Shown: one piece after another, positions 1 through 64,000 of the stretch | Numbering within the stretch: the stretch's first letter is position 1 | Layout: every line of letters begins with the position of its first letter | Assembly: GCF_002564105.1 (NCBI RefSeq) | Contig: NZ_PDBX01000001.1 | Span: forward strand, 1,550,001-1,614,000 | Direction: 5' to 3' | Length of the DNA stretch: 64,000 bases | Source: Collimonas sp. PA-H2 | GTDB lineage: Bacteria; Pseudomonadota; Gammaproteobacteria; Burkholderiales; Burkholderiaceae_D | Program-made: the position numbers and the translations under genes | Notes under the pieces: generated by a model | Told to the model about the DNA's origin: nothing | Seen by the model: only the letters and a program-made list of their open reading frames with translations | Databases searched by the model: none

Positions 1-406
1 CTTCTTCGATGTCCATGCCGCCTTCGCTGGATGCCATCAGCACCACGCGCTGGCTGACGCGGTCGGTGACCATGCTCACATACAGTTCTTGCTTGATGTC
101 AGCGCCTTCTTCGATCAGCAGGCGACGCACTTTCTGGCCTTCAGGGCCAGTCTGATGCGTGATCAGCTGCATGCCGAGAATCTGGTTGGCGTATTCGCGC
201 ACTTGTTCCAGCGACTTGGCAACCTTGACGCCGCCGCCCTTGCCGCGACCGCCGGCATGGATCTGAGCTTTGACTACCCAAACCGAACCGCCGAGTGTTT
301 CGGCTGCCTTGACCGCGTCATCGACGCTCAGGCACGGGATGCCACGCGGTGTTGTCACTCCGAACTGGCGGAGAATTTCTTTACCCTGATACTCATGGAT
401 TTTCAT
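1..406 (-). CDS. sucC: Succinyl-CoA synthetase beta subunit, N-terminal part (cut by window edge)
   Basis: The reverse strand reads [17 protein letters not shown] from an ATG at 404-406, the characteristic start of the ADP-forming succinate-CoA ligase beta chain (ATP-grasp fold). The enzyme pairs with SucD and makes ATP from succinyl-CoA in the TCA cycle. A purine-rich stretch (GAAGGGAAGC) precedes the ATG and serves as ribosome binding site. About 135 residues are present; the rest, and presumably sucD, lie beyond position 1. The DUF2889 gene upstream points the same way, 20 bases away. Identity is secure from the N-terminus; the C-terminal half is not visible. Confidence 0.95.
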
Positions 407-426
407 GCGAGCTTCCCTTCTGACAC

Positions 427-1032
427 TTAATTAAATGAAATTGCTTGGTTGGATAAATGAGTTTGTTGGTCTACTTCGGCTGGTGGGCTGATTGCCCACT
501 TCGGATAATATTGGGCGACGACTGCGCCTTCACTACGTAAAGCATGACAGCGGTCGAGCTGGGGCGGCTTGCCCTGTCCGGCGGCAGCATCGGCGCCGCG
601 GTCTATCTCGCCGCCGAAAGCCTGCAAGGCGGCGGTCGGCAAGATTTGCGCCAGCTCGGTTAAATGGGTGCAACCCAGGGCGCCGCCGATGCGCTCCTTG
701 AGCATATAACGGAAGCCCTTGACCAGGCTCAGGCCGACCAGGGTTTTATACGCGGGGTTGATGGTATTGCAATAGCCCTGATACGGCACCGCTTCCGAAT
801 TTGCTTCAACCTCGACGATGGTGAACTGGCGATCCAGCGTCAGCCGCAGCCACAGGCTGTGCAGCGGCGCGCCTGCGGGCAAGTTGCCGGCAGGTAAAGT
901 AAGGTCGAAAGGCTTGGTATCGGTCAGGTGCGCATCCAGTTCCCACAAGCCGTCGTCGCGCACAAATGCTTCGATGTGAATCGCGCGGGTGTGCTTCAAC
1001 GCTCGGCGGGAAATGGATGGTGTCAGAGACAT
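427..1032 (-). CDS. DUF2889 domain-containing protein
   Basis: A 201-residue soluble protein without signal peptide or membrane segment. The N-terminal part ([30 protein letters not shown]) and the central [10 protein letters not shown] stretch fit the DUF2889 family, which has no established function. The gene sits between recX and sucC and is read the same way as both, ending 20 bases before the sucC start. The roughly 250-base gap to recX suggests its own promoter. The last 30 residues are polar and less family-like. Family call is good; function unknown. Confidence 0.85.
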
Positions 1033-1286
1033 AATGGTGGACTTATTTGCGTGTCGTTACCACAGTTTCTATGGTAACTGCCGCTCCTGCGGTTTGCAAA
1101 AAACCCCAAAAGTGTAGCACAGCTTCGCTGGCTTAGCGATGTTGACGGACAGTTGCAAAATAGCCATCAACGGCGTTCGCCATGGAATCAGCTGGAGAAA
1201 CAAGAAGGCGCAAGATAGAAAGCAGTATGAGCATGCTGCCGGTTTTGTCGCATTTCAATCACATATATAAATGCAGCGCTTCGCTC

Positions 1287-1748
1287 TCAGCAATCTTCAG
1301 CGTCCTCATCCCCGCCTTTTACCGCTGCCTGTATGGCCCGATGAGAAAACCCGCGCTGCAGCAGGAAGCGCATCTGCTTGGCCCGTTCGGCAGCGTCCGC
1401 CGGCGGCTGATTGAATTTCTTGCGCCAGACCTCGCGCGCGCGCGCGACTTCGCCGCTGGCCAAGTCTGCCTTGATGTCCACCAGTGACTCGGCGTCAATC
1501 CCGTGGCTTTGCAATTCGGAGAGGATGCGGCTGTTGCCGTAGCGATGGGCGCGGCGGTGGATCAGTGATTCGGAGAAGCGCGATTGCGACAGCAGCTTGG
1601 CGGCTTCCAACGTGTCGAGCAAGGCTTCGATGTCGTCGCCTTCCTGTGCATAGCGCGCCAGTTTGCGCGCCAGTTCCAGGCGGCTGTGTTCGCGTGCCGA
1701 TAGATAGCGCAGCGCCCTGCCCTTCAGGCTGATTTGCAGTTTGGCCAT
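1287..1748 (-). CDS. recX: Regulatory protein RecX
   Basis: A 153-residue all-helical protein with the RecX pattern: [15 protein letters not shown] near residue 16, [19 protein letters not shown] in the middle and a C-terminal [17 protein letters not shown]. RecX binds RecA filaments and limits their extension, damping recombination and the SOS response. It lies directly downstream of recA on the same strand, separated by about 180 bases with a hairpin, as in many proteobacteria where recX is expressed by readthrough from recA. Length is normal. The start is ATG 1746-1748 ([13 protein letters not shown]); the GGAG just before it is closer than usual. Confidence 0.93.
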
Positions 1749-1835
1749 CTCCGCTTTCCGAGTAATGCGTATTAAGTATCAAGTAGCGCTGGTTATGTAC
1801 TTTATGTACTGTATGTGCAGCTCGCTACAAACAAC

Positions 1836-1880
1836 AACGCCTTTCAAAAACCCGTTGCGCGGAATTTTATGAAAGGCGTT
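1836..1880 (-). terminator. Hairpin between recA and recX (partial terminator)
   Basis: A perfect 11-bp inverted repeat, AACGCCTTTCA (1836-1846) and TGAAAGGCGTT (1870-1880), separated by 23 bases in the recA-recX gap. On the minus strand it is followed only by a broken T tract (GTTGTTGTTT), so termination after recA is probably partial. That would allow lower recX expression by readthrough, an arrangement known for E. coli recA-recX. Confidence 0.55.
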
Positions 1881-1931
1881 TTCTTTGACTACCCAGCCGG
1901 CTTAATTGCTTAAGCGAGGCCGGCCAGGATG

Positions 1932-3050
1932 TTAGACCGGCTCTTCAGCCTTGGCCGCGGCCGCAGCAGCGGCTTTATTGGCCTTGGCAGCGGCTTTGTC
2001 AGCCTTGTCGCCGCCTTCCGCCTTGATCTCGCCCAACAGCGGCACACCCAGCGAAGCGCGCACCTTGTTTTCGATCTCGCGCGCCAGTTCCGGACGTTCT
2101 TTCAGGTAGGTGCGTGCATTGTCCTTGCCCTGGCCGATGCGTTCGCCGTTGTAGCTGTACCAGGCGCCCGACTTTTCAACGATCTTGGCATCGGAACCGA
2201 GATCGAGGATTTCACCTTCGCGCGACGTGCCTTCGCCATACAGGATGTCGAAGTGCGCTTCCTTGAATGGCGGCGCGATCTTGTTCTTGACGACCTTGAC
2301 CTTGGTTTCGTTGCCGATGACTTCGTCGCCGGACTTGATCGAGCCGGTACGGCGGATATCCAGGCGCACTGAAGCGTAGAACTTGAGGGCATTGCCGCCG
2401 GTGGTGGTTTCCGGATTGCCGAACATGACGCCGATCTTCATGCGGATCTGGTTGATGAAGATCACCAGGGTATTAGTGCGGTTGATGCTGCCGGTCAGCT
2501 TGCGCAACGCTTGCGACATCAAACGTGCTTGCAGGCCTGGCAGGGAATCGCCCATGTCGCCTTCGATTTCAGCACGTGGCGTCAGCGCCGCCACCGAGTC
2601 GATCACGATCAGGTCGACGCCGCCGGAACGCACCAGCGCATCGGTGATTTCCAGCGCTTGTTCGCCGGTATCCGGTTGCGAGATCAGCAGTTCCGACAGG
2701 TTGATGCCCAGTTTCTGGGCATAGCCGACGTCCAGCGCATGCTCTGCATCGATGAAGGCGCAGGTGCCACCCAGCTTTTGCATTTCGGCGATGGTTTGCA
2801 GGGTCAGCGTGGTCTTGCCCGACGATTCCGGACCGTAGATTTCCACTACGCGGCCGCGCGGCAGGCCGCCGACACCGAGCGCGATATCGAGGCCGAGCGA
2901 GCCGGTCGAGACTACTTGCACTTCTTCGACCACCGCGCCGTCGTCCATCCGCATGACCGAACCTTTGCCGAACTGCTTTTCGATCTGCGCCAAGGCCGCG
3001 GCAAGGGCCTTGCTTTTATCCGGGTTGGCGGCGGATTTTTTATCGTCCAT
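1932..3050 (-). CDS. recA: Recombinase RecA
   Basis: A 372-residue RecA: Walker A GPESSGKT at residues 73-80, Walker [11 protein letters not shown], the L1/L2 loop regions ([42 protein letters not shown]) and MAW-type core are intact. It forms ATP-dependent filaments on single-stranded DNA, catalyses strand exchange, and as co-protease triggers LexA self-cleavage. The C-terminus (about residues 345-372) is an Ala/Lys-rich tail ending in acidic residues, common in betaproteobacterial RecA. A LexA box and promoter lie about 60 bases upstream and recX follows. The start [16 protein letters not shown] matches the family. Confidence 0.99.
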
Positions 3051-3110
3051 GGTTGCTCTTTCGACAAAAAGGATGAGGTTACTGTGACAAATTCGGGACT
3101 TCAGGTAAGC

Positions 3111-3139
3111 ACTGTATAAAAAAACAGTGATTTATGCAA
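3111..3139 (-). promoter_or_regulatory. recA promoter (sigma-70 type)
   Basis: Read on the minus strand, TTGCAT (plus 3134-3139) and TACAGT (plus 3111-3116) are separated by exactly 17 bases and lie about 60 bases before the recA ATG. The -10 half overlaps the LexA box, as expected for an SOS-controlled promoter. Assigned by pattern and position only. Confidence 0.6.
3112..3127. promoter_or_regulatory. LexA (SOS) box of recA
   Basis: CTGTATAAAAAAACAG fits the LexA consensus CTG-N10-CAG with an AT-rich centre; the flanks extend the dyad to ACTGT...ACAGT. It lies 62 bases upstream of the recA start and covers the spacer and -10 of the proposed promoter. LexA bound here would block recA transcription until DNA damage. 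Confidence 0.85.
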
Positions 3140-3488
3140 GCACTGTTATTCATTTTCAAAAAACCTGTGGCCATATTGTATGTCCGCAAGCCCCTGACTT
3201 GCATCCGGATTATCGCAAACTGCCAAACCAAGGCTATGTTTAGGCCTGAACTTATGCCCGATCCTGGTGAAAATACAGCGGACGAAGCGGGCGCAAATTA
3301 TGCTTAATACGCATATCGTCATCCGGAAAAGTAAAAAGGACAACGGCCGGACGACAGCAATGCAATAATTGTGACGCTTATTTTTGCTTATTTCTTATTC
3401 CTGCAGCCAGTCCGCTGCCGGTTCAGACATATGCGCCATATTCAAAGCTAGGGGCAAGCGGCTTGCCCACTAATAAAAGGGAGAAGGT
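3140..3488. other. Intergenic region between recA and ggt
   Basis: A 349-base AT-richer stretch between the divergent recA and ggt genes. Apart from the recA promoter at its left edge, I see a small perfect hairpin, GGGCAAG-CGG-CTTGCCC (3452-3468), just before the strong ggt ribosome binding site (AAGGGAGAAGG, about 3478-3487). The hairpin would lie in the ggt 5' leader and could affect translation or mRNA stability. A 65-codon open frame at 3146-3343 on the minus strand has no homology I recognise and is not called. Confidence 0.5.
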
Positions 3489-5258
3489 ATGCGTACTACT
3501 TATTGGTTGAAACCATTGGCGGCATCGGTACTGCTGCTGGGCTTGCTGGGCAGCGTACAGGCAGCATCCGCACCCGCGGTCGAAGCGAAGAACGGCATGG
3601 TGGTGACTTCCCAGCACCTGGCTTCGCAGGTCGGGGCCGACATCCTCAAGATGGGCGGCAACGCCGTCGATGCGGCGGTAGCGGTCGGTTATGCGCAGGC
3701 GGTGGTGAATCCCTGCTGCGGCAATATCGGCGGCGGCGGCTTCATGACCATCCACCTGGCCGATGGCCGCGATACCTTCATCAATTTCCGCGAAACCGCA
3801 CCGGCCGCGGCCAGCGCCAATATGTACCTGGACGCTAACGGCAAGGCGATCACCAACGCCAGCCTGTTTGGCTACCTGGCGGCAGGTGTTCCCGGCACCG
3901 TGCTGGGACTCGACAGCGCGCAACGCAAATACGGCAAGCTGACTCGTGCACAAGTCATGCAGCCGGCGATCAAGCTGGCGCGTGACGGTTACATCCTGAA
4001 CCGCGGCGACACCGACATCCTCGACACCACCATCGCCCAGTTCAAGAAGGACCCGGAAGCGGCCCGCCTGTTCCTGCGCCGCGACGGCACGCCATTGCAG
4101 CCGGGCGACCGCCTGGTGCAGAAGGACCTGGCCAAGACCCTGGAAGCCATCTCGCGCAACGGTCCCGACGCCTTCTACAAAGGCGCGATCCCGGAAGCAG
4201 TGGAACGCGCCTCCAAGGCGGGCGGCGGCATCATTACCGCGGCCGACTTTGCCAGTTACAAGATCAGCGAAAGCGCACCGCTGTCGTGCAACTATCGCGG
4301 CTATGTGTTCGTCTCCGCCCCGCCGCCTAGCTCCGGCGGCGCCACCATGTGCCAGATCCTCAATATTCTCGAGGGCTACGACATGAAGGGACTCGGCTTC
4401 CACTCGGCAGCCTCGGTGCACTACATGACCGAAGCCATGCGCCATTCCTATATGGACCGCAACACTTTCCTGGGCGACCCGGCCTTCGTCAAGAATCCGC
4501 TGGACCGCTTGCTGAGCAAGGAATACGCCGCCGCTATCCGCGCAAAGATCAGCGCCGACAAGGCTACGCCATCGGTAGAAGTGCAGCCAGGCATGGCGCC
4601 GCACGAGAAGCCTGAAACCACCCACTACTCGATCGTCGACAAGGACGGCAATGCGGTGTCGACCACCTACACCATCAACGGCCGCTTCGGCGCCGTGGTG
4701 ATTGCGCCGGGCACCGGCTTCTTCCTCAACGATGAAATGGATGACTTCACCGTCAAGGCCGGCGTGCAGAACCTGTTCGGCCTGGTGCAAGGCGCGACCA
4801 ACTCGATCGCTCCCGGCAAGCGTCCGCTGTCGTCGATGGCGCCGACCCTGGTGACCAAGGATGGCAAGACTTACATGGTGCTGGGTTCGCCGGGCGGTTC
4901 GCGCATCATCACCATCACACTGGAAACAGCGCTGAATGTAATCGACTACGGCATGGCGCCGCAGGAAGCGGTCGATGCGCCGCGCATCCATCACCAATGG
5001 CTGCCGGACGAGGTGTACTACGAAACCCGCGGCCTGTCGCCGGATACCCTGAAGATCCTCGACGGCATGGGCTACAAGATGAAAGAGCAAACCCCTTGGG
5101 GCGCCGCTGAGCTGATCATGATCGGCTTGCCGGGTGCTGCCGGCGTTGCCGGCGCCAGCTCGGGCAATGACGCCGGCGTCTCGGGCATTGTCCGTCCGGG
5201 CCTTTATTACGGCGCCAACGATACACGCCGCCCTGCAGGCGCTGCCATCGGTTACTAA
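3489..5258 (+). CDS. ggt: Gamma-glutamyltransferase (secreted)
   Basis: A 589-residue Ntn-hydrolase proenzyme. Residues 1-25 are a Sec signal peptide (positive start, Leu-rich core, VQA-A cleavage-like site), so it is periplasmic or exported. Autocleavage would occur before Thr377 in PETTHYSIVD, giving a large subunit and a small subunit starting at the catalytic threonine. RPLSSMAPT and GSPGGSRI near residues 445-480 form the gamma-glutamyl binding and oxyanion region. It cleaves glutathione and other gamma-glutamyl compounds and transfers the glutamyl group to water or amino acids. The start follows a strong AGGGAGAAGG site. It is a single gene, with a terminator carried by the adjacent mobile element. 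Confidence 0.97.
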   Translation: MRTTYWLKPLAASVLLLGLLGSVQAASAPAVEAKNGMVVTSQHLASQVGADILKMGGNAVDAAVAVGYAQAVVNPCCGNIGGGGFMTIHLADGRDTFINFRETAPAAASANMYLDANGKAITNASLFGYLAAGVPGTVLGLDSAQRKYGKLTRAQVMQPAIKLARDGYILNRGDTDILDTTIAQFKKDPEAARLFLRRDGTPLQPGDRLVQKDLAKTLEAISRNGPDAFYKGAIPEAVERASKAGGGIITAADFASYKISESAPLSCNYRGYVFVSAPPPSSGGATMCQILNILEGYDMKGLGFHSAASVHYMTEAMRHSYMDRNTFLGDPAFVKNPLDRLLSKEYAAAIRAKISADKATPSVEVQPGMAPHEKPETTHYSIVDKDGNAVSTTYTINGRFGAVVIAPGTGFFLNDEMDDFTVKAGVQNLFGLVQGATNSIAPGKRPLSSMAPTLVTKDGKTYMVLGSPGGSRIITITLETALNVIDYGMAPQEAVDAPRIHHQWLPDEVYYETRGLSPDTLKILDGMGYKMKEQTPWGAAELIMIGLPGAAGVAGASSGNDAGVSGIVRPGLYYGANDTRRPAGAAIGY

Positions 5259-5312
5259 ATAAGTAAATAAGCCGTTTCCGCTTTGTTACGCAAAAGATGG
5301 GCATCCGTACCT

Positions 5313-5345
5313 AATGCCGTTCAGTTAAGACTGAACGGCATTTTT
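5313..5345 (+). terminator. Rho-independent terminator inside the mobile element, after ggt
   Basis: A perfect 13-bp stem, AATGCCGTTCAGT (5313-5325) with ACTGAACGGCATT (5330-5342), loop TAAG, followed by TTTTTATTT on the plus strand. It lies 54 bases after the ggt stop and would end ggt transcription in place of the split host terminator. The same hairpin faces the carbonic anhydrase gene in the other copy. Confidence 0.85.
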
Positions 5346-5358
5346 ATTTGCGGAACTC

Positions 5359-5457
5359 GTAGGGTGGGCACTCCGTGCCCACGCGGACGGGCCGGGGCAC
5401 GAATGTCAGGGACACGAATATCCATGATACTGCGTGGGCACGGAGTGCCTACCCTAC
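5359..5457. repeat. GC-rich core repeat of the mobile element, copy 1
   Basis: A 99-bp unit that begins GTAGGGTGGGCACTCC and ends in its inverted form, so the two ends can pair; each end is itself a small hairpin (GTGGGCA-N5-TGCCCAC). Further copies lie at 52891-53004 and 53159-53269. Confidence 0.8.
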
Positions 5458-5637
5458 GCATGTCGTTCTGCCCTAACTGAACAGCATTAGGCTTCGGTGC
5501 CTATCTTTTTTTTCGCTCGTAAAAACCAAAAATGCCGTTTCCATGAGTAAAACGCATGGTTCTAATAGTATTTATCGTTTTATCCAGGGCCGAATCAAAT
5601 TTACACTGCGCCTATCCTCCTCCGATAAAGAGTGCGC

Positions 5638-6696
5638 ATGTCCACCACCAACCTGCAATTCATGCTGGCCTCCGTGCTGGGCGCCGAGCATGCCGACCAA
5701 TTATCCGGCCTGCTGCAAATTCCAGCCAGCACCCTGCGCCCGCGTTCCGACACCGTATCGCGCATCGAGATCGCCCAGGCGCTCAACATGTTGCTGTTCG
5801 AGAAACTACTGAAAGCCGTCCCGCAAGGGAACGACTATGTGCAGGATTCTGTTCGCGCCGGCAACAAGATCCGTTTCGATCACGGCGCCCTGCGCACCGT
5901 GTTGGGCATCAGCACCGGCACCTTGCCGGCCGGCGAAGCGGCGTTCACGCGCATCCTGCGGCCGCTGGGCTACCGCGTGAACGGCATCTACCCCTTGCAG
6001 CGGATCAGCATGACCGGCCGCGCCTACGCGCATGAGGACGACGCCGAAGAAATCGCCCAGTTCTTCCTGAGCGAACTGCATCCGCACAATTTCTCGGTTG
6101 AATTCCAGCACACCGTCAACCGGGTCCTGGCGACCTCGCAAGACCCTATCGATCCGCACTCGGCGCAGTTGCTGCAGCAGCTTGGCGCAGACCAAGCCTT
6201 GCCGCTGGCCGATGCACTGCAGCTGTTGCCGGTGCTAGTCGCCTGCTTCGACCGCCAGCACGACCTGCCCAGCATCGCCGACTACCAGACCCTGCTGGCG
6301 GAATCGGCCGAGATGGCCTGGATTTCGACCGAGGGCAACGCCTTCAACCACGCCACCGACCGCGTCCCGAACGTGGAACAGGTCGCCGAGGCGCAACGCG
6401 CGCTGGGCCGCGCCATCAAGGAAAAGATCGAGGTTTCCCGGAACGGGCGGGTACGCCAGACCGCCTTCCGCGCCAGTACCGTGACCCGCGCCATGCGCGA
6501 TGAAAACGGCGTGCTGGTCGAGATGAAGGTGCCGGGATCGTTCTACGAATTCATTTCACGCGACCGCTACCTGGACGCCGACAGTCAGGCCGAGAAGCTC
6601 GACCTGACTTTCGACAGTGCCAATGCCCAGGGCATTTTCAAGATGACCGCTTCCGCCACCCCAGCGGCCAATGCGCCTGAGATGAATCAAAGATGA
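5638..6696 (+). CDS. 2-oxoadipate dioxygenase/decarboxylase family protein (HglS-like, DUF1338)
   Basis: A 352-residue protein of the DUF1338 / HglS family. HglS converts 2-oxoadipate to D-2-hydroxyglutarate with O2 in bacterial D-lysine breakdown. Family residues are visible: His82 and Arg86 in RFDHGALRTV, His238 in GNAFNHATDR and Glu304 in GSFYEFISR, matching in order the metal His/His/Glu ligands and substrate Arg known for HglS; the 156-residue His-His spacing fits. It is shorter than Pseudomonas HglS (about 460 residues). I chose ATG 5638 over the in-frame GTG at 5632. It is followed 7 bases later by a flavoprotein gene and then by a regulator and an ALDH7 gene, which supports the pathway. 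Confidence 0.8.
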   Translation: MSTTNLQFMLASVLGAEHADQLSGLLQIPASTLRPRSDTVSRIEIAQALNMLLFEKLLKAVPQGNDYVQDSVRAGNKIRFDHGALRTVLGISTGTLPAGEAAFTRILRPLGYRVNGIYPLQRISMTGRAYAHEDDAEEIAQFFLSELHPHNFSVEFQHTVNRVLATSQDPIDPHSAQLLQQLGADQALPLADALQLLPVLVACFDRQHDLPSIADYQTLLAESAEMAWISTEGNAFNHATDRVPNVEQVAEAQRALGRAIKEKIEVSRNGRVRQTAFRASTVTRAMRDENGVLVEMKVPGSFYEFISRDRYLDADSQAEKLDLTFDSANAQGIFKMTASATPAANAPEMNQR

Positions 6697-6703
6697 AGCA
6701 AAA

Positions 6704-8122
6704 ATGACAAACGCTAGCCTCACCCTGCAAAAAATCAGCGATCTGCTCGGCTCGCAAGGCTGCCTGAGCACACCGGAGCAACGCCAGCCCTATGAACACG
6801 GCGCCCGCTACGGCAGCGGCAAGAGCTTGTGCATTGTGCGCCCTGCCAACGTTGAAGAGGCGGCCGAACTGCTGCGCCTGTGCGCCCGGGACAAGATCCG
6901 CATCGTCGCCCAAGGCGCCAATACCGGGCTGGTGGGCGCATCTTCGCCCGATCAGAGCGGCCACGATGTGGTGCTCAACATGGAACGCATCAAGGGCGTC
7001 ATCGATATCGATCCGGTCGACCGCGTGGTGCAGGCCTATGCCGGCACGCGCTTGTCGGAGCTCAACCAGGCGCTGGAAAAGCACGACCTGTATTTCCCCA
7101 TCGACCTCGGCGCCGATCCCTCGCTGGGCGGCATGCTGGCAGCCAATACCGGCGGCGCCCGCCTGATCCGCTACGGCGACGTGCGGCACAACGTGCTGGG
7201 GCTTGAAGCGCTGCTGATCGATCCGCCCGGCGAGCGTCTGGACCTGACCAACCGGCTGCGCAAAAACAATACCGGCCCCGACTGGAAACAATGCTTCATC
7301 GGCACCAGCGGCGCTTACGGCCTCATCACCCAGGTGGTGCTGCAAGTGCATCCGCGGCCGCAGCAAAGCGCCACCGCGCTGGTCGTGCCGGCCTCGATGG
7401 AGGCGGCGGCGCTGCTGCTGCGCGACGCCGAACGTAATTTCGCCGATTTCCTCAGTGCCTTTGAAGGCATCTCGCAAAACGCCCTGCAATCGGTGCTGCA
7501 GCATGTGCCGGGCATCACGGCGCCGTTCGAGCCCTTGCCGCCTTACGCCTTCCTGATTGAACTTAGCTCGGCACGCCCGCGCAGCGCCGATTTCGACCTG
7601 GAAAAGCTGTTCGGCGCCTGGCTGGAAAGCTGTTTCGGCGATCTCATCCTGGATGCCGTGATCGACAAACCCGAGGTGCTGTGGCGCATCCGCCATGCCA
7701 TCAGCGACAGCGTGCGCCAGGAAGGCAAAGTAGTGGCTTTCGACATTTCCGTGCCGCGTTCCCGGCTCGGCCAGTTCCGCCAGGAAGCAGTGGCGCTGCT
7801 GGAGCACAGCTACGCCGGCATCAAGGTCTTCGATTTCGGCCACTGGGGCGATGGCGGCCTGCACTTCAACCTGGCGATTCCCGAGCAGCTGATCGCCGAT
7901 TTCCCGCCCTTGCGCATCAACGCCCTGCGCCAGGAAATCTACGACCTCGCGGTGCTTGAATATAAGGGCAGCTTCAGCGCCGAGCACGGGGTCGGGCCGT
8001 TCAACCAGCAATTCTACGAGCGTTATACGACGCCCGAACAACTGGCCTTGGCGGCAAGAATGCAAAACGTCTTCGATCCCGAACGGCTGCTGGGGGTCAC
8101 CAGCTATGCTTCTACGCGGTAA
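6704..8122 (+). CDS. FAD-binding oxidoreductase, probable D-2-hydroxyglutarate dehydrogenase
   Basis: A 472-residue protein of the GlcD / YdiJ / D-lactate dehydrogenase flavoprotein group: N-terminal PCMH-type FAD domain (VRPANVEEAAELLRLC, then GANTGLVGA and DPSLGGMLAANTGGAR) and a C-terminal FAD-oxidase cap with FGHWGDGGLHFNL, EHGVGPFN and a final FDPERLLG. These enzymes oxidise D-2-hydroxyacids and pass electrons to the quinone pool or another acceptor. It begins 7 bases after the HglS-like gene, whose expected product is D-2-hydroxyglutarate, so oxidation to 2-oxoglutarate is the likely role (inference). D-lactate or another D-2-hydroxyacid remains possible. Confidence 0.82.
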   Translation: MTNASLTLQKISDLLGSQGCLSTPEQRQPYEHGARYGSGKSLCIVRPANVEEAAELLRLCARDKIRIVAQGANTGLVGASSPDQSGHDVVLNMERIKGVIDIDPVDRVVQAYAGTRLSELNQALEKHDLYFPIDLGADPSLGGMLAANTGGARLIRYGDVRHNVLGLEALLIDPPGERLDLTNRLRKNNTGPDWKQCFIGTSGAYGLITQVVLQVHPRPQQSATALVVPASMEAAALLLRDAERNFADFLSAFEGISQNALQSVLQHVPGITAPFEPLPPYAFLIELSSARPRSADFDLEKLFGAWLESCFGDLILDAVIDKPEVLWRIRHAISDSVRQEGKVVAFDISVPRSRLGQFRQEAVALLEHSYAGIKVFDFGHWGDGGLHFNLAIPEQLIADFPPLRINALRQEIYDLAVLEYKGSFSAEHGVGPFNQQFYERYTTPEQLALAARMQNVFDPERLLGVTSYASTR

Positions 8123-8245
8123 TGCCGCCGTCGATGCCGATTAGCGTATATGCAAGCTAAAGGTAAAGCTGAAAAGCTGCGCGTTTGGTATAGTGCCTGC
8201 TCAATAGCAAGCACGGCAGCACATACCTACACGGCACCACGAAAA

Positions 8246-9130
8246 ATGCGCAGATTCATCCCCTCGACCTCCTGTCTGATCGCTTTTGACACGGCCGCAC
8301 GCCACCTCTCCTTCACCAAGGCGGCCAACGAACTGCACATGACCCAGGGCGCAGTCAGCCGGCAGGCGGCGATCCTGGAGGATTATCTCGGGGTAAAACT
8401 GTTCGAGCGCATCAACCGCCGCCTGATCCTGACCGCCGCCGGCGCCGAATACGCCGGCCAGGTAGCTGTCATCCTGAAAGAAATCGAGATGGCGACCTTC
8501 CAGGTGATGGCGCACAAGAATTCGGGCGGCGTGCTCAATCTGGCAACATTACCGACTTTCGGCATCAAGTGGCTGATTCCGCGCCTTGCCAAATTCACCG
8601 CCGCGCATCCGGACGTGATCCTGAACCTGAGCACCGAAGTGCTGCCTTTCGATTTCAACAACCGTGCGGTCGACGCCGCCATCCACTTCGGCGAGCCGAA
8701 CTGGCCCGGCGCGGTGATGGTGCGGCTGATGGGCGAGGAAGTGGTGCCGGTGTGCAGCCTGGCGCTGAGCAAGCAGATCAAGCGCATCGAAGACCTCGGC
8801 GGCATGACCTTGTTGCAACACACTACCCGCCCGCAAGCCTGGCAGGACTGGTTCAACCATGTCGGCGTGACATGTCCCGACGCCCTTTCCGGCCCCCGTT
8901 TTGAGCAGCTGGCGATGGTGATCCAGGCCGCCGCCGCCGGCCTCGGTGTGGCGCTGATGCCGAAATTTCTGGTGGAAACCGAAATCGCCCTCGGCCAGCT
9001 GCACGTGCCCTTCCCCTTTGCAGTGAAAAGCCCGCAAGCCTATTACCTGACCTATCCTGAGAAAAACGCCAGCAAGGCGGCCGTGATCAAGTTTCAGGAG
9101 TGGATCCTGAGCGAACTGGCGGACGCCTGA
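8246..9130 (+). CDS. LysR-family transcriptional regulator (GcvA-like)
   Basis: A 294-residue LysR protein. The N-terminal winged helix-turn-helix is clear (SCLIAFDTAARHLSFTKAANELHMTQGAVSRQ), and the start MRRFIPSTS and domain style are GcvA-like. The C-terminal effector domain runs from about residue 90. I chose ATG 8246; an upstream in-frame start at 8150 would add 32 residues unlike the family. It lies between the flavoprotein and the ALDH7 gene, all on the plus strand, so it probably controls this catabolic module; the effector (perhaps an aminoadipate-type intermediate) is unknown. Confidence 0.93.
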   Translation: MRRFIPSTSCLIAFDTAARHLSFTKAANELHMTQGAVSRQAAILEDYLGVKLFERINRRLILTAAGAEYAGQVAVILKEIEMATFQVMAHKNSGGVLNLATLPTFGIKWLIPRLAKFTAAHPDVILNLSTEVLPFDFNNRAVDAAIHFGEPNWPGAVMVRLMGEEVVPVCSLALSKQIKRIEDLGGMTLLQHTTRPQAWQDWFNHVGVTCPDALSGPRFEQLAMVIQAAAAGLGVALMPKFLVETEIALGQLHVPFPFAVKSPQAYYLTYPEKNASKAAVIKFQEWILSELADA

Positions 9131-9188
9131 GTCCGGCGTTTAGCCCGCTGCATGATCAAAGGTAATGATGTCCTGATATTTTTTGATT

Positions 9189-9235
9189 TTAAGATTCCTC
9201 GATTTATTCCTTATACTCAGCTATATCACTGATAT
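9189..9235 (+). promoter_or_regulatory. Candidate promoter and dyad upstream of the ALDH7 gene
   Basis: In the 156-base AT-rich gap before the ALDH7 gene, TTAAGA (9189-9194) and TATACT (9212-9217) are 17 bases apart, a plausible sigma-70 promoter. A short palindrome, ATATCA-C-TGATAT (9223-9235), follows it and could be a regulator site, though it is short. Pattern only. Confidence 0.35.
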
Positions 9236-9286
9236 GAAACTCGCCCATTCTTGAGGCAAGCTGATAGAACTCAGAACAAGGACATC

Positions 9287-10807
9287 ATGACGCAAATCTC
9301 ATCCATCTTCGCCGAACTCGGTTTCGACTTTTCCGCCCATGCCGGCAACGACCTGCATTCGCGCTCGCCGCGCGACGGCGCGGCGATTGGCGCGCTGCGC
9401 GCCCATACCGCGGCGGAAACCGAAGCCGCCATCAAGAACGCCCATCAAGCTTATGAAAAATGGCGCGTGGTGCCGGCGCCGGTGCGCGGCGAACTGGTGC
9501 GCATCCTGGGTGAAGTGCTGCGTGAAAACCGCGAGCCGCTGGGCAAGCTGGTGACGCTGGAATCCGGCAAGATCCTGTCCGAAGGCATAGGCGAAGTGCA
9601 GGAAATGATCGACATCTGCGATTTCGCGGTCGGCCTGTCGCGCCAGCTGTACGGCCTGACCATCGCTTCCGAGCGTCCTGGCCACCGCATGATGGAAACC
9701 TGGCATCCGCTGGGTGTGTGCGGCGTCATCACCGCCTTCAACTTCCCGGTCGCGGTGTGGGCCTGGAATGCCGCGCTGGCGCTGGTGTGCGGCAACGCCG
9801 TGATCTGGAAACCATCCGAAAAGACCCCGGTAGTCGCGCTGGCCGTGCACGCCTTGTATGAAAAAGCCGTGGCGCGTTTCTCGCAACAACGTCCAAACCT
9901 GCTGCCGGACCATCTGTGCCAGGTGGTGCTGGGCCGCGCCGAGATCGGCGCTACCCTGTCAGCCTCGCCGCTGGTGCCGCTGATCAGCGCCACCGGCAGC
10001 GTGCGCATGGGCCGCAAGGTTGCCACCACCGTGGCAGAACGTCTCGGTCGCAGCCTGCTGGAACTGGGTGGCAACAACGGCATGATCGTCACCCCGAGCG
10101 CCGACCTCAGCCTGGCTTTACGCGCCATCACCTTCTCCGCCGTCGGCACCGCCGGCCAGCGCTGCACCAGCTTGCGCCGCCTGTTCGTCCATAGCAGCAT
10201 TTATGCAGACGTGGTGAGCCGCATCGAACGCATCTACGCTAGCGTCAAGGTCGGCGATCCGCTGGCAGCGGACACTCTGGTCGGTCCGCTGATCGACCAG
10301 CAATCGTTCGAAGGCATGCAGGCCGCGCTGGAGCAGGCCAAGGCCGAAGGCGGCGTAGTCACCGGCGGAGAGCGGGTGCAGATCGGCGACAACGGCAACG
10401 CATTCTATGTGCGGCCGGCGCTGGTGCGCATGCCGCAGCAAAGCGCCATCGTGCATCACGAAACCTTTGCGCCTATCCTGTATGTGCTGTCCTACGATAA
10501 TTTCGAGGATGCCGTGCGCCTCAACAACGCCGTGCCGCAAGGCTTGTCGTCCGCCATCTTCACCAATGACGTGCGCGAAGCGGAAGCGTTCATGTCCGCC
10601 AGCGGCAGCGATTGCGGCCTGGCCAACGTCAACATCGGCACCAGCGGCGCTGAAATCGGCGGCGCTTTCGGCGGCGAAAAAGAAACCGGCGGCGGCCGCG
10701 AATCGGGTTCCGATTCCTGGAAGACCTACATGCGCCGGGCGACCAATACCATCAACTACAGCCGCACTTTGCCTTTGGCGCAGGGCGTCAAGTTTGATAT
10801 CGACTAA
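9287..10807 (+). CDS. amaB: ALDH7-family L-2-aminoadipate-6-semialdehyde (piperidine-6-carboxylate) dehydrogenase
   Basis: A 506-residue aldehyde dehydrogenase of the antiquitin (ALDH7) group. General base Glu259 (ELGGNN), nucleophile Cys293 (GQRCTSLRR) and the ALDH7 C-terminal signature (NIGTSGAEIGGAFGGEK, then GGGRESGSD and TINYS...LPLAQGIKF-like end) are present and very close to human ALDH7A1. The group oxidises 2-aminoadipate semialdehyde, in equilibrium with piperidine-6-carboxylate, to 2-aminoadipate with NAD(P). ATG 9287 has AAGGA about 7 bases before it. Together with the HglS-like and flavoprotein genes it gives most of a lysine/pipecolate route to 2-oxoglutarate. No aminoadipate transaminase is seen here. 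Confidence 0.9.
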   Translation: MTQISSIFAELGFDFSAHAGNDLHSRSPRDGAAIGALRAHTAAETEAAIKNAHQAYEKWRVVPAPVRGELVRILGEVLRENREPLGKLVTLESGKILSEGIGEVQEMIDICDFAVGLSRQLYGLTIASERPGHRMMETWHPLGVCGVITAFNFPVAVWAWNAALALVCGNAVIWKPSEKTPVVALAVHALYEKAVARFSQQRPNLLPDHLCQVVLGRAEIGATLSASPLVPLISATGSVRMGRKVATTVAERLGRSLLELGGNNGMIVTPSADLSLALRAITFSAVGTAGQRCTSLRRLFVHSSIYADVVSRIERIYASVKVGDPLAADTLVGPLIDQQSFEGMQAALEQAKAEGGVVTGGERVQIGDNGNAFYVRPALVRMPQQSAIVHHETFAPILYVLSYDNFEDAVRLNNAVPQGLSSAIFTNDVREAEAFMSASGSDCGLANVNIGTSGAEIGGAFGGEKETGGGRESGSDSWKTYMRRATNTINYSRTLPLAQGVKFDID

Positions 10808-10904
10808 GCCGGAGCGGAATGGGGTAACGTTAGGACTGTCTCGATAAACCTTACCCTGTCTCTAAGCGACCCCGACTGCGCGTCCCGGTCTAGGCGACCC
10901 CGAC

Positions 10905-10967
10905 ATTCCCGCGAACGCGGGAATCCATTTTTACATCAGTAACATGGATCCTCGCGTTCGCGAGGAT
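10905..10967. repeat. Paired REP-like palindromes
   Basis: Two 20-bp palindromes: ATTCCCGCGAACGCGGGAAT (10905-10924) and ATCCTCGCGTTCGCGAGGAT (10948-10967), 23 bases apart, between the convergent ALDH7 and SDR genes. The first is followed by TTTTT on the plus strand. They resemble widespread REP-type intergenic repeats and may work as a two-sided terminator or mRNA stabiliser. Confidence 0.7.
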
Positions 10968-11007
10968 GACGGAGCAGTAGGGTGTGCTAGTTGCACACAC
11001 ACTATCC

Positions 11008-11847
11008 TTATATCTTCAGCAAAGTCGGCGCGCGCTGCTGCAGGATATCCTCCATCCGCACCTGGATCGCTTGTTTCATTTCGGGATGCGTCAGGATGTA
11101 AAAACGTTCCGCCGCAATCGCATCAAATACGTCATCGGCAACCTGGGTGACCGGGATGCCGTTCTCTACTGCGTGCAGCACCGCCATGGCTACCTTGGCG
11201 GCCACGGGGTCGGCGGCTGCCGGGGCTTGCTTGGCGCCGTCGCGATTGCGTTCCGAATGGCCGATGCCGGTCTTGACCCATCCCGGACATAGCACCGACA
11301 CCTTGATCAGCGACTTGCGCAAGGCGAGATCGTGATGCAAGCCCTCGGACATCGTCACTACCGCATGCTTGCTGGCGTTGTAGCTGGCCAGGCTGGGCTG
11401 CGAGGTGAGACCGGCCATCGAAGCCGTATTGACGATATGCCCTTCCTCTCCGTGCTTGAGCATGGTCGGAACAAACGCGCGCAAGGCATGCGTCACGCCA
11501 TAGAAATTGACGCCCATGACCCAGTCCCAATCCTTCTGGCTGGTTTCCCAGGCCGGCTTGGCGACCGCGACGCCGGCGTTATTCACCAGCAGGTGCACCT
11601 TGCCGAATGTGGCGAAGGCCTGCTCCGCCAGCGCGTTGACCTGCTCTTCACTGGCGACGTCGGTCGGCACGCCGATGACCTCTATCCCTTGCGCCCTGAA
11701 CTCCGCCACCGTGGCTTCCAGCTTGGCGGCGTTGATGTCGGCCAGCACCAGTTTCATGCCTTCGGCTGCAGCGCGTACTGCGATGCCCTTGCCTATGCCT
11801 TCGGCGCCGCCGGTGATGACCGCGACTTTGCCCTGTAAATTTTTCAT
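11008..11847 (-). CDS. SDR family oxidoreductase
   Basis: A 279-residue classical short-chain dehydrogenase. The cofactor motif TGGAEGIGKG lies near residue 12, D37 after the second strand (LVLADIN) suggests NAD, and NNAG, the catalytic Ser (NTASMAG) and the YNASK pair (Tyr/Lys) are intact. The C-terminal extension (about residues 235-279, ending RAPTLLKI) is longer than in FabG-like SDRs. It is the last gene of a five-gene minus-strand set headed by the ACAD11-like gene, 37 bases after the next SDR. The substrate, perhaps a hydroxyacyl-CoA or derived ketone, is inferred only from context. Confidence 0.88.
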   Translation of the reverse strand: MKNLQGKVAVITGGAEGIGKGIAVRAAAEGMKLVLADINAAKLEATVAEFRAQGIEVIGVPTDVASEEQVNALAEQAFATFGKVHLLVNNAGVAVAKPAWETSQKDWDWVMGVNFYGVTHALRAFVPTMLKHGEEGHIVNTASMAGLTSQPSLASYNASKHAVVTMSEGLHHDLALRKSLIKVSVLCPGWVKTGIGHSERNRDGAKQAPAAADPVAAKVAMAVLHAVENGIPVTQVADDVFDAIAAERFYILTHPEMKQAIQVRMEDILQQRAPTLLKI

Positions 11848-11884
11848 GCGTGTTTTCCTGTCAATCCAAGTATTAATGCAAGTA

Positions 11885-12655
11885 TTAATTCAGCAGATAG
11901 CCGCCATCGACATTCATGCAAACCCCGGTGGTGTAACTGGCCGCCGGCGACACCAGGTACAGCACCGCGCCCGCCATCTCGTCCGGCTGGGCGACGCGGT
12001 TCATGGGAATGTGCTGCAGCGCCTGTTTCAGGATAGCTGGATTGTCGATCAGGGCCGCCGCAAACTTGGTTTCGGTAAAGCCAGGCAGCAAGGCGTTGAC
12101 GCGCACGCCGCTGGCCGCGCATTCCTTGGCGAAGGCCTTGGTCATCGAGATCACCGCCGCCTTGGTGATCGAGTAAATTCCCTGGAACACGCCAGGCGTG
12201 ACGCCGTTGACCGAGGCGACATTGACGATGGCGCCGCCACCGCCCTGCGCCATCAGCTTGGCGCCGTAAGAAGACATGAAGAAATAGCCGCGGATGTTGA
12301 CGTCGACCGTTTTCTGGAAGGCCGCCAGGTCGGTCTCGACGATCGGTCCGAAATGCGGATTGGCGGCAGCGTTGTTGATCAGGATATCCAATCGGCCGTG
12401 CTTGCCGGTGATGGCCTGGAACAGTGCTTCGATCTGCGCCATTTCACCGATGTGGCAAGCGATGGTTTCTGCCGTGCCGCCGGCTGCCACGATCTCCGCC
12501 ACTACCTTGTCGCAGGCCTCCGCCTTGCGGCTGGAAACGATGACGTGCGCGCCATGCTGCGCCAGCGTGCGCGCGATCGATGCGCCGATGCCGCGGCTGG
12601 CGCCGGTCACCAGGGCGATTTTTCCTTTCAGGTCAAACATGGATGTGCTGGTCAT
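11885..12655 (-). CDS. SDR family oxidoreductase
   Basis: A 256-residue classical SDR: TGASRGIGASIA, NNAA (NNAG variant), NVASVNG with the catalytic Ser, YSITKAA with Tyr/Lys, and the FabG-like end (GVCMNVDGGYLLN). VSSRKA after the second strand fits NADP preference. ATG 12655 is preceded by AAAGGAG with good spacing. It lies between the histidine phosphatase and the last SDR in the same operon. In ACAD10/11-type clusters such SDRs commonly accompany hydroxyacyl-CoA breakdown; the substrate here is not determined. Confidence 0.9.
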   Translation of the reverse strand: MTSTSMFDLKGKIALVTGASRGIGASIARTLAQHGAHVIVSSRKAEACDKVVAEIVAAGGTAETIACHIGEMAQIEALFQAITGKHGRLDILINNAAANPHFGPIVETDLAAFQKTVDVNIRGYFFMSSYGAKLMAQGGGGAIVNVASVNGVTPGVFQGIYSITKAAVISMTKAFAKECAASGVRVNALLPGFTETKFAAALIDNPAILKQALQHIPMNRVAQPDEMAGAVLYLVSPAASYTTGVCMNVDGGYLLN

Positions 12656-12678
12656 GCCTTGCTCCTTTAACTGGTTGT

Positions 12679-13386
12679 CTATCGATAACTCACTAAGCCT
12701 GGATCGCGCGCGCTTTCAAGGTGTGCGTAACTATTCATGTAGCTCAAGCTGACCCGCCCCGGGCTGTGCAAGAGCTTGGTGACGCCGGTGTTGACCAGCG
12801 CCCAGTTCAACTCGAAAATCTGGCGGTCCGGGATCGCCAGCAACTGCTGGCAGATCACGCTGACCGGGCCGCCCGAGGTAAACACCCAGGCGGACTGGCC
12901 CTTGCCGGCAGCTTCCAGCAAGCGCGCCAGGGCGGCGCTGCAGCGCGCCTTGAACACCGTCCACGGCTCATCATAGTCGCCGTCGTGCTCGCCGCCGACC
13001 CAGCGCGCTACCGCCTTGGCAAACACTTTCTGGAAAGCGCGCGTGGGATTTTCCTGCTGCGCCAGGTAGGCCGCCAGCACGGCAGGATCGGCAAACTCAG
13101 GCATCAGCCGCAACAGTACTTGCTGGTGATCGAATTCGTCGAAGCCCGGGTCCAGCAAAGCCTGCGGCGCACGCTCTGCTCGCGGCGACCACGCGGCCAG
13201 GCAGGCATCGCTGCTCTGCCGATGGCGGCGGTGACTGCCGGTGACCAGCAAGGAAATATCCTGGCCGGTCTGTGCCAGCCACTGCCCCAGCAAGGTCGCC
13301 TGCCGTGCACCCAGCTCAGAGAGCTGGTCGTAATCGGCGGCGCCGAAGCTGGCTTGGCCATGCCGCACCAGATAGATGGCGCCCAT
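12679..13386 (-). CDS. Histidine phosphatase family protein
   Basis: A 235-residue member of the phosphoglycerate-mutase-like superfamily. The phosphohistidine motif LVRHGQAS is at residues 6-13, with a second basic pocket at GSHRRHRQS and the catalytic FTSGGPVSV (in place of the usual SHGG) near residue 175. It would remove or transfer phosphate through a phosphohistidine. The gene is in the operon of the ACAD and APH-fold kinase genes, so a role on a phosphorylated acyl intermediate or in cofactor recycling is possible, but I have no direct evidence. The SGG in place of HGG is worth checking by alignment. Confidence 0.85.
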   Translation of the reverse strand: MGAIYLVRHGQASFGAADYDQLSELGARQATLLGQWLAQTGQDISLLVTGSHRRHRQSSDACLAAWSPRAERAPQALLDPGFDEFDHQQVLLRLMPEFADPAVLAAYLAQQENPTRAFQKVFAKAVARWVGGEHDGDYDEPWTVFKARCSAALARLLEAAGKGQSAWVFTSGGPVSVICQQLLAIPDRQIFELNWALVNTGVTKLLHSPGRVSLSYMNSYAHLESARDPGLVSYR

Positions 13387-13428
13387 CTCAGGCTTGCTCC
13401 GGTGCAGCTGGCATCAGTGTGATCTGGC

Positions 13429-14496
13429 TCATATGGTCGATTGCGCGATCAGATTGCGGCAGCGCTGGTCAAGATAATTGACGACGTGGCCGAACATGGC
13501 GAACTGCGGATTCGTGGTTTGCCCGTGATGGAAGCGGTAATAGATTTGCTGGATGATCACCGCCAGCCGGAACAAGCCGTAGATCTCATAGAAATCGAAA
13601 TGGTCGGTGCGGTAGCCGGTCTGCTCGCCATAGTAGGCAATCACTTCCTTGCGCGTCAGCATGCCCGGCAGGTGCGTCGGCTGGCGCCGCATCATCATGA
13701 ATTGCGGCTCGTCGTCGGCCTGTACCCAGTAGGCCAGCGTATTACCGAGGTCCATCAGCGGATCGCCCAGGGTCGCCATTTCCCAGTCCAGCACGCCGAT
13801 CACCTTCAAAGGATCTTCGGCATCCAGCACCACGTTGTCGAAACGAAAATCGTTGTGGATCAGGCAGGTGGCGACGTCGGCTGCCGGCATCTTGTCGGCC
13901 AGCCAGCGCATCACTTCTTCGCAGTCGACCACGTCGTCGGTGCGCGCCTTGCGGAAGCGCTCGCTCCAGCCGGCAATCTGCCGCTGCACATAACCCTCGC
14001 CCTTGGCCAGATGGGCCAGGCCGGCCGCCTGGTAATCGACCTTATGCAGGGCGATCATCTTGTCGATCACGTTCAGGCAAAGCTGGCGCGTGTCGCTCTC
14101 GCTCAGTTCCATGCCGGGCGGCAGCTTGTTGCGCAAGATGATGCCGCGCAGCCGTTCCATCACATAGAAATCGCTGTCCATCACCTCGCGGTCCTGGCAA
14201 GTTGCAAACACGCTAGGCACGTAAGGATAGACCGGCTTCAGCTCGGCCATGATATTGGCTTCGCGCAGCATGTCGTGGGCCGACTTGGCCTTGGCGCCGA
14301 ACGGCGGCCGGCGCAGGATCAGTTCGCGCTCGCCGTAGCTCAGCAGGTAGGTCAGGTTGGAGGCGCCGCCAGGAAACTGGGTCACCACCGGCAAGCCTTG
14401 CAGGCTGCTGTCGACGCCTTGCAGAAAGGCGGCGATCTTGGCGACGTCCAGTTCTTCGCCGCTGCGCACCGCGCCGGCTTGATCGATCAGGCTCAT
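13429..14496 (-). CDS. APH-fold phosphotransferase (ACAD10/11- or LvaA-type acyl-CoA kinase)
   Basis: A 355-residue aminoglycoside-phosphotransferase-fold kinase with catalytic IHNDFRFDN and metal-binding [12 protein letters not shown]. This is the subgroup fused to acyl-CoA dehydrogenase in animal ACAD10/ACAD11 and represented by LvaA in Pseudomonas levulinate breakdown, where the kinase phosphorylates 4-hydroxyacyl-CoA. The start ATG (14494-14496) overlaps the ACAD stop codon as ATGA, so translation is probably coupled; a longer open frame upstream only shadows the ACAD gene. It is not an antibiotic resistance kinase by context. Confidence 0.85.
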
Positions 14497-15728
14497 GCCG
14501 CAGCTCCCTGCGCCGCGGCGCGAACGCCTTGCGCTTTCAGTTCCAGCTTGGCGATCAGGGCCCGATGTACTTCGTCCGGGCCGTCCGCCAGCCGCAGTAT
14601 GCGGGCATAGGCATACAGGCCGGTCAGCGGCAAGTCGTCGCAGACGCCGGCGCCGCCGTGCATCTGGATCGCCTGGTCGATCACCAGCTGCGCCACGTTC
14701 GGCACCACTACCTTGATCTGCGAAATCTCGCTCATGGCTGCCTTGGCGCCGACGTTGTCCATCATCCATGCGGCTTTCAAGGTCAGCAGGCGCGCCTGTT
14801 CGATACCCATGCGGGCATTGGCGATGATGTCGGCATTGCCGCCCAGATCGGCCAGCGGTTTGCCGAAAGCAGTGCGCGTCAAGGCGCGTTGGCACATCAT
14901 TTCCAAGGCCACTTCAGCCGCACCGAGAGCCCGCATGCAGTGATGAATGCGACCTGGTCCGAGACGACCCTGGGCAATTTCAAACCCGCGTCCTGGCCCG
15001 GCGATGATATTCGACAGCGGTACCTTTACATTGGTGAAACTGACTTCGCCGTGGCCGTAGGGCTCGTCGAGCGCGCCGAATACCGGCAGCATGCGTTCGA
15101 TCTTGACCCCGGGCGTATCCAGCGGCACGATCACCATCGAATGGCGCGCGTGTTTGGGGCCGTCCGGGTAAGTCAGTCCCATGAAAATCACGAACTTGCA
15201 GTCGGGATGGCCGATGCCTGTGCTCCACCATTTGCGGCCGTTGAGCAGCACTTCGTCGCCTTCGACGATGGCAGTGGCGCGCATATTAGTGGCGTCGCTG
15301 GAAGCGACTTCGGGTTCGGTCATGCAGAAGGCCGAGCGGATTTCACCGGCCAGCAGCGGCTTGAGCCATTGTGCTTGCTGCGCCGGCGAACCGTACTTGA
15401 CCAGCACTTCCATATTGCCGGTATCCGGCGCGTTGCAGTTGAAGACTTCCGGCGCGATGTGCGAGCGGCCCATGATTTCCGCCAATGGCGCGTAATCGGT
15501 ATTGCTGAGGCCGGCGCCGAATTCCGCGTCCGGCAGGAACAGATTCCACAAGCCGGCTGCTTTCGCCTTGGCTTTCAGCGCCAGCATCACCGGCGGCACA
15601 TTCCATGGCCGCGCGCCGCGCTTGAGCTGGCTGAAATATTCCGCTTCCGCCGGCAGCACGTGCTCGTTCATGAAGGCATTGAGCCGCTCGATGTATTGGC
15701 GGGCCTGGGGTGAATAAGCAAAATCCAT
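14493..15728 (-). CDS. ACAD11-like acyl-CoA dehydrogenase family protein
   Basis: A 411-residue acyl-CoA dehydrogenase fold protein closest in pattern to the ACAD domain of human ACAD10/ACAD11: [55 protein letters not shown] and [11 protein letters not shown] are all recognisable. In ACAD11-type systems this domain acts after the kinase, removing phosphate from 4-phosphoacyl-CoA to give an enoyl-CoA for beta-oxidation. ATG 15728 ([11 protein letters not shown]) was chosen over an upstream start that lacks family similarity. It is the first gene of the minus-strand operon, divergent from a LysR gene. Confidence 0.88.
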
Positions 15729-15777
15729 GACGTTCCTCGACGGTTGGCGATGCAATCAGTGTGCCGCAAGGTCTATA

Positions 15778-15792
15778 ATTCATCAAATGAAT
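15778..15792. promoter_or_regulatory. Dyad in the divergent ACAD / LysR promoter region
   Basis: ATTCAT-CAA-ATGAAT is a perfect 6-bp inverted repeat in the 90-base AT-rich gap between the ACAD gene (minus) and the LysR gene (plus). LysR regulators commonly bind dyads in such divergent gaps. It is short, so only a candidate. Confidence 0.4.
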
Positions 15793-15818
15793 GATTTACA
15801 TAGATAATAATTAATCTC

Positions 15819-16763
15819 ATGCATATTAGCCGCATCGACCTCAATCTGTTCGTGGTGCTCGACACCATCTACGCGGAAGGCAATATCACCCGCGCAGCCA
15901 AGGCCCTGAGCCTGACCCAGCCGGCGGTCAGCCACGCCCTGGCGCGCCTGCGCGAACTGCTGGGCGATCCCTTGTTCATCCGGCAAGGCAGCAATATGCT
16001 GCCGACGCCGATGACACGTTCCCTGATCGGTCCGGTGCGGCAAGCCTTGCAGACGCTGGAAGTCAGCGTCAAGCACGGCAACCAGTTCGATCCGGCCAGC
16101 AGCCGCCGCAGTTTCAACCTCGGCCTGACCGGCGTGCTGGAAGCGCGGCTGCTGCCGCCGCTGATGCAGCTGCTGCAGGCACAAGCGCCGACAGTAGCGA
16201 TCAATTCGGTACGGGTGGAACGGCGCCAGCTGGCATCGGAACTGGCGGCCGGCACGCTCGACATCGCGGTCGACGTCTTGCTGCAGCGGCCGGCGGAGAT
16301 CCACAGTACGCCTTTATCGCGCGATGCGCTGGTGGTGATCGCGCGCCAGGATCATCCGGCGCTGCAGAAGGGCCTGGACCTGGAGACCTATCTGGCGCAA
16401 AGCCACATTTTAGTATCTTCGCGACGCACCGGCCCCGGCATAGAAGATGTCGAACTGGCGCGCATGGGCCGCCAGCGCCAGATCGGCTTGCGCTGCCAGC
16501 ACTACCACGCGGCCTGCCATGTAGTCAGCGCATCGGACCTGCTGACCACCATGCCCGAGCACTATGCCCAGATCGCCAACCTCAACCTGCCGAACCAGAT
16601 CTATCCGCTGCCGCTGCCAACACCGACCCTGGATGTGTATCTGTATTGGCATGAGAATGCGGAACTTGATCCGGCCAACCGCTGGCTGCGCGGGGTGCTG
16701 GGGCAGCTGTTTCCTGAACAGAATCGCCTGGCGACAGCTAAATCTCCAGGCAAGAAAAAATAG
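15819..16763 (+). CDS. LysR-family transcriptional regulator
   Basis: A 314-residue LysR protein with the N-terminal helix-turn-helix (DLNLFVVLDTIYAEGNITRAAKALSLTQPAVSHALARLR) and an effector-binding domain from about residue 90. The first residues (ISRIDLNLF) fit the NodD/LinR-like branch. It is transcribed divergently from the ACAD11-like operon and is the most likely regulator of that operon. A lysine-rich tail (KSPGKKK) ends the protein. The inducer is unknown. Confidence 0.93.
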   Translation: MHISRIDLNLFVVLDTIYAEGNITRAAKALSLTQPAVSHALARLRELLGDPLFIRQGSNMLPTPMTRSLIGPVRQALQTLEVSVKHGNQFDPASSRRSFNLGLTGVLEARLLPPLMQLLQAQAPTVAINSVRVERRQLASELAAGTLDIAVDVLLQRPAEIHSTPLSRDALVVIARQDHPALQKGLDLETYLAQSHILVSSRRTGPGIEDVELARMGRQRQIGLRCQHYHAACHVVSASDLLTTMPEHYAQIANLNLPNQIYPLPLPTPTLDVYLYWHENAELDPANRWLRGVLGQLFPEQNRLATAKSPGKKK

Positions 16764-16779
16764 CAGCGAATGCAGCTGC

Positions 16780-17142
16780 CTACTTTTTCGCCGGATGGGC
16801 CGCCTGCCACTTCCTGACGCAGAACTCGATGTATTCGCCTACACGGTTCTGCTCCGCCTCCGGTATCGCCAGGAACGCTTCCAGGCTGATGCTGAAAGGC
16901 CACTGGCCGGACTGTGAGGTCACCATCTTCGGGTTGCCGCTCCCAGTGGCCAGCCAGAAAATATCGACGCCAAGGAATTTCGCGGCAAGCGCCGAATTCT
17001 CCGCTGTCAGCGCCTTGGTTTTACCGGCAATCACCTGTCCGACCGCCTGCACACTGACGCCGATGGCGTCCGCGAGTTCTTGCCTGTCTTTTCGGGCTAT
17101 CTGCAAAGCCTCCGCGAGTCGCGCACCGTAATTATTCACCAT
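16780..17142 (-). CDS. XRE-family helix-turn-helix regulator
   Basis: A 120-residue protein with a Cro/CI-type helix-turn-helix in residues 8-65 (LAEALQIARKDRQELADAIGVSVQAVGQVIAGKTKALT, then AKFLGVDIFWLATG). The C-terminal half is short, without LexA-like peptidase residues, so it is a simple repressor-type protein. It is divergent from the degenerate SDR gene at 17239, with a perfect inverted repeat between them. The pair may be an accessory regulatory module or a phage remnant. Confidence 0.85.
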   Translation of the reverse strand: MVNNYGARLAEALQIARKDRQELADAIGVSVQAVGQVIAGKTKALTAENSALAAKFLGVDIFWLATGSGNPKMVTSQSGQWPFSISLEAFLAIPEAEQNRVGEYIEFCVRKWQAAHPAKK

Positions 17143-17164
17143 CGGTAAAGAATACTTTCATTCA

Positions 17165-17205
17165 ATTAAAGCATGGTTGCAATGTGCACTAAAGAATGCT
17201 TTAAT
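17165..17205. promoter_or_regulatory. Candidate operator between the XRE and SDR genes
   Basis: ATTAAAGCAT (17165-17174) and ATGCTTTAAT (17196-17205) are perfect 10-bp inverted repeats 31 bases centre to centre, about three helical turns. A related half site (AAAGAATACTTT, 17147-17158) lies closer to the XRE gene and repeats AAAGAATGCTTT at 17191-17202 with one change. The position suggests autoregulation by the XRE protein and control of the SDR gene. Confidence 0.55.
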
Positions 17206-17238
17206 ACATATGTAAAAACTGACAATGGTTTTAGCGAC

Positions 17239-18021
17239 ATGGACCCACTTTCCACGTACTTTCCGCTCAAAAACAAGGTCGCCCTGGTCACCGGCGCGGC
17301 GCGCGGCATAGCTTTACACATTGCCTGTGCCTTGTCTGCGGCTGGTGCACATTTAGCGATCCTGGATGAGCGGGAGCAGGAAGGAGGGGTTATTGCGGGG
17401 CTGTTGGCCAGCAAACAGAGCGAGGTCCGGTTCTGGCAACTGGATGTCAGTGACAACGACGCCGTGCAACAAGTGATTACGGCAGTTGAAGCGCACTTCG
17501 GCCGCATCGATATTCTGGTCAACAGCACCGGCGTCGATGCCAATCAGCCGTATGCATACGGGCTGTCGCAGAAACATTGGGAAAAGGCCATGATGGCCAA
17601 CGTCAACGGCAGCATCCTGTGCAGCAAGCACGTGGCGCCCGCCATGGAGCGCGCCGGCGGCGGTTCCATCGTCAACGTCCTGGCGCCCTGCGCCATGAAC
17701 GGCAAACAGCATGCAGCCGCCGATCAAGCCGCGAAAGCGACGCTGCGCATGAACAACATGAACGCCATGCGCTACGCCACGCAAAACATCCGCGTCAACT
17801 CCATCCACCCAGGCGTAATCCGCCCCCCCGCCCTGGCCGCAGCCATGCGCAAACGTGACGACCTCACCCAAGCCCTGGCCGACCGCGCCGAACTACAAAT
17901 GCAAACCAGCCGCGGCTCCGCCACCGACGTAGCAGCCGCCATCCTCTACCTGACATCAGACGCCAGCCGTTTTGTCACGGGCAGCGAACTGGTGATTGAC
18001 GCGGGGCCTTGCCATAGCTGA
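17239..18021 (+). CDS. Degenerate SDR-fold protein lacking the catalytic Ser and Tyr
   Basis: A 260-residue SDR-fold protein (starting MDPLSTYF) with the Rossmann N-terminus VALVTGAARGIALHI and the usual C-terminal end (GSELVIDAGPC). Key residues are altered: the third glycine of TGxxxGxG is Ala, NNAG is NSTG, and an ungapped comparison with FabG-type SDRs puts Ala at the catalytic Ser and Asp at the catalytic Tyr (ADQAAK instead of YxxxK), leaving only the Lys. It may bind a ligand or nucleotide without classical dehydrogenase activity. An upstream start (17173) is possible but would run through the inverted repeat at 17165-17205. Confidence 0.8.
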   Translation: MDPLSTYFPLKNKVALVTGAARGIALHIACALSAAGAHLAILDEREQEGGVIAGLLASKQSEVRFWQLDVSDNDAVQQVITAVEAHFGRIDILVNSTGVDANQPYAYGLSQKHWEKAMMANVNGSILCSKHVAPAMERAGGGSIVNVLAPCAMNGKQHAAADQAAKATLRMNNMNAMRYATQNIRVNSIHPGVIRPPALAAAMRKRDDLTQALADRAELQMQTSRGSATDVAAAILYLTSDASRFVTGSELVIDAGPCHS

Positions 18022-18031
18022 TGGCAAGGCT

Positions 18032-18103
18032 GTTGGGGTTGCTTTTGAAGTTGCCGTTGCCGCTGACGTTGCCGTTGCTTTTGACGTTGGGGTTGCTCTT
18101 GAA
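18032..18103 (+). repeat. Four tandem 18-bp repeats
   Basis: Four adjacent 18-bp units: GTTGGGGTTGCTTTTGAA (18032-18049), GTTGCCGTTGCCGCTGAC (18050-18067), GTTGCCGTTGCTTTTGAC (18068-18085) and GTTGGGGTTGCTCTTGAA (18086-18103). The unit length is a multiple of three, so one plus frame reads hexapeptides of the form V-G/A-V-A-x-E/D. A minisatellite liable to copy-number variation. Confidence 0.8.
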
Positions 18104-18121
18104 TTCCGCATTGAGACGTTG

Positions 18122-18216
18122 CCAAATCCGGCGCGTGTCAGCCGGGAATTGTGGGGGACATGTTTGAGCCGAAGGCGAGTTTTGTCCCCCACCCGGCTGA
18201 TACGCGCCGGATTTGG
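18122..18216. repeat. Long inverted repeat (95 bp)
   Basis: The arm starting CCAAATCCGGCGCGTG (18122) pairs with the arm ending ACGCGCCGGATTTGG (18216). Pairing continues inward through TCAGCCGGG/CCCGGCTGA and GTGGGGGACA/TGTCCCCCAC, with a loop around 18161-18182. Arms total roughly 35 bp with few mismatches. It would form a very stable hairpin on either strand. Confidence 0.8.
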
Positions 18217-18273
18217 GGACCTCCTGCGGAGGTGACGGCTTCGGCAGAAGCGGTGCTCCAGCCCTTCTTTTTG

Positions 18274-18320
18274 GTTACTTTTCTTGCGCCCGGCGAGGGG
18301 GCGAAGCAAGAAAAAGTAAC
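18274..18320. repeat. Inverted repeat with 14-15 bp arms
   Basis: GTTACTTTTCTTGC (18274-18287) and GCAAGAAAAAGTAAC (18306-18320) pair apart from one extra A, around a GC-rich loop. I recognise this as a type of short dispersed repeat seen in Burkholderiales intergenic DNA (general knowledge, not checked here). Confidence 0.65.
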
Positions 18321-18420
18321 TAGCTGCCGGGCTACCCCCGGCAAGCATCCACGGAGTACAAAACGTTTTAGCAACCCTCAGACCGTTCTTAGCATGCCAC
18401 CGCACTCACTCCGTAGAACG

Positions 18421-18479
18421 TCAAATGGGGTCAGAGTAATTTTCGCAAAAACCGCGAAAAAAACTCCGACCCCATTTGA
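18421..18479. repeat. Inverted repeat of the GGGGTCAGAGT type
   Basis: TCAAATGGGGTCAGAGT (18421-18437) and ACTCCGACCCCATTTGA (18463-18479) pair with one mismatch. The 25-base loop holds a second hairpin (TTTTCGC/GCGAAAA). Such repeats are often found beside REP-associated (IS200-like) transposase genes, none of which is present here. Confidence 0.7.
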
Positions 18480-18537
18480 CTGCGGCGGCGGTGAATTTGA
18501 CTGCGGCAGCGGCGAATTTAGCTGCTGCTGCGTTGGT

Positions 18538-19572
18538 TTAGAAGTAGCTCAGGCCCAGGGCGGCTTTGACTTCGTCGGCTGTTTTCGCCGCCACCTCACG
18601 CGCCTTGGCCGTGCCTTCTTTCAAGATCTGCATGACATGCCCCTTGTCCTTCGCCAGTTCCTCCCGGCGCGCCCGGATCGGCGCCAACAGATCCTGCAGA
18701 CAAGCCTCCAGCCGCGCCTTGACCAGGCTATCGCCCAGCCCGCCACGCACATAATGCGCCTTCATCTCCGCCAGACCAGCCTTATCCAGATCAAACGCAT
18801 CCAGATACAAGAAAGCGACATTGCCCTCCAGATGCCCAGGATCCTGCACCCGCAAATGCAAAGGATCGGTATACACCTGCTTGACCGCCGCCCGGATCTC
18901 ATCCGCGCTGGCGCCAAGGTTGATGGTATTGCCCAGCGACTTGCTCATCTTCGCCTTGCCGTCGATCCCCGGCAAACGCCCGATTTCCGGCACCAGCGCC
19001 TTCGCCTCCACCAGCACATCGCGGCCAGCGGTACGATTGAAACGCCGCACGATCTCATTGGTCTGCTCGATCATCGGAATCTGGTCCTCGCCCACCGGCA
19101 CCAACGCCGCCTTGAAGGCCGTGATATCAGCCGCCTGGCTGGCCGGATAAGTCAGGAAACCAGCCGGAATATCGCGCTCGAAACCGCGCAAACGGATTTC
19201 TTCCTTGACCGTAGGGTTGCGCTCCAGGCGCGCCACAGTCACCAGGTTAAGGTAGTAAAAAGTCAATTCCGCCAGCTCAGGAATCTGCGACTGGATCAGG
19301 ATGGTTGACTTGGCCGGATCGATACCGACCGCCAGGTAATCCAGCGCCACCTCAACCACATTACGATGCACCTTGTTGGTATCGTCCATATTGTCGGTCA
19401 GCGCCTGAGCGTCGGCCAGCATGATGAACTGCTTGTAGCTGTGCTGATATTCGATACGGTTACGCAAGCTGCCGACGAAATGGCCGAGATGCAAAGGACC
19501 CGTGGGACGATCGCCGGTCAGGATCACGGCAGATTCGGTGGACTTGGGAGACTCGTTCGTTGGCAAACTCAT
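18538..19572 (-). CDS. trpS: Tryptophanyl-tRNA synthetase, type II
   Basis: A 344-residue class I synthetase that charges tRNA-Trp. HIGH-type motif [14 protein letters not shown] at residues 26-39 and KMSKSLGN are intact. The sequence (TGDRPTG start, [63 protein letters not shown]) matches the second-type TrpRS such as Deinococcus TrpRS II and the indolmycin-resistant Streptomyces enzyme. It does not match E. coli TrpS (GNYMGAL) or the about 400-residue form I recall from several Burkholderiales. It could be the only TrpRS or an additional one. Confidence 0.93.
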
Positions 19573-19638
19573 TAACTTTCCTTTTTAGCGATATCCTGAA
19601 AACCCTCTATTGTGCCATTAGCGACGCCGGAGAATAAG

Positions 19639-19672
19639 AAAAGCCGCCGGCGATCTCTCGCCGGCGGCTTTT
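19639..19672 (-). terminator. Rho-independent terminator after the Tim44-domain gene
   Basis: A perfect 15-bp stem, AAAAGCCGCCGGCGA with TCGCCGGCGGCTTTT, loop of 4, with extra T/A runs at both ends so it could work in either direction. It lies about 70 bases after the stop of the minus-strand Tim44-domain gene and before the trpS start region, separating the two transcripts. Confidence 0.85.
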
Positions 19673-19739
19673 TGTTTCCAACCGATGCAATCGGCGGTAC
19701 AGCGCGGCGCTAAGCCAACCCTGCCCGCCAAAACCGCTA

Positions 19740-20684
19740 TCAGCTGGTTTTCTCTTCCTGCTCTATCCCTGCCAGGATCCAGCCGCCCTGGCCGGCGGTC
19801 GGCTTGGACAGGTTCCAGATCTCGGCAAACGGCGCGGCAGCAGCATTGGCGTCTTCCTTGATCATGCCGGTGAAGCGCACGCTTGCCAGGTAGTCGCTAT
19901 CGACGGTGTCGATGCCCAGCAATTCCGCCTCCAGCGAAACCACGTCGGTATGGTTTTCCGAAGCGCCGCGCTCCTGCAATTGCATGCGCAGTTCGGCAAA
20001 CATTTCAGGCGTGGTGAATTCGCGGATATCGTTGCTGTCGGCCTTGTCCCAGGCCGCTTGCAGGCGCAGGAAGTAAGTTTTCGCATGACGCAGGAAACCG
20101 GCTGTATCGAAATCCGCAGGCACGCCCCAAGCAGCGGCGTTCGCTGCACCAGCGCCAACGGCTGCTACCGGCGCAGCGTCAATTGCAGCACGCTGCATAG
20201 GCTGCTCGATACGCGAAGCGATTTCCGGCGTGAAGCTGGACGGCGCTGCGCTGGCGAAAGCAGGCTGCATGCCGGCGTTAGCCGAGTTGCCGCCGGCCAT
20301 TTTGCGGCGCACCAGCTTGTAGATGAACATGGCGGCAAACGCGAACAAGGCGATCATGATCATGTTGCTGATCATGCCGGCCATGGCGCCGCCGAGGCCC
20401 ATGCTGGACAGCAAGGCGCCCAGGCCGAGGCCGAGCAAGGCGCCGCCGAGCATGCCTTTCCACATGCTCGGCTTGGCTGCTGCTGCCGCACCTGCTGCAG
20501 CGGGAGCCGCAGCAGCAGCCGCAGGCTTGGCCGCCTGGCTTGGCGCCGGCGCGGCCTGGCGGTTCATGCTTTGCGATTTTTTGCCGAAGGAGCCGCCACC
20601 ACCCATGCGCTTGGCTTCCACGGTTGAGATACCGGCTGAGAACGTCATGGCAACGGCGATCAGCGCGACGAATAATTTCTTCAT
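19740..20684 (-). CDS. Tim44-like domain membrane protein
   Basis: A 314-residue protein. Residues 1-24 form a signal peptide or membrane anchor (ALIAVAMTFSAGISTVEA). An Ala/Pro/Gln-rich linker (about 40-70) and Gly/Leu-rich membrane segments (about 75-122, GGALLGLGLGALLSSMGLGGAMAG, then MIMIALFAFAAMFIYKLV) follow. The C-terminal Tim44-like domain (about 195-310) contains FLRHAKTYFLRLQAAWDKAD and PEMFAELRMQL. Bacterial members of this family sit in the inner membrane; their role is unclear and not established as protein import. It has its own terminator. Confidence 0.85.
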   Translation of the reverse strand: MKKLFVALIAVAMTFSAGISTVEAKRMGGGGSFGKKSQSMNRQAAPAPSQAAKPAAAAAAPAAAGAAAAAKPSMWKGMLGGALLGLGLGALLSSMGLGGAMAGMISNMIMIALFAFAAMFIYKLVRRKMAGGNSANAGMQPAFASAAPSSFTPEIASRIEQPMQRAAIDAAPVAAVGAGAANAAAWGVPADFDTAGFLRHAKTYFLRLQAAWDKADSNDIREFTTPEMFAELRMQLQERGASENHTDVVSLEAELLGIDTVDSDYLASVRFTGMIKEDANAAAAPFAEIWNLSKPTAGQGGWILAGIEQEEKTS

Positions 20685-20917
20685 ACTTTCTCCTGAGATT
20701 TGACGCCATGTAGAACATGGCTATAGGTACTACGGGTAGTGCTGGCAATGTTGATTCGGGGTCCTCGCATGCACGGCCGATCAGACAGGCCAAGGAAATA
20801 CACAAGGCAATCCGGCAAGTTGAGCGGCAAACTATGACGACGAGGGGGCCGAATAAGAATCCGGCAGATGGCTAGGCGCCCACCGCTGGAACAGAGATCC
20901 AGGCGGCGTGAAGGCGC

Positions 20918-21259
20918 TTATGCTCTAGGAGGAGGTCCGGCCGGCGGCAGGAACGGCGGCTGCCGCGCTTTGTCGTTGCTCAGCGCGGGACTGGATGCGA
21001 TTGCCGTGGCGGCAAATACAAAAGGGAAAGCAGGTACGGTGTCGTCGCCGAGATCGACGTGCATCTCGATATCGTCGGCAAGGCTGTCTTGATCATCCTG
21101 CGCGTCATGGCCGTCGGCCAGGTTGCATTGAGCTGCCGCGGCATCCAGCTGAAACGTGTACGCCAGCGTCGCCGTCGCATCTGCCTTGGATTCGGCGATG
21201 CCTGCAAAGACTTGCATGGGCAGCAGAAACACCAGCAGAAGGATCAGGAAACGTTGCAT
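20918..21259 (-). CDS. Small secreted protein of unknown function
   Basis: A 113-residue protein with an N-terminal signal peptide (MQRFLILLLVFLLPMQVFA), an acidic middle rich in Asp (DGHDAQDDQDSLADDIEMHVDLGDD) and a proline-rich tail. I chose ATG 21259; a TTG seven codons upstream is possible. The size, MQRFLILLL start and His/Asp-rich middle recall the small CzcI-type proteins beside metal-efflux genes, but no efflux gene is nearby and the similarity is weak. It is divergent from the two-component system at 21407. Confidence 0.55.
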   Translation of the reverse strand: MQRFLILLLVFLLPMQVFAGIAESKADATATLAYTFQLDAAAAQCNLADGHDAQDDQDSLADDIEMHVDLGDDTVPAFPFVFAATAIASSPALSNDKARQPPFLPPAGPPPRA

Positions 21260-21406
21260 CAAGGCAGTAAACCACGTCAAGACGAAAATAAAGAGCCATG
21301 ATTATACCAAACGGCAGCAAATTCACAGTCTGTCTTGCTGACAAGAATGAAACGCCATAGACTACAAGCAGCAGCGTCCACTCACCCCACAGGGAACCCC
21401 AAGATC

Positions 21407-22132
21407 ATGCGCATTTTGCTTGCCGAAGACGACAGTGTACTGGCCGATGGATTGACGCGTTCGCTGCGGCAGTCGGGCTATGCCACGGATTGCGTCATGA
21501 ACGGGATGGAAGCGGATTCGGCTTTGTCGACCCAGGATTTCGACCTGCTGATCCTCGACCTCGGCTTGCCGAAAATGAGCGGGCTGGAAGTGCTGCGCCG
21601 CCTGCGCGCCAGAAATTCGCACCTGCCGGTGCTGATCTTGACCGCCGCCGATTCGCTCGAACAGCGTGTCAAAGGTCTGGATCTGGGCGCCGACGACTAC
21701 ATGGCCAAGCCGTTCGAGCTGTCGGAACTGGAGGCGCGCGTGCGCGCCCTGACCCGGCGCGGCGCCGGTGGCGGCCCCACCGTCATCAAACATGGGCCGC
21801 TGAGCTACGACCAGGTCGGAAGGATCGCCTATATCAATGAACAGATGCTGGACCTGTCGGCGCGTGAACTGGGCTTGCTGGAAGTATTGCTGCAGCGCAC
21901 CGGCCGCCTCGTCTCCAAAGAGCAGCTGGTCGACCACTTGTGCGAATGGGGCGAAGAAGTCAGCAACAACGCCATCGAAGTATATGTACACCGCTTGCGC
22001 AAGAAAATCGAAATCGGCGGCGTGCGGATCGCCACGGTGCGCGGTCTCGGCTATTGCCTGGAAAAAATCAGCGAGCCGCATCCCAATCCAATCACCGCGC
22101 TCTCCCCGCTCGATTCTTCCAGCCGCCGCTGA
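21407..22132 (+). CDS. OmpR-family response regulator (TctD-like)
   Basis: A 241-residue response regulator: receiver domain residues 1-115 with acidic pocket EDD (7-9), phospho-acceptor Asp51 (LILDLGLP), Thr at LTAAD and Lys at MAKPF. A winged-helix OmpR/PhoB output domain covers about 130-225 (LDLSARELGLLEVLLQR, VYVHRLRKKI, IATVRGLGYCLE). The start MRILLAEDD is the family start; a longer frame upstream is not supported. It lies 9 bases before the sensor kinase gene, forming a two-component pair of the TctDE/QseBC type that probably controls the symporter genes downstream. Confidence 0.94.
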   Translation: MRILLAEDDSVLADGLTRSLRQSGYATDCVMNGMEADSALSTQDFDLLILDLGLPKMSGLEVLRRLRARNSHLPVLILTAADSLEQRVKGLDLGADDYMAKPFELSELEARVRALTRRGAGGGPTVIKHGPLSYDQVGRIAYINEQMLDLSARELGLLEVLLQRTGRLVSKEQLVDHLCEWGEEVSNNAIEVYVHRLRKKIEIGGVRIATVRGLGYCLEKISEPHPNPITALSPLDSSSRR

Positions 22133-22141
22133 AGCTGAGCC

Positions 22142-23680
22142 ATGGCCTTGTCTCCGGATGCGCTGCCGACCACACATCAGCCCACTGCGCCGCTAGCACA
22201 ACAGGCTGAAGAGCGTGTCCAGCGCTCGCTGTTCGGCGAAATCCTCGACTGGATGCTGGTGCCGCTGCTGCTGCTGTGGCCGATCAGCATTGCGATTACC
22301 TATGTGGTGGCGAAAACCATCGCCAACCAGCCTTTCGACCAGGCCCTGGACGACAGTGTCATGGTGTTGTCGCAACAGGTAATCGAAATCAACGGCAAGG
22401 TGGCGACGCGACTCAACGGACCGGCGCGCGATTTCCTGCGCGCCGACGATATCGACAATGTCTACTACCTGATCACCGATGCGCGCGGCAATATCGTCGA
22501 AGGCGACCGCGACCTGATCATCCCGCCGGCCATCGCCCAGGAAGACACCGCTCATCCCGGCACGGTGCAGCACCGCGACGCTATCCTGCACGGCAATGAC
22601 GTGCGGATTGCCTACGCCTACGTCGACCTGCGCAGCGTCGCCGAGGTCAACGCCACCGCGCCGCCGCGCACGGCGCTGGTGCAGGTTGCGGAAACGCTGG
22701 AAAAGCGGGCGCGCCTGGCGAACGCCATCATCAAGGGCGTGATCCTGCCGCAGTTCCTGATCCTGCCGATCGTGCTGGCGCTGATCTGGTTTGCGCTGTC
22801 GCGCGGACTGTCGCCCTTGTCTGAGTTGCAGCAGCGCATCCGGGCCCGGCGGCCGGACGATCTAAGCCCTATCGATTCGGGCCAGGTGCCGGAAGAAATT
22901 TCGCCGCTGGTGCGTTCCCTCAACGACATGCTGGAGCGGCTCTCGCTTTCGATACAAACCCAGAAACGCTTTATCGCCGACGCCGCGCACCAGATGAAGA
23001 CACCGCTGGCCGGCATGCGCATGCAATCGGAACTGGCTTTGCGCCAGACCCGCCAGGAGGATATCCATCGCTCGCTGGAGCAGCTGGCCAAGAGTTCCGA
23101 GTCTGCCACCCGGCTGGTGAACCAGCTGCTGTCTCTGGCCAGGGCGGAAAACCAGTCGCAGGAAAATGCCCCGTTCGTGCAGCGCGACCTGTCCGAGTTT
23201 GCGCGCGGCGTGGTGCAGGACTGGGTACAGGCGTCTTTCACGCAACGTATCGACCTCGGCTTCGAACAGGCTGAGCAGCCGCTGCCGGTCATGTGCAATC
23301 CCCTCATGCTGCGCGAGCTGCTCGGCAACCTGATCGACAATGCGCTGCACTACACGCCGGTGGAGGGCCGCGTCACGGTGCGTGTGCGCGCCGACGGCGA
23401 GCCCGGACAGGCGCAGTTCGCCATCCTGGAAGTAGAAGACACCGGGCCCGGCATTCCGCCGGCCGAGCGCGATCATATCTTCCAGCGCTTCTACCGCATC
23501 CTCGACAGCAGCCGCGGCGGCAGCGGGCTGGGGCTGGCGATCGTGCGCGAGATCGCCCTGCAGCACGATGCGCAAATCACGATCTCCTACAATCCGCACA
23601 GCAGCGATCTGGAACTGCCGGGCAGCCTGTTCCGCGTCAGCCTGCATTTGCTGAAAACAGCCAAGACAGATTTCCATTGA
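22142..23680 (+). CDS. Sensor histidine kinase (TctE-like)
   Basis: A 512-residue membrane sensor kinase. Transmembrane segments at about 37-58 and 198-220 enclose a periplasmic sensor domain of about 140 residues. HAMP (about 221-270) and HisKA with His283 (AAHQMKTPLAG) follow. The ATPase domain has the N box (LLGNLIDNALHYTP), G1 (DTGPGIP) and G2 (GGSGLGLAI). The periplasmic region fits the TctE N-terminal sensor type, known for tricarboxylate sensing in related proteins. The downstream DUF4212/symporter pair suggests it senses a small organic acid (inference). Confidence 0.93.
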   Translation: MALSPDALPTTHQPTAPLAQQAEERVQRSLFGEILDWMLVPLLLLWPISIAITYVVAKTIANQPFDQALDDSVMVLSQQVIEINGKVATRLNGPARDFLRADDIDNVYYLITDARGNIVEGDRDLIIPPAIAQEDTAHPGTVQHRDAILHGNDVRIAYAYVDLRSVAEVNATAPPRTALVQVAETLEKRARLANAIIKGVILPQFLILPIVLALIWFALSRGLSPLSELQQRIRARRPDDLSPIDSGQVPEEISPLVRSLNDMLERLSLSIQTQKRFIADAAHQMKTPLAGMRMQSELALRQTRQEDIHRSLEQLAKSSESATRLVNQLLSLARAENQSQENAPFVQRDLSEFARGVVQDWVQASFTQRIDLGFEQAEQPLPVMCNPLMLRELLGNLIDNALHYTPVEGRVTVRVRADGEPGQAQFAILEVEDTGPGIPPAERDHIFQRFYRILDSSRGGSGLGLAIVREIALQHDAQITISYNPHSSDLELPGSLFRVSLHLLKTAKTDFH

Positions 23681-23706
23681 CCGTCAATCCGAGACCAGAA
23701 CTATCC

Positions 23707-23976
23707 ATGCTTACTCCCCACCCTCCCAGCCATTGGCGCAGCACCAGGCGACTGACCCTGGCGTTGCTGCTGGTCTGGTTCGTCCTGACCTTTGCCATCA
23801 TCTTCTTTGCCCGGGAACTGGCGAGCATCACCTGGTTCGGCTGGCCGCTGTCGTTCTACATGGCGGCGCAGGGCCTGGCCCTGGGTTATCTGCTGATCGT
23901 CACGTTATACACCTGGCGGATGCACAAGATCGATCGCCGCTATCAGGCTGAAGGCACGGACAGCGACGCGCAATGA
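23707..23976 (+). CDS. DUF4212 small subunit of a sodium/solute symporter
   Basis: An 89-residue protein with two predicted membrane helices (about 17-36, LTLALLLVWFVLTFAIIFFA, and 48-68, FYMAAQGLALGYLLIVTLYTW) and the family's HWRSTRRLT and WRMHKIDRRY segments. It belongs to the DUF4212 / symporter small-subunit family, always found next to a large sodium:solute symporter. Its stop overlaps the symporter start as ATGA, so the two are translationally coupled. The upstream kinase gene ends 26 bases before it. Confidence 0.9.
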   Translation: MLTPHPPSHWRSTRRLTLALLLVWFVLTFAIIFFARELASITWFGWPLSFYMAAQGLALGYLLIVTLYTWRMHKIDRRYQAEGTDSDAQ

Positions 23977-26009
23977 ACGACAAATCTTTCTTCTGGCGGC
24001 TGGTGCGCTACTACGGCTGGTACACCGCCGGTTTCATCGCCTTGCTGGTGGTGCTGGCGATCCTGGAACAGGAAGGCTTGCCGCGCACCTGGATCGGCTA
24101 TATGTTCATGTTTGCCACCGTGGTGCTGTATGCCGGCATCGGCATCATGAGCCGCACCTCCGACGTCTCCGAATATTATGTAGCGGGACAGCGCGTGCCG
24201 GGGCTGTTTAACGGCATGGCCACTGCCGCTGACTGGATCTCCGCCGCTACCTTTATCAGCTTGGCCGGCGGCCTCTACTTGCAAGGCTTCGAAGGCCTCG
24301 CCTACATCATCGGCTGGACCGGCGGCTACTGCCTGGTAGCGCTGTTGATCGCCCCTTATCTGCGCAAGTTCGGACAATACACCATTCCGGATTTCCTGGC
24401 GGCGCGCTACCGCGGCCGCACCAGCAGCGATCCGGTGCGCATCCTGGCCGTCATCGCCACCGTGCTGATTTCCTTCATTTATGTGGTGGCGCAGATCTAC
24501 GGCGTCGGCCTGATCACCTCGCGCTTTACCGGCGTCGATTTCTCGGTCGGCATTTTCCTCGGACTGGCCAGCATCCTGGTCTGTTCTTTCCTGGGCGGCA
24601 TGCGGGCGATCACCTGGACCCAGGTGGCGCAGTACATCATCATCCTGTTCGCCTATCTGATCCCGGTGGTCTTGCTGTCGACGCAGCACACGCACAGCCC
24701 GTTGGCGCAGGTTTCCTACGGTACGGTGCTGACCCAGATCACCGATATCGAAAAGAAGTTCGACGCCGATCCCAAGGAAATCCAGGTGCGCGAGATCTTC
24801 AAGGCCAAGGCCAACGACTACGATGTACGCCTGCACAATCTGCCGACCTCCTGGGAGCAAGGCCGCGTAGAGGCGCAGCAGTACCTGGAAAAACTCAAGC
24901 GCAGCAACGGCTCGCTGATCGAGATCCGCGCCGCCAGCCGCGCCCTCAGCAACTATCCGAAAACCCCCGAGGAAGCCGAACGCACCTGGCAGCAGGAGAA
25001 AGCCGGCTACCTGGCGCGCGCCGAACCGCCGATTCCGCAAGCCACGCCATTTGCCGCGGCCAGCCCTGAAGCCTCGGACATCAAGCGCAACAATTTCCTG
25101 GCCCTGGTGTTTTGCCTGATGCTGGGCACCGCCGCGCTGCCGCATATCCTGATGCGCTACTACACCACGCCGTCGGTGCATGAAACCCGAAAATCGGTAT
25201 TCTGGACCTTGTTTTTCATCCTGCTAATCTATCTGACGGTGCCGGCGCTGGCGGTGCTGGTAAAGTACTATATCTACACGTCGCTGGTCGGTTCCGACTA
25301 TGCGCACCTGCCGGAATGGATCTCGTACTGGGCCAATATCGACAAGCTCCATCCGCTGGTCAGCATCACCGACGTCAACCACGACGGCATCGTGCAGCTG
25401 TCGGAAATCGTGCTGGACGGCGACATCATCGTGCTGGCGACGCCGGAGATCGCCAAACTGCCCTACTACATCTCCGGCCTGGTCGCCGCCGGCGGCCTGG
25501 CGGCAGCGCTGTCGACCGCGGACGGCTTGCTGCTGACGATTTCCAACGCCCTCTCGCACGACGTCTACTACAAGATGATCGACCCACACGCCTCCAACGC
25601 CAAGCGCGTCACGGTGTCCAAATTGCTGCTGCTGGTGGTGGCGCTGCTGGCGGCCTACACGGCGTCGCTGAAACCCGGCGACATCCTGTCGATGGTAGGC
25701 GCAGCGTTTTCGCTGGCAGCTTCCGCCCTGTTCCCGGTACTGGCGCTAGGCGTATTCTGGAAGCGCGGCAACCAGGAAGGCGCCATGGCCGCCATCGTGG
25801 TCGGCTTCGTCACCTGCGTGTACTACATGCTGCACACCTATCCGTCGCTAGGCGGCTCCGCCAGCGGCCAGTGGTTCCACATCGCGCCGATGGCAGCGGG
25901 CATCTTCGGCGTGCCGGCTGGCTTGCTGGCATTGATCGTGGTCAGCCTGCTGACGCCGCCGCCCGATCCGCGCGCAGTCTCGCTGGTGCAGCAGATTCGC
26001 GCGCCCTAG
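23973..26009 (+). CDS. Sodium:solute symporter, VC_2705 / ActP-like
   Basis: A 678-residue membrane protein of the SSS family with about 13 transmembrane segments. Family motifs include SEYYVAGQRVPGLFNGMATAADWISAATF, GLAYIIGWTGGYCLVALL and LMLGTAALPHILMRYYT. A hydrophilic insertion of about 120 residues (about 255-365) breaks the middle, as in the VC_2705-type symporters that pair with DUF4212. Related proteins import acetate, propionate or pyruvate with Na+ or H+. Control by the upstream two-component system is likely from gene order. The exact substrate is not deducible. Confidence 0.9.
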   Translation: MNDKSFFWRLVRYYGWYTAGFIALLVVLAILEQEGLPRTWIGYMFMFATVVLYAGIGIMSRTSDVSEYYVAGQRVPGLFNGMATAADWISAATFISLAGGLYLQGFEGLAYIIGWTGGYCLVALLIAPYLRKFGQYTIPDFLAARYRGRTSSDPVRILAVIATVLISFIYVVAQIYGVGLITSRFTGVDFSVGIFLGLASILVCSFLGGMRAITWTQVAQYIIILFAYLIPVVLLSTQHTHSPLAQVSYGTVLTQITDIEKKFDADPKEIQVREIFKAKANDYDVRLHNLPTSWEQGRVEAQQYLEKLKRSNGSLIEIRAASRALSNYPKTPEEAERTWQQEKAGYLARAEPPIPQATPFAAASPEASDIKRNNFLALVFCLMLGTAALPHILMRYYTTPSVHETRKSVFWTLFFILLIYLTVPALAVLVKYYIYTSLVGSDYAHLPEWISYWANIDKLHPLVSITDVNHDGIVQLSEIVLDGDIIVLATPEIAKLPYYISGLVAAGGLAAALSTADGLLLTISNALSHDVYYKMIDPHASNAKRVTVSKLLLLVVALLAAYTASLKPGDILSMVGAAFSLAASALFPVLALGVFWKRGNQEGAMAAIVVGFVTCVYYMLHTYPSLGGSASGQWFHIAPMAAGIFGVPAGLLALIVVSLLTPPPDPRAVSLVQQIRAP

Positions 26010-26023
26010 GACCACATCGTTTC

Positions 26024-27163
26024 CTACCTGACGATGGCGATCTGGTTGCGTGCGCCTGATTTATATGTGAATAACGTCAGCGCGCCCTCCTTGATATCGC
26101 CTTTGGCATCAAAAGCGATCGGGCCGGTTATGCCGTGATAATTAATGCTGGCCAAGGCAGGGAGGTATTTCGCGGGAACAACGGAGTCCGCCTTTTGCAT
26201 GGCTGCGGCCATAACCTGGACAGAGTCATAGACGTACGGTGCGTAGAGCTGCACTTCTACATTAAATTTCTTTTTGAATGCGGCCTTAAAGGTTTCCAGG
26301 TTTTTCTTGCCTGCTTCCACAATGCCACCAGCCTCGGCGCAGATAATGCGGTTGTCGCCCAGTGCATCGCCGGCCAAGCGCGGTAGCGCGCTTGAGCAAA
26401 TGCCGTCTCCTCCCATGAAGACGGCATTGACGCCCAGTTGTTTCATCTGGCGCAGCATGGGCCCGGCAACGGCATCCATTCCACCGAAGAACACCAGATC
26501 CGGCTTGCGGGCCTTGATCGAGGTCAGGATGGCGCTGAAGTCGGTTGCCTTGTCGTTGGTGAACTGCGTCGCCACTATGCTGGCGCCGCCCTTTTTGACG
26601 CTTTTGATGAACTCTTCCGCCACACCCTGACCGTAGGCGGTACGGTCATCGATCACGGCGATATTCTTGGCTTGTAATGCTTCGACGGCATAACGACCTA
26701 AAGCGCCGCCTAGCTGGCTATCGTTGGCGACCAGGCGGAACGTGGTATCGAAACCTTGCTGTGTATATTTCGGGTTGGTTGCAGACGGCGAAATTTGCGG
26801 GATACCCGCTTCGTAGTAGATCTTTGAAGCAGGGATGGTCGTACCCGAGTTAAGGTGACCGATCACGCCGTTGACTTTGGCGTCAACCAGCTTTTGCGCC
26901 GCCGCGGTGCCATGCTTGGGATCGCCTTCATCGTCTTCCGCCGCCAATGCGAATGTGATTTTCTTGCCGTCGATGCGGATCCCTTTGGCGTTCAGTTCAT
27001 CAATCGCCATGCGGGCGCCAAGCTCATTATCCTTGCCTACATGCGCCAATGCCCCGGTGAGCGGGCCAACGTGTCCGATCCTGACGATCTGTTCCTGATC
27101 AGACGCACTGCTTGTTGCGGAAATGGCGAGAACAGCCGCCAGAAAAACTATTTTCTTTTGCAT
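26024..27163 (-). CDS. Periplasmic substrate-binding protein (LivJ/LivK-like)
   Basis: A 379-residue type I periplasmic binding protein: signal peptide at residues 1-21 (MQKKIVFLAAVLAISATSSAS), then IVRIGHVGPLTGALAHVGKDNELGARMAIDELNAKG and FDTTFRLVANDSQLGGALGRYAVE. These proteins deliver branched-chain or other amino acids, or aromatic acids, to an ABC transporter. No permease or ATPase gene is next to it, so it must share a transporter encoded elsewhere. It is the last gene of the operon with the beta-transaminase and BKACE genes and probably captures their substrate. ATG 27163 begins the signal peptide; a longer frame is not supported. Confidence 0.92.
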   Translation of the reverse strand: MQKKIVFLAAVLAISATSSASDQEQIVRIGHVGPLTGALAHVGKDNELGARMAIDELNAKGIRIDGKKITFALAAEDDEGDPKHGTAAAQKLVDAKVNGVIGHLNSGTTIPASKIYYEAGIPQISPSATNPKYTQQGFDTTFRLVANDSQLGGALGRYAVEALQAKNIAVIDDRTAYGQGVAEEFIKSVKKGGASIVATQFTNDKATDFSAILTSIKARKPDLVFFGGMDAVAGPMLRQMKQLGVNAVFMGGDGICSSALPRLAGDALGDNRIICAEAGGIVEAGKKNLETFKAAFKKKFNVEVQLYAPYVYDSVQVMAAAMQKADSVVPAKYLPALASINYHGITGPIAFDAKGDIKEGALTLFTYKSGARNQIAIVR

Positions 27164-27176
27164 AGCATGCCCCCAA

Positions 27177-28496
27177 TCAGGCAGAAAGATATTGCTTGTA
27201 GCAAACAATGAATTGTCCGATCGCATCGACCAATTTATCCAGGTCGCTATCGCTTAGCGGCAACGACATGACGATGAAGCCGCGTGAGCCGATATAAATT
27301 CCGCTTCTCAACAAATAAAAGAACAGCAATTTCTTGAAACGCGGATCTGCGCCGGCAATATCCGCTGGCGAGGAAATGGCTTGTCTGGTGAAATGGACGT
27401 TCATCGTGGTGCCGATGCCAGTAAACTGCATGGCGACAGCATGCGCGATGCAGATGCGATTGAGCCGTTCACGCAAGGCATTGCCGCGCTGAGTGAAGGC
27501 AATCGCGACCTCCGGAGTATACAGCTTGCCAATGCCGGCGATGCCGGCGGCCATAGTCACCACGTTGTTGTTGAACGTTCCCGCATGCGACACGCTCTTG
27601 CTTCTGCTCGGATCGAACTGATCCATGATGGCGCGCCTGCCGCCGAATGCGCCGAACGACATGCCGCCGCCGATATATTTTCCCAGCGTGGTGATATCGG
27701 GCGCAATACCCATGATTTCCTGCCGGCCGCCAGGAGCACAGCGCGACGTCATCACTTCGTCGAAAATCAGCACAGCACCGGAAGCATCAGCAGCAGCGCG
27801 CAAGCCTTGCAGAAATTCCTGCGTTCCTGGTATGCAACCGCCGGCGCCTAGCATCGGTTCGACCAGAATCGCGGCTATCTCGCTACCATGCTGTTTCATC
27901 AATACCTGTGCCGCGGCAAGATCGTTATACGGCGCGATAAGATAATCGTGCGGCACGTTGACCGCTGAGCTACTACCGCCGAAGTTGAGCACACCGCCGT
28001 GATAGGCGCCGTCAAACACAACGATCTTGCTACGGCCGGTGAAAATCTTGGCAGCGGCGATCGCCATCAGATTGGCTTCTGTACCCGAATTCGTGAAGCG
28101 CACCAGATCTATCGACGCAAAGCGCTCGCAGATCAGCCGAGCGAGCGCCGCTTCGTAGGTATTGTGTCCGCTCAGGTTGATGCCGCCATCAAGCGCTTCG
28201 ATAATCGCCTGAACAATCACTGGATGCGAATGGCCGTAGATTCCTGCGCTGTATTCAGCGATGAAATCGATGTACTCGTGTCCGTCGACATCTGTGAGTC
28301 TGGCATTGCGTCCGCTCGCCATCACCAGCGGGAAAGGAAGGGAATACAGTATCGAGCGGGTATTTCCTCCTGGCATAACCTGTTCAGCCTTGGCAATGCG
28401 CGCGCTGCTTTCGGGATTCGCGCTAACGAATTCGGCTTGCGCAGCGTTCAGCATGTCATCCAGCGCCAGGCCGGCGCTTGCTTTTTTTAATGTCAT
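27177..28496 (-). CDS. Class III aminotransferase, beta-phenylalanine transaminase (VpAT)-like
   Basis: A 439-residue PLP enzyme of the glutamate-semialdehyde-aminomutase-like branch: Schiff-base Lys273 (TTLGKYIGGGMSFGAFGG), cofactor Asp246 (FDEVMTSR), SGTEANL phosphate cup, HAGTFNNNV. The pattern follows Variovorax paradoxus beta-phenylalanine aminotransferase closely, including FIAEYSAGIYGHS, MQFTGIG and Arg47 in GGNTRSILY, the position of the VpAT carboxylate-binding Arg41. Such enzymes convert beta-amino acids to beta-keto acids. The BKACE and thioesterase genes lie upstream in the same operon. A GSAM-like aminomutase role is less likely from context. Confidence 0.88.
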   Translation of the reverse strand: MTLKKASAGLALDDMLNAAQAEFVSANPESSARIAKAEQVMPGGNTRSILYSLPFPLVMASGRNARLTDVDGHEYIDFIAEYSAGIYGHSHPVIVQAIIEALDGGINLSGHNTYEAALARLICERFASIDLVRFTNSGTEANLMAIAAAKIFTGRSKIVVFDGAYHGGVLNFGGSSSAVNVPHDYLIAPYNDLAAAQVLMKQHGSEIAAILVEPMLGAGGCIPGTQEFLQGLRAAADASGAVLIFDEVMTSRCAPGGRQEIMGIAPDITTLGKYIGGGMSFGAFGGRRAIMDQFDPSRSKSVSHAGTFNNNVVTMAAGIAGIGKLYTPEVAIAFTQRGNALRERLNRICIAHAVAMQFTGIGTTMNVHFTRQAISSPADIAGADPRFKKLLFFYLLRSGIYIGSRGFIVMSLPLSDSDLDKLVDAIGQFIVCYKQYLSA

Positions 28497-28530
28497 GAGT
28501 TCCTTACTCCTTAAAAAATGCGCGTATCGC

Positions 28531-29451
28531 TCATACCGAGAATTCCGGGCGCACTGTGCTGTCTGAGCGCGGCAACCCCATCAGCTGCCGAGCCTCCGCC
28601 GGAGTCGCGACGTCGTAATCCATTTCTCTTAGCAAGCGCACGGCGCGTTCGACGAGCTCGACGTTCGTGGCAAGCTGTCCGTGACGGTAATACAGGTTAT
28701 CTTCCAACCCTACCCTGATCATGGCGCCGCCCAGCAGCAAGGCGTTGATGCCGGCGGGCAGCTGGGCAGGGCCAATTCCGCTGACGCAGAACATGCTTTC
28801 CTGCGGCAGCATATCAACCATGTATTGCAGTGTCTTGGGCGTATAAGGCATGGCGTTCTGAAAACCGCGATGCGCGTTAAGCACCATATTGATGATATAA
28901 GGCGGCTGGTCGAAACCTTGCTCGATGAGATGCGCTACGTCCTGAATGATATGAGCGGGATTGAAGACCTCCCATTCTGGCTTGATACCGCGTTCTTTCA
29001 TGGTAGCCGCCAGCTGGCGGCAGCGCGAAGGCGGGGTATTCAAGAGCACTTCCGCAGCGTTGAAAGTTGCGTTCATGGTGCATGCGTCCAGTGTGCACAT
29101 CTCGGCGCCGGCATCCATGCCTTTGATCCGTTCCGACCAGGCGGTATCGAAAAGCCCGTCTTCAAGCGGCTTGATCATGTCGCCATGGATGCCGCCGCCG
29201 GTCGAATTGTTAATGACGATGTTGCATTTTGAGCGAATGCGCGCATTGATATCGCGGTAGATCCCCGCGTTGCAGGTGGCTTCGTCGTTTGGTAATCGGG
29301 CGTGGATAGCTGCCACGCTTGCACCAGCGTTATAGCAGTCGTAGACGTCGCGGGCAATCTCTTCTGGCTGGGTCGGCAGTCGCGGATTTTGCGATTTGAA
29401 TGCCATGCCGCCGGTAGGCGCCACAAGAACGATTATTTTCTGATTTGCCAT
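28531..29451 (-). CDS. BKACE-family beta-keto acid cleavage enzyme
   Basis: A 306-residue TIM-barrel protein of the DUF849 / 3-keto-5-aminohexanoate cleavage (Kce, BKACE) family: IIVLVAPTGG start, INNSTGGG, YIINMVLNAHRG, SGIGPAQLPAG and IRVGLEDNLYY. These zinc enzymes react a beta-keto acid with acetyl-CoA, giving acetoacetate and a new acyl-CoA. The usual metal-binding HxH of the family (HIHxR) reads AIHAR here, so the first His appears to be Ala. ATG 29451 has a GGAG site 9 bases upstream. It lies between the transaminase and thioesterase genes, as expected for beta-amino acid breakdown. Confidence 0.88.
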   Translation of the reverse strand: MANQKIIVLVAPTGGMAFKSQNPRLPTQPEEIARDVYDCYNAGASVAAIHARLPNDEATCNAGIYRDINARIRSKCNIVINNSTGGGIHGDMIKPLEDGLFDTAWSERIKGMDAGAEMCTLDACTMNATFNAAEVLLNTPPSRCRQLAATMKERGIKPEWEVFNPAHIIQDVAHLIEQGFDQPPYIINMVLNAHRGFQNAMPYTPKTLQYMVDMLPQESMFCVSGIGPAQLPAGINALLLGGAMIRVGLEDNLYYRHGQLATNVELVERAVRLLREMDYDVATPAEARQLMGLPRSDSTVRPEFSV

Positions 29452-29551
29452 GCTCAAGGTCTCCTGGTATGAATTGGAAAAAATTACATGTTGTGACATG
29501 CGATTGGAAATAGAAGCAATCAATCGCGATCGGAGTTGGCCGACTCTGCTG

Positions 29552-29974
29552 CTACTCGCTCACGAATGGCGTCATGCGAAAAATATAGTCTTCCGGCAGT
29601 GGCATCGGTCGCATTGTTTCGAGCGAGATCAGCACCACAGTCTGTGTCGCCGCAATCCGCTTTTTGCCGAGATGGCTCGCGGATAGCTTGACGCGCAGTG
29701 AACTTTCTCCGAGTCTGGCGACGTTCAGCTGCATTGTCAGTACGTCGCCAAGTCTGCTCGGCGCAAGAAAATCACACTCCAGGCGCACCGTAGGAATCCC
29801 TTTCCGATGGATGGCTATCATCTCGGAGTAGGAAATATTGAGTCCGTCATTGAACCAGTCTTCGATCAGCTCGTGGAACAGCACAAAGTACTGCGGATAG
29901 AACACGATCCCAGCCGGATCGCAGTGGTGAAAGCGAATCTCCTTGAGGCAGGTATAAGCAGTAGCAGCAGTCAT
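29552..29974 (-). CDS. Hotdog-fold acyl-CoA thioesterase (4-hydroxybenzoyl-CoA thioesterase-like)
   Basis: A 140-residue single hotdog domain. The family signature HHCDPAGIVFYPQYFVLFHELIEDW (residues about 16-40) carries the catalytic Asp of the 4-hydroxybenzoyl-CoA thioesterase group. It hydrolyses acyl-CoA to the free acid and CoA. ATG 29974 has a GGAG site; an upstream in-frame start adds 26 non-family residues. It is the first gene of the minus-strand operon, divergent from the IclR gene. In context it could release the acid part of the acyl-CoA made by the BKACE enzyme; the substrate is inferred. Confidence 0.85.
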   Translation of the reverse strand: MTAATAYTCLKEIRFHHCDPAGIVFYPQYFVLFHELIEDWFNDGLNISYSEMIAIHRKGIPTVRLECDFLAPSRLGDVLTMQLNVARLGESSLRVKLSASHLGKKRIAATQTVVLISLETMRPMPLPEDYIFRMTPFVSE

Positions 29975-30094
29975 GCAGATGGTCTCCAAGTCTTGAATGC
30001 AAATGTACGCCGGCCAATTGATAGCAGCGGTCGTCGTCACAGCTTGCATCAAGTGTATGAATCGCTGTTGCAGGCTGCAATGAGTGATGTCTTA

Positions 30095-30117
30095 AAAATT
30101 CCGCCACGCGGAATTTT
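30095..30117. promoter_or_regulatory. IclR-type operator candidate
   Basis: AAAATTCCGC (30095-30104) and GCGGAATTTT (30108-30117) form a perfect 10-bp inverted repeat with a 3-base spacer, midway between the divergent thioesterase and IclR genes. IclR-family repressors bind short palindromes rich in GGAA/TTCC. The position 45 bases before the IclR start fits control of both directions. Confidence 0.65.
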
Positions 30118-30161
30118 CTGCTATCTTCGGCCCCAGCAACGTTTCTTATTGAAGGAGGAGC

Positions 30162-31004
30162 ATGCCGATGAAAATGTCCGGGAACCCTGGTGCAACGAAG
30201 CAACGGGCGCCGTCCCAAAGCCGCGCCACAGGCACCAAAAACGTACGCAGCGTGGAACGGGCGGCAAAACTTCTGAGCGCACTGGCGATCGGTCAGGATC
30301 ACGGGCGGCGTCTGGTGGATATTGCCGAGGAGCTTGGCTTGCCGGCGCCGTCTGTTCATCGTCTCCTGAAGGAAATGATTGAGCAAGGCTTGGCAGAAAA
30401 ACCCGCGCACGGCCACCGCTATTTCCTGGGACAGGAGGTGTTTTTCTTAGGCTTGGCGCGGCGTAACCGCTTTCCGCTGAAAGCGGCGGCGTCACCCTAT
30501 CTGGATGAGCTGGCCAGCGCACTTGGCGAAACGGTTTTTCTCACCCAGCGCAACCGGCGCGACTCGATATGCATCGATCGCCAGATCGGAACGCATCCGG
30601 TGAAGATCCTCTACGTGGAAATCGGGAATAGAAGGCCCTTGGGCGCCAGCGTAGGAGGCATCGCGCTGATGCGCACCATGGCGGAGGACGAAATCGAAGC
30701 CATCCTCTTGCGCAATCAAGGGCGATATGAGCGTTTCGGATGCAGCTCCAAGGAGGTGCTTGATCGTATCTTGCGCTGCCAAAGCTGCGGATATGCCGAT
30801 CTGAACATTGAATTGGAGAACACAGGCTATCGCGGCATCGCGGTCCCTATTGTTACCGCTCAACAGGAGACAATCGGCGCTATAGGACTAGGCGCGCTCG
30901 CCAGCCGCATGGACAACAAAACCGTTGCACACCACCTCATCGAGATGCAAAAACGAGCCAGCATGATCGTAAGGGATATGACAGATGCGCTCTCTTTACC
31001 GTAA
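30162..31004 (+). CDS. IclR-family transcriptional regulator
   Basis: A 280-residue IclR protein: N-terminal winged helix-turn-helix (about 25-90, VRSVERAAKLLSAL, LVDIAEELGLPAPSVHRLLKEMIEQGLAEK) and C-terminal effector domain (about 100-275, ETVFLTQRNRRDSICIDR, RRPLGASVGGIALMRTM, YRGIAVPIV). A strong GAAGGAGGAG site precedes the ATG. It is divergent from the thioesterase-BKACE-transaminase-binding protein operon, which it probably controls through the palindrome at 30095-30117. The effector is unknown. Confidence 0.95.
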   Translation: MPMKMSGNPGATKQRAPSQSRATGTKNVRSVERAAKLLSALAIGQDHGRRLVDIAEELGLPAPSVHRLLKEMIEQGLAEKPAHGHRYFLGQEVFFLGLARRNRFPLKAAASPYLDELASALGETVFLTQRNRRDSICIDRQIGTHPVKILYVEIGNRRPLGASVGGIALMRTMAEDEIEAILLRNQGRYERFGCSSKEVLDRILRCQSCGYADLNIELENTGYRGIAVPIVTAQQETIGAIGLGALASRMDNKTVAHHLIEMQKRASMIVRDMTDALSLP

Positions 31005-31018
31005 CGGCCAGACCCGCG

Positions 31019-31951
31019 TCATACCGCGAAACCAAACCCCGGCGCTTCGTGCGCCGGCATGACCGTGACGGCTACATCCATGGTTTGCTGGCCGCCGCCG
31101 ATCAATACTCCACGCAAGGGCGAGACATCGAGAAAGTCGCGTCCCCAACCCAAAGTAATATGGCTGGTGTCCGGGAAAATACCATTGGTAGGATCAGCAT
31201 CGATCCAGCTGCTGGCCTGACCGTCGACGCCAGGACAATACACCGACACCCAGGCATGCGAAGCATCCGCCCCGATCAAGCGCGGCTGTCCCGGCGGCGG
31301 CTCAGTCAACAGATAACCGCTGACATAACGCGCCGCCAGCCCCAGCGAACGCAGACAAGACAACATGAAATGCGCAAAATCCTGGCACACCCCGCGTCGG
31401 GTAGCAAACACCTCAGTCACCGGCGTAGAAACCGTAGTAGCCAGAGGATCGAAAGTAAATTCGCGAAAAATCCGCGTCATCAAAGCCTGGATACCATCCA
31501 GCAAAGACTGCCCCGGCGTAAACGACTCCATCGCATAAGCCAGGAACTCGCGCTTGATACGCACATGCGCCGATTCAAACAGATAACGCGTCGCCTCCAG
31601 GTCGTCTGGTAATAAAAACTGCCCAGCCTGATACGACAGCTTGCTGCGCGCCAGCTCCCACGGCGGCGTCGGCGGCGACAACTGCCGCTGGGTCAAAGTC
31701 ACCCAGGAATCGGCGATGGCGCGCAGATCGGTATGATCGCTCTCCAGCGAAAACGACTGCATCGGATTGCCGAAACTATCCAGCAGCAAGCGCAGGTTTT
31801 GCGGCTCGGGAATAATCGCTATGCCGTGCGAAGTGCAGGTCTGCCACGGCAGCGAACGCGGCGTCAGGCGCAGCATCTGATGCGACAGCCGCACCGGCTG
31901 CGAGTAGGCATAATGCGTATCGTGACGGATGTGGTAAACGTATTCACTCAT
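31019..31951 (-). CDS. Transglutaminase-like protein (set 1, last gene)
   Basis: A 310-residue protein of the transglutaminase-like cysteine protease superfamily: an N-terminal beta domain (YVYHIRHDTHYAYSQPVRLSHQMLRLTPR), then the catalytic triad Cys189 (RRGVCQDFAHF), His232 (ASHAWVSVY) and Asp253 (WIDADPTNG). These proteins probably cleave or form amide bonds in peptides. Its ATG overlaps the stop of the ATP-grasp/alpha-E fusion gene by one base (TGATG), so both are made together. Part of the DUF2126 / ATP-grasp-alpha-E / transglutaminase set. Confidence 0.92.
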   Translation of the reverse strand: MSEYVYHIRHDTHYAYSQPVRLSHQMLRLTPRSLPWQTCTSHGIAIIPEPQNLRLLLDSFGNPMQSFSLESDHTDLRAIADSWVTLTQRQLSPPTPPWELARSKLSYQAGQFLLPDDLEATRYLFESAHVRIKREFLAYAMESFTPGQSLLDGIQALMTRIFREFTFDPLATTVSTPVTEVFATRRGVCQDFAHFMLSCLRSLGLAARYVSGYLLTEPPPGQPRLIGADASHAWVSVYCPGVDGQASSWIDADPTNGIFPDTSHITLGWGRDFLDVSPLRGVLIGGGQQTMDVAVTVMPAHEAPGFGFAV

Positions 31952-34488
31952 CAAGACACCCCCTGGCTGACCGGGGCATTCAGCGGCGTGAAGAAATGCC
32001 GCGCCAACTCATCGGACAAGGCAAAGGCGCCGGTGATTGCATCGCGCATCAGCTGCACCAGGCGCGCATGCGCATCCGCCACGAACAGCGAATCGTGACT
32101 GAGATCCTGCAATTCGAACTCGCGCAACAGGGCCGACAGGTGCGCCGGCGTGTCCATGCTGAGCGTTCCCAGCTGCTCCGCAATATCGCTCAGATAACGC
32201 TCCAGCATCTGGAACTGGAACGCGATGCCGTGCGGATTGCTGGCATCGAACACCAGCAGATGCAGAACAGGCAGCCACTCCGGCGCGCGCCGGTAGCGTA
32301 CACGGTAGGTGACTACGCTGTTGGCCGACTCCAGCAGCCACGGCAAGATCTTGTTCTGCGCCTCCGCCGGCAACCGCAGGAACTGGCCGAACAAGGTCGC
32401 CAGATGCGTCATGCGTTCTATGTGGCGTCCCAGCATCAGGAAATGCCAGCCTTCGTCGCGCGTGGTGTCGTCCAGCGCATGGCCGGCCAAGCCGACGCAA
32501 GCCTGGATCACATTGTTCAGCATGTGCAGCGCCAAGGCTGGCGTCATGCCGCTGTCTGCCACCAGGCCCGGCATGCGGTTGATGGCATGCCAGTTGTCGA
32601 GCGAAAGATGCTCGCGCACCTGGTAGCCGCAATGATGCAGATGACGCAGATTGGCGGCGATGCTGGTGGCCGCAGTCGGATCGGCAATCGCCGCGATCAG
32701 GGCTTGCTGCATGGCGCTGATGCTTGGTCGTCCGCTCGCCGACAACGCCGGCAAGGCGATTCCAAGGCCGCGGCAAATCTCGCACAGTTGATAGAAATTC
32801 TCGCGCGCATCGCCTTGCAGATCTATGCTGCGCTGCAGGGTGGCGCGCAGCAGATGCGCCAGGTTGTCGCAACGCTCGGCATAGCGGCCCATCCAGAACA
32901 GGTTTTCCCCGGCATGCGAAGAAATGTCGACCGTACTGCGGATGGTGTCCAGCGAGATGTGCAGAGCGCGCTGCCGGCCATCCTGGTTTTCAGCCGGCGC
33001 AGCTGACCCATCGGCTGCTTCCGCCCGCATCTGCCCCAGCACCCAGACATCCTTGCTGGCGCCGCCCTGCTGCATCGAAACGATATCCTTGCGCTGGCGC
33101 GGCGCCACCCGCGTCAGGCCACCCGGCATCACATGATAGCTGCCGTCGGCGGCCGCCACCACGAACACGCGCAAGCTGACAGCACGGCTCATCAGGCGAT
33201 ATTCACCGCTGCGCGACAATACCGGCGCCTGCGACAAACGCACCCATTCCTGCGCTACATAAGCATGCGGCTGAGCCAGCAAGCTGTCGATCACGCGCTG
33301 GCGCGACTGTGCATTCAGGCTATGGCCGTAGATCGGCTGCATGCGCATCGAGGGGAAGGCCGGCATGATCACCAGTTGCTCAAGATTGGCCAGGGTGTAT
33401 TCGAGCGCCGGCTTTTCGCCGCACCACCAGGACGCCACCGCAGGCAGCGCCAGCGGCTGGCCCAACAGGCGCTGGCAGATGGCCGGCAAGAAGCCGTGCA
33501 AGGCGCCCGACTCCAGCACGCCGCTGCCGAGCGAATTGGCGATCAGCACATTGCCCAGGCGCGCCGCCTGCACCAGGCCGGGAATGCCGAGCGCGGAATC
33601 GGCGCGCAGTTCGAGCGGATCGCAATAGTCGTCGTCCAACCGGCGCAGGATTGCATGCACCCGGCGCAGGCCGCTCAGGGTTTTCAGGTAGACCATGTCG
33701 CCGCGCACCATCAGGTCCGCCCCTTCGACCAGCGGGAAGCCCAGCGTATGCGCCAGGAAGGCGTGCTCCGAATAGGTTTCGTTATACGGGCCTGGCGTCA
33801 GCAGCACTACCAGCGGCGGTTCGCCGCCGGCCGGCGCCAGTTCGCTCAGGCTGTTGTGCAGGGTATGGAAAAATTTCAGCAGCGACTGCACATGCATGTC
33901 GCGCACCGTGTCTGGCATCGCGCGCGACATGATCTGGCGGTTTTGCAGAGCATAGCCGGCGCCCGAGGGGCCCTGGGTACGGTCGGAGATGACCCACCAG
34001 TGGCCATCCGGCGAACGCGCCAGGTCGATCGCATACAGATGCAGGTGGATGCCGCCCGGCGGTTCGATGCCGCGGCAGGGCCAGAGATAGCCGTGCTGGC
34101 CGAACACCAGCGCCGGCGGCAGCAAACCTTCCGACAACAGCGCTTGCGGTCCGTAGAGATCAGCCAGCACCGCGTTCAGCAGCTTGGCGCGCTGGGTGAC
34201 GGCAGCAGACAGCGTCTGCCATTCTTCGGCGGAAATGATCTGCGGCAACAGATCCAGTTCCCAAGGCCGGTTGGCGCCTTGCGGATCGGCGTACACATTG
34301 TAGGTCACGCCGTCGGCGGCGATGGCCTCGCGCACCTCGCGCGCGCGGCGCCGCAGCACCTCCGGCGAAAGGTCTTCCAGCTGGTCGATCAGGGTCCGCC
34401 AATGCGGCCGCAGGCGGCCGCCTGCCTCAAGCATTTCGTCGTAACGATCAGCCTCAGCAGGATAACTTTCGAGTAAACGCCGGTACAT
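31951..34488 (-). CDS. Circularly permuted ATP-grasp fused to alpha-E domain (set 1)
   Basis: An 845-residue fusion. Residues about 1-480 are a COG2308-type circularly permuted ATP-grasp (VYADPQGANRPWELDLLPQII, VVLLTPGPYNETYSEHAFLA, LRRLDDDYCDPLELR, PGGLTRVA). Residues about 515-830 are an alpha-E helical domain (ENLFWMGRYAERCDNLAHLLRATL, WHFLMLGRHIERM). The two parts are separate genes in the other set (40814 and 42231). The glycine-rich loop of that paralogue (GAGGYGMLVGP) is replaced by FPSMRMQPIYG (378-388), so nucleotide binding may differ or be lost. ATP-grasp proteins join carboxyl to amino groups; a peptide or tag substrate is predicted for this family but unproven. Confidence 0.9.
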   Translation of the reverse strand: MYRRLLESYPAEADRYDEMLEAGGRLRPHWRTLIDQLEDLSPEVLRRRAREVREAIAADGVTYNVYADPQGANRPWELDLLPQIISAEEWQTLSAAVTQRAKLLNAVLADLYGPQALLSEGLLPPALVFGQHGYLWPCRGIEPPGGIHLHLYAIDLARSPDGHWWVISDRTQGPSGAGYALQNRQIMSRAMPDTVRDMHVQSLLKFFHTLHNSLSELAPAGGEPPLVVLLTPGPYNETYSEHAFLAHTLGFPLVEGADLMVRGDMVYLKTLSGLRRVHAILRRLDDDYCDPLELRADSALGIPGLVQAARLGNVLIANSLGSGVLESGALHGFLPAICQRLLGQPLALPAVASWWCGEKPALEYTLANLEQLVIMPAFPSMRMQPIYGHSLNAQSRQRVIDSLLAQPHAYVAQEWVRLSQAPVLSRSGEYRLMSRAVSLRVFVVAAADGSYHVMPGGLTRVAPRQRKDIVSMQQGGASKDVWVLGQMRAEAADGSAAPAENQDGRQRALHISLDTIRSTVDISSHAGENLFWMGRYAERCDNLAHLLRATLQRSIDLQGDARENFYQLCEICRGLGIALPALSASGRPSISAMQQALIAAIADPTAATSIAANLRHLHHCGYQVREHLSLDNWHAINRMPGLVADSGMTPALALHMLNNVIQACVGLAGHALDDTTRDEGWHFLMLGRHIERMTHLATLFGQFLRLPAEAQNKILPWLLESANSVVTYRVRYRRAPEWLPVLHLLVFDASNPHGIAFQFQMLERYLSDIAEQLGTLSMDTPAHLSALLREFELQDLSHDSLFVADAHARLVQLMRDAITGAFALSDELARHFFTPLNAPVSQGVS

Positions 34489-34552
34489 GGTTGATCGCTT
34501 GCGTCACTTGTTTTGGTTATAGACAACCTGCTGCAGCGCAGGAAAACCCGGC

Positions 34553-34575
34553 GGGCAACTTTGCACAAGTTGCCC
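34553..34575. repeat. Hairpin between set 1 genes
   Basis: GGGCAACTT-TGCAC-AAGTTGCCC is a perfect 9-bp stem in the 121-base gap between the DUF2126 and ATP-grasp/alpha-E genes. No T run follows on the minus strand, so it is not a clear terminator. It may be an mRNA-processing hairpin or a small dispersed repeat. Confidence 0.5.
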
Positions 34576-34609
34576 TACAGCTTTTCCGGCCGCCGACTGG
34601 CGAGGTTGG

Positions 34610-37600
34610 TCAGAAGTGACGTAAGTCTAACGTAAATGGGAACTCGACGGACGCTATCGCTTGCTTCACCTGCATCGTTCCCGGCGTATGGTTAAGACGG
34701 AAATAACGTCCCAGGCGGCGGCTTTCCGCCTCGAACGCATTGACCGGGAAGGTATCGTAGCTGCGTCCGCCCGGATGCACCACGTGATACTGGCAACCAC
34801 CCAGGCTGCGGCCGTTCCAGGTATCGACCAGGTCGAAAGTCAGCGGCGAATCGATGCCGATGGTCGGATGCAGCGCCGACGGCGGCTGCCAGGCGCGATA
34901 GCGGATGCCGCTGACGAACTCGCCGACGCGGCCGGTCGGCTGCAGCGGCACGGCGACGCCGTTGCAGGTCAGGACGTAGCGATCCGGCGCCATGCCGCTC
35001 ACCTTGACCTGCACCCGCTCCAGCGAGGAATCGACGTAGCGGGCGTTGCCACCGGAACGGTTTTCCTCGCCCAGCACGTGCCATGGCTCCAACGCCGTGC
35101 GCAACTCCAGCGCAATGCCATTGACCGCATAGTCGCCGATTTTCGGAAAGCGGAACTCGAAGTGCGGTGCGAACCATTCCGCCTTGAAGGCATAGCCGGC
35201 CTGCTGCAGATCGTCCATGACGTCGCCGAAATCCTGCCAGATGAAATGCGGCAGCAGGAAACGGTCGTGCAGCTCGGTGCCCCAGCGCACCAGGCGCGGC
35301 GGCTGGTACGGCGTCTTCCAGAAACGCGCCACCAGCGCCCGCAGCAGCAGTTGCTGGGTCAGGCTCATGCGCGCATGCGGCGGCATTTCGAAGGCACGCA
35401 ATTCCAGCAGGCCGAGCCGGCCGGTGCTGCTGTCCGGCGAATACAGTTTGTCGATGCAGAATTCGGCGCGGTGCGTGTTGCCGGTGACGTCGATCAGCAG
35501 ATTGCGCAGCAGACGGTCCACCAGCCATGGCGCGCAGTTATCCTTGGCCAGCTGCTTTTCCATTTCCGTGAATGCCAGTTCCAGCTCCACCACCGAATCG
35601 TTGCGCGCTTCATCGACCCGCGGCGCCTGCGAGGTGGGGCCGATGAACATGCCGGAAAACAGATAGGAAAGGGCCGGATGATTGTTCCAGTAACTGATCA
35701 GGCTGCGCAGCAGATCGGGACGGCGCAGGAACGGCGAATCGCCGGTGGTGGCGCCGCCCAGCACCAGGTGGTTGCCGCCGCCGGTGCCGGAATGGTGGCC
35801 ATCGAGCATGAATTTCTCGGTGGTCAGGCGGGTTTCGCGCGCGACATCGTAGAGATAGCTGGTGTTGGCCACCAGCTCGCTCCAACTGTGCATGGGCTGG
35901 ACATTGACTTCGATCACACCCGGATCCGGCGTCACGCTGAATTTTTTCAAACGCGGATCGTTAGGCGGCTCGTAGCCTTCCAGCAGCATCGGCTGCTGCA
36001 GGGTTTCGGCGGTAGCTTCAATCGCTGCCACCAGTTCCAGGTAATCTTCCAGGCGCGCCAGCGGCGGCATGAACAGATACAGCACGCCATTGCGCACTTC
36101 GGCGCACAAGGCCGTGCGCGTGATCTTGTCAGCCGATTCCAAAGGCGCCGGTATGCTGGTGAGCTTGGCTGCAAGATTCGGATCGCTGCTGAACGCCGTG
36201 CTGTATTTCGGCGCATCGCTTGCCGCCGCCGCGCTCTTGGCGCTACTTGCCGGAGCCAGCTTATCGCGCTGCTGGTGCGCTACCGGCAGGGGTTGGAACT
36301 GCTGGGTCGGATCGGGCTGATGCACATAGGGATAATCGCCGGCCTTGACCCATGGCTGCGAATCCAGCGGCAGGCGATAGCCGAGCGGCGAATCGCCAGG
36401 CAGCAGATAGCAATGGTCGCCGCGCAGGTACCAGTTGCCGCTTTTCCAGCTGCGCTCGTCGGCGCTGCGCGCCAGCGGCAGGACATAGCCGGCAACCTTG
36501 CGCAGCCCTTGCGAAAACACGCGCGCCAGCCGCGCCCGTTCCTGCTTGTCGTCCAGCCGCGAGTCGGAAGGGTCGACATTGATCGCCAGGCGGCGTTCGC
36601 GCCACAGGTAGTAGTAGATGTCTTCATAGGCGGCGAAGACATTTTGCCGCTCCAGCGTCAGGCGCGCGGCGACGCCATGCAGGAAGCGCTCGGCGACGCC
36701 GTCTTCGCTGGCCTGCTTTTTGGTTTCATCGGCAATCAGCTCAGGCGTGTTCCAGATCGGCTCGCCGTCGCGGCGCCAGTAGCAGTTCAAGGACCAGCGC
36801 GGCAGCTGTTCGCCTGGATACCATTTGCCCTGGCCGAAATGCGGCAGCCCCTGCGCTGCATATTGCTGGCGCAGGCGGTGATACAGTTGCGCCGCCAGCG
36901 GCTTCTTACCCGGTCCCATGGCGGCGGTATTCCATTCGTCACCCTCGGGATCGTCCAGCGCCACGAAGGTCGGTTCACCGCCCATGGTCAGGCGTACATC
37001 CAATGCATCGAGATCATCGTCGATGGCGTGGCCGAGTTCTTCGATCTGCTCCCATTGCTGCTCGCTGTAAGGCTTGGTGACGCGCGGCGATTCCCAGATG
37101 CGGGTGACGCTCATCGCGTGGCCGAATTCCACTTCGCTGGGTTCCACCATGCCGCTCACCGGCGCCGCCGATGACGGTTCCGGCGTGCAGGACAACGGGA
37201 TGTGGCCTTCGCCTGCCAGCAAGCCGGAAGTCGGGTCGAGGCCGATCCAACCGGCGCCGGGCAGATACACTTCGCACCAGGCGTGCAGGTCGGTGAAATC
37301 GACCTCGGTTCCAGAGGGACCGTCCAGCGCTTTCTGGTCCGCCGTCAGCTGGATCAGGTAGCCGGACACGAAGCGCGCCGCCAGCCCCAGGTGGCGCAGG
37401 ATCTGCACCAGCAGCCAGGACGAATCGCGGCAGGAGCCGGAGCCCAGGTCCAGCGTCTGTTCCGGCGTCTGCACGCCCGGCTCCATGCGGATGGTGTAGC
37501 CGATCAGCTGGGCCAGGCTCTGGTTCAGGTTGACCAGAAAGTCTTCGGTGCGGATCTTTTCACGCGGCACCGTATCCAGGAATTTTTGCAGCTGCGGCGT

Positions 37601-37969
37601 GACCGGCAGTTTCTTGCGGTACGGCTCCAGCTCGTTGAGCAATTCCGCGGCATACGAAAACGGCACTTTCTCGGCATACGGTTCGAGAAAGAAATCGAAG
37701 GGATTGAGCACCGACATTTCCGCCACCAGGTCGACCTCGATCTGGAATTCGGTAGTCTTTTCCGGAAACACCAGCCGCGCCAGGTAGTTGGCCTGCGGGT
37801 CCTGCTGCCAGTTGATGAAATGCGGCTGCGGCAAGATCCGCAGGGAGTAACTCAGGATCCGGGTACGGCAATGCGGCGCCGGCCGCAGGCGAATGATCTG
37901 CGGGCCGAGGCTGATGGCCTTGTCGTAGCGGTAAGTAGTGAGATGGTTGAGTGCAACGTGAATCGACAT
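34610..37969 (-). CDS. Large transglutaminase-DUF2126 protein (set 1, first gene)
   Basis: A 1119-residue protein. The N-terminal transglutaminase part (about 1-280) has Cys180 (GSGSCRDSSWLL), His229 (TDLHAWCEVY) and Asp245 (GWIGLDPTSG). The rest is the COG4196/DUF2126 region with DVRLTMGGEPTFV, GKWYPGEQLPRW, EYQ-like FMLDGHHSGTGGGNHLVLGG, LLELRAFEMPPH and GGCQYHVVHPGGRSY. The DUF2126 part looks like a second enzyme domain, related by context to amide-bond ligases of the ATP-grasp/glutamine-synthetase type, but its reaction is not established. ATG 37969 (MSIHVALNHLTTYRYD) fits the family; an earlier in-frame start is less likely. First gene of the minus-strand set. Confidence 0.92.
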   Translation of the reverse strand: MSIHVALNHLTTYRYDKAISLGPQIIRLRPAPHCRTRILSYSLRILPQPHFINWQQDPQANYLARLVFPEKTTEFQIEVDLVAEMSVLNPFDFFLEPYAEKVPFSYAAELLNELEPYRKKLPVTPQLQKFLDTVPREKIRTEDFLVNLNQSLAQLIGYTIRMEPGVQTPEQTLDLGSGSCRDSSWLLVQILRHLGLAARFVSGYLIQLTADQKALDGPSGTEVDFTDLHAWCEVYLPGAGWIGLDPTSGLLAGEGHIPLSCTPEPSSAAPVSGMVEPSEVEFGHAMSVTRIWESPRVTKPYSEQQWEQIEELGHAIDDDLDALDVRLTMGGEPTFVALDDPEGDEWNTAAMGPGKKPLAAQLYHRLRQQYAAQGLPHFGQGKWYPGEQLPRWSLNCYWRRDGEPIWNTPELIADETKKQASEDGVAERFLHGVAARLTLERQNVFAAYEDIYYYLWRERRLAINVDPSDSRLDDKQERARLARVFSQGLRKVAGYVLPLARSADERSWKSGNWYLRGDHCYLLPGDSPLGYRLPLDSQPWVKAGDYPYVHQPDPTQQFQPLPVAHQQRDKLAPASSAKSAAAASDAPKYSTAFSSDPNLAAKLTSIPAPLESADKITRTALCAEVRNGVLYLFMPPLARLEDYLELVAAIEATAETLQQPMLLEGYEPPNDPRLKKFSVTPDPGVIEVNVQPMHSWSELVANTSYLYDVARETRLTTEKFMLDGHHSGTGGGNHLVLGGATTGDSPFLRRPDLLRSLISYWNNHPALSYLFSGMFIGPTSQAPRVDEARNDSVVELELAFTEMEKQLAKDNCAPWLVDRLLRNLLIDVTGNTHRAEFCIDKLYSPDSSTGRLGLLELRAFEMPPHARMSLTQQLLLRALVARFWKTPYQPPRLVRWGTELHDRFLLPHFIWQDFGDVMDDLQQAGYAFKAEWFAPHFEFRFPKIGDYAVNGIALELRTALEPWHVLGEENRSGGNARYVDSSLERVQVKVSGMAPDRYVLTCNGVAVPLQPTGRVGEFVSGIRYRAWQPPSALHPTIGIDSPLTFDLVDTWNGRSLGGCQYHVVHPGGRSYDTFPVNAFEAESRRLGRYFRLNHTPGTMQVKQAIASVEFPFTLDLRHF

Positions 37970-38062
37970 GGCTATCCTTTGCGACAATCAACAATCAATA
38001 AATCGGTCAGCGAAAAATTTTGCTGCCGGATATTCAACGAACTGACAAAAAACCTTACTGCT

Positions 38063-39289
38063 CTATGGCTCATGGCTATGAATGAATTCGCGCAAGCGCG
38101 GATAGATTTCATTGTCCCAGCGGCGGCCGTTGAAGACGCCATAATGCCCTACCCCGGTCTGCACATGATGCAACTTCATGTACGGCCGTATGCCGCTGCA
38201 CATGTCCTGCGCCGCCACGGTCTGCCCCACCGCACAGATGTCATCCTTCTCTCCTTCGATCGTGAACAGCGCGGTGCGGCGGATCGCTGCCGGTTCTATG
38301 GTACGCCCTAATGCCTGCATTTCACCAAGCGGCAATGCATGATCCTGGAACACGCTTTGCACGGTTTCCAGATAGAACTCCGCCGCCAGGTCCGACATGG
38401 CGAAATACTCCGCATAGAAGGTCTTGATGGTATTGGCTTTTTCATCCTCCCCTTCGACCAGGTAGTTGTACAGGTTCTGGAAGGCCTTCAGGTGGCGCTC
38501 CAGGTTCATGTTCATGAAGGCCGTCAGCTGCAAAAAGCCAGGATAGACCTGGCGCTGGCTGCCGGCGTAACGGCCGGGAACGGTGCTCACCAGGTTTTTC
38601 TCGAACCAGGCGATAGGCTTGCTTTTCGCCAACTCATTGACCGCGGTCGGATTGATGCGGGTATCGATCGGACCGGCCATCAGGGTCATGCTGGCCGGCT
38701 GCGCCGGATGATGCTCGGCCGCCATCAGCGAGACCGCCGCCAGCGCCGCCACGGTCGGCTGGCAAACCGCCACCAGGTGCGTACCGGGGCCGATTTTCTC
38801 GATAAAGCGGATCAGGTGGGCGACATATTCGTCGAAACCGAAGCGGCCATCGCTGAGGGCGACATCGCGCGCATTGTGCCAGTCGGTGATGTAGACGTCG
38901 TGATCGCGCAACAGGGTTATGACAGTGCCGCGCAGCAAGGTGGCGAAGTGGCCCGACATCGGCGCCACCAGCAGTATCCGCGGTTGCTGAACCTTGGTTT
39001 CCTTACGGAAACGCAACAAGGTGCAGAACGGCGTCTGGTCGGCCACCTCTTCTTGCACCGAAACTGTGCGGCCGCCGTCTTCCGCGCTGTTTATCCCGAA
39101 TGCTGGGCGCTGATGCGTCAACTGGGTGCATGCAAACACTTCGCAGGCCGCCGCCAGCTTGCGCAGCGTCAGGGTCTCCGGCCAGCCCGGCCATCTGGCG
39201 CCGAACATTGGTGCAGTAGCGCCAGCCAAGATGCGCATGGGGTCGCTGAGGTCCGCATAGCCCTGATATGCCTGGTAAATTTTCGTCAT
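38063..39289 (-). CDS. phaZ: Intracellular polyhydroxyalkanoate depolymerase
   Basis: A 408-residue alpha/beta-hydrolase of the intracellular PHB depolymerase family (Cupriavidus PhaZ1-like). The nucleophile is Cys176 in LVAVCQPTVA, with a distal His in GVGHYGVFNG and an Asp in GEKDDICAVGQ. MSGHFATLLRGTV and WHNARDVALSDGRFGFDEYV are family hallmarks. It degrades stored amorphous PHB granules to hydroxybutyrate units in the cytoplasm. No signal peptide, as expected. It lies upstream of the DUF2126 operon on the same strand and is divergent from the GST gene; a link to the flanking peptide-ligase genes is not evident. Confidence 0.95.
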   Translation of the reverse strand: MTKIYQAYQGYADLSDPMRILAGATAPMFGARWPGWPETLTLRKLAAACEVFACTQLTHQRPAFGINSAEDGGRTVSVQEEVADQTPFCTLLRFRKETKVQQPRILLVAPMSGHFATLLRGTVITLLRDHDVYITDWHNARDVALSDGRFGFDEYVAHLIRFIEKIGPGTHLVAVCQPTVAALAAVSLMAAEHHPAQPASMTLMAGPIDTRINPTAVNELAKSKPIAWFEKNLVSTVPGRYAGSQRQVYPGFLQLTAFMNMNLERHLKAFQNLYNYLVEGEDEKANTIKTFYAEYFAMSDLAAEFYLETVQSVFQDHALPLGEMQALGRTIEPAAIRRTALFTIEGEKDDICAVGQTVAAQDMCSGIRPYMKLHHVQTGVGHYGVFNGRRWDNEIYPRLREFIHSHEP

Positions 39290-39429
39290 GGGACTACCCT
39301 ATTATTGGAATGCCGGCATTCCCTTCAGGTGCAATAACCATGCCCAAACGTCTGGCACGGTGCTTGCTCGGTAATTAACAAACGGTTTGCCAATCCAATC
39401 CCTTTCGACCTCTACGGAAGAATATTGCC

Positions 39430-40083
39430 ATGCCTAAGACCACCTTGAGCATCACCAGCAAGAACTATTCGTCATGGTCCTTGCGCGGCTGGCTGCTGAC
39501 CCGATTTTCCGGCCTGGAATTCCAGGAAAACATCATCTCGCCGGACGATCCCGACGCCCGCGCGGAAATCCTGCTGCTGTCGTCGTCGATCCTGGTGCCT
39601 TGCCTGTACCACGGCAATATCGTGGTGTGGGATACGCTGGCGATCGGCGAATACCTGCACGAAATCCGCCCCAAGGCCGGCCTGCTGCCGGCGGATCGCG
39701 CCGCCCGCGCCCACTGCCGTTCGATCTGCGGCGAAATGCACTCCGGCTTCAGTTCGCTGCGCTCGGCGCTGCCGATGAACATCAAGGCGCGCTTTCCCGA
39801 CTTCAAAGTGTGGTCGCGCGCCGAGGCCGACATCAAGCGCATCACCACCATCTGGAAACAGTGCCTGGCTACCTACGGCGGCCCCTTCCTGTTCGGCGAA
39901 CGTTCGATGGCCGACGCCATGTACGCGCCGGTGGCGACCCGCTTCGTCACCTACGACGTCAAGCTGGATTCGGTCTGCAACGCCTATTGCAAGCGCATCA
40001 TCGCCATGCCGGAGATGCAGGAATGGATCAAGGCGGCCAAGCTGGAGCCGGAAGATATCAATGAACTGGATGTGGAATTCTGA
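39430..40083 (+). CDS. Glutathione S-transferase family protein
   Basis: A 217-residue GST. The N-terminal thioredoxin-like domain starts LSITSKNYSSWSLRGWLLTRFSGLEFQEN, with the Ser residues of the usual active site and VPCLYHGNIVVWDTLAIGEYL carrying the cis-Pro and DTLAI (D/S pair for glutathione). The C-terminal helical domain includes GGPFLFGERSMADAMYAPV. It conjugates or reduces substrates with glutathione in the cytoplasm. The cupin gene follows 33 bases downstream, possibly co-transcribed. No substrate can be assigned. Confidence 0.92.
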   Translation: MPKTTLSITSKNYSSWSLRGWLLTRFSGLEFQENIISPDDPDARAEILLLSSSILVPCLYHGNIVVWDTLAIGEYLHEIRPKAGLLPADRAARAHCRSICGEMHSGFSSLRSALPMNIKARFPDFKVWSRAEADIKRITTIWKQCLATYGGPFLFGERSMADAMYAPVATRFVTYDVKLDSVCNAYCKRIIAMPEMQEWIKAAKLEPEDINELDVEF

Positions 40084-40116
40084 GCTGGCCTTGATGAATC
40101 ATGAAAGGAGTGTTCG

Positions 40117-40545
40117 ATGGATACCGAAACGGGCTCGACAAATCTGTTTTCACATGTCCGCGAAGGCGACACCGAATTCCAGTCCGGCGGCTTGCGCGAC
40201 TTTTTCCTGTACCGCGATCTCGGCATCGCCGCCGCCACCGGCGGCAAGGTGGTAGCGCACCTGGTGAAGGCCAACATGGCGCCGGAAGTCGGCACCGGCT
40301 GGCATCGCCACGAAGCGGATTTCCATATCGTCTACATGCTCAAGGGCTGGGCCCGTTTCATGTATGAAGACCAGGAAACCCTGGTCAAGGCCGGCGATTG
40401 CGTGCACCAGCGCCCCGGTATCGTGCATTTTTTATTCGACTACTCGGAAGACATGGAGTATCTTGAAATTGTTAGCCCGGCAGCATTCACGTCGATCGAC
40501 ATGCCCGGCCCCTGCGCCGTTCCGGCGCCCAAGCCATGGGCATGA
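40117..40545 (+). CDS. Cupin domain-containing protein
   Basis: A 142-residue single-domain cupin. Metal-binding motif 1 is GTGWHRHEADFHIVYMLKGWARF (about residues 66-88) and motif 2 is GDCVHQRPGIVHFLF (about 99-113), giving the usual His/His/Glu-or-Asp/His pocket. An AAAGGAG site precedes the ATG. Such small cupins may be dioxygenases, isomerases or sensors; none can be chosen here. It follows the GST gene closely and precedes the second ATP-grasp set by 268 bases in which I see no clear gene. Confidence 0.88.
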   Translation: MDTETGSTNLFSHVREGDTEFQSGGLRDFFLYRDLGIAAATGGKVVAHLVKANMAPEVGTGWHRHEADFHIVYMLKGWARFMYEDQETLVKAGDCVHQRPGIVHFLFDYSEDMEYLEIVSPAAFTSIDMPGPCAVPAPKPWA

Positions 40546-40813
40546 GAGCCGCATGAGAGCAATCTGACAGACCAGGCTGAGCAGCATTTTGCACTAGCTC
40601 TCACCCAGAACAAGACGGAGGCCGCCACCAGACATATGCAAAATTTGCTAAGAGTTGACGCCGCATTGCCGCAAATAAAGCCTGTTCAAGAGACGAGACC
40701 GCATGTTAATCTTTGAATAAGTTAATGCTTAATCGTCAACCAATAGCGTGCTACAGGCACGCTTCTTGATAGCTACTTGATAGTTCCCGATCAAACCACA
40801 GCAAAGCAAGATC

Positions 40814-42229
40814 ATGGCAAATTTTTTCGATGAAATGTACTCCGATGGCAGCTCGTTGGTGCGTCCGCACTACAGCGAATTTTCCAATTGGCTCAACGCC
40901 CAGACCGCAGAAACCATCGCGCGCAAACGCGCCGAAGCCGATCTGATCTTCCGCCGCGTCGGCATCACCTTCGCCGTCTACGGCAACGATGCCGGCACCG
41001 AACGCCTGATCCCCTTCGACATCATTCCGCGCATCATCCATGCCCAGGAATGGGCGCAGCTCGAAGCCGGCCTGATCCAGCGCGTCAAGGCGCTCAATAT
41101 GTTCATCCATGATATCTATCATGACCAAAACATCGTCAAGGCGGGCGTGATCCCGGCTGAGCAGATCTTCCGCAATGCCCAGTACCGCCCCGAAATGCAA
41201 GGCATCTCGGTGGCTTCGGACATCTACGCGCACATCGCCGGGGTCGACATCGTGCGTGCCGGCGAGGGCGAGTTCTACGTGCTGGAAGATAATCTGCGGG
41301 TGCCGTCGGGCGTGTCCTACATGCTGGAAAACCGCAAGATGATGATGCGGCTGTTCCCTGAACTGTTCTTGCGCCACAAGATCGCTCCGGTTGATCATTA
41401 TCCCGACATGCTGCTGGATAACCTGCGTTCAGTGGCGCCGGTCGGCGTCACCGATCCGACCGTGGTGGTGATGACGCCGGGCATGTACAACTCGGCCTAT
41501 TTCGAACACGCTTTCCTGGCCCAGCAGATGGGCGTGGAACTGGTCGAAGGACAGGATCTGTTCGTCAACGACAACCACGTCTACATGCGCACCACGCGCG
41601 GCCCCAAGCGGGTCGACGTGATCTATCGCCGCATCGATGACGACTACCTCGATCCGCTCGCCTTCCGTCCCGATTCCTCGCTCGGCGTGCCCGGCCTGCT
41701 GTCGGTGTACCGGGCCGGTAATGTGACGCTGGCGAACGCCATCGGCACCGGCGTCGCCGACGACAAGTCGGTATATCCCTTCGTGCCGGACATGGTCAAG
41801 TTCTACCTGTCGGAAACGCCTATCCTCAACAATGTGCCGACCTTCCAGTGCCGCAAGAAGGAAGACCTGCAATACACCCTCGACAATCTCAAGGACCTGG
41901 TGGTCAAGGAAGTGCATGGCGCCGGCGGCTACGGCATGCTGGTGGGGCCGGCCTCTACCAAGCAGGAAATCGAAGACTTCCGCCAGCGTGTGATCGCCAA
42001 GCCGGATGGTTATATCTCCCAGCCGACGCTGGCGCTGTCGGCCTGCCCGACCTATGTCGAATCCGGCATCGCGCCACGCCATCTCGACCTGCGGCCGTTT
42101 GTCCTGTCCGGCAAGAACGTCTCCCTGGTGCGCGGCGGCCTGACCCGCGTCGCCCTCAAGGAAGGCTCGCTGGTGGTCAACTCGTCCCAAGGCGGCGGCA
42201 CCAAAGACACCTGGATTCTGGAGAAATAA
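40814..42229 (+). CDS. Circularly permuted ATP-grasp type 2 protein (set 2)
   Basis: A 471-residue COG2308 ATP-grasp. Conserved blocks include VYGNDAGTERLIPFDIIPRII, YVLEDNLRVPSGVSYMLENR, VVVMTPGMYNSAYFEHAFLA, YRRIDDDYLDPLAFRPDSSLGVPGL, the glycine-rich nucleotide loop HGAGGYGMLVGP (368-379) and LDLRPFVL...GGLTRVAL. It probably uses ATP to join a carboxylate to an amine, making a peptide or tag. The alpha-E gene starts 1 base after the stop, then a transglutaminase and the Anbu protease. It is the single-domain counterpart of the first half of the 31951-34488 fusion. Confidence 0.93.
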   Translation: MANFFDEMYSDGSSLVRPHYSEFSNWLNAQTAETIARKRAEADLIFRRVGITFAVYGNDAGTERLIPFDIIPRIIHAQEWAQLEAGLIQRVKALNMFIHDIYHDQNIVKAGVIPAEQIFRNAQYRPEMQGISVASDIYAHIAGVDIVRAGEGEFYVLEDNLRVPSGVSYMLENRKMMMRLFPELFLRHKIAPVDHYPDMLLDNLRSVAPVGVTDPTVVVMTPGMYNSAYFEHAFLAQQMGVELVEGQDLFVNDNHVYMRTTRGPKRVDVIYRRIDDDYLDPLAFRPDSSLGVPGLLSVYRAGNVTLANAIGTGVADDKSVYPFVPDMVKFYLSETPILNNVPTFQCRKKEDLQYTLDNLKDLVVKEVHGAGGYGMLVGPASTKQEIEDFRQRVIAKPDGYISQPTLALSACPTYVESGIAPRHLDLRPFVLSGKNVSLVRGGLTRVALKEGSLVVNSSQGGGTKDTWILEK

Positions 42230-42230
42230 C

Positions 42231-43250
42231 ATGCTGAGCCGTACCGCTGACCATTTGTTCTGGATGTCCCGCTATACCGAGCGGGCCGAAAATACCGCGC
42301 GCATGCTGGATGTGCATGTGCAGACCGGGCTGCTGCCGCAGTCGGTCGAAGATGTCGAAAAGGGCTGGCGCGCCGTGCTCGGCATTTCCGAGCTGACCCA
42401 TGCCTACGACAAGAAATACGACGTGCTGACGCAAAAGGACGTGATCGATTTCATGGTGCGCGATCCCAGCAACTCGTCCTCGATCGCCTCCTGCCTGAAG
42501 CAGGCGCGCGAGAATGCGCGGGCGGTGCGCGGCGCCCTGACCACGGAAGCCTGGGAAATCCAGAATGCGACCTGGATCAAGATGCAGGGTTATCTGCAAA
42601 CCAACGCGCTGGAACAGAATCCGGCCGAATTTTTCGAATGGGTCAAGCATCGCTCGCATCTGTCGCGCGGCGTCACTATCGGCACCATGCTGAAGGACGA
42701 GGCTTTCCACTTCATCCGCCTCGGCACCTTTCTGGAGCGCGCCGACAATACCGCGCGCATCATCGACGTCAAATTCCATGGCGCCAAGGAAAGCAGCTAC
42801 ATGAAGGGCCAGAACGGCCAGCAGCAGAGCCAGAAAATTCGCCAGCAGCAAAGCCAGGACCAGGACGCCATCGCCGCCGATCCGCAAATCGATTTCTATT
42901 ACTGGGCGGCGATCCTGCGTTCGGTGTCCGGTTTCGAGATTTACCGCAAGGTATATCGCGACGTCATCACGCCGGCGCGCGTGGCCGACCTGCTGATCCT
43001 GCGGCCGGACATGCCGCGCTCGCTGCTGTCCTGCATGGAGCAGGTGGTCGGCAATCTCAAGCATGTGCACAACGATATTTCATCCGATACTGAACGCTTC
43101 GCCGGCAAGCTGCACGCCGACCTCAAGTTCAGCAACCTGGATGAAATCCTCGACGCCGGCCTGCATGATTACCTGACCCGCTTCTTCGAGCGCATTTTCG
43201 AACTTGGCAATCGCATCAGCCGCGATTTCCTGGTGCCCCTTAATACTTGA
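42231..43250 (+). CDS. Alpha-E domain-containing protein (set 2)
   Basis: A 339-residue all-helical COG2307 protein: MLSRTADHLFWMSRYTERAENTARMLDVHVQ start, and a second similar helix pair FHFIRLGTFLERADNTARIID near residue 165. The ExxR-type repeats define alpha-E, whose function is unknown though it always accompanies the ATP-grasp partner. A low-complexity Gln/Ser stretch (about 193-215, GQQQSQKIRQQQSQDQ) interrupts the middle. A GGAG site lies in the end of the upstream gene; translational coupling is likely. It corresponds to the C-terminal half of the fusion at 31951-34488. Confidence 0.92.
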   Translation: MLSRTADHLFWMSRYTERAENTARMLDVHVQTGLLPQSVEDVEKGWRAVLGISELTHAYDKKYDVLTQKDVIDFMVRDPSNSSSIASCLKQARENARAVRGALTTEAWEIQNATWIKMQGYLQTNALEQNPAEFFEWVKHRSHLSRGVTIGTMLKDEAFHFIRLGTFLERADNTARIIDVKFHGAKESSYMKGQNGQQQSQKIRQQQSQDQDAIAADPQIDFYYWAAILRSVSGFEIYRKVYRDVITPARVADLLILRPDMPRSLLSCMEQVVGNLKHVHNDISSDTERFAGKLHADLKFSNLDEILDAGLHDYLTRFFERIFELGNRISRDFLVPLNT

Positions 43251-43259
43251 TAGCGGCTA

Positions 43260-44072
43260 ATGTTACTCACTATCCGCCATGAGACCGTCTATCACTACAC
43301 CGCAGCCCTGACTTACACGATTCAGCAGCTGCGGCTGTGGCCGCGCGCGGAAGCGCAGCAACGCACCCTGGCATGGCATATCAGCAGTTCCGGCAGCCGC
43401 CATCCGTTCACCGACGCCTTCGGTAACCTGAGCCATATGCTGACCGTCACCAAGCCGCATCACGAAGTGCGCATCATCGCCGAAGGCACGGTGGCCGTGA
43501 CGCCTTTGCAACAGGGGCGGCTGCCGCAGGCGGGGGAATTTTCGCCGCTCGTATTTACAGTGCCGACGGCGCTGACTCAGCCTACCGCCGCCGTCATGGA
43601 TTTCGCTTACCGCCACTTGCAGGCAGGCGCCGACAGCAGGCAACTGCTCGATCTGGCGCAGGCAATCTGCAGCGCGGTGGCTTACCAGAGCGGCTCAACC
43701 GCCGTGACCAGCAGCGCCGATGACGCCCTGGCGTTGGGCCAGGGCGTGTGCCAGGACCATGCGCACCTGTTCCTGGCGTGCTGTCACACGCTGGGGATTT
43801 CCGCGCGCTATGTTTCCGGCTATATCGATCCCGGCAACACCAGCCATGCCGAAAGCCATGCCTGGGTCGATGTCTGGGTGCAGGAAGGCGCCTTTGCAGG
43901 CTGGATCAGCATCGACGTCACCCATGCCTGCTTTGCCAGCGACAATTATTGTCGATTAGCAATAGGGCGCGACTACGAATCGGCGGCGCCGGTGCGTGGC
44001 GTGCGCCGCGGCGGCGGCGAAGAAACCATGAGCGTGCAGGTGAATGTTTCCGCATTGCCATCAGAACAATGA
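43260..44072 (+). CDS. Transglutaminase-like protein (set 2)
   Basis: A 270-residue transglutaminase-like cysteine protease: N-terminal beta domain (MLLTIRHETVYHYTAALTYTIQQLRLWPR), then Cys164 (GQGVCQDHAHLF), His200 (ESHAWVDVWV) and Asp219 (WISIDVTHAC). The triad is complete; DVTH replaces the usual DPTN. It starts 9 bases after the alpha-E stop, so it is in the same operon. It presumably trims or makes amide bonds in the product of the ATP-grasp ligase (inference). The C-terminus (RGVRRGGGEETMSVQVNV) is the family's usual end. Confidence 0.93.
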   Translation: MLLTIRHETVYHYTAALTYTIQQLRLWPRAEAQQRTLAWHISSSGSRHPFTDAFGNLSHMLTVTKPHHEVRIIAEGTVAVTPLQQGRLPQAGEFSPLVFTVPTALTQPTAAVMDFAYRHLQAGADSRQLLDLAQAICSAVAYQSGSTAVTSSADDALALGQGVCQDHAHLFLACCHTLGISARYVSGYIDPGNTSHAESHAWVDVWVQEGAFAGWISIDVTHACFASDNYCRLAIGRDYESAAPVRGVRRGGGEETMSVQVNVSALPSEQ

Positions 44073-44188
44073 AACGACTCGCAAAAATGCATCAACTTGT
44101 AGCATAATAAACAACAGAATCAGCGGCGCGCCCAGGAAACGGCCGCCGCTTCCTGTAGAATCTCCACTTTGTATTTTTCTTTGACATC

Positions 44189-45064
44189 ATGACTTACTGC
44201 GTCGCACTGCGCCTGGACTCCGGTCTGGTTTTCCTCTCCGACTCCCGCACCAATGCCGGAGTGGACCACGTCGCCACCGCGCGCAAGATGAGCGTATTCG
44301 AGAACCCGGGCGAGCGCCTGATGGTGTTCATGACTGCCGGCAACCTCTCCATTTCGCAATCGATCAAGCAAGTCATCGGCGAATACGTGAACGCCGCCGG
44401 CAAGACCATCTGGACCGTGGCGACCATGTACGAAGCAGCGCAGATCGTCGGCGAAGCGGTACGCGTGGTGTACGACCGCGAAGCGCTGAAGCTGGAAAAA
44501 TTCGGCATCGATTTCAATGTCGGCATCATCTTCGGCGGCCAGATCAAGGGCGAGGGCTGCCGCTTGTTCCAGGTTTATGCAGCCGGCAATTTCATCGAAT
44601 CGCTGAATGAAAACACCTATTTCCAGATCGGCGAAGCGAAGTACGGCAAACCTATCCTGGACCGCGTGATCACGCCGGCGTCCACCCTCGACCAGGCGGC
44701 CAAGTGCGCGCTGATCTCGATGGATTCCACCATGCGCTCCAACATCTCGGTCGGCCTGCCGCTGGACCTGCTGCTGTATGGCAGCGACACGCTGGCGGTG
44801 ACCCGCTTCGTCACCATCGACGAAAAGAACCAGTACTTCCAGATGATCCATGAAAACTGGGGCAAGCAGCTGACCGCGGTGTTCAACGGCCTCGCCGATC
44901 CGGTCTGGAACGCCAATCCCGACATCGTGCCCAACGTAGTGCTGGCCAAAGGCTCGCTGAATGAACCGTTGGTGCTGGCGCCGCCGGCCGCCAACCTCAA
45001 TCCTGCGCAACCAGTGCCGCTGCAAACCCTGGCGCAGGGACCTGAAGGCAACGAGCAGCCCTGA
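44189..45064 (+). CDS. Anbu-type proteasome-like protease
   Basis: A 291-residue Ntn-hydrolase of the Anbu (ancestral beta subunit) family, distinct from HslV and actinobacterial proteasomes. After removal of Met1 the chain begins with Thr1 (TYCVALRLDSGLVFLSDSRTNAG), with Asp17 and Lys32 (ARKMSV) as further catalytic residues and QVYAAGNFIESLNENTYFQIGEAKYGKP in the body. The Pro/Gln-rich tail is variable. Anbu proteins assemble into open helical or ring-like oligomers and their substrates are unknown. Gene order ATP-grasp, alpha-E, transglutaminase, Anbu is the recurrent Anbu operon, suggesting the protease acts on the ligated product or on proteins bearing it. A 116-base gap allows its own promoter. 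Confidence 0.93.
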   Translation: MTYCVALRLDSGLVFLSDSRTNAGVDHVATARKMSVFENPGERLMVFMTAGNLSISQSIKQVIGEYVNAAGKTIWTVATMYEAAQIVGEAVRVVYDREALKLEKFGIDFNVGIIFGGQIKGEGCRLFQVYAAGNFIESLNENTYFQIGEAKYGKPILDRVITPASTLDQAAKCALISMDSTMRSNISVGLPLDLLLYGSDTLAVTRFVTIDEKNQYFQMIHENWGKQLTAVFNGLADPVWNANPDIVPNVVLAKGSLNEPLVLAPPAANLNPAQPVPLQTLAQGPEGNEQP

Positions 45065-45091
45065 AGCTTGCCGCAACAGTGCAACACATCC

Positions 45092-45592
45092 ATGACTTCA
45101 AACAATAGTCTGCTTCGTCTCGTCGCCAGCGCCGATCTGGAGCGCTGCTACCAGATCGAATCGACCTCCTACGAGGGCGACGAAGCCGCCACGAAAGAAA
45201 AGATCGCTACCCGCATCGCTACCTGGCCGCAGGGTTTCATCGTTTATGAAATTGATGGGGTGGTGGCCGGCTTCATCAACGGCGGCGCGGCGTTCCAGGT
45301 CGAGATGTCGGATGAGGCATTCAAGGAACTGATCGGCCACGACCCGGACGGGCCGCATGTGGTGATCATGTCGGTGGTGGTGCATCCGGATTTCCAGGGG
45401 CGCGGCATCTCCAGACTATTGATGCACGAATTCATCGCCCGCATGCGCGCCCTGCGCAAATCCAGCATCCATCTGATGTGCAAAGAGCGCCACGTGGCGC
45501 TCTACGAAAGCATGGGCTTCAAGTACCTCAAGGCTTCAGAGTCCGACCATGGCGGCATGGCCTGGCATGAAATGGCGATGCAGCTGCAATAA
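45092..45592 (+). CDS. GNAT-family N-acetyltransferase
   Basis: A 166-residue GNAT protein. The acetyl-CoA loop is in VVHPDFQGRGISRLLMHEFI (motif A, Q/RxxGxG/A) near residue 103, with LMCKERHVALYESMGFKYLKAS as the final motif. It transfers acetyl from acetyl-CoA to an amine; the style (RCYQIESTSYEGDEAATKEKIATRIATWP start) resembles arylalkylamine/serotonin-type acetyltransferases. ATG 45092 starts 27 bases after the Anbu stop, so it may belong to that operon. Convergent with panB. Substrate unknown. Confidence 0.88.
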   Translation: MTSNNSLLRLVASADLERCYQIESTSYEGDEAATKEKIATRIATWPQGFIVYEIDGVVAGFINGGAAFQVEMSDEAFKELIGHDPDGPHVVIMSVVVHPDFQGRGISRLLMHEFIARMRALRKSSIHLMCKERHVALYESMGFKYLKASESDHGGMAWHEMAMQLQ

Positions 45593-45622
45593 GGGTCCGT
45601 TAGCATCGCCTTCATCTCTCGC

Positions 45623-46468
45623 TCAGAAGCAGTGTTCCGGCGCCGGAAACGACTTGTCCTTGACCGCCCGCACATAGGCCAGCACGGCAGCATCGATGCT
45701 GGTCTGGCCTTCCATGAAGTCTTTTACGAAACGCGCCTTATGGCCCGGGAAAACCCCCATCAGGTCGTGCATCACCAGCACCTGGCCTGAACAGTCCGGG
45801 CCGGCGCCGATACCGATGGTCGGGATCGTCAGCAGTTCGCTGACTTCCTTGCCCAGCGCCGCCGGAATCGCTTCCAGCACCAGCAGGCTGGCGCCGGCTT
45901 CCTGCAGAGCCAGGGCGTCTGCCTTCAATTGCTCGGCGGCGGCGCTGGTCTTGCCTTGCACCTTATAGCCACCCATCTGATGCACCGATTGCGGCGTCAG
46001 TCCCAAATGACCACATACCGGAATTGCCCGCTCGGTCAGGAAACGCACCGTCGGCGCCAGCCAGGCGCCGCCTTCTATCTTGATCATCTGCGCGCCCGCC
46101 TGGATCACCGGCACGGCGTTGGCAAATGCGCTTTCCGGCGTAGCGTAGGCGCCGAACGGCAGGTCCGCCAGCACCAGTGCCGTGCGATTGCCGCGCGCCA
46201 CGCTGGCGGTGTGATACGCGATATCCTGCACCGTCACCGGCAAGGTCGAGCTGTGACCCTGGCACACCATGCCGAGCGAATCGCCGATCAGCAGGGTCTC
46301 GACGCCGCAGCGGTCCATCAAGGCCGCAAAGCTGGCGTCGTAGCAGGTCAGCATGGTGATCTTTTCACCTTTGTCGCGCAGCGCCTGCAAGGCCGGGATG
46401 GTCACCACTTTGCTGCGCGCCGCTGTTGCGCCGCTATCTTGTACGCTGTCTTGTGAATAAGCTGCCAT
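45623..46468 (-). CDS. panB: 3-methyl-2-oxobutanoate hydroxymethyltransferase
   Basis: A 281-residue TIM-barrel enzyme adding a hydroxymethyl group from methylene-THF to 2-oxoisovalerate, the first step of pantothenate (CoA) synthesis. Motifs: [32 protein letters not shown] with metal-binding Asp, [27 protein letters not shown], and [20 protein letters not shown]. The ATG at 46468 has GGGGA 6 bases upstream; an ATG two codons earlier overlaps the kinase stop as ATGA but has the site too close. Co-directional with the deoxynucleoside kinase and folK. Confidence 0.97.
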
Positions 46469-46470
46469 TG

Positions 46471-47118
46471 TCATTCCCCACGATTGAAAAATTCACGCCT
46501 GCCGCGCATGCTGTCGACACGCGCCAAGAGTAAGCTGAAATCGGCATCGCTGCCGGCCAGGTCCAGATGTTCGTTGTTGACGATCAGCAAGGGCGCATCG
46601 TCATAGTGATGAAAGAAGCGGCTGTAGCTTTCGCACAGGCGCGTCAGGTATTCCTGGGTGATCGCGGTTTCCATCTCGATGCCGCGCTTCCTGATGCGTT
46701 CTACCAGGGTTTCCGGCTCGGCCTGCAGGTAGATCACCAGGTCCGGTGTCGCCGCCTGCGGCCGCAGATGATCGTACATCTGCTGGTACAGCTTGAGCTC
46801 TTCGTCGGCCAGGGTCAGGCTAGCGAAAATGGCATCCTTGGCCAGCAGGAAATCGGCGACCAGGTGGTTGCGGTTATCGAACAAATCGTTTTGCGAGGCC
46901 TCGCGCAACTGGTTGATGCGCTGGAACAGGAAAAACATCTGGGTCGACAGCGCATAACGGGAGGCATCCCGATAAAATTTTTCCAGGAAGGGATTGGCCT
47001 GCGGCTGTTCCAGCAAGACCCGGGCTCCCAGATGGGTCGCGATCTTGTTCGCCAGCGTGGTCTTGCCGGCGCCGATAGGGCCTTCTACTACGATGTATTT
47101 ATAACTGTCTAGATTCAT
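46471..47118 (-). CDS. Deoxynucleoside kinase (deoxyadenosine/deoxyguanosine kinase family)
   Basis: A 215-residue P-loop kinase: [20 protein letters not shown] (Walker A, residues about 8-24), RRxxx-type lid [14 protein letters not shown], and [15 protein letters not shown] / [18 protein letters not shown] fit the dNK family. It phosphorylates deoxynucleosides in nucleotide salvage. In many Burkholderiales it sits between folK and panB, as here. ATG 47118 ([14 protein letters not shown]) is chosen over an upstream in-frame start. It ends 2 bases before the panB start. Confidence 0.9.
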
Positions 47119-47206
47119 GTTCAACCGTAAGTGCCGCCGCGTGGGCCAGGACAACAGTGTGCCAGAAGCTGTCGCATCCAGCACTTTGCCCTAACAAACA
47201 CGGAGT

Positions 47207-47716
47207 CTATAGTTTGCGAATACGCTGGTCCGCCACCAGCGGGGCGAACTGATGCGCCGCGCCGTGCCTGGGGATGACGATGAAGGGATCGAGCTGCAAC
47301 AGCGGGATCAGGACAAAGGCGCGTTGCGTCATGCGCGGATGCGGCACCGTCAGCACATCGTCCTGGATGCTGGACTGGCCGTACAGCAGCAGATCCAGGT
47401 CCAGCGTGCGTGGCGCATTCGGATAAGGGCGCTCACGGCCGAAATCCTGTTCGATCTGCTGCAAGCCTCGCAGCAGTTCATGGGCGCCGAGGCGGGTTTC
47501 GATGCAGGCGACCGCGTTGACGTAATCGTCGCCGCCGGCATCCAGCGGCGCCGTGCCAAACAGGCTGGACTGGCCGGCCAGGCTGGTGTGCGGCAGCTTG
47601 CCGAGCTGCAGGATGGCGCGTTGCACCTGGCCGGCGGCGTCGCCCAGGTTGGCGCCGATGCCGATGTAAGCGGTGACTGCAGCGCCAGCCGCATTAGACG
47701 TGGCTGTCGACGTCAT
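47207..47716 (-). CDS. folK: 2-amino-4-hydroxy-6-hydroxymethyldihydropteridine pyrophosphokinase
   Basis: A 169-residue HPPK. Signature IGIGANLGDA at the start, SSLFGTAPLDAGGDDYVNAVACIET, and the catalytic block RERPYPNAPRTLDLDLLLYG with metal-binding DLD, then VPHPRMTQRAFVLIPL. It transfers pyrophosphate from ATP to the pterin in folate synthesis. I chose ATG 47716, 4 bases after the pcnB stop; a start at 47737 would overlap pcnB. In a tight minus-strand operon pcnB-folK. Confidence 0.96.
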   Translation of the reverse strand: MTSTATSNAAGAAVTAYIGIGANLGDAAGQVQRAILQLGKLPHTSLAGQSSLFGTAPLDAGGDDYVNAVACIETRLGAHELLRGLQQIEQDFGRERPYPNAPRTLDLDLLLYGQSSIQDDVLTVPHPRMTQRAFVLIPLLQLDPFIVIPRHGAAHQFAPLVADQRIRKL

Positions 47717-47720
47717 AGGA

Positions 47721-49097
47721 TCAAGCGCCTTGCCCATCGTCGCCGCGGCCGCTCGGGTTGACCGGCTTGGCGCCGCTGCGGGAACCGCGCCGGCGCGGAC
47801 GCTTCTTGGCGGGAGCGGCTTCAGCCGCCACTTTTGGCTTTTGCGCCATCAATGCTTCGCGCTCGTCGCCGTCGCCTTCCATGAAGGCGGTCCACCATTC
47901 GCCGATTTCGCTGTCGATTTCGCCAGAGGCGCAACGCAGCAGCAGGAAGTCGTAGCCGGCGCGCAGGCGCAGGTGTTCCAGCATCTTGTATGGAGCCTTG
48001 CCGGTGCGCCGCTCAAAGCGCGGCTGCATGGCCCAGATATCGCGCATGTCGGAGGCGATCTTGCGCTGCAAGGCTAGCTTGTCGGTCTGCGCTTCCAGTA
48101 CGTCGTCGGCGGCCAGATGCAGCGCCGGAATCGGGAATTCGCCGGCCGCCTTGTAGGCGCTCCACTTTTCCAGCACCTGATGCCACAGCAGCGAGGCGAA
48201 CAGGAAACCTGGGGAAACCGGCTTGCCTTGCTGCACGCGGATGTCGGTATTGGCCAGCGCCAGGGTGACGAACTTCTCGCCCAGCGGCTGCTCCAGCACC
48301 ACATCCAGCAGCGGCAGCAAGCCGTGATGCAGGCCTTCCTTGCGCAATTGCTGCAGGCAGGCCAGCGCGTGGCCGCTCATCAGCAGTTTCAGCATTTCAT
48401 CGAACACGCGCGCCGCCGGCACGTTGTCGATCAGCGCCGCCATCACCGGGATCGGCGCGCGGGTAGCAGGATCGATGGTGAATTTCAGCTTGGCGGCAAA
48501 GCGCACGATGCGCAGCATGCGGACCGGATCTTCGCGGTAGCGCGCTTCCGGTTCGCCGATGATGCGCAAGGTCTTGGCGCGGATGTCGGCGATGCCGCCG
48601 TGGTAGTCCAGCACGCTTTCGGTGGCAGGATCGTAGTACATCGCATTGATGGTGAAATCGCGCCGCACCGCGTCTTCATGCTGCTCGCCGAAGGTATTGT
48701 CGCGCAGCACGCGGCCATGTTCGTCTTTCGGCGAACCGTCGGAGGAAGCGCCGCGGAAAGTGGTGACTTCGATCAGTTCCTGGCCGAACATCACATGCAC
48801 GATCTGGAAGCGCTTGCCGATGATGAAGGCGCGCCGGAACAGGCGCTTGACCTGTTCCGGCGTGGCGTTGGTGGCGACGTCGAAATCCTTAGGCTTGACC
48901 CCCAGCAGCAGGTCGCGCACGGCGCCGCCGACGATGAAGGCCTTGTAGCCGTTATCCTGCAGCGTCTTGGTGACCCGGACCGCGTTGGGCGAAACCAGTT
49001 GCGGATTGATGCCGTGCTCTTTCGGGCCAAGTATCAACGGTTGGGTGGGATCTTTTTTCTTTTTCCCGAGGATGGAGCGAATCAGCTTCTTGATCAT
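47721..49097 (-). CDS. pcnB: Poly(A) polymerase I
   Basis: A 458-residue class II nucleotidyltransferase. The catalytic FIVGGAVRDLLLGVKPKDFDVATNATPEQVKRLFRR carries GGAVRD and DxD, followed by RRDFTINAMYYDP and EDPVRMLRIVRFAAKL. This separates PcnB from CCA-adding enzymes together with its basic N-terminus (KKLIRSILGKKKKDP) and basic tail (AKKRPRRRGSRSG). It adds poly(A) tails to RNA 3' ends, promoting decay. The start overlaps the HAD gene stop by 4 bases (ATGA). Confidence 0.95.
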   Translation of the reverse strand: MIKKLIRSILGKKKKDPTQPLILGPKEHGINPQLVSPNAVRVTKTLQDNGYKAFIVGGAVRDLLLGVKPKDFDVATNATPEQVKRLFRRAFIIGKRFQIVHVMFGQELIEVTTFRGASSDGSPKDEHGRVLRDNTFGEQHEDAVRRDFTINAMYYDPATESVLDYHGGIADIRAKTLRIIGEPEARYREDPVRMLRIVRFAAKLKFTIDPATRAPIPVMAALIDNVPAARVFDEMLKLLMSGHALACLQQLRKEGLHHGLLPLLDVVLEQPLGEKFVTLALANTDIRVQQGKPVSPGFLFASLLWHQVLEKWSAYKAAGEFPIPALHLAADDVLEAQTDKLALQRKIASDMRDIWAMQPRFERRTGKAPYKMLEHLRLRAGYDFLLLRCASGEIDSEIGEWWTAFMEGDGDEREALMAQKPKVAAEAAPAKKRPRRRGSRSGAKPVNPSGRGDDGQGA

Positions 49098-49768
49098 TGC
49101 GCGTCGAATAAATTCAGGATGGGCCAGCCGTGCTCACTTGCGTGGGCTTTCAACAGGGCGTTCGGGTTGGTGGCGACCGGATCGGTCACCAGCTTCATCA
49201 AGGGCAGGTCGTTGTGCGAATCGCTATAAAAATAACTGCGCGGGAAACTGGCCAGCGTCATGTCCATGGTCGCCAGCCAGGCGTGGGTGTGGATCACTTT
49301 GCCCGGGCCGTAGGTCGGCGTGTCTGCCAGGCGGCCGGTAATCTCGCCGTCATCCGTGGTTTCCGGGTCCGAGGCGATCAGGAAATCGACGCCCAGCGCC
49401 TTGGCGATCGGCTCGGTGACGAAACTGTTGGTGGCGGTGACGATCGCCACCAGGTCGCCGGCATCCAGGTGCTTTTGCAACAGCGCGCGGGCCGCCGGGG
49501 TGATGGTCGGCAGGATCACTTCCTGCATGAACTGCTGGTGCCAGGCATCCAGCTGCTTGCGCGGGAACTTGGACAAGGTGCCGAAGGCGAACTCCAGGTA
49601 CTTGACCGGGTCCAGCGTGCCGGCCTGGTACTGGGCGAACCACTCGGCGTTGCTCTTTTCAAAAGCGTCAGGATCGACTGCACCGATGCGCGCCAGGAAC
49701 TGCCCCCATTCATAGTCGGAGTCGACGGGCAGCAGCGTATGGTCAAGGTCGAATAAGGCCAGGTTCAT
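49094..49768 (-). CDS. HAD-IB family phosphatase (SerB-like)
   Basis: A 224-residue haloacid-dehalogenase hydrolase: motif I LALFDLDHTLLPVDSD (nucleophile Asp7, acid Asp9), motif II VTATNSF, motif III/IV FYSDSHNDLPLM (Asp pair). The HAD-IB type includes SerB and other small-molecule phosphatases; it may use phosphoserine or histidinol phosphate, unresolved here. Overlaps hda at its start (ATGA) and pcnB at its end, so the hda-HAD-pcnB-folK genes form one translation-coupled operon. Confidence 0.93.
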   Translation of the reverse strand: MNLALFDLDHTLLPVDSDYEWGQFLARIGAVDPDAFEKSNAEWFAQYQAGTLDPVKYLEFAFGTLSKFPRKQLDAWHQQFMQEVILPTITPAARALLQKHLDAGDLVAIVTATNSFVTEPIAKALGVDFLIASDPETTDDGEITGRLADTPTYGPGKVIHTHAWLATMDMTLASFPRSYFYSDSHNDLPLMKLVTDPVATNPNALLKAHASEHGWPILNLFDAQ

Positions 49769-50466
49769 AGTGTGTGTTTATCTTCGGATTCGAGTTGCAA
49801 CAAGCTACGCAGCAAAGGCAGCGTAATGGGACGTTGCGTCTCCAGCGAGAAGCGGTCCAGTTCGTTCAGCATGGCTGTCAGGGACCGCATATCGCGCCGG
49901 AAATGCGTAATGAGGTAGGGTAACACGCCGCTCGACAAGTGCAGGCCGCGGACTTGTGCCGCATGGGTCAGGGCGGCGATTTTTTCTTCGTCGCTGAGGC
50001 CGTGCAGCTGGTAGATCAGGCCCCAGCCCAGGCGGGTGCGGAAATCTTCGCGCACGCTCAGCTCGGACGGCGGCAGCTGGCCGCTGGTGACCAGCCAGCC
50101 GCCATGCTCGCGGATCTGGTTGAACAAGGCGAAGGCTTCGATCTGGTCGCCGGCCGACAGCTTGTCGCAATCGTCGATCAGATAGCCGGGCACATCCGGA
50201 GAAAAATTGAAAACGTCGCCGTTATACTGGCTGCCGCGGATCAGGCGCGCGCCGGTGCTGCTGGCGAGGGCGCGCAGCACATGGCTTTTGCCGGCGCCGG
50301 CGCCGCCCCACAGGTAGACAAAGCGGTCGCCCGGCGCGGTGAGGTATGCCGCGCTAGGCGCGACCAGACGCTGCAAGAACTGTAAAGCTTCTTGATTTTG
50401 CCCGACCACGAAAGTAGCCAGGGTCTGCGGTTCTTCCGCAGTTATATCCAGCGTGAGCTGCCTCAT
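49765..50466 (-). CDS. hda: DnaA regulatory inactivator Hda
   Basis: A 233-residue AAA+ protein with DnaA-like ATPase domain: RFVYLWGGAGAGKSHVLRAL (Walker A-type), VPGYLIDDCDKLSAGDQIEAFALFNQI (Walker B), SGQLPPSELSVREDFRTRLGWGLIYQLHGLSDEEK (arginine finger region). No DNA-binding domain IV, as in Hda, which binds the beta clamp and stimulates DnaA-ATP hydrolysis. The N-terminal QLTLDI (residues 3-8) is the beta-clamp motif, supporting ATG 50466 as start. Confidence 0.94.
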   Translation of the reverse strand: MRQLTLDITAEEPQTLATFVVGQNQEALQFLQRLVAPSAAYLTAPGDRFVYLWGGAGAGKSHVLRALASSTGARLIRGSQYNGDVFNFSPDVPGYLIDDCDKLSAGDQIEAFALFNQIREHGGWLVTSGQLPPSELSVREDFRTRLGWGLIYQLHGLSDEEKIAALTHAAQVRGLHLSSGVLPYLITHFRRDMRSLTAMLNELDRFSLETQRPITLPLLRSLLQLESEDKHTL

Positions 50467-50540
50467 GACACGAATTTCTTCATTCTTGCTAAGGGGGTCT
50501 CGAACAACCTGAGATTTCCGAGCCGCCTTTAATCTATTAA

Positions 50541-51623
50541 TTAATGTTGATAAAAACTGCTGTTGAGGTAATGTGCCTTCACGTGCTTGACCACCACCGA
50601 CATCACCGCTGAACACGGCAGCGCCAGCAGGATGCCGACGAAGCCGAACAGCTGGCCGAAGGCCATCAGGGCAAAAATCACCACCAGCGGGTGCAAGCCT
50701 ATGCGCTCGCCTACCAGGCGCGGCGTCAAAATGAAACTCTCCAGCACCTGGCCGATGCCGTATACGATGGCGACGGCAATCAAGCCATGCAGGCCGTCGA
50801 ATTGCAGCATCGCCGCAATCAGCGCCAGCACCAGTCCCAGACCGAAGCCGACGTAAGGAATAAATACCAGCAAGCCGGTAATAATGCCAACCGGCAATGC
50901 TACGTCAAAGCCGGCAATCGCCAGCCCGGTCGAATAATAAATCGCCAGAACCAACATTACCAGCAATTGCCCGCGCAAATATTGCGCCAGCAGGCTGTCG
51001 ACCTCCTGCGTCATGCTGGCGGTCTTGCCTTGCCAGCGGCGCGGCACCAGCTTGCCGACCCGGTCGACGATGGAATGCCAGTCTTGCAGCAGATAAAACA
51101 ACACTACCGGCACCAGCAGGATGGTGGCCAGCCAGCCCAGCACCGCGGTGCCGCCGACCTTCACCGAGGCCAGCACCGAAGTCCAGATTTCATCGCCGCT
51201 GGTGGACAGCTGCTTGGTCAGCATCTCCTTGATGCCGGTGCCGTCCAGCCGCACATTGATGCCGAAATCCTGCAGATGCGGGCCGATCAGGCCGTCCAGC
51301 TTGGTCAGGAAGGTCGGAATCTGGTTTTGCAATAAAGGCAACTCCTTGCGTAGTACCGGGATCACGATCAGGATCACGGCCAGGATCGCGAACACCAGCA
51401 GCAAAATCACCACCAGCACCGCCAGCGCGCGCGGAAAGGGAAACTTGCCGATGCGCCGGCGCGACAGCCAGTCGACCCCCGGATTCAGGGCGTAAGCGAG
51501 GATCGCGGAGGCGATGAAAGGGGTCAGGATCGGCCCCAAAGCCACCATCAGCGCCACCAGCAGTAGCGCAATTCCCAGCCACAACGCAGTTTGTTTTTGT
51601 TCGTCAGTAAAAGAAAATGGCAT
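50541..51623 (-). CDS. AI-2E family transporter (PerM-like permease)
   Basis: A 360-residue membrane protein of UPF0118/AI-2E family with about 7-8 hydrophobic segments: two near the N-terminus (about 14-48), one at 66-92 ([25 protein letters not shown]), and a cluster from about 150 to 340 including [49 protein letters not shown] and a terminal [14 protein letters not shown]. Exported or imported substrate is unclear; the family is not only for AI-2. Divergent from purM. Confidence 0.9.
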
Positions 51624-51765
51624 GGAATCGAGAGTTTGGTGGATCGGTTTGATAAAATACCGCTTTTACCGCGCATTTCATCGCATATACAGTGATGTAT
51701 ATATAACAGATGCGAGATGCGCGGCCGAATTCCTCTATTTTACCGCCTCTGCCGCCAATCACATC

Positions 51766-52818
51766 ATGACTTCCACTTCAAACGTTTCCAACGTGCCACT
51801 CTCTTACCGTGACGCCGGTGTCGATATCGACGCTGGCGACGCCCTGGTCGAAGCCATCAAGCCTTTCGCCAAGCGCACCATGCGTGAAGGGGTGATGGGC
51901 GGCATCGGCGGTTTCGGCGCCCTGTTCGAGATCAGCAAGAAATTCAAGGAGCCGGTGCTGGTGTCCGGTACCGACGGCGTCGGCACCAAGCTGAAGCTGG
52001 CTTTCCACCTGAAACGCCATGACACGGTCGGCATCGACCTGGTGGCGATGAGCGTCAACGACATCCTGGTGCAAGGCGCCGAGCCATTGTTCTTCCTCGA
52101 CTACTTCGCTTGCGGCAAGCTGGATGTTCCTAGCGCCACCGATGTCATCAAGGGTATCGCCAAGGGTTGCGAACTGGCGGGCTGCGCCCTGATCGGCGGC
52201 GAAACCGCGGAAATGCCGAGCATGTATCCGGACGGCGAATACGACCTGGCGGGCTTCGCCGTCGGCGCCGTGGAAAAATCCAAGCTGATCGACGGCACCA
52301 AGATAGCTCCGGGCGACGTCGTGCTGGGCCTGGCGTCGTCGGGCGCGCATTCCAACGGCTATTCGCTGGTGCGCAAGATCATCGAAGTCGCCAAGCCGGA
52401 TCTGGACGGCGACTTCCACGGCCGCAAGCTGGCCGACGTGCTGATGGAGCCTACCCGCATCTACGTCAAGCCGCTGCTGGCGCTGATGGAGTCCATGGAA
52501 GTCAAAGGCATGGTGCACATCACCGGCGGCGGCCTGGTGGAAAACATCCCGCGCGTACTGCAAGACAATTTGACCGCTGTCCTGCGCAGCGATGCCTGGA
52601 CCATGCCGCCGCTGTTCATCTGGCTACAGCAGCACGGCCAGGTGGCCGACGCTGAAATGCACCGGGTGTTCAACTGCGGTATCGGCATGACAGTGATTGT
52701 GTCCAAGGAAAACGCCGCTGCGGCAGTAGCGCAACTGACGGCGGCCGGCGAGACCGTCAACATCATCGGTGAAATCCGCGCCCGCGCCGAAGGCGAAGCG
52801 CAAACCATCGTGATCTAA
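51766..52818 (+). CDS. purM: Phosphoribosylformylglycinamidine cyclo-ligase
   Basis: A 350-residue AIR synthetase, step five of purine synthesis. Motifs: [97 protein letters not shown] and [11 protein letters not shown] 51766 ([18 protein letters not shown]) is near the family start; the 5' leader from about 51650 is AT-rich. Divergent from the AI-2E-family gene. Its terminator downstream is interrupted by the mobile element at 52858. Confidence 0.97.
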
Positions 52819-52890
52819 GACCCGCATCTGCGAAAAAAAAGAAGACGGCCTGGGCCGTAATGCCGTTCAGTTAGGGCAGAACGACATGGC

Positions 52891-53004
52891 GTAGGGTGGG
52901 CACTCCGTGCCCACGCAGTGCCGTGGAGATTTACGTCCCTGGGCATTCGCACCCGGGCTACGCGCCCCCGTCCTATCCGCGTGGGCACGGAGTGCCCACC
53001 CTAC
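52891..53004. repeat. GC-rich core repeat of the mobile element, copy 2
   Basis: Second copy of the core, GTAGGGTGGGCACTCC at the left and its inverse ending in CCCACCCTAC at the right; the middle differs from copies 1 and 3. Confidence 0.75.
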
Positions 53005-53158
53005 CGATGCTTTGTCGCGAACTCAGTAAGCCCGCAGCGTTTATCGCGCCGAATGCGAACAGCAGCGCCATCAGTTCGACCACACAAGCAGGGGCACAGC
53101 AACCGGCCGGATACAAAATCGCTACGCAATTAATCATTCCTTACTGAAAATCGCTGCC

Positions 53159-53269
53159 GTAGGGTGGGCACTCCGTGCCCACGCAGTATCATGGATATTC
53201 GTGTCCCTGACATTCGTGCCCCGGCTAGCGCCCCGGCCCATCCGCGTGGGCACGGAGTGCCGTCCCTAC
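53159..53269. repeat. GC-rich core repeat of the mobile element, copy 3
   Basis: Third copy of the core. In reverse complement it is almost identical to copy 1 at 5359-5457, with an insertion of about 12 bases (CTAGCGCCCCGG region) and a few substitutions. Confidence 0.8.
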
Positions 53270-53280
53270 GAGTTCCTCAA

Positions 53281-53315
53281 ATAAAAATGCCGTTCAGTCT
53301 TAACTGAACGGCATT
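53281..53315 (-). terminator. Rho-independent terminator inside the element, after carbonic anhydrase
   Basis: A 13-bp perfect stem (53286-53298 with 53303-53315, loop of 4) followed on the minus strand by TTTTTATTT. It is the same hairpin as at 5313-5345, here facing the carbonic anhydrase gene 45 bases away. Confidence 0.85.
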
Positions 53316-53359
53316 ACGGCCTGGGCCGTCTTTTTTATTTCCGGCACAGCCGGAACGCC

Positions 53360-54028
53360 TTAATCTTCGTAGCGTTTCAAACTGGCTGCCATGCCCTTGT
53401 CCAGGTCGGACATGCAGCTGACAGTCACTTCCAGATCCCGCAGCAAGCCGTCACGCACGCCATACACCCAGCTATGGATGGTCAGGGGCTGGCCGCGATC
53501 CCAGGCGTCCTGGACGATCGTGGTGCGGCAGATATTGGCGACCTGCTCCATCGAGTTGAGCTCGCACAGACGGTCGTGGCGCAGGCTTTCCGGCAAGGCT
53601 TCGCCCAGGTAGCGCTCATGCTTCTGATGCACGTCTTCGACATGGCGCAGCCAGTTGTCGGCCAGCCCGACGCGGCGCTTGGTGAGCGCCGCATGGACGC
53701 CGGAACAGCCGTAATGGCCAACCACGAAGACATGCTTGACCTTCAGCACGTCGACCGCGAACTGCAGCACCGACAGGCAGTTCAAATCGCTGTGCGCGAC
53801 CACGTTGGCGATGTTGCGGTGGACGAACAGCTCACCCGGCAACAAGCCCAGCAATTCATTTGCCGGCACCCTGCTGTCGGAACATCCGATCCAGAAATAC
53901 TCCGGCGCCTGCTGCGACGCCAGCTTCTTGAAAAACTCCGGATCGCGGGCGGTGATTGCCGCCGCCCACTCACGGTTTCTCTGGAACAGATCTTCTCGGG
54001 TCAGGGATTGCTTGTTGTTTGCTGTCAT
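53360..54028 (-). CDS. can: Beta-carbonic anhydrase
   Basis: A 222-residue beta-class carbonic anhydrase. Zinc ligands Cys49 (WIGCSDSRVP), His105 and Cys108 (GHYGCSG), with the Asp51-Arg53 dyad, are intact. It interconverts CO2 and bicarbonate in the cytoplasm, supplying bicarbonate to carboxylases such as those of purine and fatty acid synthesis. Convergent with purM across the mobile element. Length and C-terminal HSWVYGVRDGLLRDLEVTV are typical of the E. coli Can type. Confidence 0.97.
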   Translation of the reverse strand: MTANNKQSLTREDLFQRNREWAAAITARDPEFFKKLASQQAPEYFWIGCSDSRVPANELLGLLPGELFVHRNIANVVAHSDLNCLSVLQFAVDVLKVKHVFVVGHYGCSGVHAALTKRRVGLADNWLRHVEDVHQKHERYLGEALPESLRHDRLCELNSMEQVANICRTTIVQDAWDRGQPLTIHSWVYGVRDGLLRDLEVTVSCMSDLDKGMAASLKRYED

Positions 54029-54163
54029 CGTTTTCTATTCAATAAAGTTCCGTCTGCGTGGTATTTTGACAATACCGGCACGACATCCTGGGCCTTATTT
54101 TATAGAAAACTGGCTTGCTCCATCCGCTTTTATCCAATACCCATTATGCGGATGGAGACGCCC

Positions 54164-54301
54164 TAGTGTCATGTCATGCCTATCTGTCGGTATATCGCGC
54201 CGGCCTTGGCCCGTAGCGCTAGGCGTACCGAGGAGGCATAGCGGGGGCGATACGGGTCAAGGACAAGCGAGATGCCGACAGATAGGCATGACACGACACT
54301 A
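54164..54301. repeat. Long inverted-repeat element touching a stop codon
   Basis: 27-bp arms beginning TAGTGTCATGTCATGCC (54164-54190) and ending GGCATGACACGACACTA (54275-54301) pair with one mismatch around an 84-base centre, whose edges also pair partly (ATCGC...CCTTGGCCCGT with ACGGGTCAAGGACAAGCGA). The right end supplies the TAG stop of the chalcone-isomerase-fold gene (54299-54301). No target duplication is evident. It looks like a small mobile or REP-type element that may also act as terminator. Confidence 0.75.
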
Positions 54302-54895
54302 AGCCGGCTGGCCCAGCAACAGGGGTTTCAGGCGGCTGTCGGCCGGCTTGTCGCCGAGCCAGATTTTCAGCAAAGAGTTATAGAAAACCTGGTCGGGCAA
54401 GGTTTCCGACACCGGCTTGCCGTTGAAGTGGATTTGCGTGCCGACGCCGGGGATCCAGTCGGTGGTCAATACGTCGCCCTTTTTCAGCTCAGGGATAGAG
54501 GCGAACAGTTCACCGAATTTCAGCAGCTGGTTGATGATCTTGGCCTTATCTCCCTTATCCACATTGTTCTGGATGCCGCTCATGAAGGCGCGGCTGAAAT
54601 CCTCACTGCTGACATCGCGCAGCATCACCAGCTCGATGCGGCGCGGCCCGCTGGCGGCCATTACGTCCGGCACCGTGGTTTTCTTCTCGGTGAGATACAG
54701 CGCTGCCGTATACACCTTGAAAATGACTTTATAGCGTATCCCGGCGCCGTTCAGCTTCAGGTCCTGGTTGCCGACCTTGGCAGTCTCGTCGATCTTGACG
54801 CCGGCCAGATCCAGCGCAAATGCCGCCTGCGCCAGCATCAGCCCGGACAGTACGCAGGCGCAAGCCGTTGCACGCTTTAATTGAGCAACTATCAT
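54299..54895 (-). CDS. Chalcone isomerase-fold periplasmic protein
   Basis: A 198-residue protein: signal peptide in residues 1-27 (ACVLSGLMLAQAAFA) and a chalcone_3 domain (LDLAGVKIDETAKVGNQDLKLNGAGIRYKVIFKVYTAALYL, RRIELVMLRDVSSEDF, LLKIWLGDKPADSRLKPLLLG). Bacterial members of this fold are not flavonoid enzymes; most have unknown function, perhaps binding lipids or fatty acids in the periplasm. Alone on the minus strand, with its stop codon inside an inverted repeat. Upstream sequence is AT-rich, with an AGGAGGAGAC ribosome site. Confidence 0.9.
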   Translation of the reverse strand: MIVAQLKRATACACVLSGLMLAQAAFALDLAGVKIDETAKVGNQDLKLNGAGIRYKVIFKVYTAALYLTEKKTTVPDVMAASGPRRIELVMLRDVSSEDFSRAFMSGIQNNVDKGDKAKIINQLLKFGELFASIPELKKGDVLTTDWIPGVGTQIHFNGKPVSETLPDQVFYNSLLKIWLGDKPADSRLKPLLLGQPA

Positions 54896-55062
54896 TGTGT
54901 CTCCTCCTATGGTTTGTTGTATATGGAGTTTGTATTGATCGCAAATAAAAGAACGATCGTTTTATTATTACCATATACAGAATAGAGAGCAGCGCAAAAT
55001 TATGCAATAAGGAATTTGTTAATGAGGGCAGTACATGGCGTGCCGCCTGCCGCCGCGCCTAT

Positions 55063-55096
55063 AAAAAAACCGCCAGCCTTGCGGGCTGGCGGTTTT
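55063..55096 (-). terminator. Rho-independent terminator after dnaJ
   Basis: A perfect 13-bp stem, AAAACCGCCAGCC (55066-55078) with GGCTGGCGGTTTT (55084-55096), loop of 5. Read on the minus strand it ends in a run of seven T. It lies about 40 bases after the dnaJ stop and ends the grpE-dnaK-dnaJ transcript. Confidence 0.9.
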
Positions 55097-55134
55097 CAGG
55101 GAGTCAGAATGCTAACTCAAGCTCATTCTCAAGT

Positions 55135-56262
55135 TCACTCAAAGAACTCTTTGACCTTGTCTTTCCAGGATTTGCTCTGCGGGCTGTGCTTGGCGCCGCC
55201 TTCGCTGGTCAGCTGCTCGAATTCCTGCAGCAGCGCTTTCTGGCGGTCGTTCAGCTTGACCGGGGTCTCCACCACGACGTGGCAGAACAAATCGCCGGCA
55301 TAGCCTGAGCGCACGCCCTTGATGCCCTTGCTGCGCAAGCGGAAAGTCTTGCCTGACTGGGTGCCGTCCGGAATCGTAAACGACGCCTTGCCGTTCAGCG
55401 TCGGCACTTCGATTTCGCCACCCAAAGCTGCCTTGGCGAACGAGATCGGCATTTCGCAATGCAGATCGTCGCCTTCGCGCTGGAACACCGCGTGCGGCTT
55501 GATGTGGATTTCCACATACAGGTCGCCGGTCGGGCCGCCGTTCATGCCTGGCTCGCCGTTGCCGGAGGAGCGGATGCGCATACCGTCGTCGATGCCGGAC
55601 GGGATTTTCACTTCCAGCGTCTTGTTGCGCTTGATGCGGCCGGCGCCGGCGCACGATGGGCATGGTTCCGGAATGATCTTGCCGCTGCCGTGGCATTTCG
55701 GGCAAGTCTGCTGGATGCTGAAAAAGCCTTGCTGCATGCGTACCTGGCCGTGGCCGCCGCAGGTCGGGCAGGTAATCGGCTCGGTGCCGGCCTTGGCGCC
55801 GCTGCCGTGGCAAGGTTCACACTCATCCCAGGAAGGTACGCGGATGGTGGTGTCGAAACCGTGCGCAGCCTGTTCCAGCGTGATTTCCAGGTTGTAGCGC
55901 AGATCGGCGCCGCGATACACCTGCGGTCCGCCGCCCCGGCCACCGCGTCCTCCGCCGCCACCAAAAATATCGCCGAAGATGTCGCCAAAGGCATCGGCAA
56001 AACCGCCCGCGCCGCCGCCACCGCCGCCCATGTTGGGATCGACGCCGGCGTGGCCGTAGCGGTCATAGGCATCCCGCTTTTGCGGATCGGACAGCATCTC
56101 GTAGGCTTCTTTCGCCTCTTTGAATTTTTCTTCCGCACCTTTGCTATCCGGATTGCGGTCCGGATGGTGCTTCATTGCGAGCTTGCGATACGCCTTCTTG
56201 ATTTCATCATCAGTAGCGTTTTTCGCAACACCTAATATTTCGTAAAAATCACGCTTCGCCAT
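55135..56262 (-). CDS. dnaJ: Chaperone protein DnaJ
   Basis: A 375-residue type I DnaJ: J domain with HPD ([11 protein letters not shown]) in residues 1-70, Gly-rich linker (about 75-115), four zinc motifs ([32 protein letters not shown]) at about 148-205, and the C-terminal substrate domain. It delivers unfolded proteins to DnaK and triggers ATP hydrolysis. Third gene of the grpE-dnaK-dnaJ cluster, 134 bases after dnaK, with its own terminator. Confidence 0.98.
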
Positions 56263-56396
56263 CTTTTTGCACCCTGTTGTTTAAGCGAAAACGCCGAACA
56301 GGGCATCGCGAGCGATGGCATCTGTCCGGCGCGTCTTCGCGATGGTCACAATCCCGATCCAAAAATCAGACTGGCGAGCCATCGCTGACGAAGACC

Positions 56397-58331
<1,935 letters not shown>

Positions 58332-58378
58332 GGTGTATGTCCTTTACTGAATATCTGATGAATGTTTGGATGGTCTGA

Positions 58379-58406
58379 ATATAGGGAGCGAAAGCGCGCT
58401 TTCAAG
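58379..58406 (-). promoter_or_regulatory. Sigma-32 (heat shock) promoter candidate before dnaK
   Basis: On the minus strand CTTGAAA (plus 58400-58406) and CCCTATAT (plus 58379-58386) are 13 bases apart, matching the RpoH consensus CTTGAAA / CCCCATNT with one change in the -10. It lies about 50 bases before dnaK in the grpE-dnaK gap. The palindrome GAAAGCGCGCTTTC overlaps the -35 and could form a hairpin in transcripts from grpE. Confidence 0.65.
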
Positions 58407-58437
58407 CGCTAAACTGCTCGCTCCTGGCGTTTTTTTT

Positions 58438-58986
58438 CTATTTTCCTTGCGCCACGACGACCAGGGCTGGACGCAACAGACGATCGGCAATGGTGTAGCC
58501 CTTTTGCAGCACGGTCACCACGGTATTGGCATCCTGCTCCGCAGGCACGGTCGAGATTGCCTGGTGTTTCATCGGATCCAGCTTCTCGCCGACTTCCGGC
58601 GAGATTTCCAGCAAACGGTTTCTTTCGAAGGCGGACGACAGCTGTTTCAGCGTCATTTCCACGCCTTCCTTGAGCGATTCCAGCGAAGGGGTTTCAATCT
58701 TCAGCGCCATTTCAAGGTGGTCCTTGACCGGCACCAGCGCCTCGGCAAAACCCTCGATCGCAAATTTATGCGCACGAGCAATATCATCCTGGGCCCGGCG
58801 GCGGATGTTTTCCGACTCAGCCTTGGCGCGCAGGAAAGCGTCCTGCATTTCCGCGATCTTGGCTTGCGCCTCGGACAGCTGGACTTCCAGCGCCGACTCG
58901 GGAATCACTGTTGCATCATCGGCAACAGAGTCTTTTTCTGTTTGCGCCGTCTGTACCGGCTCGTTCTGATTTTCCATGTGTTCCAT
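58438..58986 (-). CDS. grpE: Nucleotide exchange factor GrpE
   Basis: A 182-residue GrpE: acidic disordered start, long coiled coil (about 30-75, [37 protein letters not shown]), [21 protein letters not shown], and a beta-sheet end ([19 protein letters not shown]). It releases ADP from DnaK. GGAG lies 8 bases before ATG 58986; a second ATG three codons later is also possible. First gene of the chaperone cluster; a heat-shock promoter lies upstream. Confidence 0.96.
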
Positions 58987-59031
58987 TCAAAAATCTCCAA
59001 CAATCAATAACTTACTAACCTATAGCAGCCC

Positions 59032-59060
59032 AAATGAGGCTATGCCCTTACTTTTTCAAG
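59032..59060 (-). promoter_or_regulatory. Sigma-32 (heat shock) promoter candidate before grpE
   Basis: On the minus strand CTTGAAA (plus 59054-59060) and CCTCATTT (plus 59032-59039) are separated by 14 bases, about 45 bases before grpE. This is close to the RpoH consensus, with a full -35 and 7 of 8 at the -10. No CIRCE inverted repeat is seen. Confidence 0.75.
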
Positions 59061-59253
59061 GGTTAAAAAACCGCTTGCATGAGATATCAGGCAAGAGCGC
59101 CGTCAGCAGTGGATTCTGGCAACAAATTGAAACAAAATTTACCAGAACTGGGTTTGCTGCAATGCCACATTGGAGCTATGCTGAAAGCGTGGTTCAAGCA
59201 AGAACAGGCTCTTCAGAAGAGCTGCCTGCCCCACTAACAAAAAGGGGAATATC

Positions 59254-59346
59254 GTGAAACTGCCGTTGATTTCCGCACTTCTGATCGTGTACACCTTGCT
59301 CGCGGCTGGCATGATCAGCTATTCGCAACTGGTTGCGCTGTACTAG
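59254..59346 (+). CDS. Small single-helix membrane peptide (30 residues)
   Basis: A GTG-started frame encoding 30 residues: MKLPLISALL at the start, one hydrophobic helix through IVYTLLAAGMI, and SYSQLVALY at the end. AAAAAGGGGA stands about 6 bases before the start, a good ribosome binding site. It lies alone between grpE (divergent) and hemH (convergent). It could be a small membrane protein of stress or respiratory function; I recognise no family. Conservation in related genomes would decide. Confidence 0.5.
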   Translation: MKLPLISALLIVYTLLAAGMISYSQLVALY

Positions 59347-59490
59347 ATTTTGCATTCCGCCCAAAGCTTCGGGGCGCTTGCAGAATAAATAATATTTTAT
59401 TGCTTCGCTCAGAGTTTGGGCGCTTATTATAATTGCGCCTTGCCGCCGCGGCGCACCGGCACCCTAAATTTCTGCTGCAAACCCGCTGAT

Positions 59491-60606
59491 TTACTGGCTC
59501 GCCCCCAAGTCCAACGCTTGTTTTTTTGACACCTCAGCCTGCTGTTTCAACTCTTCCCGTTCGTCTTCGGTCAGATGGGTAGGCCAGCCTATCATCTGCT
59601 CTTCGACCACCGTCGCCATGGCGGCAATCCAGCCGGGCGCCTGGTTCAGGCAGGGGATGAAATGGAATTCCTTGCCGCCCGCATGCAAGAAATCCTGCTT
59701 GGCCTCGATCGCGATCTCTTCCAAGGTCTCAAGACAGTCGCTGGTAAAACCCGGACACATGACGTCGACCCGCTTGACTCCTTGCTTGGCCAGCGCCTGC
59801 AAGGTCGGCGCGGTGTAAGGCTGCAGCCATTCCGCCTTGCCGAAGCGCGACTGGAAGGTAAGCTGGTACTGCTCCGGCCCCAGCCCCAGCTGCTGAGCCA
59901 GCAGGCGCGCGGTCTTTTGGCATTCGCAGTGATAGGGATCGCCCAGCAGCAAACTGCGCTTCGGCACGCCATGAAAACTCATGATCAGCTTGTCAGGCGC
60001 GCCGTGCATGGCCCAATAAGCCAGGACTGAATCTTTCAGGGCTTGGATATAGGCTTCGTGATCGTGATAATGCTTGATGAAACGCAGTTCCGGCACGTTG
60101 CGAACTTGCGCATAGTGGGCAAACACGGCGTCGTAGATCGATGCCGTGGTGGTCGCCGAATACTGCGGATAGGCCGGCAGCACCAGAACGCGTTCGCAGC
60201 CATCGGCTTTCAGCTGTTCCAGCACCTCCCCTATGGCAGGACTGCCGTAGCGCATGGCGTAAGCCACCTGCACCCGATGTCCGCGCTGGCCCAGATAGCC
60301 GCGCAACAGCGTAGCCTGCTTGCTGGTATGGACTTTCAGCGGCGAACCGTCGTTGCTCCAGATCGAAGCGTATTTATGCGCCGACTTGCTGGAACGGAAC
60401 GGCAATATCACGCCGTGCAGGATCAGCCACCAGATCGCGCGCGGGATTTCCACCACGCGCGGATCCGACAGGAATTGCTTGAGGTAGCGCCGCACCGCCT
60501 TGGTGGTGGGCGCATCCGGCGTCCCCAGATTGACCAGCAGCACGGCGGTCTTGCCGCTCTTGCCGCTGTTGCCATGTATGAACGGAGGTTCTTTCAGAAA
60601 TGCCAT
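59491..60606 (-). CDS. hemH: Ferrochelatase
   Basis: A 371-residue ferrochelatase that inserts Fe2+ into protoporphyrin IX at the end of haem synthesis. Family marks: TAVLLVNLGTPDAPTTKAVRRYLKQFLSDPRVVEIP, YPQYSATTTASIYDA, MSFHGVPKR (active-site His), QSRFGKAEWLQPYT and DVMCPGFTSDCLETLEEI with the active-site Glu. Start MAFLKEPPFIHGN is the usual betaproteobacterial one. It sits between the chaperone genes and recN, about 30 bases after recN on the same strand. Confidence 0.97.
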   Translation of the reverse strand: MAFLKEPPFIHGNSGKSGKTAVLLVNLGTPDAPTTKAVRRYLKQFLSDPRVVEIPRAIWWLILHGVILPFRSSKSAHKYASIWSNDGSPLKVHTSKQATLLRGYLGQRGHRVQVAYAMRYGSPAIGEVLEQLKADGCERVLVLPAYPQYSATTTASIYDAVFAHYAQVRNVPELRFIKHYHDHEAYIQALKDSVLAYWAMHGAPDKLIMSFHGVPKRSLLLGDPYHCECQKTARLLAQQLGLGPEQYQLTFQSRFGKAEWLQPYTAPTLQALAKQGVKRVDVMCPGFTSDCLETLEEIAIEAKQDFLHAGGKEFHFIPCLNQAPGWIAAMATVVEEQMIGWPTHLTEDEREELKQQAEVSKKQALDLGASQ

Positions 60607-60636
60607 GCAAAGATGTCCAGGAAAATGACAGCGAGG

Positions 60637-62307
60637 TTAGAGAGCCAGCAGTTCGCGCGCGTGCTTGCGGGTAGTGGCAGTGATTTCCAGGCCGCCCAGC
60701 ATGCGGGCGATTTCTTCAATCCGGTTCTTGGCGTCGAGGCCATCGATCGCCGATACCGTTTTATTGCCCTGGCTTTGCTTGCTGACCTGGAAGTGCTGGT
60801 TGGCCTGGCTGGCGACCTGCGGCAAATGGGTAACGCACAAGACCTGGCGGTCCTGGCCCAGGCGTTTCAGCAAGCGCCCCACCACCTCGGCGACGCCGCC
60901 GCCGATGCCGCTGTCGACTTCGTCGAAAATCAGGGTCGGGGTGGCGGTCGAGCTGGAGGTGATCACTGAAATCGCCAGCGCGATACGCGCCAGCTCGCCG
61001 CCGGACGCCACCTTGGCCAGCGCCCGCGGCGCCACGCCGGCATGACCGGCCACCAGGAATTCCACTTGCTCGACGCCGTAGCTGGCCGGCTCGCAGGGGT
61101 TCAGCGCCACCGCAAAGCGGCCGCCGCTCATGCTCAAGTCCTGCATCGCCGCAGTCACCGCCGTGCCCAAGGCCTGCGCCGCCTTGGCGCGCGCTTTCGA
61201 CATCTTTTGCGCCAGCGCCAGATAGGCCGCTTTCAACTTTTCTTCCTGCGCGCGCATGGCGTCGAGGTCGCTGGCGTCGGCCAGCTGGCGCAACTGGCCG
61301 GACAGCGTCTCCAGTTCCTGCGGTAGTTCGTCCGGCGCCAGGCGGAACTTGCGCCCAGCCGAGTGGATCGCTTCCATGCGGTCTTCCACCTGATGCAGGC
61401 GCGCCGGATCGAGCTCGACCCGGCTCAGGTAATCATTCAAGGCATACACCGCTTCCTGCAGCTGGATGCGGGCCGGTTCCAGCGCTTCCAGCACCGGCTT
61501 GAGGCTGCTGTCGACATCCACCAGCTTGCCGATTTTCTGGTTCAGCGCCGACAGTTGCGACAGCATCGGCGGCGTGTCGTCCGCGTCGTTTTCAGAAATC
61601 ACGTTGAGCGCTTCCTGCGCCCCTTCGATCAGGCTGGCTGCATGCGACAGGCGGCTGTGTTCGTTGGTGATCTCATCCCATTCGCCCGGCTTGACCGCCA
61701 GTTTTTCCAGCTCTCCCACCTGCCATTCGAGCCGCTCGCGCTCCAGCAAGACGTTCTTGGCATTGGTTTCAAATTCTTCGCGCTGGCGCGCCAGCGAGCG
61801 CCAGCTTTTGAAAGCGGCGGCCAGCGCCAGCAGATCGTCGGACAAGCCGGCCTGGTCATCCAGCAGCAGCCGTTGCGCATCGTTTTTCAGCAGGGACTGA
61901 TGAGCGTGCTGGCCGTGGATATCGACCAGCATTTCGCCCAGCTCGCGCAGCTGGCCGGCAGTGGCGGCAACGCCGTTGATGAAGGCTTTCGAGCGGCCGG
62001 CGTTGTCGATCACGCGGCGCAGCAGGATGACGCCGTCTTCGCTGCCGAATTCATTGCGCTCCAGCCAGGCAATGACTTCAGCGTCGGCGCCGGCAGCCAT
62101 GGCGAACTCGGCCGTGACGTCGGCCTTGGCGGCGCCCTCGCGCACCACGCTGGCGTCGCCGCGGCCGCCCAGCGCCAGCGCCAGGGCATCGATCAGGATC
62201 GACTTGCCGGCGCCGGTTTCGCCGGTGAATACAGTAAAGCCAGCGGCGAACTCAAGCTCGATGGCATCGACAATGACAAAATCGCGGATGGAAAGTGTGC
62301 GCAGCAT
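60637..62307 (-). CDS. recN: DNA repair protein RecN
   Basis: A 556-residue SMC-like ATPase. Walker A is GETGAGKSILIDAL near residue 30; long coiled coils in the middle flank a hinge; the C-terminal half has LAKVASGGELARIALAI (ABC signature) and TLIFDEVDSGIGGGVAEVVG (Walker B). It acts in double-strand break repair. ATG 62307 (MLRTLSIRDFVIV) matches the family start; a TTG seven codons upstream is the alternative. No LexA box was found upstream, although recN is SOS-regulated in several bacteria. Followed by hemH. Confidence 0.96.
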   Translation of the reverse strand: MLRTLSIRDFVIVDAIELEFAAGFTVFTGETGAGKSILIDALALALGGRGDASVVREGAAKADVTAEFAMAAGADAEVIAWLERNEFGSEDGVILLRRVIDNAGRSKAFINGVAATAGQLRELGEMLVDIHGQHAHQSLLKNDAQRLLLDDQAGLSDDLLALAAAFKSWRSLARQREEFETNAKNVLLERERLEWQVGELEKLAVKPGEWDEITNEHSRLSHAASLIEGAQEALNVISENDADDTPPMLSQLSALNQKIGKLVDVDSSLKPVLEALEPARIQLQEAVYALNDYLSRVELDPARLHQVEDRMEAIHSAGRKFRLAPDELPQELETLSGQLRQLADASDLDAMRAQEEKLKAAYLALAQKMSKARAKAAQALGTAVTAAMQDLSMSGGRFAVALNPCEPASYGVEQVEFLVAGHAGVAPRALAKVASGGELARIALAISVITSSSTATPTLIFDEVDSGIGGGVAEVVGRLLKRLGQDRQVLCVTHLPQVASQANQHFQVSKQSQGNKTVSAIDGLDAKNRIEEIARMLGGLEITATTRKHARELLAL

Positions 62308-62414
62308 GGGAGTCTGGGAGTGGCTCAAAAATGGATGTCAATATAACGCGGACCGCCACCTCAGTGGCAAAGTCGCATGGGAATACAGAAACAACGCAGC
62401 TTACATGATCGCAA

Positions 62415-63344
62415 TTACTTCAGTTGCCCTTCCGCCGACGGGTACTCGTTCCAGTGCAGTTTCTGCCGCAAGGTGGCGTAGTAGCTCCAGCCGGCCGGAT
62501 GCAAAAAGGTGATGGTGTGCTCGGAGCGCCTGATCAGGATGCGGTCGCCATGCTGCAGGCTGGCCAGCGACTGCATGTCGAAATTGGCGCTCATGTCGCG
62601 GCCGTTGACGATCTCGATCACGATTTCGCTGCTATCCGGGATCACTATGGGCCGGTTCGACAACGCATGCGGCGCAATCGGCACCAGTACGATGCCGCCC
62701 AGCGAAGGATGCAGCAAGGGCCCGCCGGCGGACAGCGCATAGGCGGTGGAGCCGGTCGGCGTCGCCACGATCAGGCCGTCGGAACGCTGGTTGTACATGA
62801 AGCGGCCATCGACTTCGACCATCAGCTCCGCCATGCCGGAGCCGGCGCCGCGCGTCACCACCACGTCGTTGAACGCCAGCGCGCTGAAAATCTGCTGGCC
62901 GTCGCGCATCACAGCGCTCTGCAACAGGCTGCGGCGCTCGGATTCGACCTGGCCGTCGAGCATCTCGCCCAGCACCGGCAGCATCCGCTCCAGCGAAATA
63001 TCGGTAATGAAACCCAGCCGGCCCTGGTTGATGCCAATCAGCGGCACATCATAGGGCGCCAGCTGGCGTGCAATACCCAGCATGGTGCCGTCGCCGCCAA
63101 CAATGATGGCGGCATCGGCCTGTTCGCCGATCTGCTCCGGGGTCATGGCGGCGATGCCGGGCAAGGCGACATTCTGCGCGGTCTCGGCCTCCAGCACCAC
63201 GTGATGGCCGCGACCTTGCAGGAAATCGACGATTTCAGTCAGCGATTCGGAAATGCCGGCGGCAAAATACTTGCCGACGATCGCAATGGTCTTCGGCGCA
63301 GGTTCCGGCAAATTCGCTTGAGAAGGTAATTTTATAGGCCACAT
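62415..63344 (-). CDS. nadK: NAD kinase
   Basis: A 309-residue NAD+ kinase that makes NADP+. [11 protein letters not shown] carries the catalytic GGDGT motif with [32 protein letters not shown] and [15 protein letters not shown] are also diagnostic. The start at ATG 63344 (MWPIKLPSQ) was chosen because upstream frame sequence overlaps the divergent HAD gene. The N-terminus to about residue 17 is variable. Co-directional with recN, about 110 bases apart, as in many betaproteobacteria. The hrcA gene often found near here is not in the window. Confidence 0.97.
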
Positions 63345-63375
63345 GCTGGCGATTAGACCATAATTTAGGCTTGCA

Positions 63376-64000
63376 ATGAAGGATACGCACGTGGCTCTGA
63401 TGAATAATTCAACACCTTCCCCCCATTCGCAGCCGGACAAGCCGCAGATCATCAAAGCGGTTCTGTTCGATCTTGACGATACGCTATGGCCGATAGCGCC
63501 AGTGATCGCGCGCGCCGAACAAATCCTGTTCGAGTGGCTGCAGGCCAATGCCGAGGCGCTCACCCGCCAGTTCAGCATCGACAGCCTGCGCCAGCAGCGG
63601 CTGCAGCTGGTGGCTACCGATCCGGTGTTCCGCTTCGATCTGTGGAAGCTGCGCCACGCGGCGCTGAGCACTGCCCTCAGCAGCGTCGGCGAAGACCCGG
63701 CCAAGGCAGATGCCGCCATGGCCGTGTTTTCCGAAGCGCGCCATGCGGTGACGCCGTTCGCCGACGTCCAGCCGGTACTGAGCCGGCTGCAGCGCCGCCT
63801 GCCGCTGGGTACGGTCTCGAACGGCTTTGCCGACCTTGAGAAAATCGGCCTGGCCGGCCATTTCCAGGCCTCGATCGCAGCCCACAGCTTCGGCAGCGCC
63901 AAGCCCGATCCGGCTATCTTCCACGCCGCCTGCGCCGCCCTCAAGGTGGCGCCGCAGGAAGCCCTGTACGTCGGCGACGACCCCCTGCTGGACGTGGTCG
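63376..64000 (+). CDS. HAD family hydrolase (cut by window edge)
   Basis: A haloacid-dehalogenase hydrolase of which about 208 residues are visible: motif [18 protein letters not shown], motif [12 protein letters not shown], motif III around SAKPDPAIF and motif [13 protein letters not shown] at the edge. The helical cap lies between motifs I and II. Likely a small phosphatase of subfamily IA. Starts at ATG 63376 ([16 protein letters not shown]) or in-frame ATG 63400; the stop lies beyond 64000. Divergent from nadK. Confidence 0.92.

Follow-up and report, generated by a model that had tools for sequence, protein, structure and literature searches.

The window, by which we mean the whole stretch of 64,000 nucleotides of the Collimonas sp. 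PA-H2 genome analyzed here, contains two copies of a MITE, each inserted within an intrinsic terminator. Copy 1 is 178 bp long (5312..5489, forward strand), is bounded by terminal inverted repeats, TAATGCCGTTCAGTTA and TAATGCTGTTCAGTTA, in inverted order, and lies behind ggt, the gamma-glutamyltranspeptidase gene (3489..5258, forward strand; PF01019, E 2e-173), whose terminator it splits. The left half of that terminator (5292..5311, forward strand) consists of an A-run and stem, AAAAGATG at 5292-5299, followed by the left target duplication, GGCATCCGTACC at 5300-5311 (forward strand). On the other side of the element (5490..5513, forward strand) are found the right target duplication, GGCTTCGGTGCC at 5490-5501, and the right half of the stem with the T-run at 5502-5513, the sequence directly after the duplication being TATCTTTTTTTT. 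The apex of this terminator, built in the order A-run, stem-loop, T-run, corresponds to the two duplications of copy 1. These 12-bp duplications match at only 9 of 12 places, a mismatch that the first-pass annotation of this DNA did not mention, and in folding calculations the rejoined site forms a U-tailed hairpin of -10.4 or -14.9 kcal/mol, depending on the duplication retained. The central claim of that annotation, namely that the element sits at the dyad centre of the terminator after ggt, is borne out, as the duplication is the hairpin centre and the rejoined site folds. In addition, copy 1 contains a putative terminator of its own (5312..5349, forward strand; -19.7 kcal/mol), in which the terminal repeat serves as the 5' arm and the internal stretch ACTGAACGGCATT as the 3' arm, followed by TTTTATTT.

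Copy 2 is 459 bp long (52858..53316, reverse strand), lies in the opposite orientation and has a longer internal region. It is flanked by a gene related to AIR synthase on one side and on the other by a carbonic anhydrase gene (PF00484; 53360..54028, reverse strand) that converges on the split terminator. The left half of this terminator (52834..52857, forward strand) includes the duplication CGGCCTGGGCCG at 52846-52857; the right duplication, again CGGCCTGGGCCG, at 53317-53328, is followed by the T-run (53317..53340, forward strand). The two duplications are identical at 12 of 12 positions, and the rejoined site folds into a U-tailed hairpin of -16.0 kcal/mol, in agreement with the earlier observation that the second copy also occupies a terminator centre. 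The predicted element-borne terminator of copy 2 (53279..53316, reverse strand) points towards the carbonic anhydrase gene.

A search of the PA-H2 genome with the element and its ends gathered 37 copies with paired ends. They range from 176 to 700 bp, contain no transposase and agree in their ends and duplication length with the full-length insertion sequences (ISs) described below; the duplications are at least 75% identical in all 37 and exact in 19. In 29 of the 37 the duplication centre and the centre of a stem scoring at least 14 are no more than 2 nt apart, whereas only 6.1% of random flank positions reach the same stem criterion, and 1.1% when an A or T arm is also required. A separate terminator scan placed 28 of the 37 copies within 1.5 nt of a terminator centre. 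In a strict scan for hairpins with a T-run, 22 of the 37 lie at a terminator centre, whereas any one base would do so with a probability no higher than about 0.0006 (binomial 2e-61); this background was drawn from the same loci and so is not a random part of the genome. The first-pass annotation had judged two of two copies in terminator centres unlikely by chance, and had named most other copies lying outside terminator hairpins as the result that would speak against it; with all genome copies scored, most stand on strong hairpins, and the association exceeds chance. The eight copies that lack a good hairpin are L009, L011, L017, L019 (its second copy), L025, L027, L030 and L042.

According to an ad hoc gene caller, the context is convergent for 20 of the 37 copies, tandem for 16 and divergent for one, and at least one gene end precedes 36 of the 37 sites. 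This would suit a transcription-coupled process, in which a paused polymerase, the nascent hairpin or local supercoiling at gene ends attracts the transposome. However, such a bulky complex would hardly produce nucleotide-exact symmetric centring, and we regard this explanation as quite improbable.

Several other features of the PA-H2 copies may be recorded here. The size classes (about 177-196, 460 and 700 bp, the last represented by C1:723656-724355) seem to differ by multiples of an inner repeat. This repeat, of the GTGGGCACTCCGTGCCCAC type, also occurs without element ends at L038-L041 (e.g. C1:1279781-1280416, where four units are spaced about 179 bases apart). L009 (C1:949878-950282) exhibits a tandem duplication of the left end together with 30 bases of the left flank, giving two equal left ends and one right end. 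At positions 5081-5125 of L043 (C1:1302080) there is a lone end, comprising the terminal repeat hairpin and T-run without a partner end, some 50 nt downstream of a stop codon; it may be a terminator left over from an element and adopted by the host. In L044 and L047 there are repetitive reading frames of great length (up to 1394 codons, with repeats of the SLSTGLSTTNSNV type), which resemble surface adhesins.

Comparison with sister Collimonas genomes, judged by eye on 8 and 7 of the loci, reveals both empty and doubly hit sites. The terminator of copy 1 is empty and intact in G186 and G117, and that of copy 2 in G186 and G130. In G117, a different MITE, with another core and similar ends, occupies the copy 2 terminator at the same place and with a 12-bp duplication. 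Likewise, by eye, one orthologous terminator holds an IS in G186 (L088) and a MITE in PA-H2 (L021).

No parent transposase was found in the PA-H2 genome: a profile search with PF13006 (Nterm_IS4) returned no match, and the PF01609 matches (a 353-aa transposase in four copies, plus a fragment) were rejected as candidates, having no such ends at up to 3 mismatches. Among the 245 genomes of the family, the exact end sequence is present in 48, belonging to 14 of the 44 genera. Nine full-length elements of 1415-1433 bp share the ends of the MITEs; eight carry a gene of 441 codons and one a broken frame. All three parent transposases analyzed match PF13006 and PF01609 above the cut-off, as well as the NCBIfam IS4 model NF033592, and in all three D133, D210, E315 and Y308, R311, E315, K322 are invariant (assigned by reading the sequences against the patterns D(60-110)D(100-150)E and Y(2)R(3)E(6)K). 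The IS4 subgroup is defined by ends of the form -AATR--------WTW, duplications of 10-13 bp and a size of 1400-1650 bp; the parents have the ends TAATGCCGTTCAGTTA, duplications of 10-13 bp and 1415-1433 bp in length. By their ends, duplication length and lack of a transposase, the elements of the window are IS4-subgroup MITEs, which we infer to have been mobilized in trans by an IS4-subgroup transposase.

The full-length relatives also share the target. Seven of the nine are flanked by exact or near duplications on strong hairpins, to which L090 (11/12) may be added, and in the whole set of relatives (9 ISs and 45 MITEs) a hairpin is present at 37 of 54 sites, a good hairpin being absent at 17. 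The duplications of L087 are unlike (3/12), as recombination between copies would leave them. MITEs of different genera (L091-L135) have only their ends in common. Between these stand repeats of unrelated types (GTAGGGTGGGC..., GTCATTCCCGCG... and others), which looks as though common genomic repeats had been picked up by the ends.

Named genomes were scanned as well and yielded 80 loci, from Massilia, Janthinobacterium, Undibacterium, Pseudoduganella, Duganella, Herbaspirillum, Collimonas, Burkholderia, Paraburkholderia and other genera. Of 23 two-ended copies, 21 have readable flanks (L148 and L156 lack the right flank and were excluded; four loci repeat the set of relatives), and a hairpin was found in 18 of these 21 copies; among the 18 copies whose duplication is intact, 17 have one. 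Among the 53 copies for which only the left side was available (after removal of L213), the A arm is present in 50 and the duplication is self-complementary in 40; self-complementary 12-mers make up 5.6% of controls and 22% of shuffled sequences. In other genomes of the class, where the ends were located solely by the inverted repeat and the duplication, a hairpin lies at 30 of 35 pairs, or 30 of 32 once three spurious pairs with ends unlike IS4 (L277, L278, L285) are removed. By genome, the hairpin-borne copies number 10/10 in G846, 8/8 in G737, 11/12 in G746, 1/1 in G848 and 0/1 in G834. In all 30 cases the hairpin centre falls within 1 nt of the duplication centre, though the duplications measure 10, 11, 12 or 13 bp. 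These pairs come from the 39 of 50 loci of the phylum survey that entered the boundary search, four of which yielded no pair; 11 loci were left out as short, cut off or weak (L281, L286, L287, L288, L291, L292, L294, L298, L300, L301 and L305). A PF13006 survey of the class gave one positive genome among 274 and no usable site. Plasmid relatives with an intact duplication, from Acinetobacter and Klebsiella (one annotated as ISAeme15), occupy terminators in three cases of three; no intact duplication was found for a Streptomyces relative (L276), a Klebsiella relative (L272) and a B. ambifaria copy (L271).

The transposase of IS4 from E. coli is 35% identical. The 24 copies of this element that we sampled represent 13 distinct left flanks and about 11 loci; the sample is non-random (five copies from many-copy records, eighteen from a spread list without K-12-like rows, and MG1655). 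About 8 of the 11 loci look like terminators, where both the grouping into loci and the verdict were made by eye, and with a score of at least 14 as the sole criterion the K-12 site would also pass and two bamD-type alignments would fail. The terminator loci are those downstream of crr, cspG/ymcF, bamD, fumB, adhE and a TerD-family gene, together with L265 and a site beside glgP. The adhE terminator has been struck twice by IS4, once in each orientation. The remaining loci are the K-12 site (9 copies), yicI and an oxidoreductase gene, and their arms are still A-rich and T-containing.

It could be argued that insertion is near-random and that copies persist only in terminators, which are indeed tolerant places. 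The eight copies in G737 are base-for-base identical, the pairs compared among the ten in G846 diverge by no more than 0.21%, and every one of these copies lies in a terminator centre. Copies so young have had little time to be purged, and purging selection is unable to centre insertions to within 2 nt, so these data speak strongly against survivorship. The same terminator has, furthermore, been struck independently in sister species, and that of E. coli adhE in both orientations. We therefore reject survivorship, which we consider extremely improbable, and take the preference for terminator centres as a property of the transposition system itself. To this extent the suggestion of the first-pass annotation that the transposase recognizes the hairpin or its cruciform was correct. 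The hairpin or cruciform as such is one candidate for what is recognized: the sharpest positional signal resides in the A and T arms, and sites without a good hairpin usually keep one or both of them.

What, then, is read at the target? Across 69 sites with 12-bp duplications, A prevails at positions -8 to -4 (93% at -6) and T in mirrored fashion, while the core is rich in G+C and has no fixed sequence. One answer would be that only sequence is read, i.e. A- and T-tract arms at a fixed spacing (bent DNA) around a G+C-rich core, the hairpins being incidental to the layout of terminators. The arms are the strongest signal, the sites without a good hairpin (8 of 37 own, 17 of 54 related) usually retain at least one A/T arm, and the struck terminators are richer in upstream A than background terminators (p = 7e-5). 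However, PA-H2 background sites with equal arms, selected by an arm matrix learned on the relatives, form a hairpin in only 17 of 241 cases, and in 16 of 105 when also matched for core composition, compared to 25 of 28 insertion sites. Splitting the equal-arm background by context, a division meant to allow for tolerance, gave hairpins in 4 of 15 convergent intergenic sites (a small sample, based on our own gene caller), 7 of 82 tandem sites and 4 of 76 sites in genes. Both the arms and the dyad thus count, and we consider an account in terms of sequence alone rather unlikely.

Another answer, proposed in the first-pass annotation, is that the transposase reads an extruded cruciform or a single-strand hairpin. 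The diversity of the stem sequences and the centring within 2 nt agree with it, as does the loss of the stem upon swapping right halves between sites, which lowers the mean stem score from 22.1 to 10.1 for the PA-H2 copies (32 sites) and from 17.4 to 9.7 for the relatives (37 sites). In the other genomes of the class, moreover, the parity of the duplication tracks that of the loop (odd with odd in 11 of 13, even with even in 14 of 17; p = 6e-4). On the other hand, this link is absent from the PA-H2, family and named Burkholderiales sets and is thus confined to one set of four, non-hairpin targets do occur, and short stems extrude poorly in DNA. Reading of an extruded structure is a doubtful answer too, about on a par with the preceding one. 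Symmetry matters beside the arms, and the cruciform is one of several ways of reading it: the dyad may be recognized via symmetric contacts on bent duplex DNA or via an extruded hairpin.

The ends of the elements themselves often resemble terminators. In 75 of 77 left ends of Burkholderiales ISs, the outer repeat forms a stem with a complementary stretch farther inside, after which comes a T-run; none of 23 right ends contains such a terminator. It is found at 34 of 74 ends of the PA-H2 copies and at 21 of 108 ends of the related copies. The end hairpin is retained with compensating sequence changes in Massilia timonae (-14.5 kcal/mol), E. coli IS4 (-18.7 kcal/mol, at the opposite end of the element), Acinetobacter (-17.0 kcal/mol) and Klebsiella (-18.3 kcal/mol), compared with -19.7 kcal/mol for copy 1. 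By eye, the T-run is missing from the elements of G737, G846 and most of those of G746. One type of MITE (L101, L133 and L134) has, within its first 65 bases and just inside the end, another and longer inverted repeat between A and T runs, which makes a different terminator-like hairpin borne by the element. Where the hairpin and T-run are both present, we infer that the element end should stop transcription arriving there. The orientation of the element terminator towards the upstream gene shows no bias (9 versus 7 in tandem contexts), and a host benefit through such orientation is unsupported by these counts.

Taking these data together, we propose, with considerable confidence, that the window contains MITEs of the IS4 subgroup moved in trans, and that a dimeric transposome capturing a symmetric target (A-tract, palindromic core, T-tract) thereby homes to terminators. 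The MITE, devoid of a transposase, would be moved, now or formerly, by an IS4-family transposase of the IS4 subgroup. The dimeric DDE transposome, with both element ends, would capture a two-fold symmetric target in which an A-tract and a T-tract enclose a palindromic core rich in G+C. The two 3' ends would attack 10-13 bp apart, symmetrically about the dyad. Since this layout is that of a bidirectional intrinsic terminator, the element would find its way to terminators. There it would split the hairpin at the apex, which is thereby duplicated, and genes would be spared. The terminal repeat would, in most Burkholderiales members, also act as the 5' arm of an element-borne terminator, halting transcription that enters there. 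Counting against this proposal are the hairpin-less sites mentioned above, the IS4 copies in two genes and at the K-12 site, the lack of an IS4-type transposase in the genome, the lack of orientation bias and the two groups of ISs without a T-run end hairpin. It is tempting to go further and to regard the whole IS4 subgroup, including the E. coli element, as terminator-homing DDE transposons that read the dyad (perhaps as an extruded hairpin), match their cut spacing to the loop and repay the host with a terminator made of their own repeat, so that genomes would slowly swap native for mobile terminators; this broader scenario is tentative, and we would not yet favor it. A symmetric target is also known for IS231A, an IS4-family element of another subgroup, which prefers the bent sequence GGG(N)5CCC; we know of no link between IS231A and terminators.

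The IS4 subgroup was defined by De Palmenaer et al. (2008; PMC2266710), who remarked on a spectacular insertion specificity in the target arms. The elements described in the accessible text of that paper and the full-length parents studied here are alike in the ends -AATR--------WTW, duplications of 10-13 bp, a length of 1.4 kb, a single ORF, and the DDE and YREK residues; the target consensus is given there in Figure 3, and the word terminator is absent from the main text. What our work adds to that text is the MITEs, the terminator as the target, and the terminator within the terminal repeat. In the open literature, as far as its accessible portion extends, we found no statement that IS4-subgroup elements target terminators, older or closed papers on IS4 being beyond our reach. 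Judging from the accessible parts of the publications cited here, the nearest precedents are ISRm22, which inserts at the axis of REPs, and the group IIC introns, which go to terminators. Tobes and Pareja (2006; PMC1525189) describe ISRm22 of the IS4 family, all copies of which lie in REPs; in the portion available, this and other REP-targeting ISs likewise insert at the symmetry axis of an extragenic palindrome. However, a REP is one sequence repeated in a genome, whereas the terminators struck here share symmetry and arms and are individual in sequence; a repeated target such as REP can be rejected, as the 37 copies have duplications of differing sequence. The group IIC introns, as far as they are covered by the part of Sonbol and Siam (2021; PMC7923331) available, are also mobile elements directed to the stem-loops of intrinsic terminators, but they are retroelements, and RNA pairing brings them in after the stem-loop. 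Identity with such introns is contradicted by the insertion within the stem-loop, the duplication, the terminal inverted repeats and the DDE transposase encoded by the parents. SPRITE, RUP and BOX of pneumococcus (PMC3049150) are small, terminator-like repeats near gene ends, for which the accessible text does not describe targeting of existing terminators. A 2024 review of MITEs reports intergenic preference and terminator-like repeats, and its accessible sections do not mention insertion into terminators; for MITEAba12, the corresponding text predicts no terminator.

The remark of 2008 on the target arms, unexplained thus far, would thereby become a simple rule valid in all groups sampled, i.e. 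Burkholderiales, Enterobacterales and Acinetobacter, and the elements would provide a clean natural case of a DDE transposase seeking dyad-symmetric DNA. For annotators, the rule offers a way of finding split terminators, and E. coli K-12 with its own IS4 allows an immediate test. With respect to the elements themselves, it would account for their multiplication without breakage of genes, and the transposition system would have a safe landing site built into it.
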